A stretch of DNA of 44,823 bases. Source: Nitrospira sp. (lineage in GTDB: Bacteria; Nitrospirota; Nitrospiria; Nitrospirales; Nitrospiraceae). Under the pieces are notes generated by a model, which saw only the letters and a program-made list of their open reading frames with translations, did no database searches and was not told the DNA's origin. This document shows, one piece after another, positions 1 to 44,823 of the stretch. The stretch spans positions 173,583 through 218,405 of the forward strand of contig SWDH01000042.1 of the NCBI GenBank assembly GCA_005116945.1, in the 5' to 3' direction. Every line of letters begins with the position of its first letter. The stretch's first letter is position 1. Made by a program: the position numbers and the translations under genes.

Positions 1-247
1 ATTGCTTTCTGATGGGAGCGGAGATTTCTCGATTGACCAGCTTGATTCTCTCGCCGTTCGGCCAGTGAATGGTTTCGCCGTGATACATGCTGGCAACGGC
101 CACCTGACGCAACGGCTCGGAGGGGTTGTTTTTGTTGACGATGACGGCGATGGACTCAGCGTGGGCGAAGGCAGCACACAACCAGATGGCGGCCGCGAAG
201 GCCAGCGCTTCCGGCCAGCGGTGTCTTGTATGGGGCGAGAGATTCAT
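1..247 (-). CDS. Phosphate-type periplasmic binding protein, 3' end outside window
   Basis: The minus-strand reading frame opens with ATG at 247 and runs off the left edge, leaving about 82 residues. The N-terminus is a signal peptide (hydrophobic run followed by AFAHA, then mature ESIAVIVNK). The mature start, with 'VIVNKNNP' and 'SMYHGETIHWPNG', resembles short PstS/PBP-like phosphate-binding proteins, which begin with a VVNP-type strand and an 'F.G....W.DG' stretch. It starts 10 nt after the porin stop codon, so the two are probably co-transcribed and may form a substrate-binding plus outer-membrane-channel unit for an anion such as phosphate. The ligand cannot be read from the sequence. 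Only the N-terminal part is visible. Confidence 0.65.
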   Translation of the reverse strand, partial: MNLSPHTRHRWPEALAFAAAIWLCAAFAHAESIAVIVNKNNPSEPLRQVAVASMYHGETIHWPNGERIKLVNREISAPIRKQ

Positions 248-257
248 GGTATGGCCG

Positions 258-1559
258 TTAGAAAATCCATGCGACGGAGGCGAGAAACCCATCGGAGAGA
301 TTCTGTTGGTCTTGGCCGTCATTGAATTGATACTCCGCCTTGATCACGTAATCTTCGACCGGACGATAGTTGAATCCGACAATATACTGATTTCCGGACA
401 GACTGCCCGTGGGACTCGCGGTGGTATTGGTCTTCGTATGGCCGATGAGGCCGACAAGCGCGAAGGTTGGGTTGTTGAAGTGTCTTCCTAGGACGGTCGA
501 GTTCAAGGAAGAAAACCAGAAGCGGTAGGTCAGCTGGGCATAGTAGCCCCACAAACTCGACGGCGCCGTCGATCCTTCGATATTAAAACGTGCGAATTCG
601 CCCCTGAGCACGAAATTTTCCAAAATTCTCACGTTTCGAGGCTTGAATTCCCCATCGAGTGCCATACCGGTAATCTTGTCGCCTTCGCCGGGCTTATAGG
701 CTCCACGGTATCCCGAAAATCCGATTTCGTACTGGTCGAAGAATTTGAAGGTCCCACGGCCAACAATCGCCTTATCGCCGTTATTATCAGGGCGCAAGCC
801 TGTTCGTGCGCTTTGCAGACCGAGGTCAGGGATGTTGCCGGGTGCTGCGATAAACTTATCCGTCAGCCCGTTGACCACCTGAAAGTCGTAGGTGGCTTTG
901 ACATTATCTGAGACCGGCACGAAACCGAACATGCCGAATCCTAAATCACCCCAGGTGGTGGGGGTCACGAGACGCGCGACGGAGGGGGGTCGCGTGAGGT
1001 CCCGGCGAGGGTCGAAGTGATCGAGGTTGAACTTGCCGAACGGAATTAGCAATACACCGGCACGAAAGTTGAACGCTTGAGCAAGCAGAAGGTCGACGTA
1101 TGCCTGCTCTGCCTCAGCTGTTCCGCTTGGAAGACCAAGATCGATTTCGGAGTAGATGCGAATCCGGTCGTGGATATTTCCCGAAATCAACAATTCCAAG
1201 TTGCCGTCATAGGTCGTGCGCCGGTCCTTGAGATTTTCGAACGTGATGGCGCCGTAGGCGCCTACTTTGATGTTCTGGACAAGCTGATCCGACAAGCTGC
1301 TCTGTTGTTTTTCTACGAGCACGAGGCGGTCTTTCAATTCCGTCAGTTCTGTTTGGTGCTGTTCCTCAATCTGCTGGAGCCGCTCTTTCAGTTTGTCGAC
1401 CGTATCCTCCTTGTGCGTCACGGCCGGTTGGTTTACGGTCTGAGCAAACAGCCCGCTCGGAAAGAGTATCCAAATCAGGAGCACTGCGAATAGAGTTTCG
1501 TACGATATGACGCGCTGCCCATCGGTGCGCGTATGAAACTGAAGCCAATGTTCTCTCAT
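258..1559 (-). CDS. Outer-membrane porin, phosphate-selective (OprO/OprP) type
   Basis: This 433-residue protein has an N-terminal hydrophobic export signal (cleavage likely after GLFA, near residue 39). A predicted coiled-coil of about 50 residues follows (alternating K/E/L/Q, 'DKLKERLQQIEEQ'), then a long region of alternating polar/hydrophobic beta-strands. It ends in Trp-Ile-Phe, the terminal aromatic expected of BamA-inserted beta-barrels. The coiled-coil-plus-barrel layout matches phosphate-selective porins O/P, which also carry a 'NFRAGVLLIPFG' type strand. Only one ATG precedes the signal; the preceding GGGAG is a plausible ribosome site. It sits 13 nt after a lipoprotein gene and 10 nt before a phosphate-type binding protein, supporting an uptake role. 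Anion specificity is inferred, not seen. Confidence 0.8.
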   Translation of the reverse strand: MREHWLQFHTRTDGQRVISYETLFAVLLIWILFPSGLFAQTVNQPAVTHKEDTVDKLKERLQQIEEQHQTELTELKDRLVLVEKQQSSLSDQLVQNIKVGAYGAITFENLKDRRTTYDGNLELLISGNIHDRIRIYSEIDLGLPSGTAEAEQAYVDLLLAQAFNFRAGVLLIPFGKFNLDHFDPRRDLTRPPSVARLVTPTTWGDLGFGMFGFVPVSDNVKATYDFQVVNGLTDKFIAAPGNIPDLGLQSARTGLRPDNNGDKAIVGRGTFKFFDQYEIGFSGYRGAYKPGEGDKITGMALDGEFKPRNVRILENFVLRGEFARFNIEGSTAPSSLWGYYAQLTYRFWFSSLNSTVLGRHFNNPTFALVGLIGHTKTNTTASPTGSLSGNQYIVGFNYRPVEDYVIKAEYQFNDGQDQQNLSDGFLASVAWIF

Positions 1560-1572
1560 GCCGTATAGCTCC

Positions 1573-2190
1573 CTATCGAAGCGGGGTAATGATCCAGTTG
1601 CTGATCACCCCTTTTCCTCCGGGACGACTAGTGTAGTGTCGCTGTCTGCTGGCCGGTAGTAACTCCCATTGAAACAATTGCTGCTGATACGGTTTCCGCT
1701 CTCCTTGGTAGACAGGTCTTCGTAGCTCTTCGATGATCAGATGCAACTCGTCGCCCACGATGAAGGTGAAGCCTTTCGTGCGTCGATCCGGCTTCTCTTC
1801 ATCCGCAACCGTGAAGGTCACCACTTCCTGCGGAAGCGCCGATCCCAACGCCTTCGAGAGTTCCTGCGCCAGCATCGTGCCCTGATTTGTAGTAAACACC
1901 CTGCGCGGGCGACCCGAGGTGAACGGCAACCATAATTCCTCACGGTATTCGAGAGGTTCTAAGAGTGTCAACATCTTTTTAGGGGAGATCGTGTAGGGGT
2001 GATGATTCGGGCCGAGCGACGGATAATCAGCTGGTAACTCTCGGAGGGCAACCCATGCAGCCTCAGATTGATGAATAATGAGATTCGGATGGGTTTCGCA
2101 CGACATGGAACTGCCAATGACCAGTATGAAGCAAGAGGCAAATAACCAATGGAACAGGTTTGCTGGGCAGCTGACGATCGGTGCCCTCAC
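1573..2190 (-). CDS. Putative lipoprotein of unknown function
   Basis: I choose a GTG start at 2190 (205 residues) because the longer frame upstream encodes remnants of an unrelated gene. The GTG also overlaps a TGA that ends the M28-peptidase-like remnant (GTGA at 2187-2190), a typical coupled start. The N-terminus has a hydrophobic stretch (LFHWLFASCFILVIG) ending in a lipobox-like SSMSC, so it is probably lipid-anchored in the periplasm. The remainder is soluble, with no motif I recognise; a stretch 'FTFIVGDELHLIIEEL' and a C-terminal 'GVISNWIITPL' suggest a beta-rich fold. It is the first gene of the lipoprotein-porin-binding-protein operon. Confidence 0.6.
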   Translation of the reverse strand: MRAPIVSCPANLFHWLFASCFILVIGSSMSCETHPNLIIHQSEAAWVALRELPADYPSLGPNHHPYTISPKKMLTLLEPLEYREELWLPFTSGRPRRVFTTNQGTMLAQELSKALGSALPQEVVTFTVADEEKPDRRTKGFTFIVGDELHLIIEELRRPVYQGERKPYQQQLFQWELLPASRQRHYTSRPGGKGVISNWIITPLR

Positions 2191-2469
2191 GGAAGGTTTG
2201 CCAATCTCCAGGCCAGGGCGGTCACATACCGAGCCACAGTGTGTAGAGTTTCCGGATTGATCGTGTTGGCGGTGTGGGTGGATGCCGCCGGTCCGGACGG
2301 TGATGGTTGGAACCTCCACTTCTTTGATGGACACGTGATCGCCGCCAGGTAATAATCCATACACGTCGAGCTTGTCGGTAATGCCCACCGTCTGCCCCGC
2401 TTCTAATACCACGCTCTTCTCCAATCCTGTCACACCGACCGTCAGACATCCATTTCCAATATCGCCCAC
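2187..2469 (-). pseudogene. Remnant of an M28-family peptidase C-terminus
   Basis: Two frames have to be joined to read it. One gives 'GDHVSIKEVEVPTITVRTGG', followed by 'IHPH'; the other continues 'ANTINPETLHTVARYVTAL' and 'AWRLANLP' to a stop at 2187. Together these resemble the end of Zn-dependent M28 aminopeptidases: SDH.SF...GVP, then IHP.YH...DT.DKINPE, then a C-terminal helix. The frame change lies near 2272. The metal-binding and catalytic N-terminal part is absent; upstream sequence belongs to a different gene family. The remnant's stop overlaps the lipoprotein GTG, suggesting the original operon contained an intact peptidase. Assignment rests on motif memory only. Confidence 0.45.
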
Positions 2470-2697
2470 TACCGCCCCCCTCTCCCTTGAGGCCCCCGGA
2501 CATGGCGATGACTTTGACGTAGGGAACGCTCCGATTCAGCTCGACCATCAGTTCAAGGCCGTTCATCGCAGACATAGTAAATCGATGATGACGAGGTCTG
2601 CGGCTCGCTCGCGAGAGCGCTCAAGACCCAGCAGGCCATTCGACACTTCGAGGACTTCGTGGCCGTCCCCTTCCAGCGCGGCACGCAGGAGCGCGCG
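2470..2697 (-). pseudogene. Response-regulator receiver-domain remnant
   Basis: On the minus strand, one frame reads 'LRAALEGDGHEVLEVSNG' and on to 'DLVIID', and another continues 'MSAMNGLELMVELNRSVP' then 'YVKVIAMSGG'. This is the middle of a CheY-like receiver domain: helix 1, the acidic phosphoacceptor strand, the M.G.EL helix, and the conserved MSGG strand. A one-base loss near 2579 breaks the frame just after the phosphoacceptor strand (IIDLL). The N-terminal acid pocket and the last helix are missing. The fragment is fused to an RHS-type remnant on its 5' side and to the peptidase remnant on its 3' side, so it cannot make a working regulator. Confidence 0.6.
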
Positions 2698-2960
2698 GAT
2701 CGGTCAGATCAATAATTCGCGATGCATTATCGTGGACACGCGTCGTTGTGTTGCCGAACTGATCAGAGGTGGTGGCTAACCTTCCGGCAATATCATAGGT
2801 GAATGTGGTCGTTTGGTTGGTGGCCAAGATTCTGCTGGTCAGAGCGGCTTGGCCTAAGGCATCCGTTTTCTGCATGGGGAAATTGGCGCTATTGAATCGG
2901 GTCGTGGCGCGATGCCCTCTCGGATCGGTTACGGTGGTCGAGGTGACAAGGTCCCGACAG
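2698..2960 (-). pseudogene. RHS/YD-repeat protein fragment
   Basis: The minus strand encodes tandem YD-type repeats: 'TVTDPRGHRATTRFNSAN', then 'TTTFTYDIAGRLATTSD' and 'GNTTTRVHDNASRIIDLTDP'. These carry the D..G......YD..G signature of RHS/YD proteins, very large secreted or toxin-delivery proteins. Only about three repeats remain. There is no start codon with a ribosome site, and the frame runs into a response-regulator fragment near 2697. Farther 5' (about 3170 to 3017) another short open frame ends 'VCNVNCGPTYTGVVI' and stop; its parent is unknown to me. The region is a graveyard of gene pieces rather than a gene. Confidence 0.6.
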
Positions 2961-3226
2961 CTTACCCGTTTCTGCCTGAAAAATCATCGAGGATACCGAT
3001 ATCTCCAAATTCCTAGATGACCACACCCGTGTACGTCGGTCCACAATTCACATTGCACACCTGACCCATAACGATTCCATTCGGGTAAACGTCTCCGAAG
3101 GCTAACCCCAAATTCCTTGCGCTGGCACAATACAACGGTTCAGCCTGCAGACCCCTGAGATCTAGGGTCTGTCACACAGCAGACGCAACAATACATTAAG
3201 GATCAAGAAACGGACGATGTGGAATC

Positions 3227-4204
3227 TTAAGAAGATCGGTCTCGCTCCGGCGAACGAGTCTTCGAGACGTCCCGCTCACTTAAATACCGGACCAGGTCTG
3301 CGGCCAGTTGCCGATCCTCCCCACGATCCGACCGGGCTAACGCCCGCATCACCTGCTCATAATTCCGCATGACTTCCTGGGGTCGTCCATGTCGGCGCGA
3401 GGTGCGCTTCAGCCGTTCCAGCGTCTCCCCTTTTTTGCTCGGTTCAGGCAGATGCCACACCGTCCACCGTTCATGCGTCATGCGATGAATTCGGCTCGTG
3501 GTGGTGGCCTCGATGCCATGCTCCCGTAAGGCCTCCGCAAACCCCTCTCGCCAACGCTGCAGATCGACCTTCCTTGGATTCAAACGCATCCCGTCGAGGC
3601 CCGCCGCTTTGACCGTCAGGTGGACGTGCGGATGTTGGGAGGGGTGCGGATCTGGATCGGTCTCGAACGTGTGGAGCACCATCGCATACTGAAACCCTGA
3701 GAACTCCCGCGTCGCAAAGTCACGGGCTGCCCGTTGGACGGACAACGGATCGGTGCGTGTCGGCATGGAGAGGACGAGATGAAAGGCATCGCGCATGGTC
3801 GAGTCGGCGAGGATCGGCATCCCGCCATCGCGCCATTCGGCTTTCAGATCGGCCACGGCGTCCTTCCCCTGAATCACCTGGCCGTCCTGATCCTCAATGT
3901 CGAGGAGCCCATCGCGCGAAATGTACGTGAGGTTGTTCGAGATGCCCTTCATCCCTTTCGGCGCTCTAACAAGTTTCACCACGACTTGGGGCGAACGACG
4001 GACCATGGCCTGCAGTTTCTGCCGCACATAGGTCGCCCGAGCCTGCGGCGTGCTAAGCCGTCCGCCGGTACTCACGAACCTGGAAGAACTCAGGCGAACA
4101 TGCTTGCTAGACCGCGGCCGCGGGAGGGTCTCCGTTGAGACATTGAAGAGCCGACTCCCCCACTCATCCAATTTGTCGTCGATCTGGCTCATGGCAGGAC
4201 TCAT
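3227..4204 (-). CDS. Relaxase (MobA/VirD2-type mobilization nuclease)
   Basis: This is a 325-residue relaxase, the nickase that cuts oriT and leads DNA into a recipient. A Tyr in 'ISNNLTYISRDG' (about residue 94) is the likely nucleophile. 'QHPHVHLTVKA' (about residues 190-200) is the three-His metal motif of the PF03432 relaxase family, followed by the 'MRLNPRKVDLQRWREGFA' segment typical of this class. The C-terminus is short and charged; no primase or helicase domain follows. Its ATG overlaps the MobC stop codon by 4 nt (ATGA), so the two are translated together. A nick-site-like sequence lies upstream of mobC. No type IV secretion genes are nearby, so transfer would need a helper system. 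Confidence 0.85.
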   Translation of the reverse strand: MSPAMSQIDDKLDEWGSRLFNVSTETLPRPRSSKHVRLSSSRFVSTGGRLSTPQARATYVRQKLQAMVRRSPQVVVKLVRAPKGMKGISNNLTYISRDGLLDIEDQDGQVIQGKDAVADLKAEWRDGGMPILADSTMRDAFHLVLSMPTRTDPLSVQRAARDFATREFSGFQYAMVLHTFETDPDPHPSQHPHVHLTVKAAGLDGMRLNPRKVDLQRWREGFAEALREHGIEATTTSRIHRMTHERWTVWHLPEPSKKGETLERLKRTSRRHGRPQEVMRNYEQVMRALARSDRGEDRQLAADLVRYLSERDVSKTRSPERDRSS

Positions 4205-4752
4205 TGGAGAGACCAGCGCGCCACCGTCCCGCGCAAGACATCAGAGACTCTGTCGGTGTGGGTTCGGATCACCCGGGAGAGTTCGGTGATCACCTCCACC
4301 CGAAACGCCGTTCGGTTGTGAGGAGAGGTATTCAAGACTTTCGCGATCTGGTTCAGGTTCCGTCCCAAAGCGAGGAGCTGTTGATTGGAGCGGGTCAGCG
4401 CGGCGAGTTCCGGCTGTCCCACATGGGGCTCCCCCGTCAATTTGGTGCGGATCATCGCGACCACCCAGGCCGTTGGCTGATAACCCTCGTGCCGGGCACA
4501 GGTGCGCAGCGCGGCGAGTTCGGAGGGCGTCACATTCAGTTTGATGCGGGCGGTGGCTCGTTCTCGCCGCCGCGTGAGGCGCAGCCGAGGAGCAGCCGAC
4601 GGTCGCGGCGTCTGGTCCAGGGCCTGGCGCAAGACCTGCCGGAGGGCATGGCTCGGGGTGACGCCCTGCTGCGCACAATAGGCCTGCCAGGGCGCTTTCA
4701 GCTCCCCCAAATCCACCGTGATCGTCGTCGTCCGTTTGGCCGTCTGCCCCAT
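4201..4752 (-). CDS. mobC: MobC-like relaxosome accessory protein
   Basis: This protein is 183 residues from the ATG at 4752. I prefer that start over the longer frame because AGGTGAG precedes it and the upstream residues are low-complexity. The N-terminal half is basic (TAKRTTTITVDL and an RRR-rich stretch). The C-terminal half has the MobC pattern 'LNVTPSELAALRTCAR', with 'LLALGRNLNQIAKVLN' and a closing helix. MobC proteins bind oriT near the nick site and help the relaxase open the strands. It is coupled to the relaxase by an ATGA overlap and lies directly downstream of the candidate oriT. The assignment rests on the ribbon-helix-helix-like start, the GRNLNQIA motif and the context. Confidence 0.8.
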   Translation of the reverse strand: MGQTAKRTTTITVDLGELKAPWQAYCAQQGVTPSHALRQVLRQALDQTPRPSAAPRLRLTRRRERATARIKLNVTPSELAALRTCARHEGYQPTAWVVAMIRTKLTGEPHVGQPELAALTRSNQQLLALGRNLNQIAKVLNTSPHNRTAFRVEVITELSRVIRTHTDRVSDVLRGTVARWSLQ

Positions 4753-4891
4753 CAGCTCACCTGCCTCAGCCCAAGTTGAGACGCCCCACGCCCACCCCGA
4801 TCTGTACCTGATTCTGGTCATCGGAGGAGAGTCCGTGCGTGGTGATCGGAGGGTCAAGGCACATGGGCACAATAATACAATAAACTGATAA

Positions 4892-4948
4892 TGTAAGACA
4901 AATGGTGGCGCTAGCCATATCCTGCAACCTCTTCAAATCGGTCTTACA
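4892..4948. other. oriT: Candidate origin of transfer (oriT)
   Basis: Within the leader of mobC there is an 8-bp inverted repeat, TGTAAGAC (4892-4899) and GTCTTACA (4941-4948). Between the arms lies a small hairpin, TGGC-GCTA-GCCA (4906-4917), immediately followed by TATCCTGC (4918-4925). TATCCTG|C is the nick consensus of IncP/VirD2-class (MOBP) relaxases, and those origins also place an inverted repeat just before the nick. The neighbouring genes encode a matching relaxase and MobC. The site is read by eye; cleavage would be expected between 4924 and 4925 on the plus strand. Confidence 0.55.
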
Positions 4949-5165
4949 CCATCCCTATGCCGACACGAATCCAAGACCACCGCTCACCCTCTCACACTAC
5001 GCAGAGGACGCCAGAAACGGGACCGGATCGCCTCGAAGCTGACAGGCAAATTGGCGATGCTGAAGCAATACCCCGGCCTGACTGTTCCAACGAAATATTT
5101 CAAGGAAGCGATGACCAAGCTGCGAGAGAACTTCCTGAAATGATTGTACCGCTCGATCTGGGATA

Positions 5166-5201
5166 GAGGAAGCCCCCGGCCCGAAGGCCGGAGGCTTCCT
5201 C
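5166..5201 (-). terminator. Strong GC hairpin, possible transcription terminator
   Basis: A near-perfect hairpin, GAGGAAGCCcCCGGCC-cgaa-GGCCGGaGGCTTCCTC, ends 7 nt beyond the stop codon of the small 80-residue gene on the minus strand. Its position suits a terminator for that gene, but no T-run follows on either strand, so it may instead be an RNA-stability hairpin or a pause site. Confidence 0.4.
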
Positions 5202-5208
5202 ACTGCGG

Positions 5209-5451
5209 TCAGCGACCTGAACGTTCCGCGATCCAGACCTTCGCCTGTTGGGCGACAGCCACGAGCGCGTCAAGGTCCGCCAGGCCGAAGGATTCGGAAT
5301 TCTTCCAGACTCCATCCTGGCTCTTGTACGAGCGGGCCACGGTCACGTTGTAGAACGGACCGTTCATGCCCTCGTTCTTCCAGATGCTCGCCTTGATGCT
5401 GCTGCATCGAAGCGTGGTGACCGGCTTGGGTTTCTTGTCTTGAGGTGCCAT
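5209..5451 (-). CDS. Small mobile-element-associated protein of unknown function
   Basis: This is 80 residues from ATG 5451, which is preceded at good distance by AAAGGAG. The upstream extension of the frame lacks a ribosome site. The sequence is a basic N-terminus (APQDKKPKPVTTLR), then a beta-rich core 'SIKASIWKNEGMNGPFYNV' and 'VARSYKSQDGVWKNSESFG', then a helix 'DLDALVAVAQQAKVWI'. The strand pattern resembles small single-domain proteins common in integrative elements and plasmids (similar in style to DUF736), but I do not claim a family. It lies between the mobilization genes and a long gene-poor stretch, and is followed by a strong hairpin. Confidence 0.6.
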   Translation of the reverse strand: MAPQDKKPKPVTTLRCSSIKASIWKNEGMNGPFYNVTVARSYKSQDGVWKNSESFGLADLDALVAVAQQAKVWIAERSGR

Positions 5452-5959
5452 GGTATGTCTCCTTTGGTTAGAGTTGATGTGTTGGCCTCTCACCGGGCGT
5501 GGAGGCCACACAGCGACGACAAAGGAGACAGAGAGGCCGCCGCACCCTGGCGGGCCGGCGGGCGCGATGCGGAGGAATGACCGCGCAAAGAAGCCGCCTC
5601 AGAGGCGGCGCGCGGGCATGATCGACGCAGCCCACCGGTGGAAAGCCAGGGCGACGGCCGGATGCGCACAGGCACTGGCCTTGAAACCACAAGCTGGGTC
5701 TCACGCACCGAGCGAACAGCGCGATTAGAGATTTGACACGAGGCGTACAGGTCCAGTTTTTATCTGCCGACAACAGTTCGCCCGCAGGTCGAGGTGAATG
5801 ATGGTCAACGGGTCGCCTTGGACACGGTCGTGAGGCGGCTGTCGGCCAGCAGGCGACCGACTACGCGTCAAATGGTCGCTGAACGCAGTGGCATACTGAA
5901 CGGACTCTCGGGAGGTTGCAGGGGAAGCACCACCATGGTGGTGAAAGAAGGGGTCAGAA
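5452..5959. other. Gene-free stretch with perfect palindrome
   Basis: I find no convincing gene in these 508 bases: open frames are Arg/Pro/Cys-rich and lack ribosome sites. The notable content is a perfect 17-bp palindrome GCCGCCTC-A-GAGGCGGC at 5593-5609. Its 11-bp core recurs at 7451-7461 on the far side of the toxin-antitoxin pair. Confidence 0.5.
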
Positions 5960-6535
5960 TCAGAGATGAGCAGCGTAGGGACGAAGCGCCGCCACGAATT
6001 GTGTCAAGGACTGACGTTCAAGCGTCTCGAGGTATTCGGCCGTGGTCTTGGGAGGATGTTTGAGCCTCACCCGATGCGTTCTGGCAGCGGCACAAACGAT
6101 GTTCGGTGCCAGATTGAAGAGATGCAGCAGAAACTCATCGGGGTGTTGGGGCGTGATACCGTACTTCTGGAGTTCCTTGTCAGGAAAGTCCGTGAGGTTG
6201 TAGGTAACAATCACGTCAGCCCTCCCGCGAATGGCGGCCGCCAGGACATGCCGATCATTCGGGTCTGGCAGGGTGAGAGAGGGAATCAGCTCCTCAAAAT
6301 GCTCAACGAGGCAGTCGCGAGCGTGCATATCCATGAGGTCTCTCGTGCGACGGAGCTGCACAGCAGTGAGGTCTGGTCGATCCTCAAGCACTGCCCGTAT
6401 CCACTCGTCATGAATGTGTGAGGACCATTTGGCGCGGAACAGATCCGTTAGAGCCAATTCGAGGAGCAGATCACGGAGAGGAGCGGGATACAGGACGCAG
6501 GCATCGTAGAGCGCGGTGAAGGTGGCCACATTCAA
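5960..6535 (-). CDS. PIN-domain toxin (ribonuclease)
   Basis: This 191-residue protein carries the PIN ribonuclease acid set: an early Asp in 'TALYDACVLYP' (about residue 11), a Glu in 'IHDEWIRA', 'LPDPNDRHVLAAAIRGRAD' and 'VIVTYNLTDFP'. The PDPNDRHVLAAA..G.AD..VT.N..DFP pattern is typical of the larger PIN toxins paired with HTH antitoxins rather than small VapC. Such enzymes cut RNA and arrest growth when the antitoxin is lost. Its ATG overlaps the stop of the HTH gene by 4 nt, so expression is coupled. It probably stabilises the surrounding mobilizable element. The RNA target is unknown. Confidence 0.85.
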   Translation of the reverse strand: MNVATFTALYDACVLYPAPLRDLLLELALTDLFRAKWSSHIHDEWIRAVLEDRPDLTAVQLRRTRDLMDMHARDCLVEHFEELIPSLTLPDPNDRHVLAAAIRGRADVIVTYNLTDFPDKELQKYGITPQHPDEFLLHLFNLAPNIVCAAARTHRVRLKHPPKTTAEYLETLERQSLTQFVAALRPYAAHL

Positions 6536-6990
6536 TAGCCCATCTTCAGTGCTTGCGCGTCTTCGGTCAGTTGATCGAGGGTCGCACGGCGGTCCGCGTC
6601 GATCTGATGTTTGTAGCGCATGAGATCGGCGAAGAGAATGCGCCGGTGGGTGCCCACCTTGCGGTAGGGGATTTTCTGCTCGTCTAACAGATTCACGAGG
6701 AACGGACGGGACACATTCAGCACGTCCGCGGCCTCTTGCGTCGTGAGTTCGGCATGGACCGGAATCAGTGTGACCGCATTGCCTGCCGACATTTCGTCAA
6801 GGATGGTGAATAGCAGTCGCACAGCCGAAGGAGGCAAAAACAGACGTTCAGGGGTTTTCCGCTTCTGAATAATCTGAACGTGGAGATCCATGGACTGGTT
6901 TTGATGCGATGCCAAGGCATGTAGCGCTTTCTTCGCGAGCGCGGCGTCCTCAGCGGTCGGCACAATCGGTTCTCTGGTCGAAGTGGTCAT
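6532..6990 (-). CDS. HTH antitoxin (excisionase-family DNA-binding domain)
   Basis: This 152-residue protein has a central helix-turn-helix of the excisionase/MerR-like type: 'ELTTQEAADVLNVSRPFL', 'VNLLDEQKIPYRKVGTHRRI', then 'LFADLMRYK' (about residues 83-130). The N-terminal part (LPPSAVRLLFTILDEM) is probably dimerising, and the acidic C-terminal helix (RATLDQLTEDAQALK) would neutralise the toxin. GAGGAG precedes the ATG at a usable distance. It is co-translated with the PIN toxin through an ATGA overlap and has a clear promoter at 7018-7046, where it likely represses its own operon, as is common for such pairs. Operator half-sites were not resolved. Confidence 0.8.
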   Translation of the reverse strand: MTTSTREPIVPTAEDAALAKKALHALASHQNQSMDLHVQIIQKRKTPERLFLPPSAVRLLFTILDEMSAGNAVTLIPVHAELTTQEAADVLNVSRPFLVNLLDEQKIPYRKVGTHRRILFADLMRYKHQIDADRRATLDQLTEDAQALKMGY

Positions 6991-7017
6991 GGATTCGCTC
7001 CTCTCTTCTCTGAAGGC

Positions 7018-7046
7018 AGTATAGCAGCCAATCGAAATAAACGCAA
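7018..7046 (-). promoter_or_regulatory. Predicted sigma70 promoter of the toxin-antitoxin operon
   Basis: On the minus strand TTGCGT (-35, 7041-7046) and TATACT (-10, 7018-7023) are separated by exactly 17 bp, 28 nt before the antitoxin ATG. Matches to consensus are 4/6 and 5/6. Confidence 0.6.
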
Positions 7047-7739
7047 TAACCGAAACAAGTGAAATGTCATGCAGGTTTCTGTGGTTGTGCGGTTTGTTCA
7101 GACCGCACGACGCAGCGCTGGCGGTTCCTCACCCCCAGGATGGTATCCCTCACTCTGCTCCTCGATCACTATCGAAGAGCCGAGCCGACCATGAACGGAC
7201 TCAGACACCGGACTCGCACACCGACCTCTTCTCAACATCGTGTTGCGCCCCTCACCCACGCGGGGGCGCAACAGAATCTCCCAGTCTGTGGCCACGCGCG
7301 GCTGCAAGCGTGACATCGTTCGCGATGGCGCGGTTGCCACGGGCGTGCCACACCCCTGATGGGTGACGGCTATTGTCTTCACACTGTCGAGCCGCGTTGC
7401 GCGGGACGACGGTGGCTGACCCCAGATGGCACGGCGTCTCCGGACGCGGTGCCTCAGAGGCATGCCTGCCGAAGTCCCTCCCCGCACAAGTTATCAATGC
7501 CTGAGCCTAAACTTCTCCGACACCTGCTTTTCTCGAGATTCGGGTGAGTTCCCCCTCGAAACGCTGGCTTACCCGCTCCCCCACGATCATTTCTATTATG
7601 CCGCCTCCCCTACCTTTTCGGTATGGTGAATAATTCTGAACCCTCTCATAATTGCCATTCCCGAGAGTTGTGCGGATATGTCAGTCGGCTCACTCGGCCT
7701 CATTGGTAGAACATGATGGAAAGGCCTGTCTAAAGCGTC
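7047..7739. other. Gene-free, hairpin-rich region inside the mobilizable element
   Basis: No supported gene: open frames here are on both strands, lack ribosome sites and have odd composition. The stretch contains a perfect 11-bp inverted repeat TGTTGCGCCCC / GGGGCGCAACA (7241-7251, 7263-7273). It also has a hairpin GGCAC-g-GCGTC-tccg-GACGC-g-GTGCC (7428-7453) that runs directly into GCCTCAGAGGC (7451-7461). Such clustered dyads fit protein-binding, recombination or replication sites of a mobile element, but no specific role is provable here. Confidence 0.45.
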
Positions 7740-7949
7740 ATGAATAATCTTTTGACAATGGATGAGGCCGCGAAGTATTTAGGTATATCCAAATTGACCC
7801 TGTACGGGTGGGTCTCCGCGAGGAAACTGGGGTACGTCAAAATCGGGCGGCTGGTGAAGTTTAAGCAGGCTCAGTTGGACGCCTGGATCGATCAGCACAC
7901 GGTCACACCACGGAGAGACAACCATGGGACTCACCAAGCGGCGCGATAG
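7740..7949 (+). CDS. Excisionase-like helix-turn-helix protein
   Basis: This 69-residue protein is almost entirely one winged-helix/HTH unit: 'LLTMDEAAKYLGISKLTLYG', then 'WVSARKLGYVKIGRLVKFK' and 'QAQLDAWID'. It is the excisionase/MerR-like HTH_17 pattern that binds att or promoter DNA. It overlaps the integrase start by 26 nt, the usual xis-int arrangement, so it probably sets the direction of recombination or controls int. An alternative start at the next ATG (7758) would trim six residues without affecting the fold. The ribosome site is weak. Confidence 0.8.
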   Translation: MNNLLTMDEAAKYLGISKLTLYGWVSARKLGYVKIGRLVKFKQAQLDAWIDQHTVTPRRDNHGTHQAAR

Positions 7950-9033
7950 TTATTACGTGGAGTTCCGTGTGATGGAAAGTGCGGACGGCACATCATGGAG
8001 CCTCGCGAGTGGCGTGCTCGGTGCAAGAAAGAAGCGATGGAAAGTGGGGTGCCTGAACAAGACGATCGCGCGCGAGATGGAAGCCGCGATCAAAACTCGC
8101 TTGCTCTTGGGCCACGAGAAAACCGAACAGGCCAAGCCGATGCTCTTCAAGGAATGGGCAACGGCCTACCTAGACCTCGAATCAATCAAGACGCTCCGCA
8201 GCTATCAAGATCGAGTTGAAATCATGGACAAGCAGCTGATCCCTTTCTTCGGTGGCAAGGTCTTGACGGAGATTAGGCCTTCTGATGTCGAAGCCTTCCG
8301 AGCACAACGGAAGAAGAAGGATGGAACAAAGCCGAGTATTCAGACTGTGAACAATGACCATATTGTGCTCAAACACTGTCTCAACGTGGCAATCCGACGA
8401 GGGCTCTTACAGGTCAACCCTGCTACAAGGGTTCCCCTGCCCGATCCGCAGAACGCACGGGAAAGAGTACTGACCGAGGAGGAATGGAGCAGACTCTATC
8501 AAGTGGCAAAGCCTCACCTTCGCCCAGTGCTGTTGACGGCTTACCAACTTGGGCAACGTCTTAGTGAAATTGTCGGCTTAACGTGGGACCGCATAGACCT
8601 CAAGAGAGGTTTTATCACCCTGCGAAGTCAAGACACCAAGACAAAGAAGCCGAGACAAGTCCCCCTGACGCCAGATGTGAAAGCCACGTTGCAGCGGTTA
8701 GCCAAAATACGGAGTCTCTCAACGAGACACGTGTTTCTGTACAACCGGCAACCATTGAGGGATTTTCGCACGGCATTTAGAACAGCCCTGACCGAGGCAG
8801 GCTTAAGTGACTTTCGCTTCCATGACCTTCGACATTGTGCTGCTACCAACCTACGGAGAGCTGGAATTGACACAACTACAGCCATGCAGATTGTAGGCCA
8901 TACGTCCCCGCAGATGTGGAAACGATACAATCAGATCAGGGAGGAGGACCTCACCCAGGCCGCAAGTAGGCTTGGGAAATATCTCCAAGAGAACACGCCC
9001 GGAACACTTGACCCCAAGGCCGAGAGTCTGTAG
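7924..9033 (+). CDS. int: Tyrosine recombinase / integrase
   Basis: This is a 369-residue phage-type integrase. An N-terminal arm-binding-like region (about 1-70) is followed by a SAM-like core-binding domain (about 72-165, 'LFKEWATAYLDLESIKTLRS') and the catalytic domain (about 180-350). Catalytic residues visible are Arg in 'YQLGQRLSEIVGL', His300 and Arg303 in 'FHDLRHCAATN', His326 in 'IVGHTS', and the nucleophile Tyr335 in 'MWKRYNQI'. The start is supported by GGAGAG just upstream. It lies 28 nt before tRNA-Thr in the same orientation, consistent with a tRNA-linked integration module, although the element faces the 5' side of the tRNA. It probably integrates and excises the 3.2-9.0 kb mobilizable element. 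Confidence 0.9.
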   Translation: MGLTKRRDSYYVEFRVMESADGTSWSLASGVLGARKKRWKVGCLNKTIAREMEAAIKTRLLLGHEKTEQAKPMLFKEWATAYLDLESIKTLRSYQDRVEIMDKQLIPFFGGKVLTEIRPSDVEAFRAQRKKKDGTKPSIQTVNNDHIVLKHCLNVAIRRGLLQVNPATRVPLPDPQNARERVLTEEEWSRLYQVAKPHLRPVLLTAYQLGQRLSEIVGLTWDRIDLKRGFITLRSQDTKTKKPRQVPLTPDVKATLQRLAKIRSLSTRHVFLYNRQPLRDFRTAFRTALTEAGLSDFRFHDLRHCAATNLRRAGIDTTTAMQIVGHTSPQMWKRYNQIREEDLTQAASRLGKYLQENTPGTLDPKAESL

Positions 9034-9061
9034 AACTGTAACCCATTCATATCATTAGGAA

Positions 9062-9136
9062 GCTGGCGTAGCTCAATGGCAGAGCAGCGGTTTTGTAAAC
9101 CGCAGGTTGGAGGTTCAATTCCTCTCGCCAGCTCCA
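9062..9136 (+). tRNA. tRNA-Thr (anticodon TGT)
   Basis: A full cloverleaf can be folded: acceptor GCTGGCG paired with CGCCAGC, D-arm GCTC...GAGC, and anticodon stem GCGGT/ACCGC with loop TTTGTAA. The T-arm is GGAGG-TTCAATT-CCTCT. The anticodon TGT reads ACA (Thr). The discriminator is T and CCA is encoded in the DNA (9134-9136). It is just downstream of the integrase. I found no second copy of its 3' end in the window that would mark an attachment-site repeat. Confidence 0.95.
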
Positions 9137-9429
9137 CAACTGTTCTGCATGACTGACGCAACTCGCGTCTACCCATCGATGATCGCATCACGCCGCCAGA
9201 AGCACACCGCCAGAGCATCTTGCTCTTGAATCTCCCGCGTGGAGTTATTGAAGAGACCCTACACCCCCTCGTAGGGCTTGGACGACAGTACAGTTATTCA
9301 TGCGCAATCCTAGCAAGAGCCTGTCTGACCATACGCTCATGGCAGGATAAGAAATTTGCATCAGATGCACCGGCCAGGAAAGACGGATAGACAAAGAGTC
9401 GACCGTTCACATTGTGGGAAAGGTGCAGA

Positions 9430-10848
9430 CTAGCGTTCAGCTTCCGTAAGGTCACCCTCCTCTTCCAGCTCTTCAAACTCAGCTTCGGCTTTAGCCTTTA
9501 ATGTTGAGGGGTGCAGGCCATATTTTTTGAGCATTTTATAGAAGTCCGCCCGATAGCGTCCGGCAAATTGGGCCGCGCGAGAGATATTGCCGCCGGTGAG
9601 CTGCAGGACGTTCTTCAGATAGGTTTTCTCAAACTCTTCCTTCGCTTCAGTCAACGGTTTCATTGGCGAGTCCGGAGATGTCGCCATCGCAGGCAGGAGA
9701 TCCGGGGTAATCATGTCTTGCCGCGTCATGACAGTGGCCTTCTCAATGACATTTTCTAACTCACGAACGTTTCCAGGCCAGAGATGTGCCACTAATCGAT
9801 TGAGCGCGGCCGGCGTAAAGCCACGCAACTCTTTATTCGCCCGTTTCGCACTCGCAGTCAGGAAATGCTGCGCCAGCAAGGGAATATCATCAGGGCGTTC
9901 ACGAAGTGGGGGGATAAACAGCGGGACGACGGAGATGCGATAGTACAGATCGTTCCGGAATGCCCCGTTCTTGACCGCTTCACCAAGGTCTTTATTGGTT
10001 GCCGTAATAATTCGCACATCAATCTTCGTTGAGAGTTCAGAGCCCACTTCTCGAACTTCCCGTTCCTGCACGGCCCGCAACAGTTTCACCTGCATCGAGA
10101 GCGGCATCTCGCCGACCTCATCGAGAAAGAGTGTGCCGCCATTGGCACTTTGAAACAGCCCTCGCTTCGAGGCATGGGCATTAGTAAAGGCCCCGCGCAC
10201 ATGTCCAAAGAGCTCTGATTCGAAGAGTGTTTCGGGAATGGCTGCACAATTGAGGGCGACAAACGGTCCTTTACTCCGTCGGCTGTTTGAATGGATCACG
10301 CGTGCGAACACTTCCTTACCGGTCCCGGTTTCTCCGAAGAGAAGAATGGTCGCGTCGGAGTCTGCCACCTGCACCACTTGCTGGAGTAGGCGCTGCATCG
10401 CAGGACTTCGCGCAACGATGTTATCCATGCCGTACAACTCGTTGACGAGAGACTTGAGTCGCTGAATCTCACCTCTCATCCGCTGGGGAGAAAGCCCTTC
10501 TTCAATCTTGGCCTTGAGTTCCTTGTCATCGAAAGGCTTCGTGAGATATCCGAACGCGCCACGCTGCATCGCTTCCACGGCATTGGGAATACTCCCGTGA
10601 GCGGTCAGGATGATAATCGGGAGGCCTGGATACATCCGCAACAGTTCTTCTGTCACATCCAATCCATCTTCACTCCCAAGGCGAAGGTCGGTAATGGCAA
10701 GGTCGAACCGGGTATTCTTCGCCACCGCAAGAGCTTCGCGGCCAGTCGTACAGCCTGTGACGGCAAAACCCATCGCGGTCAATCGCATTTTCACAAGATG
10801 TAACAATCCCTCCTCATCGTCGACTACAAGAATATGTTCTTTTTCCAT
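9430..10848 (-). CDS. Sigma54-dependent response regulator (GlrR/NtrC family)
   Basis: This 472-residue three-domain activator has a receiver domain (about 5-118, acid pocket VVDDEE, phosphoacceptor Asp54 in 'AITDLRLG'). A sigma54-interacting AAA+ domain (about 140-380) has Walker A 'GETGTGKE' at 172-179 and Walker B 'LFLDEVGEM'. A C-terminal Fis-type HTH follows ('LTGGNISRAAQFAGRYRADF'). The start at 10848 has GAAGGGA upstream; the longer frame does not. The GAFTGA loop that contacts sigma54 reads GAFTNA (219-224). It is the last gene of a kinase-lipoprotein-regulator operon with the order of E. coli glrK-qseG-glrR. Target promoters are unknown. Confidence 0.88.
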   Translation of the reverse strand: MEKEHILVVDDEEGLLHLVKMRLTAMGFAVTGCTTGREALAVAKNTRFDLAITDLRLGSEDGLDVTEELLRMYPGLPIIILTAHGSIPNAVEAMQRGAFGYLTKPFDDKELKAKIEEGLSPQRMRGEIQRLKSLVNELYGMDNIVARSPAMQRLLQQVVQVADSDATILLFGETGTGKEVFARVIHSNSRRSKGPFVALNCAAIPETLFESELFGHVRGAFTNAHASKRGLFQSANGGTLFLDEVGEMPLSMQVKLLRAVQEREVREVGSELSTKIDVRIITATNKDLGEAVKNGAFRNDLYYRISVVPLFIPPLRERPDDIPLLAQHFLTASAKRANKELRGFTPAALNRLVAHLWPGNVRELENVIEKATVMTRQDMITPDLLPAMATSPDSPMKPLTEAKEEFEKTYLKNVLQLTGGNISRAAQFAGRYRADFYKMLKKYGLHPSTLKAKAEAEFEELEEEGDLTEAER

Positions 10849-10858
10849 GAAGTCCCTT

Positions 10859-11674
10859 CTATGGTGCTGTGGGTTCCGGCGCAGTCGGAGGGGGAACAAC
10901 CGTGATTGAAGGACGGATAGGACGAACCTTATCCCGCGTTTCCTGGTCGATCCGCTTCAGTGCCTCCAATTGGTTCGTTAATTCCTCTATTTTTCTATCT
11001 CGATCCATCAGTTGCTTATGCATGGACAGGACCGTGCCTGTATCAGTTTGGCTTTTTGTGATATCTTTTTTCATGCTACCGACATCTCCCTTCCGATCAC
11101 GCTCAGCGAGATCACGCTGAAGATTTTCCAGGGATTGGGAGTCAGCATCCTTCATCGCTCTCAACTGTTGGATGATCCCTTCTTTATACAACACGTCTTG
11201 CATCAGTCCTACAAGCAAGTCTCGCACCAGCTGATCTGAAGCTTGTGCCAAGATAGCCTGACTTTCCGAAATGGCCGGGGCCGCCATGACCGATTGGAAC
11301 CACGATTGTTTAACGGGCGCCGCGTGATGCTCGAGGAGATCGATCCAGAGTTTGCTAGCAAATGCGAGCTGAGTCTGAGGGGCAACGGCAATGACTTTCT
11401 CAAAGTACTTCGAGGCACTATCGCGACTTTCGTACAATCCCAGTAACGCGCGGATAAAGTAGGAATAGTCGCAGGAATTGTGCTCGGCACATCTCTGAGC
11501 AAGCGCCTCCTGTTTTTTAGCCAATCCACGAAGCGATTGCGCCTCCCCTGCTTCTACGTGGAAATATGGCTGCGAAAATTGAGGGGCTGGAGACCATGCC
11601 GCGCATCCTGCCAGAGAAAAAAGACAGGACACGACTGCCAGGACAAGGCCTCTGTAGACAAAGACAACCTTCAT
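10859..11674 (-). CDS. QseG-like lipoprotein of a two-component operon
   Basis: This is 271 residues from ATG 11674. A lipoprotein signal (VLAVVSCLFSLAGC) with lipobox LAGC gives a lipid-anchored mature protein. The rest is helical: 'EALAQRCAEHNSCDYSYFIR' resembles the small-repeat region of QseG/YfhG. A long coiled-coil follows (about 185-250, 'DVGSMKKDITKSQTDTGTVL') before a Pro-rich end. Its ATG overlaps the kinase stop (ATGA), and the regulator begins 10 nt after its stop. In E. coli the equivalent lipoprotein helps the GlrK kinase in the envelope; that role here is inferred from gene order and type, since sequence similarity by eye is weak. Confidence 0.65.
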   Translation of the reverse strand: MKVVFVYRGLVLAVVSCLFSLAGCAAWSPAPQFSQPYFHVEAGEAQSLRGLAKKQEALAQRCAEHNSCDYSYFIRALLGLYESRDSASKYFEKVIAVAPQTQLAFASKLWIDLLEHHAAPVKQSWFQSVMAAPAISESQAILAQASDQLVRDLLVGLMQDVLYKEGIIQQLRAMKDADSQSLENLQRDLAERDRKGDVGSMKKDITKSQTDTGTVLSMHKQLMDRDRKIEELTNQLEALKRIDQETRDKVRPIRPSITVVPPPTAPEPTAP

Positions 11675-13125
11675 ACCGATTCTCCTGGCTTCATGAGGGG
11701 TAAGGTAAATCGTACGGTCGTTCCCTTCTTGGCTTCGCTTTCGATCCAAATCCGTCCTCCATGCGCTTCGACCACATTCTTTGCCAGTGCCAATCCAAGG
11801 CCGCTCCCTGGTGCGGCCTGCTTGGCCTTCGTGCGCCCTTGATAGAAGCGCTCAAAAATATAGGGCAGGTCTTCAGCTAGAATGCCGGGCCCTCCATCAG
11901 TCACACTCACCTCGAGAGTTCCCACACTCGGATCCGGTTTCATCACAACTTTGACGAATTTCAGGGCATTTGAAAGTAAATTGTCGAGCACTTGCTCGAC
12001 TCGAAACATATCGGCCTTGACCCACACGTGTCGCCCAGGCGTTTCCAGCAACAGCTGCACATGCTTGGCATCGGCAAGGAGTTGAACTTTGTTGACCGAT
12101 ATATCTGCGACCCGCTTGATATCCATAGGAACGATTCGATACTCCATCATCCCGGCATTCATCTTGGACAGATCCAGAATGGTGGAAATGAGCGTGATGA
12201 GTCGGCGGCTACTGTCTGCCATAATTCGCAGGGTCGTGCGCTGTTCTTGCACCAACGGGCCAGGAATTTCATCCAACAGTAAATGGGTGCCCTCTTGGAT
12301 TGAGGCCATGGGCGTGCGTAACTCATGGGAAACATGGGCGAGAAACTCTTCCTTCATATCATCCAACTCTTGGAGTTTCGTACCCATTCGATTGACCGCA
12401 TCAACGAGGTCTCGTAACTCGCTAGGGGCTCGAATATTCAGTGGGGTGCGGAAATTACCCTGCCCGATCTGTTTAATATGGCTCTGCAATTGCCGAAGCG
12501 GCCGTAGGATCGAATAGCTCGCAAAACCGGCGAGCGTAATGCCGAATACAAGCGCAAGCAGAACCAGCTGTTCGGTCACTGATTCTGCTTGGGCAGAACT
12601 TTCCCGTGACCGGCTCACTCCGACGCTGATGCCAGACTCATGAAGACTAATCAACTCTTGGAGCGTGGCGCTGATGCGCTCCATCAAGGCGTCTCGCCGA
12701 CCTTCATAGTCTCCAGACAGAGGCGCTGGAGACGAGGCCTTCTTCTCCAATTTTTCATGGAGCATCGCGAGTCGTTCTTGATGCATGTGCTTGACATCAT
12801 TGATTAGTTTATTGCCTTTTGGTGTCAATTCCTGCGCTTCTAAGGACTGGAGGCCACGATGAAACTCTTCAACCTCTTCATCGAAATGTCGTAAGAACGT
12901 CGCATCGCGTACGACCAGATACTTTTTTTCACTATTCAGCTGAGCATAGAGTACTGTGAGCAAGTGCTTAGCCGATTCGATCGCCGGGTAATGGAGCGTG
13001 ACCATATTGGCACTCAAGGCGGTTAGCTGACGCAATTGAAATAAGGCATACAAATTCACCCCTGCCATCACCACGATGATGAAGAGGGACGTCAGAATAA
13101 TCCGCCAAAAGACTGATAGACGCAC
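11671..13125 (-). CDS. Sensor histidine kinase (GlrK/QseE-like)
   Basis: This 484-residue membrane kinase has a TM helix at about 7-30, a helical periplasmic sensor (about 31-182), and a second TM at about 184-206. HAMP follows ('LRPLRQLQSHIKQIGQGNF'), then HisKA with phospho-His267 in 'FLAHVSHELRTPMASIQEG'. The ATPase domain has an N-box 'VEQVLDNLLSNALKF', G1 'VTDGGPG' and G2 'GSGLGLALAKNVV'. The all-helical periplasmic domain, the 'ASIQEGTHLLLD' sequence after the H-box and the lipoprotein plus sigma54-regulator downstream match GlrK/QseE systems. Its signal is not deducible. It heads the operon; the next genes overlap or abut it. Confidence 0.88.
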   Translation of the reverse strand: MRLSVFWRIILTSLFIIVVMAGVNLYALFQLRQLTALSANMVTLHYPAIESAKHLLTVLYAQLNSEKKYLVVRDATFLRHFDEEVEEFHRGLQSLEAQELTPKGNKLINDVKHMHQERLAMLHEKLEKKASSPAPLSGDYEGRRDALMERISATLQELISLHESGISVGVSRSRESSAQAESVTEQLVLLALVFGITLAGFASYSILRPLRQLQSHIKQIGQGNFRTPLNIRAPSELRDLVDAVNRMGTKLQELDDMKEEFLAHVSHELRTPMASIQEGTHLLLDEIPGPLVQEQRTTLRIMADSSRRLITLISTILDLSKMNAGMMEYRIVPMDIKRVADISVNKVQLLADAKHVQLLLETPGRHVWVKADMFRVEQVLDNLLSNALKFVKVVMKPDPSVGTLEVSVTDGGPGILAEDLPYIFERFYQGRTKAKQAAPGSGLGLALAKNVVEAHGGRIWIESEAKKGTTVRFTLPLMKPGESV

Positions 13126-13204
13126 CAGCGAAATTCTTTCTGGCCTCTAAGCAGCCACTCGATTGCCTGCAGAGACTGTAGGTAATTCCATACACTATTT
13201 CCTC

Positions 13205-13222
13205 TAGGCACACAAGTGCCTA
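13205..13222. promoter_or_regulatory. Palindromic site upstream of the sensor kinase operon
   Basis: TAGGCAC-acaa-GTGCCTA is a perfect 7-bp inverted repeat, 80 nt upstream of the kinase ATG and between two minus-strand genes. No T-run follows, so an operator is more likely than a terminator, but the binding protein is unknown. Confidence 0.4.
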
Positions 13223-13337
13223 ATTAACAAATCCTCTCGTTGTACTCGTATTTCTAAAGAAAGAAGGGACTAAGACAGTTTGAGCAGTTGCAGCCTGGAG
13301 AAGCGGAAACGTTCCTTTTACACCACGCTATGTGCCT

Positions 13338-14159
13338 CTATTTGAATGGCGTAACAAACCGGCGCTGGCGTCGCGACACGCCATGTAAAGAGGCAAACAG
13401 ATGGCCACGAAACAGCAACATCGCCACGGCAAGCGGTGGGGTAAGTAGTAGCCCGATATACCAGCTGATCGAAGCAGGGATACCCGCATAGTCCAGCCAA
13501 CCTCCGAGGATGGTAAAAGGGAGCACGAGGACTTGGGAAAAATCCAAACCAGCGCCTCGCCCTGCTCGACTGGAGAGAGAAAAAAACGACTGGAGGCCTG
13601 CTGGTGAAAGGATGATGGGGATGAGGATCAGGGCAAACGGTAGAAACCACTCAATCCAATTCTCAAGAACGAACTCATAGGAGGTTTTCAATACCTCAAG
13701 CGGTGAATCATGCCGAACTTGATAGATAATTTCAGGCGCGGGGTTCAGCAAGAGAAAGATGAGCAGGAGCGCTGCGTACGATAGCAGTTGCCCAAAGGGG
13801 TTCGCCTGAGTGCTGAGGTCGAGAGCCATCAACGGCAGCCAGAGGATGAATCCAATGCCGATGACATCCCAAAAATAGTGCCCGACGCTGCCAATCACGT
13901 CGCGAACGGTCAGTGCCCGAGTGTGGCTGATCGATTGTTCGATGAGACTGAGGGTCGCGCCGACCAGAAGCGCATTCACCGCGCCAAGGACAAACCCTCC
14001 GATCATGCCAAGGGGCGAGGCAATCTGCGTAGCAAGGAGCAGCAAAAATCCAAATCCCACCACGGCCACAATGGTCAACCAGCCGCGGACGAGTGATTCT
14101 CCAGTTTTACGAAAGGCATTCCGATAGAGTGAGACGGTTTCAGCAAGAATGCGTGACAT
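13338..14159 (-). CDS. Multi-pass inner-membrane protein of unknown function
   Basis: This is 273 residues from ATG 14159 (the earlier frame start would add a charged, unlikely leader). About six membrane segments are apparent, including 'LTIVAVVGFGFLLLLATQIA', 'MIGGFVLGAVNALLVGATL', 'YAALLLIFLLLNPAPEIIY' and 'WFLPFALILIPIILSPAG'. The Pro/Gly-rich breaks between helices and 'SPLEVLKTSYEFVLENWIEW' are reminiscent of glycerophosphoryl-diester/YciC-like integral proteins, but I cannot name a family. The C-terminus is basic (SRRQRRFVTPFK), expected on the cytoplasmic side. It is transcribed toward the kinase operon, with the palindrome 13205-13222 between them. Confidence 0.65.
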   Translation of the reverse strand: MSRILAETVSLYRNAFRKTGESLVRGWLTIVAVVGFGFLLLLATQIASPLGMIGGFVLGAVNALLVGATLSLIEQSISHTRALTVRDVIGSVGHYFWDVIGIGFILWLPLMALDLSTQANPFGQLLSYAALLLIFLLLNPAPEIIYQVRHDSPLEVLKTSYEFVLENWIEWFLPFALILIPIILSPAGLQSFFSLSSRAGRGAGLDFSQVLVLPFTILGGWLDYAGIPASISWYIGLLLTPPLAVAMLLFRGHLFASLHGVSRRQRRFVTPFK

Positions 14160-14290
14160 GAGAAACAATAGTCTGCTCGGGCTTCTCTGGTCAAGCCGAT
14201 CACGCCCCACTATAGGAACATTGACTTCCTCTATCCTATGCTTATGTGAAGGGTACGGGCACACTCGGATATCTGGAGAGGAGAGATAAC

Positions 14291-15166
14291 ATGGACATGA
14301 ACCGTATGACGATCAAACTACAAGAAGCGCTTCAGACCGCGTCGTCTCATGCCGCAAGACGAAGCCATCAAGGGATCGACGTAGAGCACCTTTTGCTTGC
14401 GTTCGTGGAACAGGATGGCGGTCTTGCGACGTCGCTCCTCGAACAGGCCGGGTTGTCGGTTCCGTCGGTTCGTCAGGCAGTGGAGCAGGCGCTGGCAAAA
14501 CTGCCTCAAGTACAAGGCGCAGGGGCGAGCCCCGGACAACTCCACGTCGCCTCCAGATTGAATCAGGTCCTGACCAACGCCGAAGATGAACAACGCGGTT
14601 TGAAAGATGACTATCTCAGTGTCGAACATATCGTCCTCGCCATGGTGCAAGAAGGGGGAATTTTCAAGAAACTTGGTCTGACGAAGGAACGACTCTTGGG
14701 CGCGCTCCAACACATACGAGGGTCTCAGCGTGTCACAAACCAAGACCCGGAAGGCACCTACCAAGCATTGGAAAAATATGGCCGCGATCTCACCCGCCTG
14801 GCGGGGCAAGGGAAACTGGATCCTGTCATTGGACGCGATGAAGAAATTCGCCGTGTCGTGCAAATTCTTTCACGGCGCACCAAGAACAATCCTGTACTCA
14901 TTGGAGAGCCTGGCGTCGGCAAAACCGCCATTGTCGAAGGGCTTGCCTCCCGCATTATCAAGGGCGACGTGCCTGAAGGACTGAAAAAGAAGCGTGTCAT
15001 CACACTTGACATGGGATCGTTGGTGGCGGGCGCAAAATTCAGAGGCGAATTCGAGGAACGATTGAAAGCCGTCCTCAAAGAGGTGCAGGCGGCTGAGGGA
15101 CAAGTCTTATTGTTCATCGATGAGCTGCATACAGTCGTGGGAGCCGGTGCGGCGTTAGGCTTGTGA
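14291..15166 (+). CDS. clpB: ClpB/ClpC-type disaggregase, C-terminally truncated
   Basis: The visible protein is 291 residues. It has the double Clp_N domain (about 1-145, '[13 protein letters not shown]' and '[13 protein letters not shown]'), the ClpB-type linker '[20 protein letters not shown]', and the start of AAA+ domain 1. Walker A is 'GEPGVGKTA' (205-213) and Walker B '[11 protein letters not shown]'. ClpB is normally about 860 residues and continues from 'VVGAGAA' into EGA.DA.N; here it switches to LGL and stop, because an inverted-repeat element begins at 15157. The middle domain, the second AAA+ ring and the sensor motifs are gone, so this copy cannot disaggregate proteins. The start is supported by AGGAGAG. 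Either a real truncation or a junction error. Confidence 0.9.
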
Positions 15167-15279
15167 AAACGGCCCCCAACGTCGTTCTCGGCTCGCCAAA
15201 ATCCTCAACGTACCCCAGAGGGTACGCCTCCGGTTTTAACTTGCCTGCGGCCTTGTTGGATGACCGTTTTGACAAGCCT
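15157..15279 (+). repeat. Dispersed inverted-repeat element, copy 1
   Basis: It is bounded by 16-bp inverted ends, AGGCTTGTgAAAACGG and CCGTTTTgACAAGCCT, with a core 'CCTCAACGTACCCC'...'GGGTACGCCTCC'. This copy supplies the last codons and stop of the truncated clpB. It has the same family layout as the elements at 31.1, 34.8, 35.5, 36.5 and 37.2 kb. No coding capacity; it probably folds into a long hairpin. Confidence 0.85.
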
Positions 15280-15398
15280 GCGGGAACCGACTTATGACGT
15301 TCAGAATGCCCCCACGGCGCGGAATTTTATGAATTGTTTCCCCTGGATCTCAATGCGATAATAGTTGCCAGATTTCTTTCGTAGCTAGAGGGCTTGCC

Positions 15399-15737
15399 AT
15401 GTCGTACATACGTATAAATCTTCTCGCCGTCTTCTTCCTGTTCTTCCTGTTTGGCCCGCCCGAGTCTCCTAGCTTTGCCGAAGACAAGAGCTTTTACAGT
15501 CCCGTCATTCAAGTCGATACGGAAAATCATCGAGTCTTGATTTCCACGTTTGGGTCAGTTTTTTGGATCGATGCTCCAGACGCGGCCAAACCGTACATCG
15601 AGAAGCTCCCGATCTCAGGCCTCGTGGATTTCGTCGTCGAGATGAGAGGGAACGAGCAAGCGCCCCTGCTGAAGACCTGGAAAGTAAAATCAGGCGAGAC
15701 AAGCTGCAAGTACTTTGATGGGAAAACCTGCAAGTAA
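15399..15737 (+). CDS. Small exported protein, paralog of the gene at 35780
   Basis: This 112-residue protein has a signal peptide (INLLAVFFLFFLFGPPES, cleavage near PSFA|EDK), so it is probably periplasmic. The mature part 'KSFYSPVIQVDTENHRVLI' with 'GSVFWIDAP' and 'GLVDFVVEMRGN' looks like a small beta-barrel or OB-like domain; the C-terminus 'SCKYFDGKTCK' has two Cys that could form a disulfide. It is clearly homologous, in DNA too, to the 112-residue protein at 35780-36118, with near-identical stretches 'SPSFAEDKSFYSPVIQVD' and 'APLLKTWKVKSGETSC'. It is followed by a decayed DUF3817 gene, exactly as the paralog is followed by an intact one. Function unknown. Confidence 0.7.
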   Translation: MSYIRINLLAVFFLFFLFGPPESPSFAEDKSFYSPVIQVDTENHRVLISTFGSVFWIDAPDAAKPYIEKLPISGLVDFVVEMRGNEQAPLLKTWKVKSGETSCKYFDGKTCK

Positions 15738-15742
15738 GGAAT

Positions 15743-15895
15743 GTTCCTTTCTGATCAATTCGCTACTGCTTCTTTCTCCCGAAGTTATTTATCCGGCACA
15801 AATGTTCCAATCGGAATAATAGACGCAACGAAGTATTACTCCCCGCTACTCGCACAACCTCCGGCATCCCCATGAAGCACTTCATCGGCATAGCA
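15743..15895 (-). pseudogene. DUF3817-like gene relic with internal deletion
   Basis: The DNA aligns with both ends of the intact gene at 36149-36445. 'CACAAATGTTCCAA', 'CGGAATAATAGACGCAA' and 'GGCATCCCCATGAAG' are shared. About 115 bp in the middle is missing, and the 5' end is cut off where dnaE sequence begins near 15896. It is therefore a non-functional duplicate of the cassette partner gene. Confidence 0.7.
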
Positions 15896-18256
15896 ATGAA
15901 TAATGGAAGCCTCGTCGCCTATGCGTTACGCATCACGGACCTCGACCCCCTCGTCTATACGCTCTTGTTCGAACGGTTCCTGAATCCCGAGCGCGTGTCC
16001 CTCCCCGATATCGATATGGACTTCTGTATGGAGCGACGGGGTGAAGTCATTAACTACGTGGTCGATAAGTACGGCCAAGACCACGTGGCCCAGATCATTA
16101 CATTCGGCACGCTTGGGGCGAAAGCCGCGATCCGGGACGTGGGCCGCGTGCTGGAGATCCCCTATGCCGAAGTTGATCGAGTCGCCAAGCTCGTTCCGAA
16201 TCAGCTCAACATCACGCTCCAACAGGCTCTCGATCAAGAACCGAAGCTGCGCGATCTCGTCGAGACCGATACCCGGGTGAAGGAGCTGATGGGCATCGCC
16301 CGTTCCCTTGAAGGACTCGCGCGCCATGCCTCGACCCACGCAGCCGGCGTGGTGATTTCGGAAGGTCCGCTCACGGACCACGTGCCGCTCTATAAAGGTG
16401 CCAACAACGAAATCGTCACCCAATATTCGATGGGAGACGTCGAAAAGATCGGGCTCGTCAAATTCGATTTCCTGGGCCTCAAAACCCTCACCATGATCAA
16501 GCGTGCCGAGACGTTGATCAATGAGCGGCATCCCGACAATCCGCCGTTGCTCATGGAGCAGGTCGCATTCGACGACCCCAAGACATTCACGCTGCTGTCA
16601 TCCGGCAAGACGACCGGAATCTTTCAATTGGAAAGCTCTGGCATGCGCGACCTCCTGACCGGTTTTAAGCCGGACCGGTTCGAGGACATCATCGCCATTA
16701 TCGCGCTCTATCGCCCTGGTCCGATGGATCTGATCCCCGACTTCATCAAACGCAAGCAGGGTAAAGTTCCGATTGCCTACGAAGTGCCGGAGCTTGAACC
16801 AATCCTGAAGGACACCTACGGGGTTATCGTCTACCAGGAACAGGTCATGGCCATTGCCAACAAAGTGGCAGGCTTCTCACTGGGCCAGGCCGATATTCTC
16901 CGGCGCGCAATGGGCAAGAAGAAGCCGGAGGAGATGGAGAAGCTGCGCGCGCAGTTCCTGAGCGGTGCGAAGACAAACAAGATTCCTGACAAGAAAGCGG
17001 ACAAGCTCTATGAATTGATCCAGAAGTTTGCGGGGTACGGGTTCAACAAGTCGCATGCTGCGGCCTATGCCGTGGTCTGCTACCAGACCGGTTACTTAAA
17101 AGCGCACTATCCGACCGAGTTCATGGCTGCGCTGATGACGACCGACATGGGCAATGCCGACAAGATCGTCGGCTACTTTACGGAATGCCGCGATCTCAAC
17201 ATCAAAGTCCTGCCTCCGGACGTGAATGAAAGTCATAAGAACTTTACCGTGGTCGACCATGCCATCCGATTCGGTTTGGCGGCCATCAAGAATGTCGGTG
17301 AAGGTGCCGTCGAATCGATCATCGATATTCGCAATACACAAGGCCCCTTCACCTCTTTCTTTGAATTTTGTCGCCGCGTCGACCTCCACAAGGTGAATAA
17401 GCGTATGTTGGAAGGGCTCATCAAAACCGGCGCGTTCGACTCAACCGGAGCGAAGCGTTCGCAATTGGCTGCGGTACTCGATCAAGCCGTTGAGGACGGA
17501 GCCGCTGCGCAACGCGAACGAGATCTCGGGCAGACCAATATTTTTGGCGACGAGGTGAATGGACAGGGTTCTGAGAAACACCTGGCCGCGCCACCGTTAC
17601 CCAATATTCCGGAATGGGACCAAAGCGAGCGTTTGAAACATGAGCGGGAATTGACCGGCTTCTATATTTCCTCCCATCCACTGGCACGCTATGAGAGCAC
17701 CATCCAGGCGCTTGCCACGGCCTCGACGATCGGCCTGTCTGAACTATCTGACGGTCGGGAAGTGAAACTCTGCGGAATTATCACCACCGTCAAAAGCATG
17801 CTGACCAAAAAGGGTGATAGGATGGCTTATCTCACTCTTGAAGATCTTCTCGGTGTGGTTGAGATCATCGTGTTTCCAGATCTTTATAAACAAGCCGCTG
17901 AGTTGGTTGTTCCGGAACGTCTCGTACGCATCACAGGCACAATCGATCGTGGAGATAAAGGTACGAAAATTCGAGGAAGCAAGATTGAACCGCTCGCCGA
18001 GGTGCAAGCGCAAACCATCAAACGGGTCTATATTCGATTAACGGATCGTCCAGGTGTGACAGAACAATTACCGCGGCTCCGTGAGATCTTTTTGCGGCAC
18101 CCCGGCGTCACAAGCGTCTCACTCACATTACGGATGGATTCAGCACTGGAAGCCGAGACGGCCCCGCTTCCTCACATGACGGTTACCCCCAGCGAACGGT
18201 TTGTGGCAGACGTTGAAGAAGTGCTAGGCAAAAGGACTATTATTCTGCTATCGTAG
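15872..18256 (+). CDS. dnaE: DNA polymerase III alpha subunit, N-terminally truncated
   Basis: DnaE similarity starts abruptly at 'NGSLVAYALRITDLDPLVYT' and continues to the C-terminus. Retained are the palm acids in 'LPDIDMDF', 'HASTHAAGVVIS', 'YRPGPMDLIPDF', 'VYQEQVMAIANKVAG', 'GFNKSHAAAYAVV', and a C-terminal OB-fold/clamp region. A normal DnaE is about 1,150 residues; the PHP domain and the first part of the palm, including GPGRGSAAG, are missing. The first eight residues of this frame (MKHFIGIA) derive from the antisense of the DUF3817 relic, not from dnaE; ATG 15896 is another start. A replicative polymerase is essential, so either another copy exists or this junction is artefactual. 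accA follows normally. Confidence 0.9.
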   Translation: MKHFIGIAMNNGSLVAYALRITDLDPLVYTLLFERFLNPERVSLPDIDMDFCMERRGEVINYVVDKYGQDHVAQIITFGTLGAKAAIRDVGRVLEIPYAEVDRVAKLVPNQLNITLQQALDQEPKLRDLVETDTRVKELMGIARSLEGLARHASTHAAGVVISEGPLTDHVPLYKGANNEIVTQYSMGDVEKIGLVKFDFLGLKTLTMIKRAETLINERHPDNPPLLMEQVAFDDPKTFTLLSSGKTTGIFQLESSGMRDLLTGFKPDRFEDIIAIIALYRPGPMDLIPDFIKRKQGKVPIAYEVPELEPILKDTYGVIVYQEQVMAIANKVAGFSLGQADILRRAMGKKKPEEMEKLRAQFLSGAKTNKIPDKKADKLYELIQKFAGYGFNKSHAAAYAVVCYQTGYLKAHYPTEFMAALMTTDMGNADKIVGYFTECRDLNIKVLPPDVNESHKNFTVVDHAIRFGLAAIKNVGEGAVESIIDIRNTQGPFTSFFEFCRRVDLHKVNKRMLEGLIKTGAFDSTGAKRSQLAAVLDQAVEDGAAAQRERDLGQTNIFGDEVNGQGSEKHLAAPPLPNIPEWDQSERLKHERELTGFYISSHPLARYESTIQALATASTIGLSELSDGREVKLCGIITTVKSMLTKKGDRMAYLTLEDLLGVVEIIVFPDLYKQAAELVVPERLVRITGTIDRGDKGTKIRGSKIEPLAEVQAQTIKRVYIRLTDRPGVTEQLPRLREIFLRHPGVTSVSLTLRMDSALEAETAPLPHMTVTPSERFVADVEEVLGKRTIILLS

Positions 18257-18323
18257 CGTATAGTGCAGAGAACGGCTCCTAATGTTCTCTCCCGACTATT
18301 TCATCGAGATGCGTTGACACCGT

Positions 18324-19292
18324 ATGCGCGATTACCTCGAGTTCGAAAAACCGATTCGCGAGATCGAAGAAAAGATAGAAAAGCTCGCGGCTGTGCCCGC
18401 CGGGAAATCGGCCCCACAGGAAGAGATCCGCAAGTTGCGGATGAAGCTGGCCCAGGTCGAAGATACCCTCTACAACAAACTCACGCCATGGCAGCGCACG
18501 CAACTTGCCCGACATCCCCAACGGCCCAGCACCCTCGATTACATCAGTTATTTATTCAGAGACTTCTGTGAGTTTCACGGGGACCGTTCGTTCGGTGACG
18601 ATCGTGCCATCGTCGGAGGCTTCGCTCGCTTCAACGATCGGTCAATCATGGTCATCGGCCATCAAAAAGGGAAAACGCTCAAAGAGCGGATGCAAAGAAA
18701 TTTTGGCATGCCGAATCCGGAGGGGTATCGAAAGGCGCTGCGCCTAATGCGGATGGCTGAGAAATTCGGACGCCCGATCGTGACCTTTATCGATACGCCA
18801 GGCGCTTACCCCGGCATCGGCGCAGAAGAGCGGGGTCAGGCTGAAGCCATTGCACGCAATCTGTTCGTCATGTCACGTCTCGCCGTTCCGATTATTTCCA
18901 TCGTCATCGGTGAAGGTGGCAGTGGCGGGGCACTCGCACTGGGCGTCTCAGATCGCGTCCTCATGTTGGAGCATGGAGTCTATTCAGTCATTTCTCCGGA
19001 AGGCTGCGCCGCCATCTTGTGGGACGATCCGACGAAAGTTCCCGATGCCGCTGCCGCTCTGAAGATGACGGCAAAAGATCTGGTTGATCTCCATATCGTG
19101 GACGAAGTCATCCCTGAGCCTGTCGGCGGCGCCCATCGGAATCTGAATGCCATTACCGATCGTGTCGCCAAATCCCTCAGTAACCAACTCTCCCAGCTCA
19201 ACGACCTCTCTCTCCCCCAACTGCTGTCTCAGCGCGATCAGAAATACCGATCCATCGGCGCCGTCAACGGGCTCACCCCCATTTCCCAGTAG
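18324..19292 (+). CDS. accA: Acetyl-CoA carboxylase carboxyltransferase subunit alpha
   Basis: This 322-residue AccA transfers carboxyl from biotin-BCCP to acetyl-CoA, together with AccD, in the first step of fatty-acid synthesis. Typical features are an N-terminal coiled region 'EFEKPIREIEEKIEKLA', 'LTPWQRTQLARHPQRPSTLD', 'FCEFHGDRSFGDD', 'IGHQKGK', 'RNFGMPNPEGYRKALRLM', 'FIDTPGAYPGIGAEERGQAE' and 'GEGGSGGALALGVSD'. The length is standard. It lies 67 nt after dnaE, an arrangement common in many bacteria, which suggests this side of the rearranged region is native. No AccD is nearby. Confidence 0.97.
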   Translation: MRDYLEFEKPIREIEEKIEKLAAVPAGKSAPQEEIRKLRMKLAQVEDTLYNKLTPWQRTQLARHPQRPSTLDYISYLFRDFCEFHGDRSFGDDRAIVGGFARFNDRSIMVIGHQKGKTLKERMQRNFGMPNPEGYRKALRLMRMAEKFGRPIVTFIDTPGAYPGIGAEERGQAEAIARNLFVMSRLAVPIISIVIGEGGSGGALALGVSDRVLMLEHGVYSVISPEGCAAILWDDPTKVPDAAAALKMTAKDLVDLHIVDEVIPEPVGGAHRNLNAITDRVAKSLSNQLSQLNDLSLPQLLSQRDQKYRSIGAVNGLTPISQ

Positions 19293-19625
19293 AGTGATCC
19301 ACCTCTGTCCCGCTGTGATTCACGCGGTCATAGCGCCGTCCTCTTTCATTCCCAGCCGATAGCGTCTATCAACACATCTGTTTTCGGCTGAATACTCAGC
19401 CAAGGGATAGGAAGAATAGTCTTCCGACATAGCTATCGATTCTCTAGGAGAATGATGGACAGCGGGAAGGGCCATCAGGCCGTATTGACATCGCTGGACA
19501 AATAAGGTTTGCTATGGGCATGGGTGCTAGAGGAGGAACAAGGAGACGATGCCTTGAGTGAGGAGAATCCGGCTCCGTGATTCACCTGTTTTTCGAACGC
19601 AGTTTTGTTCGATAAGGGCGATGAA
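19293..19625. other. Intergenic region before hybrid kinase
   Basis: No gene of credible size. It contains a perfect hairpin GGCTGA-ATAC-TCAGCC (19386-19401) without a T-run. A perfect -35 hexamer TTGACA lies at 19485-19490, but no good -10 at normal spacing, so the kinase promoter remains uncertain. Confidence 0.35.
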
Positions 19626-22049
19626 ATGGCCAAGGCACCAGGCATATCAGCGGGAATCACCGAAATACCAAAGCAGACAGAGGAGCAGCGCCCCATTACA
19701 CATCACAACGTCGCAGATATGTCAGCAGAAGACTTGCGACAACTCCTGCATGAGTTGCAAATCCGCCAGACCAAGCTCGATGTACAGAACGAAAAACTCC
19801 GCCGGGCTCGGGTGGAGGACTACATTTTTTCTCCAACCGGCCAGCTGACACTGGATACTCCCGGCAAGATTGTAGAAGCGAATTTACGAGCCGCAACACT
19901 CGTGGGCATAGACCGGGACAAGCTCATCGGTCAACCATTCATCCGCTTCGTGGCACAAGATAGTCAAGACATCTTCCATTGGCACTGTCAGAAAGTCTTG
20001 AAGACAGGCGTGCGCCAATCCTGTGAGATGCAGCTCCAAAAAAAGTCCGGCGCTCCCCACTGGGTCTATCTTGAAAGCCTTGCAGTGGAGAATGAGTCGG
20101 GACTGGCCACCCATTGGCAGACGGTGCTGCTCGATATCAGCGAGCAAAAGCGGACAGAGGGGGCCTTGCGGCTTGCGAAGTTCTCTATGGAACGAGCCGC
20201 TGACGCCGTCTACTGGATCGATCAGCAAGCCAGGATTTTGGATGTCAACGAGGCGGCCACCCTCATGCTGGGCTATTCGAAGGACGAATTGTGCGCGATG
20301 ACCGTCCACGATCTGAACCCTGACTTTCAGAAGGACAAGTGGCCGGAGTTTTGGGCAGAAACTCAGCGGTGCGGGACCGTGGTGCTGGAGACGGTCCATC
20401 AGGCGAAGAATGGCCGACTGATCCCTGTCGAGGTGAGTGTCAATTATCTGTTCTACGAAGGAAAAGAATACCACTGTGCGTTCGTGCGTGACATTACCGA
20501 GCGCAGACAGGCGGAGGAGGCACTAGGAGCCAATGAGCGGTTATTGAACAATATTCTCGAAAACATTCCTTCATTTGTGTTTGCCACCGACCGCCAACAT
20601 CGTTACATTCTCTTAAGCGATGATCTGGCAAGATTCTACGGGAAGCCAAAAGAGGAGCTTCTTGGCAAGACCCACCACTATGTTTTCCCAAAGAACGTGG
20701 CGGATGCGATCCAGGCGACCAACGAACAGATCATGATCAGCGGTGTCTCTCAACAACTTGAAGAGGTCGTTGAGAGTCCGGTCGGCGGAATACCACGTGC
20801 CCTATCCACCAACAAATCCCCCCTGAGAGATGAGAAAGGACAGACCTACGGAATCTCCGGGATCGCCACCGACATCACCGAACACAAGCGGCTGGAGGCG
20901 CAATTCCGGCAGGCTCAAAAAATGGATGCGGTCGGCCGTTTGGCCGGTGGAGTGGCGCACGACTTCAATAATCTGCTCACCATCATCAACGGGTACAGCG
21001 CGTTACTCATCGACCAACTGTCTCAGGAAGACCCCCGACATGAGATGGCGGTTGAGACGTTGAAGGCGGGCGAACGAGCCGGGGAGCTGACCAAACAATT
21101 GCTCGCCTTCAGCCGTAAGCAGGTTCTCCTGGCGCAGCCGCTGAATTTCAACGATTCGCTGCGCTTGATCAGCTCGATGCTTAGCCGGCTACTAGGTGAA
21201 GAGGTGACGCTGACGATGGATCTTGCGCCGGATCTCTGGTTAATTAACGGCGACAAAGGACAACTCAACCAGGTCACGATGAATTTGGCCATTAATGCCC
21301 GTGACGCCATGCCGAACGGAGGGAACCTGACGATCACCACGCGTAATCTCTCCGTCACGCCGGAGTGGCTGGATCATTATAAGATGATGCCGCAAGGAGA
21401 CTACGTGCATGTGAGTGTTCACGACACCGGCCACGGGATGAGCCCTGAAACACTCTCGCATTTGTTCGAGCCATTTTTTACGACCAAAGAGGTGGGGCAA
21501 GGAACGGGTCTGGGGTTGGCAACAGTTTATGGGATCGTCAAGCAAAGCCAGGGCTATATATTTACCGACAGCGCGCTTGATCAAGGAACTACATTCCATC
21601 TCTATTACCCACGCGTCATAGCCGCGGCGGCTGTGGCTCCGACACTGCCGATTGGTCACAAGAAAGGGTCAGAACATCTGCTCATCGTCGAAGATCAGGA
21701 CTCAGTTCGAGCCCTCATCCTCCAGGCATTGAAGCAGGACGGTTATCGAGTCATAGAGGCCGCAAGCGGCGAAGATGCCTTGCGAAAAGTATCAGCGCTG
21801 TCTGAGCCGATCCAGGCTCTTATCACTGATGTGATCATGCCTCATATGTCGGGCCTCGTCCTCGCGGAACGGCTGAGGGTGACCTGTCCCAATATCCGAG
21901 TGCTTTTCATGTCGGGCTACGTCGACCCTTCACAGTCGGCCTTTCTCGATGAGCCAACTGCTGCCTTTATTCAAAAGCCTTTTTTGCCCGATGATCTGGC
22001 CAGGCATCTGCGGAACCTTTTGGACAAGTCGATCGTACCGGAACGCTGA
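19626..22049 (+). CDS. PAS-domain hybrid sensor histidine kinase with receiver
   Basis: This 807-residue protein has no membrane helix, so it is probably cytoplasmic. After a short coiled N-terminus ('DLRQLLHELQIRQTKLDVQN') come three PAS modules. The first two end 'LLDISEQKR' and 'VRDITERRQAEEAL'; the third ends 'GIATDITEHKRLE'. HisKA has 'GRLAGGVAHDFNNLLTIING' with the phospho-His in AHDFNN. HATPase has N-box 'TMNLAINARDAMPNGG', G1 'HDTGHGM' and 'GTGLGLATVYGIV'. A C-terminal receiver follows, with phospho-Asp in 'ALITDVIMPHMSG'. I start at ATG 19626 (AAGGG at good spacing) rather than an upstream TTG. Signal and output are unknown; no partner regulator is adjacent. Confidence 0.92.
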   Translation: MAKAPGISAGITEIPKQTEEQRPITHHNVADMSAEDLRQLLHELQIRQTKLDVQNEKLRRARVEDYIFSPTGQLTLDTPGKIVEANLRAATLVGIDRDKLIGQPFIRFVAQDSQDIFHWHCQKVLKTGVRQSCEMQLQKKSGAPHWVYLESLAVENESGLATHWQTVLLDISEQKRTEGALRLAKFSMERAADAVYWIDQQARILDVNEAATLMLGYSKDELCAMTVHDLNPDFQKDKWPEFWAETQRCGTVVLETVHQAKNGRLIPVEVSVNYLFYEGKEYHCAFVRDITERRQAEEALGANERLLNNILENIPSFVFATDRQHRYILLSDDLARFYGKPKEELLGKTHHYVFPKNVADAIQATNEQIMISGVSQQLEEVVESPVGGIPRALSTNKSPLRDEKGQTYGISGIATDITEHKRLEAQFRQAQKMDAVGRLAGGVAHDFNNLLTIINGYSALLIDQLSQEDPRHEMAVETLKAGERAGELTKQLLAFSRKQVLLAQPLNFNDSLRLISSMLSRLLGEEVTLTMDLAPDLWLINGDKGQLNQVTMNLAINARDAMPNGGNLTITTRNLSVTPEWLDHYKMMPQGDYVHVSVHDTGHGMSPETLSHLFEPFFTTKEVGQGTGLGLATVYGIVKQSQGYIFTDSALDQGTTFHLYYPRVIAAAAVAPTLPIGHKKGSEHLLIVEDQDSVRALILQALKQDGYRVIEAASGEDALRKVSALSEPIQALITDVIMPHMSGLVLAERLRVTCPNIRVLFMSGYVDPSQSAFLDEPTAAFIQKPFLPDDLARHLRNLLDKSIVPER

Positions 22050-22089
22050 CCTGTTTGGACACTCGACCTTTCCAACTTCGATCCAGCCT

Positions 22090-23328
22090 TCAGACCGCCT
22101 TACTCGTTCCATTTTTTTTGAGCCACTCCACAGCCCCTGTGCCTGAGGCATGGCCGGTGGCGAAGCAAGCCGTCAAAAGATAGCCTCCAGTCGGCGCCTC
22201 CCAATCCAACATTTCACCGGCACAGAAAACACCAGGGAGACTTCGAATCATCAGTTGGCTAGTCAGAGCCTCGAAGGGAACTCCCCCTGCTGTACTGATC
22301 GCTTCCTCTAATGGACGCGGCGCGACGAACCGGAGCGGCAATGATTTGATCGCCGCAGCCAGATGAGCTGGGTCTGCGAAGTCCTCCTTCGAAACTACTT
22401 CACGAAGCAACCCCGCTTTCACACCCTCGATCCCAGCTCGACGCTCCAAATGAGTCGCCATCGTGCGTTTGCCCCGTGGTTGAGATAGGTCGTGTGTTAG
22501 TCGTGGGACATCTCGATCAGGCGTGAGGTCTAGGCGCAATGTTGCAACTCCCTTCATCAGGATCTCGTTGCGAAGAGCGGCGGAGGCCCTATAAATGACG
22601 CCTCCTTCTACGCCAGTCTCCGTAATCACAAATTCCCCTGGATACCTGGATAGAGCCCCGACATCCTTTCCAACAATAGCAACCACGGACTTGACCGGGC
22701 TGCCGGAGAACTTCACCCTAAAATGCTCGCTCCAACCCACATCGAAACCACAATTCGCCGGCTGTAACGGCGCGATGTGAAGCCCTCGTCCTATCAACAG
22801 CGGCACCCACGAAGCATCGGAACCGAGTTTCGGCCAACTACCGCCTCCAAGCGCAAGCACCACGGCATCGGCCTCGATAGCATGCATTCCCGTGGGGGTC
22901 GCAAAAGACAACGCCCCCTGCTCGTTCCACCCACACCACCGGTGACGCATGTGGAACTGCACACCGGCTTGGCGTAACCGACGGAGCCATGCACGTAACA
23001 ATGGTGCAGCCTTGAGATCGACAGGAAATACGCGCCCAGAAGAGCCGACAAATGTGTGAATGCCGAATCCCAAGACCCACGCCCTCAGCGTATCAGGCTC
23101 GAAGGAAGCGAGCAGCGGCGCAATCTGGGCGCGACGCGCACCATAACGCGAGAGAAATGTCTCGAACGGTTCCGAATGTGTGAGATTGAGGCCACCTTTC
23201 CCTGCTAAGAGAAACTTGCGACCAACCGACGCCATCGCGTCATAGAGCTCAACCTCTGCGCCGCCAGCGCTCGCCGTTTCTGCAGCCATAAGCCCTGCCG
23301 GGCCTCCACCGATAATCGCAATCTTCAT
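22090..23328 (-). CDS. BaiN/HI0933-like FAD-dependent oxidoreductase
   Basis: This 412-residue flavoprotein begins with a Rossmann fold 'IAIIGGGPAGLMAAE', then 'ELYDAMASVGRKFLLAGKGG' and 'LNLTHSE', the hallmark of the HI0933/BaiN family (TIGR03862-like). Also visible are 'SSGRVFPVDLKAAPLLRAWL', 'AVVLALGGGSWPKLGSD', and a C-terminal FAD contact 'LPGVFCAGEMLDWEAPTGGY', with 'LLTACFATG' following. Members are NAD(P)H-dependent flavoproteins of uncertain physiological substrate; a role is not evident from the neighbours. It is a single gene on the minus strand, convergent with the hybrid kinase and divergent from the next gene. Confidence 0.9.
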   Translation of the reverse strand: MKIAIIGGGPAGLMAAETASAGGAEVELYDAMASVGRKFLLAGKGGLNLTHSEPFETFLSRYGARRAQIAPLLASFEPDTLRAWVLGFGIHTFVGSSGRVFPVDLKAAPLLRAWLRRLRQAGVQFHMRHRWCGWNEQGALSFATPTGMHAIEADAVVLALGGGSWPKLGSDASWVPLLIGRGLHIAPLQPANCGFDVGWSEHFRVKFSGSPVKSVVAIVGKDVGALSRYPGEFVITETGVEGGVIYRASAALRNEILMKGVATLRLDLTPDRDVPRLTHDLSQPRGKRTMATHLERRAGIEGVKAGLLREVVSKEDFADPAHLAAAIKSLPLRFVAPRPLEEAISTAGGVPFEALTSQLMIRSLPGVFCAGEMLDWEAPTGGYLLTACFATGHASGTGAVEWLKKNGTSKAV

Positions 23329-23472
23329 TGGTCGTCAATCTGGTCGATATGGTGCATGAGCCACGTATTGATACAAAACCGACATATCATACTCCAGTCT
23401 CCATTGCCGCCTGATACGTTAACATTCGATGGGGGTTTTACAGCCCGAAACGCGTTATACTCTCACAAAACG

Positions 23473-23802
23473 ATGGATGAGCACGAATCAGTACAAGTGG
23501 TCGAGCTTCGGATCAGTTATCGTTATGCCACCGCGCATCCATGGGTCGTCCAGGCCATTCGCGGGTTCCTATCGGCATACTTCATGGAGCACCCGGGGTT
23601 TCGTGTACAACGCTACATAGAAGAGCTGGAATCCGGTACGCATCTCTGGATATGTGAAGCGCCTCCCACCATGAAGTTTCTTAGACTCTTGAGGCGACTG
23701 AAGGAAGATATCCCTCCCTGCCTAACCCAACAGGTCGCTGCTGATGTGCCCGCGCGATCTCGATATCTTATCGATTGCCTCGATCAACCCACGGAACCCT
23801 AG
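23473..23802 (+). CDS. Small conserved-looking protein of unknown function
   Basis: This is 109 residues from ATG 23473 (MDEHESVQVVELRISYRY). An earlier ATG at 23356 would add residues that look like upstream DNA. It has mixed alpha/beta character: strand 'VVELRISYRY', helix 'PWVVQAIRGFLSAYFM', strands around 'FRVQRYIEEL' and 'THLWICEA', helix 'MKFLRLLRRLKEDI'. No motif is recognised, and no signal peptide or membrane segment. The end overlaps the region just before the phosphoesterase. Confidence 0.5.
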   Translation: MDEHESVQVVELRISYRYATAHPWVVQAIRGFLSAYFMEHPGFRVQRYIEELESGTHLWICEAPPTMKFLRLLRRLKEDIPPCLTQQVAADVPARSRYLIDCLDQPTEP

Positions 23803-23863
23803 GCTGACGATCGTGTCGAATTCTTCGCAGAAAATCAGCAAGAGGAGCCGTGCCATATACAAC

Positions 23864-24754
23864 ATGCTGAGGACACTCATCTTCAGAACGATCGCTGTGC
23901 CTTTGGCAGTGGCTGCCAGTATCTTCTCTATAGAATTAGCTCATGGGAACAACAGCCTTCCTCTTCCCAGACCAGATCACATCGTTCTGGTGATTGAAGA
24001 GAATCACGCCTATAGCCAGATTATCAATTCGCCCGATGCACCCTATATCAACAGACTGGCGGCTCAGGGAGCCCTCTTCACACAGTCATTCGGCATCACG
24101 CACCCCAGCCAGCCGAACTATCTCGCGCTTTTTTCAGGATCGGCGCAAGGCATCACTGACAATTCCTGCCCGCACACCTTCACCACACCCAATCTAGGAC
24201 ACAACTTGCTTGAAGCAGGACTCACCTTCGCCGGATACTCAGAAGACTTGCCTTCCACGGGCTCTCTGATCTGTAGTATGGGGCTGTATGAACGTAAACA
24301 TATTCCCTGGGTAAATTGGCAGAACAGCACAACTAATGGGATCCCGGCGACGGCCAATTTGCCCATGACGAGTTTTCCCACCGATTACCGCAAGCTCCCT
24401 ACGATAAGCGTGATTGTACCGAACCAGGTCAACAGCATGCACAACGGGAAGGACCCCGAGGCGATTCAGGCCGGTGACCGCTGGCTCCAGAAACACCTGG
24501 ATGCCTACGTCCAATGGGCGCAGCAACACAATAGCCTCTTGATCGTGTCGTGGGATGAGGACAATAAGAAAGAGAATAACCGGATCGTCACCCTCTTCAT
24601 CGGGCCCATGGTGCAGGCCGGTCGATACGAACAGAGGATCACCCACTACAATGTCCTGCGCACGATTGAGGAGCTCTATGGGCTTTCCCACTCCGGCGCA
24701 AGCGCCGATACGACACCCATCATCCAGATCTGGAAATCAGTCCCTCGCCCCTGA
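23864..24754 (+). CDS. Secreted phosphoesterase (alkaline-phosphatase-like fold)
   Basis: This is 296 residues with an N-terminal signal (RTIAVPLAVAASIFSIELA), so it is exported. Then come 'HIVLVIEENHAYSQII', 'LAAQGALFTQSFGITHPSQPN', 'YLALFSG', 'NLLEAGLTFAGYSEDL', 'SVIVPNQVNSMHNG', 'NSLLIVSWDEDN' and 'ITHYNVLRTIEELYGL'. These match the PF04185 phosphoesterase family (acid phosphatase / phospholipase C-like), with metal ligands in EN, THPS, D/DED and HYN. The substrate could be a phosphomonoester or phospholipid head group. The start codon choice favours the signal peptide; the upstream AGAGGAG is a little far (16 nt). Confidence 0.82.
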   Translation: MLRTLIFRTIAVPLAVAASIFSIELAHGNNSLPLPRPDHIVLVIEENHAYSQIINSPDAPYINRLAAQGALFTQSFGITHPSQPNYLALFSGSAQGITDNSCPHTFTTPNLGHNLLEAGLTFAGYSEDLPSTGSLICSMGLYERKHIPWVNWQNSTTNGIPATANLPMTSFPTDYRKLPTISVIVPNQVNSMHNGKDPEAIQAGDRWLQKHLDAYVQWAQQHNSLLIVSWDEDNKKENNRIVTLFIGPMVQAGRYEQRITHYNVLRTIEELYGLSHSGASADTTPIIQIWKSVPRP

Positions 24755-24958
24755 TGGGGCTCCCGTGTACCCTGCATTGAGTAGAGCCATTTGGGTTAGA
24801 CAGCAAGGAAATTGTATTCAGCGCACCGTGAAGGCCTTCCCCAATACACTGGCGAAATGGATGCCTGCGGATTGAAATACTTTTGAACCAAGAATTTCAA
24901 TACAGCATCGCTGCATAGCAGATCGCGTAGAATCTCTTCGGTCAGTGGATTTGTTCTG

Positions 24959-25405
24959 TTAGAGGGATTGGCAACGGCGACGACAAGAAAAACAGATTGC
25001 CGCGATTCTGCTTCGTAATGTTTCGGAGAGCATCGCTATCATCGCAAGGCCGATTCCTAATGCATCCGTCACCAGATCATCGACGCTCGCTTCTCTGCCT
25101 TGAACAGATCCTTGAAATACCTCAGTCCAGAGACCGAAAACGAAAGCTGCGGCGGCGGCAACGGGGAGCGCGTATGTCCGTGGCCATGCACGACTCTGCA
25201 ATCCACGCATCAGTATGATCGCCAACATTCCATAACCCGGCGCGTGAGCCCATTCTAATAGACTGGCGGGTACCTGCACCATTAGATGACCGGCAAGACC
25301 GACATTGGGAGCGATGATGGCTCCAAAATAGAGCAACCCCATGTAGCCCAATATGATTCCAAGCCCCACAGTCACCTCCCAGCAACCTGCATGATTCGGG
25401 AGCAT
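24959..25405 (-). CDS. VanZ-like family membrane protein
   Basis: This is 148 residues from ATG 25405 (a GTG at 25417 is also possible). Four membrane segments are visible: 'VTVGLGIILGYMGLLYFGAI', 'WAHAPGYGMLAIILMRGL', 'TYALPVAAAAAFVFGLWTEV', 'DALGIGLAMIAMLSETL'. The signature 'EVFQGSVQGREASVDDLVTD' between TM3 and TM4 is that of VanZ proteins (ExxQ...GR..s..D...N/D..G). VanZ gives teicoplanin resistance in enterococci, but chromosomal VanZ-like proteins have no settled function; no van genes are here. It is a single gene convergent with the phosphoesterase. Confidence 0.85.
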   Translation of the reverse strand: MLPNHAGCWEVTVGLGIILGYMGLLYFGAIIAPNVGLAGHLMVQVPASLLEWAHAPGYGMLAIILMRGLQSRAWPRTYALPVAAAAAFVFGLWTEVFQGSVQGREASVDDLVTDALGIGLAMIAMLSETLRSRIAAICFSCRRRCQSL

Positions 25406-25785
25406 ACAAGAATCCACGAAGGTAAACTATTGGACATTAGTAGGGGGAGACGCGGCAGTGCGCCGCTCCATGCTATCCGGCGAGATCGCTGAGGGGATCT
25501 GCGCTATGCGCGTCTAACGTGGGCCTTACACAATCACGTGTTGCCTAGTACCGTGAGAACTATTCCCTCCGAGCTCGCTTGTTACTTCTTTAGGGATGGA
25601 GGCTGATTGATCTTCCACTGCGCGCAACTTTCTCACCCGCCCTCCCGCTGGCACGCCGAGACGTGCCATTAGCCCGTGCGAGGGCCTTCTGAGGCCGCGC
25701 GTTGCGCGAGTACAGAAGATCATCAGGTTCCATCCCACTCTCTATTCCGCGAGCAGGAGGACGGCCAGGCCGTACTACCACATCC
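25406..25785. other. Intergenic, nothing identified
   Basis: No gene, tRNA or recognisable terminator was found. Short open frames here are Arg/Pro-rich with no ribosome sites. The stretch contains several short GC dyads of no clear role. Confidence 0.4.
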
Positions 25786-26514
25786 CTACTTCCATCCTTC
25801 TCCATTCGTGCCTCCTCCGAACCCTCCGAAGTTTCCCCCAAAGCCTCCCTGCCCTGTTCCCCAATACTCCCCTTTTTGAATTCGCCTGTAGGGATGCCGG
25901 AGGTCGGGCCGGCTAATCCACCAAAAGAATACCAACGCGCTCATGCCTGTAAAGATGGCGAGCCCGAGCCCCAAGCCTTTAGAGTGTTTCCTCGAAAAAT
26001 CGCCGACGCGTATTTCCTGTGCAGGTGACGCCAGCGCCACCACAGTAAGATAGAGGCCTTCGCCGAAATGTCCCAACTCAATCGACGGCTGCAAGCTTTC
26101 ATGCCCGACTTGATTGACCACCGCTGGAGTAATCACAGGCAACATCTGCCGGCCCAGCGTGATCGCAGCCTGTCGTTCCTGCACTGCGACCAGCACCATC
26201 ATGCCATGGTCCTGTTGCGTCGATCCGATTCCCCACTTTTCATAGAGTGCCGTTGCATAGTCGTTGGCCGACGCAAACGGCTTAATAGTCGGAACGGTCA
26301 CCACCACCATTTCCACGCCGGTCTTCCGCTCAAGATCCTGACAGACGGACCGGATGCGCTCTTTCCAGTCCCCATCGATCGCCTGCGCATGGTCGCTCAC
26401 ATAGCCTTGAGGCCCCGGCAACTGAATCTTAGGCCGTTCATAGAACGTAGCCTGGGCCAGGCCCTCAACGACGACTAGGCAAAGTAGCATTGCCATGCTG
26501 AGGATCTTCGTCAT
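25786..26514 (-). CDS. TPM-domain envelope protein
   Basis: This 242-residue protein has a signal peptide (SMAMLLCLVVVEGLAQA), then a TPM (TLP18.3/Psb32/MOLO-1) domain: 'GYVSDHAQAIDGDWKERI', 'KTGVEMVVVTVPTIKPF', 'NDYATALYEKWGIGSTQQDH', 'GMMVLVAVQERQAAITLG'. One C-terminal membrane helix follows ('LGLGLAIFTGMSALVFFWWI') and then a Gly/Phe-rich tail (GGFGGNFGGFGGG). TPM proteins such as YgcG sit in the envelope and may act on phosphoesters or in photosystem/membrane maintenance; a precise role is unknown. It is translated from an ATG overlapping the upstream gene's stop (ATGA), the third gene of a coupled operon. Confidence 0.85.
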   Translation of the reverse strand: MTKILSMAMLLCLVVVEGLAQATFYERPKIQLPGPQGYVSDHAQAIDGDWKERIRSVCQDLERKTGVEMVVVTVPTIKPFASANDYATALYEKWGIGSTQQDHGMMVLVAVQERQAAITLGRQMLPVITPAVVNQVGHESLQPSIELGHFGEGLYLTVVALASPAQEIRVGDFSRKHSKGLGLGLAIFTGMSALVFFWWISRPDLRHPYRRIQKGEYWGTGQGGFGGNFGGFGGGTNGEGWK

Positions 26515-27284
26515 CGCGGCTCCAACTGAGGCAATTGCTCAACGGCGCGAGCGACCAATATTGTGGCCTGCAGGTACCGGTCGAAGAGACGAGGCACTTC
26601 GTGAGGCCCGAGAGAAATCTGTCCGCGCTTGAGCAACCAGGCGTCCAGCAAGCCCTGCAGATCCAGGTTCAACTGCTCGCCGACGTCTGAGATCACCGCA
26701 TCTGAGCGAGAGAGAGGGGGCCGCCCAAGAAGGCGTCGAACTCCGCGCAGCAGAGGAATCGTTGAGGTAATCGAAAGCGGCAGCAAAATCGTCGTGGCTT
26801 CGCTACTTCCGTCTCCTTCGATATAGCGCTGACGCAGCCGTAACATATGACTCGTCAAACCCTGGACGACGGCCTCTTTCAGCCGATCGGCCTTCACGTG
26901 GAAACCAATGAAGGGATCCCGCCCATCGAGAACGCGGTGTTGCTCCTGGATTTCTAGAAACTCGAGTGGAAAGACCGCTGCCGACATGCGCAATTCCTCT
27001 TCCGTCAGAAAGAGGGGAACCACAACCTGCTCTTGACTCCATCGACGGTGCAACAGGCTGTACTGCTTCAGGACGGCACTGTCGATGGCCGAGACGAGAA
27101 GGAGGATATTCAGGTTTGACCGACCTTTGAGAAATTCCCCCCTGACGGCGCTGCCGTAGAGCAATAAGCCTTCCAGCTGATCTCCGAATGTCGCTTTGAC
27201 CTCCTTCACATAAGTCTGCAGCAGCGTCTGCGTCTCATTCGACAATCCATCGATCACACGTTCAGCCAACCCTATGTTTCTCAT
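26511..27284 (-). CDS. Nucleotidyltransferase-fold protein lacking catalytic acids
   Basis: This 257-residue protein has at residues 31-60 the nucleotidyltransferase signature 'LEGLLLYGSAVRGEFLKGRS' followed by NLNILLLV. In active enzymes GS is followed by a D-x-D pair that binds Mg; here both positions are Asn (N-L-N), so catalysis is unlikely. The remainder is helical ('LKEAVVQGLTSHMLRLRQRY', 'LNLDLQGLLDAWLLKRG'). It overlaps the monooxygenase stop and the TPM start by 4 nt each, so the three proteins are made together. It may bind nucleotide or act as a structural partner. The Asn codons are seen directly in the DNA (AAC, AAT). Confidence 0.75.
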   Translation of the reverse strand: MRNIGLAERVIDGLSNETQTLLQTYVKEVKATFGDQLEGLLLYGSAVRGEFLKGRSNLNILLLVSAIDSAVLKQYSLLHRRWSQEQVVVPLFLTEEELRMSAAVFPLEFLEIQEQHRVLDGRDPFIGFHVKADRLKEAVVQGLTSHMLRLRQRYIEGDGSSEATTILLPLSITSTIPLLRGVRRLLGRPPLSRSDAVISDVGEQLNLDLQGLLDAWLLKRGQISLGPHEVPRLFDRYLQATILVARAVEQLPQLEPR

Positions 27285-28558
27285 AATGACATCGGATGTG
27301 GGGATCTCTCATGGGCGCGAATATCTGGAAGCAACCCCGCGGCAATCGCACGATCGATCCGATTAAACGGAGGCATAGTCCGCAGCCCCGCCGTGGTCGA
27401 CAGAACCTGATAGCGAAGCCGCGCGTTCCGATCCAGCGTCTGAAACACACGATCGCGCAAGAACGCGACCACAGGATTCTTCGTATTCCAATAGAACACT
27501 TGTTGATCGGCCAGTTGCTGTAGCATCGTGACCTGTGGCCGCCTAGCCCGTTCAAATTCTTTCAATCTGACAGCGGAATAGTCCTGATCGGCAAGACAAC
27601 CAGGCAAGAGATCTGCCAGCGCCATGGCATCGACCATCGCCTGCATGCGCCCCTGTGAAGCATGCGGATTCATTGCATGGGCGGCATCGCCGATCAGCAC
27701 CGCCCCATCAGCCACCCAGGTTGGTGTTCGTATCCGCCCGGTCGGCATATAGGCGGTCTGCCCCCAATCGTTCAGACCGCGAAAGAGTCTGGAAAATTGG
27801 GGCGCAATCTGGCTCCACGTCTGTTGTAACGCTGCGAGACCCCGCTGCTTCACAGTCTCCATCGAATCCTTGGGAATCATGTAAAAGAGATAGGCCTTAT
27901 TTCCCGTCGCTGGAAAGATTCCCAAAATGGTCCTGTCCCCAACATAGTAGAACGATTCCGATACCGGCTCATCCGATTCGAGAATCGCAATCAGATACCC
28001 GTCAGGATAGAGATAGAGGTCGGCAGGAATGTTCAGCGCCTCACGCACTTTTGAAAAGGCGCCATCGGCACCGACGACAATTTTTGCACGGATCGTATGT
28101 GTGCCTTCCGGCCCCTGAGTGGATAATCCCACCACCTGATTACCTTCACGGACCAGCCCTGAGAATGAGGTCCCGTAGCGCAATGTCACACTCGTATGCT
28201 GCTGTACCGCCGCGACAATGGCATGATGGGCCACGTTGGGCAAGGTCACGATGGCGCGATTGTAGGGCGGAGGTAGGTCGCCATAGTCGATGCTGCAGAG
28301 GCGCGTCCCTCCGGCCCGGCAAAAATGAAAGAGCCGCACAGATCGCGTGGCATCTGCCGGCAATGACTGCAATACACCCAAACGATCGAGTACGCGCTGT
28401 CCGTTCGGTTGGAGAATTTCTCCCCGCAAGCCCTTGGGTGGGCCAGTCGCCTGATCTAATACGACGGTGCGGATCCCTTGCTTCGCCAATGCTAGGGCCA
28501 AGACGGCTCCGCCACCTCCTGCCCCCACCACCGCAACGTCGGTTTCTTCAGTCATCAC
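27281..28558 (-). CDS. FAD-dependent monooxygenase (UbiH/PHBH family)
   Basis: This 425-residue group A flavin monooxygenase begins with the Rossmann motif 'VAVVGAGGGGAVLALALAKQ' at 7-26, then 'LRGEILQPNGQRVLDRLGVL'. The second FAD/NAD(P)H contact is 'KIVVGADGAFSKVREAL', and the third 'GAVLIGDAAHAMNPHASQGR' with 'MQAMVDAMALAD' after it. The end is basic/helical. These enzymes hydroxylate or reduce aromatic, quinone or isoprenoid substrates; the substrate here is not predictable. The start is GTG 28558 or ATG 28555, one codon later. It is the first gene of an operon with the nucleotidyltransferase-like and TPM genes (4-nt overlaps). Confidence 0.88.
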   Translation of the reverse strand: MMTEETDVAVVGAGGGGAVLALALAKQGIRTVVLDQATGPPKGLRGEILQPNGQRVLDRLGVLQSLPADATRSVRLFHFCRAGGTRLCSIDYGDLPPPYNRAIVTLPNVAHHAIVAAVQQHTSVTLRYGTSFSGLVREGNQVVGLSTQGPEGTHTIRAKIVVGADGAFSKVREALNIPADLYLYPDGYLIAILESDEPVSESFYYVGDRTILGIFPATGNKAYLFYMIPKDSMETVKQRGLAALQQTWSQIAPQFSRLFRGLNDWGQTAYMPTGRIRTPTWVADGAVLIGDAAHAMNPHASQGRMQAMVDAMALADLLPGCLADQDYSAVRLKEFERARRPQVTMLQQLADQQVFYWNTKNPVVAFLRDRVFQTLDRNARLRYQVLSTTAGLRTMPPFNRIDRAIAAGLLPDIRAHERSPHPMSL

Positions 28559-28690
28559 ATCTCACACAGATAGGCGACGGTCGAAATTGAGGCAGCGAAT
28601 GGACATGCACCATCATTCCCGTTTCATGCTCCATCTTCCTCAATCGCAGCCTGCATCTCAACCTTTTCGTTTATTCTCCTTCGCCGAATA

Positions 28691-28884
28691 CCCCGTAGCT
28701 CGCTACGGGGATGCCCGGCCTTCGCAGCCGAAGCGGCTGCTTCGGCGGAGTAGGCAAGGCGTGGAGAACCCTCCGTAGCCTTGGCAAATGAGGGTAGCGG
28801 CTTCTGAGAGTTTCGCAAGATACCCCGCAGCTTCCAGCCTTCGTAGCCGAAGTGGCTACTTCGGCGGAGTAGGCTGCTGCGGGG
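28691..28884. repeat. REP-like tandem hairpins
   Basis: There are two copies of GCCTTCG(C/T)AGCCGAAG(C/T)GGCT(G/A)CTTCGGCGGAGTAGGC-type sequence, at about 28718-28755 and 28837-28874. Each can fold on itself. The second sits inside a longer stem CCCCGCAGC...GCTGCGGGG (28823-28884). A further dyad, CCCCGTAG-CTCG-CTACGGGG, begins the array. It lies just past the PLD gene stop. This is a different family from the 120-bp elements in the same window. Confidence 0.75.
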
Positions 28885-28888
28885 AGTT

Positions 28889-29461
28889 TCATTTCCAATT
28901 CCGATATCGCGTGCGATCTTTCCACATCGCGAGGAACTTGTCACGGGCCTGGACCGTAATCGCGTGGTCAGTAATGATGTCCAGTCGCTCATCGTTATAG
29001 CGATTGCCGCTCGTCGTATGATTCATCGAGCCCGTCGTATTCACTTCATCATCAATGACAACCTGTTTCAGATGCATCAGCCCATCGTGCTCATTCACGA
29101 GAATCGGGATACCAGCCAAATGGAGCGTATGGAGCGCCGTGCGTTGTTTGACATCCTCGGTGCGCTGCCGATCAGTGATCAGCCGCACGTCAACTCCCCG
29201 CTTCTTTGCTGCGACCATGGCCTCCACCGCGCGCGGAGACGTTAACCCATAGGCCGCCACATAGAGATAGCGCGTGGCCTGTCGATAGAGCGCAGTGAGA
29301 CGATCGAGTGGTGCGTCGTCAGGGCCGTAATAGACCTCCACCGTCGCGCCCCACCCAACCCCGAAAGACGCCATAAGCGACAGGACGATGAGAGCCCACA
29401 CCAGGGCGACCCGGCGAGACCTGACCGCGTTCACCGGCGGCAGATGGTGGGCCGAGGTCAT
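28889..29461 (-). CDS. Phospholipase-D-family (Nuc-like) exported protein
   Basis: This 190-residue protein is preceded by a membrane/signal segment (VALVWALIVLSLMASFGVGW). The PLD half-site is 'HLKQVVIDDEVNTTGSMNHT' (HxKx4D with Gly-Ser following). Also present are 'TRYLYVAAYGLTSPRAVEAM' and 'GVDVRLITDRQRTEDVKQRT'. Short single-HKD proteins such as Nuc/bfil work as dimers and cut DNA or phosphodiesters. Export points to an envelope or external nuclease/phospholipase. Its ATG overlaps the upstream gene's stop by 4 nt (ATGA), so it is co-translated with that protein. The REP-like hairpin array abuts its stop codon. Confidence 0.85.
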   Translation of the reverse strand: MTSAHHLPPVNAVRSRRVALVWALIVLSLMASFGVGWGATVEVYYGPDDAPLDRLTALYRQATRYLYVAAYGLTSPRAVEAMVAAKKRGVDVRLITDRQRTEDVKQRTALHTLHLAGIPILVNEHDGLMHLKQVVIDDEVNTTGSMNHTTSGNRYNDERLDIITDHAITVQARDKFLAMWKDRTRYRNWK

Positions 29462-29922
29462 TCGAGCTCGAATAACATCTTGAAATGATCGTCAGTCGTC
29501 TCCCAGGCCTGAGGAGCCGAGGTAGCAAGCCACTGTTGTAGAAATTGCTTTTGGCCAGGGGTGAGTAGTTGTTTAATCTGGTGAGACCGCCCTTGGAGAG
29601 GCTGCAGAAACCCTACCCGCTTCTGGAAATCCAGTGTCGCGGTGCGGACATACATGTTTGTGAAGGCTGTCGGAATGTCATCCTCTCCATCGCCCTGAAT
29701 CCAAACCGATAAAAACTTCTCTAACTGGAGACCCGTGCTATCCATGGCGGGATCCGTATCGTGGAAGAGCTCGTTTTCAGATTCTTCGAGCGGAAGAGCC
29801 TCTGCGGACCTGAACATGAAATTGTGTTTCCACATGTCATCGTGCGTCCAAATGGTGGCATAGTGGCGGCGGATTGCAGACAAAGTCAAGCCGAGAGACC
29901 TCTGGTTTCGTTGCCTTGACAT
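29458..29922 (-). CDS. Protein of unknown function coupled to PLD gene
   Basis: This is 154 residues from ATG 29922; a TTG two codons earlier is possible. No signal peptide is seen. There is a helix-rich start ('RSLGLTLSAIRRHYATIW'), then 'ELFHDTDPAMDSTGLQLEKF', 'LSVWIQGDGEDDIPTAFTNM' and 'LLTPGQKQFLQQWLATSAPQ'. No family is recognised. The end carries acidic 'DDHFKMLFELE'. It begins next to an inverted repeat (29923-29930) shared with the divergent sulfur cluster, so both may be controlled from the same region. Confidence 0.5.
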   Translation of the reverse strand: MSRQRNQRSLGLTLSAIRRHYATIWTHDDMWKHNFMFRSAEALPLEESENELFHDTDPAMDSTGLQLEKFLSVWIQGDGEDDIPTAFTNMYVRTATLDFQKRVGFLQPLQGRSHQIKQLLTPGQKQFLQQWLATSAPQAWETTDDHFKMLFELE

Positions 29923-29971
29923 TGGCAAAGTCGCTTTGATAGCGTGTTGAAATTGTTTAATTTCTTTGCCA
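29923..29971 (+). promoter_or_regulatory. Promoter framed by an inverted repeat, upstream of the sulfur cluster
   Basis: TTGATA (29936-29941) and TAATTT (29958-29963), spaced 16 bp, form a plausible sigma70 promoter for the thiS-like gene. It is framed by a perfect 8-bp inverted repeat TGGCAAAG (29923-29930) / CTTTGCCA (29964-29971), a possible operator or looped repressor site. The left arm touches the start of the divergent gene. Read by eye; no known regulator consensus is claimed. Confidence 0.45.
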
Positions 29972-29986
29972 GGTTAGGAGTCTTCA

Positions 29987-30187
29987 ATGCAGATCACAAT
30001 CAATGGGAAGACAGAAGAGGTTCCAGGGGGAACGGTCCTCGATCTTCTACAGGCCAAGAAAATTGAACCACAAATGGTTGCGGTCGAAGTCAACGACACG
30101 GTCTTGGACCGGAATCACCTTGCCACCACCAGTCTGAACAACGGCGACCGGGTTGAGTTCCTGTTTTATATGGGAGGTGGCCGGTGA
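29987..30187 (+). CDS. thiS: ThiS-like ubiquitin-fold sulfur carrier with extended tail
   Basis: This 66-residue beta-grasp protein begins 'MQITINGKTEEVPGGTVLD' and continues 'VAVEVNDTVLDRNHLATTSL', 'NNGDRVEFLFYMGGGR'. The pattern fits ThiS/MoaD carriers activated by an E1-like enzyme and thiocarboxylated at the terminal Gly. It ends GGGR, with an extra Arg after the glycine run, so the thiocarboxylate site is not exposed until the Arg is removed. The ribosome site AGGAG is good. The next gene starts with GTG overlapping the TGA (GTGA), so coupling may explain the extra codon. Cluster context points to cysteine or thiamine sulfur transfer rather than molybdopterin. Confidence 0.82.
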   Translation: MQITINGKTEEVPGGTVLDLLQAKKIEPQMVAVEVNDTVLDRNHLATTSLNNGDRVEFLFYMGGGR

Positions 30188-31113
30188 CGAGCACCCTGCA
30201 TAAAGACATTACCGAACTCATCGGACGGACTCCCCTCGTCCGCCTGAACCGGTTGTCCCCTGTTGGCGGGGCGACAATCTATGGAAAAGTCGAGTTCTTT
30301 AATCCCGGCGGAAGCGTCAAGGATCGCATTTGTCTCAATATGATCGACGAGGCAGAGCGCCTTGGCGCGTTAAAGCCTGGCGGTACGATTGTAGAGCCGA
30401 CCAGTGGAAACACCGGAATCGGCCTGGCATTAGTCGCGGCAGTCCGTGGTTATAAGTTGATTCTCGTCATGCCGGAGAGCATGAGCATGGAGCGGGCAAG
30501 CCTCTTGTCGTCCTATGGCGCACAGCTCGTGTTGACGCCGGCTTGGGAAGGCATGAAGGGTGCGATTCGCGAGGCTGAAAGCATCATTGCGCAGAACCCG
30601 TCATATTTTATGCCGGATCAGTTTTCCAACCCAGCCAACCCGGCTATGCATAAAAAGACCACGGCGATCGAGATTCTTGAGTCGCTGAACGGAAAGATCG
30701 ATGCATTTGTAGCAGCAGTGGGGACTGGCGGCACCATTACCGGGTGCGGAGAACTGTTCAAAGAGCGGAATTCCAACGTGCAGGTCGTCGCAGTTGAACC
30801 GGCTGGATCACCGGTCTTATCAGGCGGAGAGCCAGGGCCCCATAAAATTCAAGGCATCGGCGCGGGCTTCATCCCGAAAGTCTTGAACCGGACCATTATC
30901 GATCGCGTCATAACCGTAACCGATGACGAAGCTTATCAAACGGCCAAACAGCTCTCGAAAAAAGAAGGCCTCTTGGTGGGAATTTCTGCCGGAGCCAATG
31001 TATTCGCTGCGCAGAAAGTGGCACAAGAGCTTGGATCGGGCAAAAACGTGGTCACCATCTTGTGCGACACAGGCGAGCGATATATCAGCATCGAGAAGTA
31101 TTTCAATATTTAA
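30184..31113 (+). CDS. cysK: PLP-dependent cysteine synthase
   Basis: This 309-residue beta-family PLP enzyme has the internal-aldimine Lys in 'FNPGGSVKDRICLNMIDEAE', a phosphate-binding loop 'VEPTSGNTGIGLALVAAV', and 'GTGGTITGCGELFKER' with the KIQGIGAGFIP motif near residue 220. This combination is O-acetylserine sulfhydrylase type, close to CysK/CysM. It makes cysteine from an activated serine and sulfide or a thiocarboxylated carrier; with a sulfur carrier directly upstream and overlapping (GTGA), the carrier-dependent route is plausible. A GTG start is used. A repeat element follows immediately, starting within the stop codon. Confidence 0.93.
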   Translation: MTSTLHKDITELIGRTPLVRLNRLSPVGGATIYGKVEFFNPGGSVKDRICLNMIDEAERLGALKPGGTIVEPTSGNTGIGLALVAAVRGYKLILVMPESMSMERASLLSSYGAQLVLTPAWEGMKGAIREAESIIAQNPSYFMPDQFSNPANPAMHKKTTAIEILESLNGKIDAFVAAVGTGGTITGCGELFKERNSNVQVVAVEPAGSPVLSGGEPGPHKIQGIGAGFIPKVLNRTIIDRVITVTDDEAYQTAKQLSKKEGLLVGISAGANVFAAQKVAQELGSGKNVVTILCDTGERYISIEKYFNI

Positions 31114-31236
31114 GGATGCTGAAAATGGCTTCCAACTTTGTTCTCGGCTCAAGAAAATCCTCAACGTACCCTCGAGGGTACGCCTCCGGTTTTCTCTCGC
31201 ATGCGGCCTCGTTGGTAAGCCATTTTGAGCATCCTT
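31112..31236 (+). repeat. Dispersed inverted-repeat element, copy 2
   Basis: The 20-bp ends are AAGGATGCTgAAAATGGCTT and AAGCCATTTTgAGCATCCTT, with one mismatch. The centre carries CCTCAACGTACCC / GGGTACGCCTCC. It separates the cysteine synthase stop from the first E1-like gene within the sulfur cluster and overlaps the cysK stop codon by two bases. Confidence 0.85.
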
Positions 31237-31258
31237 TTGGATTCGCTACCTAATTGCC

Positions 31259-32071
31259 ATGGAATTTACCGAAGATCAGATAAGCCGCTACAGCCGCCAC
31301 ATTCTTCTGCCGGAGGTTGGTGGGAAGGGGCAAAAAAAGATCGCCAAGGCCAAGGTTCTCCTGGTCGGCGCAGGAGGTCTTGGCTCGCCGGCAGCGCTCT
31401 ATTTGGCGGCAGCCGGTATCGGCACCATCGGCCTCATCGATAGCGATGTCGTGGACCTGACCAATCTTCAACGGCAGATTCTTCACCATACGTCTGACGT
31501 GGGCCGTCCCAAAGTCTTATCGGGCAAAGAGAAGATCCAGGCGTTGAACCCGGACGTCCAGGTCTCGATGTACGAAGAGCGACTCACGGCCGGCAATGCA
31601 TTGAAGATCATCAACGACTACGACATTGTCATTGATGGGGTCGACAACTTTACAGCCAAGTTTCTGATCAACGACGCCTGTTTTTTTACTGGAAAACCGT
31701 TGGTTCACGGTGGCATCCTTCGTTTCGATGGACGTGTGACGACCATTGTGCCGAAACAATCCGCTTGTTATCGATGCGTCTTTAAGACTCCACCGCCTGC
31801 TGGACTTGTGGCTTCCTGTCAGGAGGCAGGTGTGATCGGCGTATTAGCCGGCATCATTGGCACGATCCAAGCGACTGAGGCCTTGAAACTCATCCTTGGA
31901 ATCGGTCATCCTCTCACAAACAGATTCTTGGATTTCGATGCGCGGAAAACCCTGTTCAGGGAAATTAAAGTGAAACGCAATCCTGACTGTGCGCTGTGCG
32001 GTGCGCATCCGACGATTACGTCACTATTCGATGACGGCGATCCCTTTGCCGGCTGTGCCGTCCGGCCGTAA
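31259..32071 (+). CDS. moeB: E1-like MoeB/ThiF sulfur-carrier adenylyltransferase (first copy)
   Basis: This 270-residue protein activates the C-terminal glycine of ThiS/MoaD-type carriers by adenylation. The ATP site is 'VLLVGAGGLGSPAALYLAAA' with Asp in 'GLIDSDVVDLTNLQRQ' and 'VIDGVDNFTAKFLINDACF'. Zinc Cys pairs are 'CYRC' and 'CALC' near the end, and a catalytic-loop Cys lies in 'LVASCQEAGVIGVLAG'. It ends with an atypical acidic tail 'DDGDPFAGCAVRP'. It is a close relative of the second copy at 33945; both belong to the MoeB/ThiF subgroup without a rhodanese domain. No clear ribosome site is seen after the repeat. Confidence 0.92.
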   Translation: MEFTEDQISRYSRHILLPEVGGKGQKKIAKAKVLLVGAGGLGSPAALYLAAAGIGTIGLIDSDVVDLTNLQRQILHHTSDVGRPKVLSGKEKIQALNPDVQVSMYEERLTAGNALKIINDYDIVIDGVDNFTAKFLINDACFFTGKPLVHGGILRFDGRVTTIVPKQSACYRCVFKTPPPAGLVASCQEAGVIGVLAGIIGTIQATEALKLILGIGHPLTNRFLDFDARKTLFREIKVKRNPDCALCGAHPTITSLFDDGDPFAGCAVRP

Positions 32072-32098
32072 TTATTGATTGAGTGAGGTGGAATCGCC

Positions 32099-33349
32099 AT
32101 GGCCACAATGAAAGCCCTAGTCTGTCGCGAGTGCGGAAAAGAATATCCAACGAAGGCGATCCATGTCTGCGAAATGTGCTTTGGCCCCCTCGAGGTGAAG
32201 TATAACTACGAGGAGATTAAGAAGAATGTGTCCCGCACAAAAATTCAAGACGGGCCACATAGCATCTGGCGCTATGCTGATCTCCTGCCGGTAGAAGGGC
32301 CGACCTTCCTCGGACCGCATGCCGGGATGACCCCGTTGGTGCGCGCGAAAAATCTTGGCGCCCACCTCGGACTGGATGAACTGTACATCAAGAACGATAC
32401 CGTCAATCATCCCACGCTCTCGTTCAAAGATCGGGTTGTGGCCGTCGCCATTACCAGAGCGCGAGAGTTAGGATTTGAAACGATTGCCTGTGCCTCGACC
32501 GGCAATCTGGCCAATTCCGTCGCCGCCCACGCGGCTGCGGCAGGGATGCGCTGTTACGTGTTTATCCCGGGTGATCTGGAAGCTGCGAAGGTGCTCGGCA
32601 ACTTGATCTACAAACCCAACGTGGTGGAAATCGAAGGCAATTACGACGATGTGAATCGGCTCTGTAGCGAAATCGCCGGCGAGCACGGTTGGGCGTTCGT
32701 CAACATCAATATCCGCCCCTACTATGCGGAAGGCTCGAAGACGTTGGCATTCGAAACCGTCGAACAACTCGGCTGGCGCACGCCAGACCAGGTCGTCATC
32801 CCGATGGCGTCCGGCTCGCTCTTGACCAAAATATGGAAGGGCCTCCACGAAATGAAATACGTGGGATTGATCGATGAGGTTCGGACAAAAATCAACGGGG
32901 CGCAAGCCGAAGGTTGCTCGCCGATCTCTACCGCATTCAAGGCAGGTCGCGATTTCTTCAAACCAGTGAAACCCAAGACCATCGCCAAATCCTTGGCGAT
33001 CGGGAATCCAGCAGACGGGTACTATGCCCTAAAAGCCACGGCAGAGAGCAAAGGCACGATGGACATGGTGACAGACGACGAGGTGGTGGACGGCATCAAG
33101 CTGCTGGCGCAGACGGAAGGAATCTTCGCCGAAACGGCCGGGGGTGTCACAATCGGTGTGCTCCAAAAACTGGTGAAAAACGGCACGATTAAGAAAGGCG
33201 ATCTGACCGTAGCCTATATCACCGGGAACGGTTTAAAAACCCAGGAAGCCGTGATCGATGCCGTCGGACGGCCGGTCCGCATTCAACCAAGTCTGGTTGC
33301 ATTTGAGAAAACATTTAAAATGGGCAAGAACGGTGGTGGTGACGCATGA
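32099..33349 (+). CDS. thrC: Threonine synthase (fold-type II PLP enzyme)
   Basis: This 416-residue enzyme has an N-terminal zinc-ribbon-like CREC...CEMC, then the PLP Lys in '[20 protein letters not shown]', '[19 protein letters not shown]' and '[20 protein letters not shown]'. The phosphate-binding loop is '[12 protein letters not shown]', and it ends with '[12 protein letters not shown]'. It converts O-phosphohomoserine to threonine. Placement between an E1-like enzyme and a CysO-like carrier is notable, because phosphohomoserine could also accept sulfur to give homocysteine. The RBS (AGTGAGGTGG) is good. The 3' end lies 4 nt into the carrier gene (ATGA overlap at 33346). Confidence 0.9.
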
Positions 33350-33633
33350 TTAAAGTTCGCATTCCAACTCCGCTACGCCCGCTGACCAAGGGCCAGGGAG
33401 AGGTTGAAACCAAAGCCGCGAGCGTGCTTGAGATGATCGAGACGCTCAATACCGCGCATCCCGGTATAAAAGATCGCCTCTGCGACGACACGGGTGAGCT
33501 CCGCCGATTCGTGAACATTTACGTCAATGAGGAAGACATTCGATTCCTTAATGGCAAAGAGACGTCGCTCAAAGACGGGGACGAAGTGTCGATCGTCCCC
33601 GCCATTGCAGGAGGTGCATCATGCCACATGTGA
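33346..33633 (+). CDS. cysO: MoaD/CysO-like sulfur carrier with post-diglycine extension
   Basis: This 95-residue beta-grasp protein runs '[20 protein letters not shown]', '[20 protein letters not shown]', '[18 protein letters not shown]', '[16 protein letters not shown]', then ASCHM and stop. Most CysO/MoaD carriers stop at the diglycine; this one runs five residues past it. In other bacteria, HcyS-type carriers with an extra residue are trimmed by a metalloprotease, and the JAMM protein at 34912 could do this. It starts with ATG overlapping the thrC stop (ATGA). The extension overlaps the next gene's start, whose ribosome site is formed by the diglycine codons. Confidence 0.85.
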
Positions 33634-33860
33634 AAGTGCACGTGCAGTTCCCAGAAGACAAGATCAAAGAACCGGTCATCTATCAGATCGGGCACGAATA
33701 CAAAGTCGTCACCAACGTCCGGCGCGCCGATGTGCGTGAAACCACTGGATGGATGGATCTTGAACTGACCGGCGACAGCACCGAAATCGAGCGGGCGATC
33801 GTTGGCCTTCGCACGAAAGGCGTCGTCGTCGACCCGATCGAATTGAATGTCGTGGAATGA
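33621..33860 (+). CDS. NIL-domain protein
   Basis: This 79-residue protein consists of one NIL domain: '[19 protein letters not shown]', '[20 protein letters not shown]', '[20 protein letters not shown]', '[16 protein letters not shown]'. NIL domains sense or bind small molecules at the end of MetN methionine transporters and occur alone near homocysteine/methionine genes. This supports a link to sulfur amino acids. It lacks the ferredoxin 4Fe-4S Cys motifs seen in other NIL proteins. It starts 13 nt inside the carrier gene; AGGAGG is its ribosome site. A short spacer with two direct GTGAAGCG-like units (33867-33895) follows before the second E1. Confidence 0.82.
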
Positions 33861-33944
33861 CAACAACGTGAAGCGCACATCGTGAAGCGTATCTCGTTTC
33901 GGAGTTAATGCTTCACGCTTCACGAAGGACGAGAGACGAATTAC

Positions 33945-34748
33945 ATGGAACTCACTGAACAACAGATAGAACGATACAGTCGTCAGATTATTCTGAGCGA
34001 CGTGGGCGGCAAGGGCCAGATGAAGCTGGCCAAGGCTAAAGTCTTGCTCATCGGCGCCGGAGGGCTCGGCTCGCCTGCCGGACTCTATCTCGCCGCCGCG
34101 GGCGTGGGTACAATTGGTCTCGTTGATGGCGATGTTGTCGATCTTTCAAACTTACAACGTCAAATCCTGCACTCCACAGCCACGGTGGGTCTGCCGAAAG
34201 TAGAGTCAGGCAAGAAAACCTTGTCGGCGATCAACCCAGAGATTACGATCAAGACTCATCACCAGAACGTCGACAGCGATAATATTCTTTCGCTCATCTC
34301 CCAATACGACATGGTGCTGGACGGATCCGACAACTTTGCGACGCGCTTTCTCGTCAACGACGCCTGCTTCTTCGCCAAGAAGACGCTCATTTCTGCCAGC
34401 ATGTTCCGCTTTGAAGGACAACTCACGACGATCAAGCCTCATGCAGGCTATCCATGCTACCGCTGCCTCTACCCGGAGCCACCGCCAGCAGGACTCGTGC
34501 CGAATTGCCAAGAAGCCGGCGTGTTAGGCGCTCTCGCTGGGACCATGGGGATTCTTCAGGCATCGGAGGCCATCAAGGAAATTCTCGGCATTGGTGAAAC
34601 CCTGGCCGATCGTCTGCTGATCTACGATGCACTGGACATGAAATTTAGAAAAGTCAGGCGCCCTAAAGATCCGGCCTGCCCACTCTGCGGCCAGAATCCG
34701 AAAATCACAAATCTTAGTCTGGACTATACTGTCACCTGCACCATCTAA
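33945..34748 (+). CDS. moeB: E1-like MoeB/ThiF adenylyltransferase (second copy)
   Basis: This 267-residue paralog of the enzyme at 31259 has the ATP site 'VLLIGAGGLGSPAGLYLAAA', 'GLVDGDVVDLSNLQRQILHS' and 'LDGSDNFATRFLVNDACFFA'. Also visible are zinc pair 'CYRC', catalytic-region 'LVPNCQEAGVLGALAGTMG' and 'CPLC'. It differs from the first copy in the last 25 residues, which are shorter and neutral. It would activate the carrier encoded at 33346 while the first copy serves the ThiS-like carrier, or the two overlap in function. It starts from a clear ATG after an AT-rich spacer; the RBS is weak. Confidence 0.92.
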   Translation: MELTEQQIERYSRQIILSDVGGKGQMKLAKAKVLLIGAGGLGSPAGLYLAAAGVGTIGLVDGDVVDLSNLQRQILHSTATVGLPKVESGKKTLSAINPEITIKTHHQNVDSDNILSLISQYDMVLDGSDNFATRFLVNDACFFAKKTLISASMFRFEGQLTTIKPHAGYPCYRCLYPEPPPAGLVPNCQEAGVLGALAGTMGILQASEAIKEILGIGETLADRLLIYDALDMKFRKVRRPKDPACPLCGQNPKITNLSLDYTVTCTI

Positions 34749-34753
34749 CTAAA

Positions 34754-34875
34754 CAGAATGCTGAAAAAGTCCGCCAGCTTTGTTCTCGCATCGCTCAGAG
34801 ACTCAATGTACCGCATGGGTACGCCTTGCCTTCTCGCTTGCTACGGCCGCGCTGACGGTCTTTTTGAGCATTCTG
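34754..34875 (+). repeat. Dispersed inverted-repeat element, copy 3
   Basis: Ends are CAGAATGCTgAAAAAGTCCGCCAGC and GCTGACGGTCTTTTTgAGCATTCTG. The core 'CTCAATGTACCGC'...'GGGTACGCCTTGCC' is the usual one. It lies between the second E1-like gene and the JAMM protease; a longer open frame upstream of the protease reads through it but is not a real N-terminus. Confidence 0.85.
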
Positions 34876-34911
34876 TATGGTCCGCTCCTGTTGCTACAGA
34901 TATGCGGACCA

Positions 34912-35472
34912 ATGAAACTCTGGCCCGCCATTTTTTTCCCCCAGCAGCCTACTACCGTGTCTGATCTCATCATCCCTCAATCGATCCTCGATGATATGGT
35001 GGCCCATGCCAGGGAACTCGATCCCTATGAATGTTGCGGGCTTCTGGCTGGGGCCAACGGGACTGTCACCCATGTCTACCGGATCAAGAATATTGTGGCA
35101 CTCGAAGGAGCTGAGAAATTATCGTCCTTCGACCCGGCAAAGGTGGCACATCTAGAACGACTATCACCAGCAGAACGGGCCGAGATCGCCTTCGTAATGG
35201 ATATGCAAGATTTTTCCGTGGCGAAGAAAGATATTCGAAACAAAGGACTCGACCTGCAAGTGGTCTATCACTCTCATCCTCACGATCCGGCACGCCCTTC
35301 GACTACCGATATCAAGATCGCAACCGACTACGAAGAGATTTGGCCAAAAATCAACCTGCCCATCCCCGCCTATCTGCTCATCTCACTTATGGATAAATCC
35401 AAACCGGATATCCGTGGATACTGGATTACGGGGGGGACGGTCACGCCAGCACACATCACAACTCTTGCCTAG
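34912..35472 (+). CDS. JAMM/MPN metalloprotease (Mec+/HcyD-like)
   Basis: This is 186 residues from ATG 34912 (GTG 34957 is another option; anything further upstream is repeat sequence). The MPN+ domain has the Glu in 'YECCGLLAGANG', and the JAMM motif 'YHSHPHDPARPSTTDIKIA' (HxH, then S..D) binds zinc. 'PIPAYLLISLMDKSKPDIRG' completes the fold. In mycobacteria the Mec+ protease releases cysteine from CysO-cysteine; in Wolinella HcyD trims the HcyS C-terminus. Here both carriers need trimming and the protease is in the same cluster, so processing them is the obvious role, by inference. A repeat element follows immediately. Confidence 0.87.
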   Translation: MKLWPAIFFPQQPTTVSDLIIPQSILDDMVAHARELDPYECCGLLAGANGTVTHVYRIKNIVALEGAEKLSSFDPAKVAHLERLSPAERAEIAFVMDMQDFSVAKKDIRNKGLDLQVVYHSHPHDPARPSTTDIKIATDYEEIWPKINLPIPAYLLISLMDKSKPDIRGYWITGGTVTPAHITTLA

Positions 35473-35595
35473 CAGGATGCTGAAAAAGCCCGCCAGCTTC
35501 GTTCTCGCATCGCTCAGAGGCTCAACGTACCGCAAGGGTACGCCTCGCATCCTCACTCGCTGCGGCCTCGCTGGACGGCCTTTTTGAGCATCCTG
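35473..35595 (+). repeat. Dispersed inverted-repeat element, copy 4
   Basis: Ends are CAGGATGCTgAAAAAGCCCGCCAGC and GCTGGACGGCCTTTTTgAGCATCCTG. It starts one nt after the JAMM gene stop codon and lies 185 nt before the exported-protein gene. Together with the oppositely oriented copy at 36520-36643 it frames the exported-protein/DUF3817 cassette. Confidence 0.85.
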
Positions 35596-35779
35596 CGGAA
35601 GCGTAATCCTATTGAGCCGTAGATACGTATCTTCAAAGTTCCCGCTCGCAGCACTGTTCTCCCGCAATCTGTAACGACGCTCTGGTCGCCTGCCGCTCTC
35701 GAAAATTTCCAGTTTGTTTCCACTTGGCCCTGGTGCGATAATGATTTCCTGATTGGCCTCATACGCAGGAGTGCTCGCC

Positions 35780-36118
35780 ATGTTAGAGATGCGTACGATT
35801 CTTCTCGCTATATTCTTCAGCTTCTTCCTGCTCTGCCCACTTGCGTCCCCTAGCTTTGCCGAAGACAAGAGTTTCTATAGCCCGGTCATTCAAGTTGACG
35901 TAGACACGCATCGCGTCTTGATCTCGACCCTCGGCGGGATATTCTGGATAGATGTTCCGGACACAGCCAAGCCTCACATCGAAAAGCTGCCGATCTCAGG
36001 ACTCGTGGATTTCGTTGTCGAGATGAGAGCGAACGGGCAAGCGCCCCTACTGAAAACTTGGAAGGTAAAATCTGGAGAAACGAGCTGTCTCCACTTCGAT
36101 GGGAAAACCTGCAAGTAA
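35780..36118 (+). CDS. Small exported protein, paralog of the gene at 15399
   Basis: This 112-residue protein starts at ATG 35780, with AGGAG 8 nt upstream; 35789 is an alternative. The signal peptide is TILLAIFFSFFLLCPLASPS, and the mature protein starts around FAEDK. 'SPVIQVDVDTHRVLISTLGG', 'FWIDVPDTAKPHIEKLPISG' and 'LVDFVVEMRANGQ', with two C-terminal Cys (SCLHFDGKTC), match the first copy at 15399 throughout, with DNA of roughly 80% identity judged by eye. Function unknown; soluble periplasmic beta-rich domain is the best description. It is convergent with the intact DUF3817 gene, and both are bounded by inverted copies of the 120-bp repeat. Confidence 0.72.
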   Translation: MLEMRTILLAIFFSFFLLCPLASPSFAEDKSFYSPVIQVDVDTHRVLISTLGGIFWIDVPDTAKPHIEKLPISGLVDFVVEMRANGQAPLLKTWKVKSGETSCLHFDGKTCK

Positions 36119-36148
36119 CACCCCTACTTTCCGTCTTTTTCTTCCCAA

Positions 36149-36445
36149 TCAGTTCACCACGACTTCTTTCTCACAAAGATGTTTGTCCAACACAAATGTT
36201 CCAAACGGAATAATAGACGCAATAAATGCGTACAGTGAAAACATGAATGGCCAGCGATGCCTAACATGTATCACCGCCAACAGGCCGACATAGAGCAGGA
36301 ACAATCCTCCGTGTATCGCCCCCACAACTCTCACGACCTCAGGCATCCCCATGAAGTATTTCATCGGCATCGCGACACATAACAGGATGAGAAATGAACA
36401 ACCTTCGGCTAACGCAATCATTCTAAACATTCTGATCTGACTCAT
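36149..36445 (-). CDS. DUF3817-like integral membrane protein
   Basis: This 98-residue protein has three membrane helices: 'IALAEGCSFLILLCVAMPM' (with the N-terminal AEG..F..L start typical of DUF3817), 'VVGAIHGGLFLLYVGLLAVI', and 'FSLYAFIASIIPFGTFVLD'. The PMKYFMGMPEVVR stretch, the IHGGLF motif and the final PFGTF match the DUF3817 family. Its function is unknown; homologues occur next to small export/redox genes. A decayed duplicate sits at 15743-15895. The gene converges on the exported protein gene, 30 nt away. Confidence 0.75.
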   Translation of the reverse strand: MSQIRMFRMIALAEGCSFLILLCVAMPMKYFMGMPEVVRVVGAIHGGLFLLYVGLLAVIHVRHRWPFMFSLYAFIASIIPFGTFVLDKHLCEKEVVVN

Positions 36446-36519
36446 GGTTACTGTTCTTCCTTCTTTCGCACGGAAAAAATAACATCCGTCAACTTGGCCT
36501 AGGGCAAGACTACTACAAT

Positions 36520-36643
36520 GAGGATGTTCAAAAAGCCCGTTCAGCGAGGCCGCAGCGAGCGAAGACCGGAGACGTACCCGCTGGGGTACGTTGAGGATCT
36601 GAGCGATGCGAGAACAAAGCTGGCGGGCTTTTTCAACATCCTC
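36520..36643 (-). repeat. Dispersed inverted-repeat element, copy 5 (inverted)
   Basis: Ends are GAGGATGTTcAAAAAGCCCGTT and GCGGGCTTTTTcAACATCCTC. The core reads CGTACCCGCTGGGGTACGTTGAGG, i.e. opposite to copies 1-4. Its end touches the stop codon of the CxxC gene at 36642. Confidence 0.85.
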
Positions 36644-36851
36644 ACTCTCCGCTACCCGCCATATCGTCGATCAGCGGTCTATTGATATCGGTACAACCGA
36701 AGCAGATGGTATCGAAGAGGGTCTCGGCATCCGCGACAAAGTTCTTCTCGTCGGTGAGTTTATCGGCGATGACCTGGGCGTAACAGATGTCACAGAGCAT
36801 CATCAGCCCACGTGATACGCCTACTGTTTTTCTTCCTATGCTCGCAGCCAT
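36642..36851 (-). CDS. Small protein with paired CxxC motifs (second of two)
   Basis: This is 69 residues from ATG 36851, preceded by TAGGA at a good distance. Cys pairs are 'LCDICYAQV' and 'ICFGCTDIN', about 27 residues apart, suggesting a zinc- or iron-binding knuckle; the middle 'DKLTDEKNFVADAETLFDT' is an acidic helix. No family is recognised. It lies 8 nt downstream of another Cys-pair protein, so the two are probably one operon and perhaps act together. A repeat element abuts its end. Confidence 0.5.
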   Translation of the reverse strand: MAASIGRKTVGVSRGLMMLCDICYAQVIADKLTDEKNFVADAETLFDTICFGCTDINRPLIDDMAGSGE

Positions 36852-36859
36852 AACGTGTC

Positions 36860-37054
36860 CTATACCGACCCTTTCTGCCTCGCTAGCCAAAAGTCTTCAG
36901 CCTCAAGGTCAATCCCACATACGGCGCATTCGTAGATCTTCTCGTCAGCAGGAAGTTGGATCTCCGTCCGATCGATTCGCCCGCGGCAGACATGATAGAA
37001 ACGCCCCCGCGCATCCTCGTTATCTAACGGATCGCTTTCATATATCAGCACCAT
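36860..37054 (-). CDS. Small protein with CxxC-like motif (first of two)
   Basis: This is 64 residues from ATG 37054, with AAGGAG upstream at normal spacing. It runs 'VLIYESDPLDNEDARGRFYH', then 'VCRGRIDRTEIQ', a charged stretch, and 'YECAVCGIDLEAEDFWLA'. The last part is a zinc-ribbon-like C-x2-C knuckle; a lone Cys earlier might pair with it. A credible promoter lies upstream at 37083-37112. No function is assignable. The downstream partner also has Cys pairs, so a shared metal-binding or redox role is possible. Confidence 0.55.
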   Translation of the reverse strand: MVLIYESDPLDNEDARGRFYHVCRGRIDRTEIQLPADEKIYECAVCGIDLEAEDFWLARQKGSV

Positions 37055-37082
37055 CTGTCTACTCTCCTTACAAAGTGGACTT

Positions 37083-37112
37083 AGTATACTGGCGTGCAAG
37101 ATCGATCCGCAA
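37083..37112 (-). promoter_or_regulatory. Predicted sigma70 promoter of the paired CxxC genes
   Basis: TTGCGG (37107-37112) and TATACT (37083-37088) on the minus strand, 18-bp spacing, 28 nt before the ATG at 37054. Confidence 0.5.
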
Positions 37113-37161
37113 CGGTCAGGAGACTCTCTCTTGCTAAGCAGTCGGCGCGTAAGCAATCTTG

Positions 37162-37286
37162 CAAGATGCTCAAAAAGGCCGTCCGCAAGGCCGCAGCCGA
37201 AGAAAGCACCGGAGGGGTAGCCTCTGGGCTACGTTGAGGATGCTTTCGAGGTGAGAACGACGCTGGATGGCTTTTTCAGCAACTTG
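37162..37286 (-). repeat. Dispersed inverted-repeat element, copy 6 (inverted)
   Basis: Ends are CAAGATGCTcAAAAAGGCCGTCC and GGATGGCTTTTTcAGCAACTTG, with core GGGTAGCCTCTGGGCTACGTTGAGG. It ends right at the stop codon of the ABC transporter. Same orientation as copy 5. Confidence 0.8.
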
Positions 37287-39011
37287 CTAAACCTGGAATT
37301 GGGCGTCGTACAGCCGCGCATACACCCCTTCGTGCCCAATCAACGTCTCATGCGTCCCATCTTCAACAACGCGTCCGTGGTCCACGACAATGATCCGATC
37401 GACACCGTGGATCGTGGAAAGACGATGGGCAATGATAATCGTCGTCCGCCCTTTCGTAAGATCGTCTAACGCCTCTCGAATCTTGACCTCGGTCTCAGTG
37501 TCGATATTAGACGTGGCCTCATCGAACATGACGATCGGAGGGTCCTTCAGAATCACACGGGCGATCGACACACGCTGTCGCTGCCCGACGGAGAGCTTCA
37601 CCCCGCGCTCCCCTATCCAGGTATCGTACCCCTCAGGAAGAGCCATGATGAAGTCATGTGCGCGGGCTACCTTTGCCGCCGCCTCAATCTCCTCTTGCCG
37701 AGCCTTCAGGTCGCCATAGAGGATATTCTCTCTCACCGTGCCATTGAACAAGAATGGTTCTTGCTGAACCAGCCCAATTTGACTGCGGAGAAAGGCCAAG
37801 GACACATCACGGAGATCGTATCCATCGACTGTGATGGCCCCTCGCGTCACATCGTAAAACCGCATCAACAACTTGAGCGTTGTGCTCTTGCCTGCGCCGC
37901 TCGGACCGACCAGCGCCACGCGCTCCCCCGCACGGACTGCTATCGTGATATCGGTCAAGATCGGCGTGTCGGCCCGATAGTGAAACCCGACGTGCTGAAA
38001 GGCGACCTCTCCTCGCAATCGCGTCGCGGGAGCCTGCGCATCCGGACGATCTCTCACCTCCGGAACGATATCGAGGACTTCGAACACCCGCTCACTTGCA
38101 GCCAAGGCATGCTGCAGCATGTGGTTGACGGAATGAATCTGATTGATCGGCACATAGAACAGCGCAAGATAGGAGATGAACATGACAAGTTCGCCCACGG
38201 ACAGACGATGCGCTAACACCTCAGCCGTACCGAACCAGAGCACCATGGCTCCGCCAAGACTCCCGATCAGCATCATCCCTGGTGAGTAGTAGGACCAGAG
38301 GTACATGGCCTTCAAGGTATCTTGCCGACACCGATCGCTTTTCCGATCGAATCGCTCCTGCTCATAGGGTTGGCGATTAAAACCCATCGTCTCTCGAATG
38401 CCTGCCAGCATATCTTGTAAGAGAGCGTTCAGTTCTGCCGCCCCTTTTCGAATGACCCGATAATACCCATGGACGCGTTTGGTGAATAATGCCGCCCCCA
38501 GGACCAGGAGAGGAATCGGCACGAGCGCCAACAACGCCAGCTTCCAATTGAGCATGAACAGCATGATCATGATCCCGATCAGCGTCAGTCCAGCCGTAAT
38601 GATTTCTTCGAGTCCGTCGACGAAGATGCGCTGCATGTGCTCGGTATCGTTCAACACGCGTGACATAATCTCGCCCGTCGGGCGATTCTCATAGAAACTG
38701 ATCGATAATCGCTGGAGCGCAGAGAATACTTGAACGTGCAGATCATGGACGACCTGCTGCTCCAATCCATTATTCATTCTGATCCGCATCGACCCGCAGA
38801 GGCTCCGCAACACATAGGCACCGCACAACGCGAGAAATACCCACACCAGGAGCTGAGTCTGGCCGGCCTGGATCACGTCGTCGATGATCACTTTGATTAG
38901 CCACGGAGGGATGAGCTCAAATGCGGTCGCAAGCCCGGCAAACACAAACGTGCCGACCACCATGGAACGGTGAGGGCTGAGATAGTGAAGCACTCGAAGC
39001 AGGGTTTTCAT
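37287..39011 (-). CDS. MsbA-like ABC exporter (permease fused to ATPase)
   Basis: This is a 574-residue half-transporter. The N-terminal six-helix exporter domain (about 1-310) includes 'VVGTFVFAGLATAFELIPPW' and 'RNDTE'-like coupling sequence 'SRVLNDTEHMQRIFVDGLEE'. The ATPase has Walker A 'LVGPSGAGKSTTLKLLM', Q-loop 'GLVQQEPFLFNGTVRENIL', signature 'LSVGQRQRVSIARVIL', Walker B 'PPIVMFDEATSNID' and switch 'IIAHRLST'. It works as a homodimer moving lipids, lipid A precursors or hydrophobic compounds outward. Length and motif order are those of MsbA/LmrA; the cargo is not readable. A single gene, with a repeat element on each side. Confidence 0.93.
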   Translation of the reverse strand: MKTLLRVLHYLSPHRSMVVGTFVFAGLATAFELIPPWLIKVIIDDVIQAGQTQLLVWVFLALCGAYVLRSLCGSMRIRMNNGLEQQVVHDLHVQVFSALQRLSISFYENRPTGEIMSRVLNDTEHMQRIFVDGLEEIITAGLTLIGIMIMLFMLNWKLALLALVPIPLLVLGAALFTKRVHGYYRVIRKGAAELNALLQDMLAGIRETMGFNRQPYEQERFDRKSDRCRQDTLKAMYLWSYYSPGMMLIGSLGGAMVLWFGTAEVLAHRLSVGELVMFISYLALFYVPINQIHSVNHMLQHALAASERVFEVLDIVPEVRDRPDAQAPATRLRGEVAFQHVGFHYRADTPILTDITIAVRAGERVALVGPSGAGKSTTLKLLMRFYDVTRGAITVDGYDLRDVSLAFLRSQIGLVQQEPFLFNGTVRENILYGDLKARQEEIEAAAKVARAHDFIMALPEGYDTWIGERGVKLSVGQRQRVSIARVILKDPPIVMFDEATSNIDTETEVKIREALDDLTKGRTTIIIAHRLSTIHGVDRIIVVDHGRVVEDGTHETLIGHEGVYARLYDAQFQV

Positions 39012-39013
39012 AA

Positions 39014-39203
39014 GCCCACAATATTCATGACGATTCGTCGCGGAATCGCGAAGCCGCGTTGCGAGACCGGCGCACGGAACCCAGAGGACCTGAGGCGTAC
39101 TCGTACAGTACGTTGAAGGTTCGAGGGGCGAGTCCGTCGGCCGAAGGCTTGTCGTAGCAGCGGATCCGCGATTGGAGCAGAAACGTTCATGAATAATGTG
39201 GGC
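39014..39203. repeat. Divergent long inverted repeat, between two genes
   Basis: GCCCACAaTATTCATGA (39014-39030) and TCATGAATAaTGTGGGC (39187-39203) form 17-bp inverted ends, with one mismatch, around a 156-bp GC-rich centre. The centre carries a TACTCGTACAGTACGTTGA stretch reminiscent of the 120-bp repeats. It sits between the ABC exporter and peptide deformylase genes. Confidence 0.7.
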
Positions 39204-39230
39204 GAGAGCAGGGTCTTCACGGCGGGTTCG

Positions 39231-39761
39231 CTAAATGACGGGAACAGGATCGTCCTGCCAGTACTTCGTAAACTCGGGGAGCTGCGTGAGCGTCGACATG
39301 TCGGTCATTCGATCTAAAAATACCTTGCCGATCAGATGATCCATTTCATGCTGAATACAGACGGCATAGAGACCGGTCGCTTCGAAATCCATTGATTTCC
39401 CATGACGATCCAACGCCTGAACCCTCACGACCGACGGCCTCGTGACCTTTCCTCTGAGCCCATCCACACTGAGACAGCCTTCCCAGTTTTCAACTTGCTC
39501 CGGGCCATAGAAGACGATCTTAGGATTGATGAGGACCGTTTGAGGAAATCCATCCTCCCCTTCGCAGCCCATGACGACTAATTGAATTGAGCGCGAGACT
39601 TGAGGCGCCGCTAAACCGATTCCTGGTTCGGCCAACATCGTCTCAATCAAATTGTCGATGAATTGCTGTATGTCATATGTTCGGATATTGCGAGGATCAA
39701 CCGGGTCTGCCATCTGGCGCAAGACAGGGTTCCCAAGCTTTGCAATCCGGAGCGTAGGCAT
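39231..39761 (-). CDS. def: Peptide deformylase
   Basis: This is 176 residues from ATG 39761. It removes the N-formyl group from new proteins and uses a metal. Motif 1 is 'EPGIGLAAPQVS', motif 2 'NWEGCLSVDGL', motif 3 'CIQHEMDHLIGKVFLD', supplying Cys and the two His. 'LRIAKLGNPVLRQMADPVDP' is the usual start. The longer frame would add an untypical leader without a ribosome site, so I use the internal ATG. The length is standard. It is a single gene on the minus strand with a repeat downstream. Confidence 0.95.
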   Translation of the reverse strand: MPTLRIAKLGNPVLRQMADPVDPRNIRTYDIQQFIDNLIETMLAEPGIGLAAPQVSRSIQLVVMGCEGEDGFPQTVLINPKIVFYGPEQVENWEGCLSVDGLRGKVTRPSVVRVQALDRHGKSMDFEATGLYAVCIQHEMDHLIGKVFLDRMTDMSTLTQLPEFTKYWQDDPVPVI

Positions 39762-39903
39762 AACGCGAATCGAACGTCCTTCTCTTACTTTGCACGACAC
39801 GGGAGGAGACCCGTAAAATATAACATAGGAATTTTTGCCCCCGCAAGGCGTGCGGATGGACAAGCCGAGGAAGAGAAACCCCTTCTATCCGCGTCGCGGC
39901 GTG

Positions 39904-40707
39904 TTATCGAACCCGCCCAGGCCGTTTCGGATCCGACATTTCGAAACTATCCTTCTGACCGTTCCACCATTCTAACCATTCGGCTGCCCACTCTTGACGG
40001 TCTTGTTTGGTCGACGTCTCCCAATCATGAAACTCCGTTTCATGTCGAGTCAGAATCCAGAGTGATTGCACCGCTGAAAATGCGACAAATCGCTCTTCAT
40101 CGGCAATCATCCCGATCAAAACCGGGATCACCGCTTTCTCTCTGACATACCTGGCCTCAAACGCAGCGACCTTTCGAATCGACGAATTCTGATCGTGCGC
40201 CATCGACTCAATGGCATCAACAACTTTTGTCCCATCCAATCGTACGGCCACTCTCAAGGCATGTTCACGAACCCGAGGAATTTCGTTCGGTTCTTTTGCC
40301 GCCATGGCGAGAGCGGGAACCGCAGAGGCGGCTTTCAACATTGAAATCGTTTCAATCGTATTGTAGCGAATACGAGGGCCCGCCATCGTCAATCCTTTGA
40401 CCAGGACCGGGACCGATGGTTCACCGAGATGTACGAATTCACCCATGGCCCAAAACTCTTGCGCGCCTTCCAGTAAGGGTAACAACGCTTCCGCCCGCTG
40501 AGCCTCTTCAGCCGTCAACGATTTTGTATTCTGGGGAACGGATTCAGCGGATAGATCCTGTCCCTTCGGAGGGGCCGCGTACGGCACTTGGACAAGGGTA
40601 ACCCGGCCTTTCACGATCGGCTCAGCCGATAGAGTCGGAACTATTCCTACCAACACAATGAAGAAGGCGAATCCCCAAGAGTGAAAATATTGCTGCCGCA
40701 CGGTCAT
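39904..40707 (-). CDS. Exported HEAT-repeat protein
   Basis: This is 267 residues from ATG 40707 (GGAAGGGAAAAGGG upstream). It has a signal peptide 'WGFAFFIVLVGIVPTLSA' and then helical repeats: 'SVPVLVKGLTMAGPRIRYNT', 'AVPALAMAAKEPNEIPRVRE', 'VVDAIESMAHDQNSSIRKVA', 'VIPVLIGMIADEERFVAFSA'. They end in 'WAAEWLEWWNGQKD'. HEAT/PBS-type repeats make an alpha-solenoid that binds a partner protein; the periplasmic partner is unknown. No enzymatic motif. It is separated from neighbours by about 140 nt on its 3' side. Confidence 0.7.
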   Translation of the reverse strand: MTVRQQYFHSWGFAFFIVLVGIVPTLSAEPIVKGRVTLVQVPYAAPPKGQDLSAESVPQNTKSLTAEEAQRAEALLPLLEGAQEFWAMGEFVHLGEPSVPVLVKGLTMAGPRIRYNTIETISMLKAASAVPALAMAAKEPNEIPRVREHALRVAVRLDGTKVVDAIESMAHDQNSSIRKVAAFEARYVREKAVIPVLIGMIADEERFVAFSAVQSLWILTRHETEFHDWETSTKQDRQEWAAEWLEWWNGQKDSFEMSDPKRPGRVR

Positions 40708-41009
40708 CCCTTTTCCTTCCCTATCACGATTGCGCATATTGCCGCGCAATCCCAAACGTTTTCATCTCCCGAGCACACAGAGGCCTTTTCACCTCGACTC
40801 CAGCGTCTTCACGATCAGCGATAGAGATCACGACAGATGACGAGGACGCTACGCAGTTCGCAATACCCGTGAAGCGTAACATGAAGGCTATCTGAGGATC
40901 TGAGGAATTCTGGCCATTCAATAGATCAACAGTTCCTAGAATCGCTTCCCACATCACATATGCAAAGGTGGACTCATGGGGAGGGATCGGCGGCGCAACG
41001 TCACCAGAC
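40708..41009. other. Intergenic, nothing identified
   Basis: Two long frames overlap here but use unlikely residues (many Ser, Trp and Cys) and one is antisense to a better gene. No terminator, tRNA or promoter stands out. Confidence 0.35.
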
Positions 41010-41297
41010 TTAGAAATCGAGCCCCACCTTAGAGTCGGATGCTCGAAGATGCTTGCGGACCCGAACTTGCTCATGATGCTTGCGCAAAAGCTGCCGACGA
41101 ATGACGTCACGATCTTCAGCCACAATTCGCACCAATCGATCGACATCCTCCGCATGCTCGCGGACCAATTCGGACAGCTTTGCCATTTGGTTTTCAAGAT
41201 GCTCGACCCGCCGGAGCGCATCAACCGCGCGATCCAGAGCCGGCTTTTGAACCGCCTTCTGCCTCACCAGCGACGTGACCACGACATCCCGCTTCAT
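41010..41297 (-). CDS. Small charged coiled-coil protein
   Basis: This 95-residue, strongly charged and mostly helical protein contains 'RAVDALRRVEHLENQMAKLS', 'ELVREHAEDVDRLVRIVAED' and 'RDVIRRQLLRKHHEQVRVR'. The heptad pattern of L/V with K/R/E indicates a coiled coil. AAAGGAG is positioned correctly before the ATG. There is no signal peptide. It is antisense to other open frames, but composition and ribosome site favour this strand. No function is assignable. Confidence 0.55.
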   Translation of the reverse strand: MKRDVVVTSLVRQKAVQKPALDRAVDALRRVEHLENQMAKLSELVREHAEDVDRLVRIVAEDRDVIRRQLLRKHHEQVRVRKHLRASDSKVGLDF

Positions 41298-41425
41298 GCT
41301 GACTCCTTTGCTCGATTACTCACTGATGTTCCAGACTATCCTGTGTAGTATCGTCTCAGATTCTCGCGTTGTCAACGAGTATGCTTTCTTTCTATTTCCT
41401 CTGTGTCCTGTTACAATCCGCCGCA

Positions 41426-42664
41426 ATGCTGAACATGTTCACCATGTTGCTGGCGGGCGGGAAAGGCGAGCGTCTTCAGCCCCTCACCGAGCATCGAGCC
41501 AAGCCGGCCGTTCCCTTCGGCGGGAAATATCGCATTATCGATTTTACGCTCAGCAATTGTCTCAACTCGGGGCTTCGAAAAGTCGCCGTCCTCATCCAGT
41601 ATAAATCCCACTCGCTCGATCGCCACATCCGTACTGGCTGGAATATCATGAATGCAGAACTCGGCGAATATATCGCCTCGATTCCGCCCCAGCAGCGGAT
41701 CAGTGAGGAATGGTACCAAGGCACCGCCGACGCCGTCTATCAAAACCTATTTCTGCTCGACACCGAACAGCCGGACTATGTACTCATCCTGGCGGGCGAC
41801 CACATCTACAAGATGAACTATATGGAGATGTTCCATTGGCTCCTCGCCAAAGGGGCCGATGCCGTGGTCGGCGCGATCGATATTCCGATCGAAGATGCCC
41901 ATCGATTCGGCGTCATCCATGTGAATGAAGATTTCAGGATTACGGACTTCATCGAAAAGCCCGCGAACCCGCCGTCGATTCCCAACGATCCGACCCGCGC
42001 CTTTGGCTCGATGGGCATCTACCTCTTTCGCACCAAAGTCCTCCGCGAACAGTTGATCGCCGACGCCCAAGAGGGAGGCAGTCACGACTTCGGGAGAAAT
42101 ATCATTCCACGCATGATTCGTGATCGGCCTGTCTATGCCTACAAATTTGTCGACGCAAATAAGAAAGATGTGAAGTACTGGCGGGACATCGGCACCTTAG
42201 ACGCCTATTGGGAAGCGAACATGGACCTTGTCGCGGTGGATCCCCTCTTCAATCTCTACGACCAACAGTGGCCGATTCGGACGTATCAAGGACAGTTTCC
42301 ACCGGCTAAATTCGTCTTCTCGCAAGATTATCAAGGCGGAAGAATGGGCGTGGCTCTGGATTCCATCGTCTGCGGCGGCTGCATCATCTCCGGTGGCCGG
42401 GTGCAAAACTCTGTGCTGTCACCGAACGTCCATGTGCAGGATCATGCGGATGTGCGTGAATCGATTCTCATGGAAAACGTGATCATCGGTGCGCAGAGCC
42501 GTGTCAGACGCGCGATCATCGACAAAGATGTCATCATCCCGCCTCACTCGGAAATCGGGTACGACCGAGAGGCCGATGCCCAGCGATTTACCGTCACCGA
42601 ATCCGGCTTGGTCGTGATTGCAAAGGGAACGAAACTGCATGCCCCCCTCGATTCATCCAGTTGA
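41426..42664 (+). CDS. glgC: Glucose-1-phosphate adenylyltransferase
   Basis: This is 412 residues from ATG 41426 (a TTG at 41369 and an ATG at 41381 are alternatives; none has a strong ribosome site). It makes ADP-glucose for glycogen. The nucleotide site is 'MLLAGGKGERLQPLTEHRAK', then 'GGKYRIIDFTLSNCLNSGLR', 'EEWYQGTADAVYQNLFLLD', 'LILAGDHIYKMNY', 'DFIEKPANPP' and 'GSMGIYLFRTKVL'. The C-terminal left-handed beta-helix (about 300-412, 'VCGGCIISGGRVQNSVLSPN') is complete. Allosteric control cannot be read here. It overlaps the next gene by 26 nt. Confidence 0.95.
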   Translation: MLNMFTMLLAGGKGERLQPLTEHRAKPAVPFGGKYRIIDFTLSNCLNSGLRKVAVLIQYKSHSLDRHIRTGWNIMNAELGEYIASIPPQQRISEEWYQGTADAVYQNLFLLDTEQPDYVLILAGDHIYKMNYMEMFHWLLAKGADAVVGAIDIPIEDAHRFGVIHVNEDFRITDFIEKPANPPSIPNDPTRAFGSMGIYLFRTKVLREQLIADAQEGGSHDFGRNIIPRMIRDRPVYAYKFVDANKKDVKYWRDIGTLDAYWEANMDLVAVDPLFNLYDQQWPIRTYQGQFPPAKFVFSQDYQGGRMGVALDSIVCGGCIISGGRVQNSVLSPNVHVQDHADVRESILMENVIIGAQSRVRRAIIDKDVIIPPHSEIGYDREADAQRFTVTESGLVVIAKGTKLHAPLDSSS

Positions 42665-44498
42665 TCTGATACTCGCTCTTCGAGACAAGCACTTGACCCC
42701 TGCCATCGTATTCCTCACATCGCGGCGTGCGTGCGATGAAGCGATGCAAGCCTTTGACCATAGCCACATCCTCCTCCCGCCGCCTCGTCAGCAAGCCATC
42801 GCCGCCGTGCTGGACAAGGTCATCGCCCAATATCCCAGCATTGCTGAACACCCACTCATTCCAACCGTGCAGCGCATCGGCGTTGCGGCGCATCATGCAG
42901 GTCATCTGCCCTCATGGAAAATCGCGGTGGAGGAATTGATGCGCCATGGCTGCCTCGATGCCGTCTTCGCCACGACCACACTGGCTGCCGGAGTCGACTT
43001 CCCCGCGCGCACCGTCATCATTACGCAATCCAGCATCCGCAAGTCGCGTGACTTTATGGACTTGACGATCGGCGAGGTGCAGCAGATTGCAGGCCGTGCA
43101 GGACGCCGTGGAAAAGATCTCGTGGGCTTCGCGATCGTCACCCCCTCGCCCTACATCGATCTGAATGTATTGACCAAAGGGTTCACCGGCCATCCGGAAG
43201 CGATCAACAGCCAATTCGTCATCAGCTATCCGATGGTTCTCAACCTCTTGAAAGCGCATCCTCTGGATCAGATCCAGCCGATTCTGGCCAAGAGCTTTGC
43301 GCAATTTCAACTCAACCAGCGCGCCGAGGTTTTAGAACGCAAGCTGGACGATCTGCGCGATCAGATGGAACCATACGGGCCACGCGTGTGCACCGACTGG
43401 ATCACAGAATGGCAGACCTTTGATCATGTCCGCCGGCAAAAATCGCACCGGGCCCCCGTCAGGAAACACGAACCACCGGAAGTCGCCGCACGCTTTCACT
43501 TTCTCACCCCCGGTCGCGTGGTGGGATTCGGTCGCACCCGCGGTGTTGTGCTACGACAATATCGCAGCAAGGGGCAGAAGAGCCCGATGATTACGGCACT
43601 GCGTCTAGGCGGAGGCATTACCGAATTTCCTGCCTCCACGGTGACCGAAATATCCGACCGTGTCCTCGACTGCGTGGATGCGCCGATCTATCCCTGGTGT
43701 ACGCCGGAAAGTGTGGAAGAGTTACTCCATCACCTGGAAGAATTGCCTGGCAGGTTGCCGGAGCTTCCCATCTTGATTCCAAAAGACGATGAACCGATTC
43801 CAGACGCCATCGTGCAAACCCTGGGCGACTTTGCCTGCCCAGCCTGTCCTTCGCGTTCCGCCTGTCAAAGAGACTATCCCCTCGCCTCCAAGCTTCGACA
43901 GGAACAACATCGACATGTCAAATCAATCCAAGCGCTGCGCACAAGTCTCTGGCACCGTTTCCAGGAAAAGATCGACGTCCTACAACAGTTCGGCTATCTC
44001 ACACCAACCGCGCATTTGACCGAGGAAGGCGAGTGGGCACGGCTCATCCGCATCGACCACTCGCTGCTCATTACGGAATTGCTCCGGGCCGACGCATTCA
44101 ATGGAGCCGATCCCGCCATGCTGGCCGCCGTGATGTCGAGCATCGCGCACGACGACGACCGCCCCGGCATGTTCCCTCGCGTCAGTTCCGGGTTGGCTTC
44201 CTTACTCGGGCAGGTTCGAAAACTCGCTGCGTCCCTCTCGCCGCATGAAGATCCCCCACTCTTACGGGCAGATATTGCCGCAGTGACGGAACGGTGGATC
44301 GGCGACCCCACGCTCACATGGATCGGCCTCTGTAAAAGCACCACGATGGCTGAAGGGGATATCTATCGCCTCTTAGCGCGTACATTGGAGTTTCTGTCAC
44401 AGCTACACACACTGAAGGCCACACACCCGGGATTGGCAGACACCGCCTCACGCGCCATTGCTGCCCTCCGCCGTGGAGTACTGGAGGAATTGCCATGA
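42639..44498 (+). CDS. Ski2-like RNA helicase missing its first RecA domain
   Basis: The 619-residue product starts inside glgC (ATG 42639). Only the second half of a Ski2/Mtr4/Dob10 helicase is present. The RecA2 fold begins 'DKHLTPAIVFLTSRRACDEA'; then 'RIGVAAHHAGHLPSWKIAVE', motif V 'VFATTTLAAGVDFPARTVII', motif VI 'QQIAGRAGRRGKDLVG'. Winged-helix, ratchet-like and C-terminal helical domains follow, with 'ACPSRSAC', a Cys cluster. The Walker A, DExH and SAT motifs are absent, so it cannot hydrolyse ATP alone. The deletion border falls exactly between domains, and glgC lies where domain 1 would be, so this is not a nearby frameshift. Confidence 0.85.
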   Translation: MPPSIHPVDLILALRDKHLTPAIVFLTSRRACDEAMQAFDHSHILLPPPRQQAIAAVLDKVIAQYPSIAEHPLIPTVQRIGVAAHHAGHLPSWKIAVEELMRHGCLDAVFATTTLAAGVDFPARTVIITQSSIRKSRDFMDLTIGEVQQIAGRAGRRGKDLVGFAIVTPSPYIDLNVLTKGFTGHPEAINSQFVISYPMVLNLLKAHPLDQIQPILAKSFAQFQLNQRAEVLERKLDDLRDQMEPYGPRVCTDWITEWQTFDHVRRQKSHRAPVRKHEPPEVAARFHFLTPGRVVGFGRTRGVVLRQYRSKGQKSPMITALRLGGGITEFPASTVTEISDRVLDCVDAPIYPWCTPESVEELLHHLEELPGRLPELPILIPKDDEPIPDAIVQTLGDFACPACPSRSACQRDYPLASKLRQEQHRHVKSIQALRTSLWHRFQEKIDVLQQFGYLTPTAHLTEEGEWARLIRIDHSLLITELLRADAFNGADPAMLAAVMSSIAHDDDRPGMFPRVSSGLASLLGQVRKLAASLSPHEDPPLLRADIAAVTERWIGDPTLTWIGLCKSTTMAEGDIYRLLARTLEFLSQLHTLKATHPGLADTASRAIAALRRGVLEELP

Positions 44499-44562
44499 CG
44501 GCGTATCTCGTGTATGGATTTGAGCATTTCACGTTACACGTTTCACGATCAACGAGGCAGAG

Positions 44563-44823
44563 ATGACTACCGAAGAGCTCGAACAACTGCTGGCGCAACA
44601 ACCGATCGCACTCTTGCACCGTCTGGCGCGCGGGCGCGTTCAACGGCATTTCCGCGCAGGCAAACGCCGATTGATCGAGATTCTCCTTCGCCACTCCGCT
44701 GAGAATCGCCCAGGATTTGAGTCAGATCTCATGACCTTGATCGGCGAGAAGCCATCGCGCCCCGCCCCATCCCTTCCTCAATCCCCCGTCGCGCGGAAAC
44801 CGAAATCTTCGGCTCCGCAGCGT
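44563..44823 (+). CDS. Unknown protein, 5' end only (runs off window)
   Basis: ATG 44563 follows GAGGCAGAG at close spacing. 87 residues are visible: helical 'TTEELEQLLAQQPIALLHRL', a basic stretch 'GRVQRHFRAGKRRLIEILLR', then a Pro/Ser-rich linker (PSRPAPSLPQSPVARKPKSS) at the window end. No family is recognised. The preceding 64-bp spacer includes a short ACGTTACACG / ACGTTTCACG direct repeat (44531-44549). Confidence 0.55.
   Translation, partial: MTTEELEQLLAQQPIALLHRLARGRVQRHFRAGKRRLIEILLRHSAENRPGFESDLMTLIGEKPSRPAPSLPQSPVARKPKSSAPQR

Follow-up and report, generated by a model that had tools for sequence, protein, structure and literature searches.

The truncation of clpB and of dnaE at one junction of a Nitrospira sp. 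draft genome is very probably an artefact of assembly, and we infer from the sequence that the junction is a contig chimera of three pieces in a gapped draft. In the living organism, the two genes would most likely be whole and located at separate places. The locus is thus not to be taken as a case of gene loss: clpB and dnaE were most likely broken by wrong joining. The stretch analysed here (44,823 nucleotides; the window) corresponds to positions 173583-218405 of scaffold C37 in the source genome (G000), a 3.39-Mb draft of 46 scaffolds with a completeness of 82.43% and a contamination of 2.01%. Its ends coincide with two gaps of the scaffold, a 100-N gap (C37:173483-173582) on the left and a 10-N gap (218406-218415) on the right; it contains no N, and open reading frames run through both the clpB part and the dnaE part.

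The two truncated genes

The features at and around the junction are listed in Table 1. The initial annotation described clpB as cut short, and this truncation is real: the 291-codon frame consists of 288 clpB codons, reading ...GAGAA at their end, followed by LGL* past the break, and the junction at 15154|15155 is sharp. The clpB part is collinear with scaffold C11:239949-238398 of G007, the nearest relative in our collection, with an identity of 93% at the nucleotide level and 99% at the protein level; among the named relatives, the best protein match was that of Nitrospira sp. UBA5698 (78%). When G000 was searched genome-wide with a ClpB protein model, this fragment, one complete paralogue, which we take to be clpC, and one weak match (C25:41440-41706; E 5.7e-4) were found, and the missing half of clpB was not. 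The missing piece on the clpB side amounts to 2459 bp on the G007 scale, including the probable hybrid part of G007 described below; as DNA, it was not found in the whole of G000 among the best 40 of 297 candidates. The 133 bp just past the clpB break are 74% identical to the clpC-type paralogue, and such a paralogue-like stretch is a plausible place where contigs could end.

Table 1. Positions of the features discussed, in window coordinates
Feature	Position	Strand	Remarks
clpB 5′ part	14291-15154	+	288 codons of a 291-codon frame; intact gene of G020, 864 residues
Insert between the broken genes (749 bp)	15155-15903	+	Orthologue of G041 C17:24421-25234
Dispersed palindromic repeat copy	15157-15280	+	Left end 2 bp from the clpB break
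Small gene (112 aa)	15399-15737	+	Start resembles a signal peptide (by eye); no Pfam match; paralogue at 35753-36118
DUF3817 remnant	15744-15903	-	Internally deleted; cut by the dnaE junction; same remnant in G041
dnaE 3′ part	15904-18256	+	Residues 371-1152 of 1152 (G020 reference)
Second cassette	35474-36642	+	Usual locus; holds repeat, small gene, DUF3817 gene and repeat
Second-cassette repeat	35474-35595	+	
Second-cassette small gene	35753-36118	+	Paralogue of 15399-15737
Second-cassette intact DUF3817 gene	36149-36445	-	
Second-cassette repeat, other end	36520-36642	-	

The truncation of dnaE is equally real. Its frame spans 15872-18256; dnaE sequence begins at 15904, and the first whole codon corresponds to residue 371, so that the right junction, at 15903|15904, is also sharp. 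The PHP domain, already noticed as lacking, gave no match in this part at E 0.01 in a Pfam search, and the loss is larger than had been described: the Pfam DNA_pol3_alpha profile is matched only from position 69 of 260, the first 68 positions being absent, and the beginning of the polymerase core domain is therefore gone too. The fragment is 97% identical to the G007 protein, and the gene that follows it is presumably accA-like. With a DnaE protein model, this fragment was the sole match in G000, and the missing half was not found anywhere in the genome. The missing piece on this side is 2838 bp on the G007 scale; a search for it as DNA in selected stretches of G000 returned short-repeat matches, and the missing half was not found there. 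The suggestion that the locus carries partial duplicates of genes with intact copies elsewhere was thus not borne out in G000 by the ClpB and DnaE models.

The insert, its cassette and the repeat

The repeat, the small gene and the damaged DUF3817 gene reported between clpB and dnaE are all present in the 749-bp insert, and the reported duplication of the cassette was confirmed at the second locus (Table 1). Apart from itself, the insert (15281-15903) has in G000 one match of 75% and one short match of 85% (all 10 of 10 candidates scored). Its best match among 31 other genomes of the genus is in G041, with an identity of 89% over 15281-15903 and 97% over the repeat. The G041 cassette (C17:24421-25234) sits at the locus matching 34.9-36.6 kb of the window, where the window has a different copy. 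In G041, the DUF3817 remnant runs on past the point equivalent to 15903. Because this remnant is common to both genomes, the decay of the DUF3817 gene predates the junction: the mutilation is real, and it is older than the event with which it had been associated. Position 15903 was accordingly rejected as a natural right boundary of the cassette, and the insert is a fragment with no natural right end, since the G041 remnant continues past the jump into dnaE. A search of G000 for the rest of this cassette, with G041 C17:25235-26536 as the query, gave just two weak matches of 66 and 75%. Separately, a stretch of G000 about 64 kb upstream of the junction (C37:123641-124782) is 94% identical to the interior of the G007 cassette locus (171001-169859), although the cassette normally sits at another place.

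The repeat is an imperfect palindrome of 121-125 bp, as judged from the alignment of 15 copies, six in the window (those in Table 1 and 31113-31236, 34755-34875 and 37162-37285) and nine elsewhere in G000. The matches to it in G000 are a lower bound, as the best 40 of 235 candidates were scored, and it is also frequent in G007 and G041. At least one both-sided change that preserves pairing was seen at 16 of the 36 predicted pairs, which is compatible with a DNA or an RNA hairpin alike. Apart from tRNA, no Rfam family reached the gathering score in the window, so that the repeat copies there have no match at that level. Two further dispersed repeat families, of about 95 and 195 bp (G007 C11:219407-219501 and 229529-229724), also have matches in G000.

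Scaffold C37 falls into 13 blocks on G007 C11 with a changed order, which may reflect real reshuffling or scaffolding. Chaining was done after the removal of four alignment rows that overlapped others or were paralogous. Of the 26 synteny-block ends, 2 had a repeat copy no more than 150 bp away, one of them being the present junction; the mean for random positions was 1.3 (P 0.38). Rearrangement driven by the repeat in general was therefore not supported.

Relatives and assembly gaps

The window is collinear with G007 on both sides of the junction: positions 9092-15154 correspond to C11:243491-238398, and those from 15904 onwards correspond to 192230 downwards. In G007, a single scaffold carries both clpB and dnaE, ordered and oriented as in the window, and the breakpoints are 46,167 bp apart. 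By itself, this arrangement would suggest a 46-kb deletion in G000. However, the interval is not absent from G000: about 29 of the 46 kb (summed alignments) were found on three scaffolds, namely on C20 (parts of G007 203010-235938), C39 (196096-202014) and C37 (195069-195995). The remainder was not found in G000, the largest missing stretch being approximately G007 221618-227897. Furthermore, the adjacency in G007 is insecure because two 100-N gaps (195996-196095 and 201091-201190) lie inside the 46-kb stretch, and the clpB-dnaE neighbourhood of G007 may itself be a product of scaffolding. The deletion was thus dropped as an explanation. To the left, the collinearity with the 160-260 kb region of G007 C11 starts at a tRNA-Thr gene (9062-9136); the first 2.7 kb of the window match C11 431-428 kb, and the rest of the window to the left of this tRNA gene has no match of at least 300 bp to C11.

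The obvious yardstick, G007, seems to be similarly faulty in and beside clpB. The last part of its clpB frame (C11:236835-239327) matches the clpC-type paralogue of G000 with an identity of 85% across some 630 bp, and the frame contains a 10-N gap, located about 200 bp beyond the breakpoint; it is probably a clpB/clpC assembly hybrid. The sensor kinase gene preceding it (C11:239946-240910) lacks some parts and is broken up by a segment of about 420 bp in inverted orientation, while this gene is whole in the window (one frame, 11671-13125) and is matched from end to end in G020. The latter genome (about 20 contigs, about 99% complete) carries a complete clpB on C8 (141260-143854) and a complete dnaE on C15, and the sequences after clpB and before dnaE are the same as in G007.

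These flanking sequences were also located in G000. On the clpB side, the sequence found about 0.5 kb past the gene end in G007 and G020 is present in G000 from C20:140803, immediately after a 100-N gap (140703-140802). On the dnaE side, the sequence that precedes the gene start by about 1.7 kb in these relatives is present in G000 from C37:55731, again immediately after a 100-N gap (55631-55730). Both ends face the missing gene halves; the true neighbours of these halves are present in G000 and are disconnected from them. It had been proposed that the missing parts might lie beside matching cassette ends; the parts were not found, and their neighbours adjoin N gaps instead. Another gapless jump was seen in the stretches of G000 that were read: at C20:164343, near the scaffold end, the equivalents of G007 203010 and 213835, 10.8 kb apart, are joined. 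This join truncates a gene, presumably AddB-like, whose frame in G007 has 1090 codons, and there is a 10-N gap at a distance of about 240 bp; the join appears to be a misjoin.

Among 24 relatives of the same genus (G001-G024), dnaE was found as a frame with 1150 codons or more in 16 and as fragments in six, and had no match in two. For clpB, a frame of at least 800 codons was found in 18, including the probable hybrid of G007; in the remaining six, clpB reaches a contig end (G006, G015, G017 and G023), is a short fragment (G002) or has only a clpC-type match of 48% (G016). The frame ends were checked at seven loci chosen mainly for short frames, of which six gave a frame and G036 gave none. 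The contigs end at clpB residues 334 (G015), 305 (G023), 333 (G017) and about 285 (G036), all within about 50 codons of the present break. This site is not exclusive, since contigs of other genomes also end elsewhere in the gene: at residue 602 in G006 and at about 135 in G002, while those of G034 and G037 start at residues 105 and 225, respectively.

Origin of the junction

The findings can be put together as follows. An assembler or a chimeric template would have joined the dead end of the clpB contig to an orphan cassette piece of 749 bp, and this piece to the dead end of the dnaE contig, the join being made in silico or in the library. The 749 bp would represent the cassette locus, as an orphan allele or an orphan copy of it. 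Assembly or binning may be the step at which the two missing pieces (about 2.5 kb and about 2.8 kb when measured on G007) were lost. The proposal of an assembly chimera at repeats is supported in this form as regards the chimera; only the left junction is at a repeat edge, and the right one lies inside the DUF3817 remnant and inside dnaE. Several observations argue against a chimera. Inspection of the junctions by eye revealed no clear microhomology or overlap that would explain the joins, and the window contig is free of N, with open frames in both gene parts. Moreover, both jumps are on the same strand and local on the G007 scaffold (the cassette locus is some 66 kb from clpB, and dnaE a further 20 kb or so from that locus). 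The last point is unexpected for random chimerism and expected for a local rearrangement, although the G007 scaffold is gapped there.

A real rearrangement in this lineage, in which a deletion or replacement removed the region from the clpB 3′ part through the dnaE 5′ part with a cassette copy as filler, would also account for the sharp junctions, the ungapped contig and the shared scaffold, order and orientation of the two genes in G007, and the left break at the edge of the palindromic repeat could reflect real recombination. We nevertheless regard it as very unlikely. Much of the interval persists on other scaffolds of G000, its adjacency in G007 is insecure and the genes are on different contigs in G020; moreover, the only dnaE of the assembly has neither the PHP domain nor a part of the core, so that a real event would leave the assembled genome with no intact dnaE unless an unassembled copy exists. 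It is likewise very unlikely that the junction is real in a living subpopulation, with the palindromic-repeat cassette in place of the clpB and dnaE ends and either intact copies elsewhere or a DnaE that functions as two parts encoded separately. That the locus is a broken extra copy, with intact clpB and dnaE elsewhere in the cell, is hardly probable: intact copies may have gone unassembled in an incomplete draft, and a second dnaE-like gene occurs in 5 of the 40 relatives searched (G008, G028, G032, G033 and G038), but these genes are only 32-44% identical and no second clpB or dnaE was seen in G000. Besides, the locus looks ordinary, since its flanks (after dnaE, and before clpB with the kinase) are the same as in G007 and G020.

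It is extremely improbable that the cassette and its palindromic repeat form a mobile unit whose insertion caused the damage. On its left, the insert ends within 2 bp of the repeat end, the cassette is present in copies, and a piece of the G007 cassette region lies elsewhere in G000, as noted above. An inserted unit would have defined ends on both sides; here, only the left end is at a repeat edge, and the right end is no unit boundary, as it falls within a remnant that extends further in G041. In addition, the frames of the insert include no transposase-sized gene, synteny-block ends are not enriched at the repeat, and no simple insertion could disrupt two separate genes in one step.

The repeat resembles the repetitive extragenic palindrome-type elements in being short, palindromic and present in many copies per genome, although at 121-125 bp it is longer than the classical REPs. 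In PMC5767232, the passages on 'palindromic' sequences that were consulted all concern CRISPR. As for the junction itself, misassembly in k-mer assemblies is treated in part of PMC8172020, and a benchmark on Illumina data (PMC11261854) puts the number of chimeric contigs per genome at 2.63 for SPAdes and 22.15 for megahit, these being chimeras between genomes. As in chimeric contigs (misassemblies) of draft and metagenome-assembled genomes, halves of unrelated genes are sharply joined in the present contig, their counterparts are missing, and the assembly has gaps at the points where the true neighbours ought to be attached. Unlike the usual ones, it has two joins, one on either side of a 749-bp piece; the usual locus of this piece is on the same contig, at a distance of about 20 kb.
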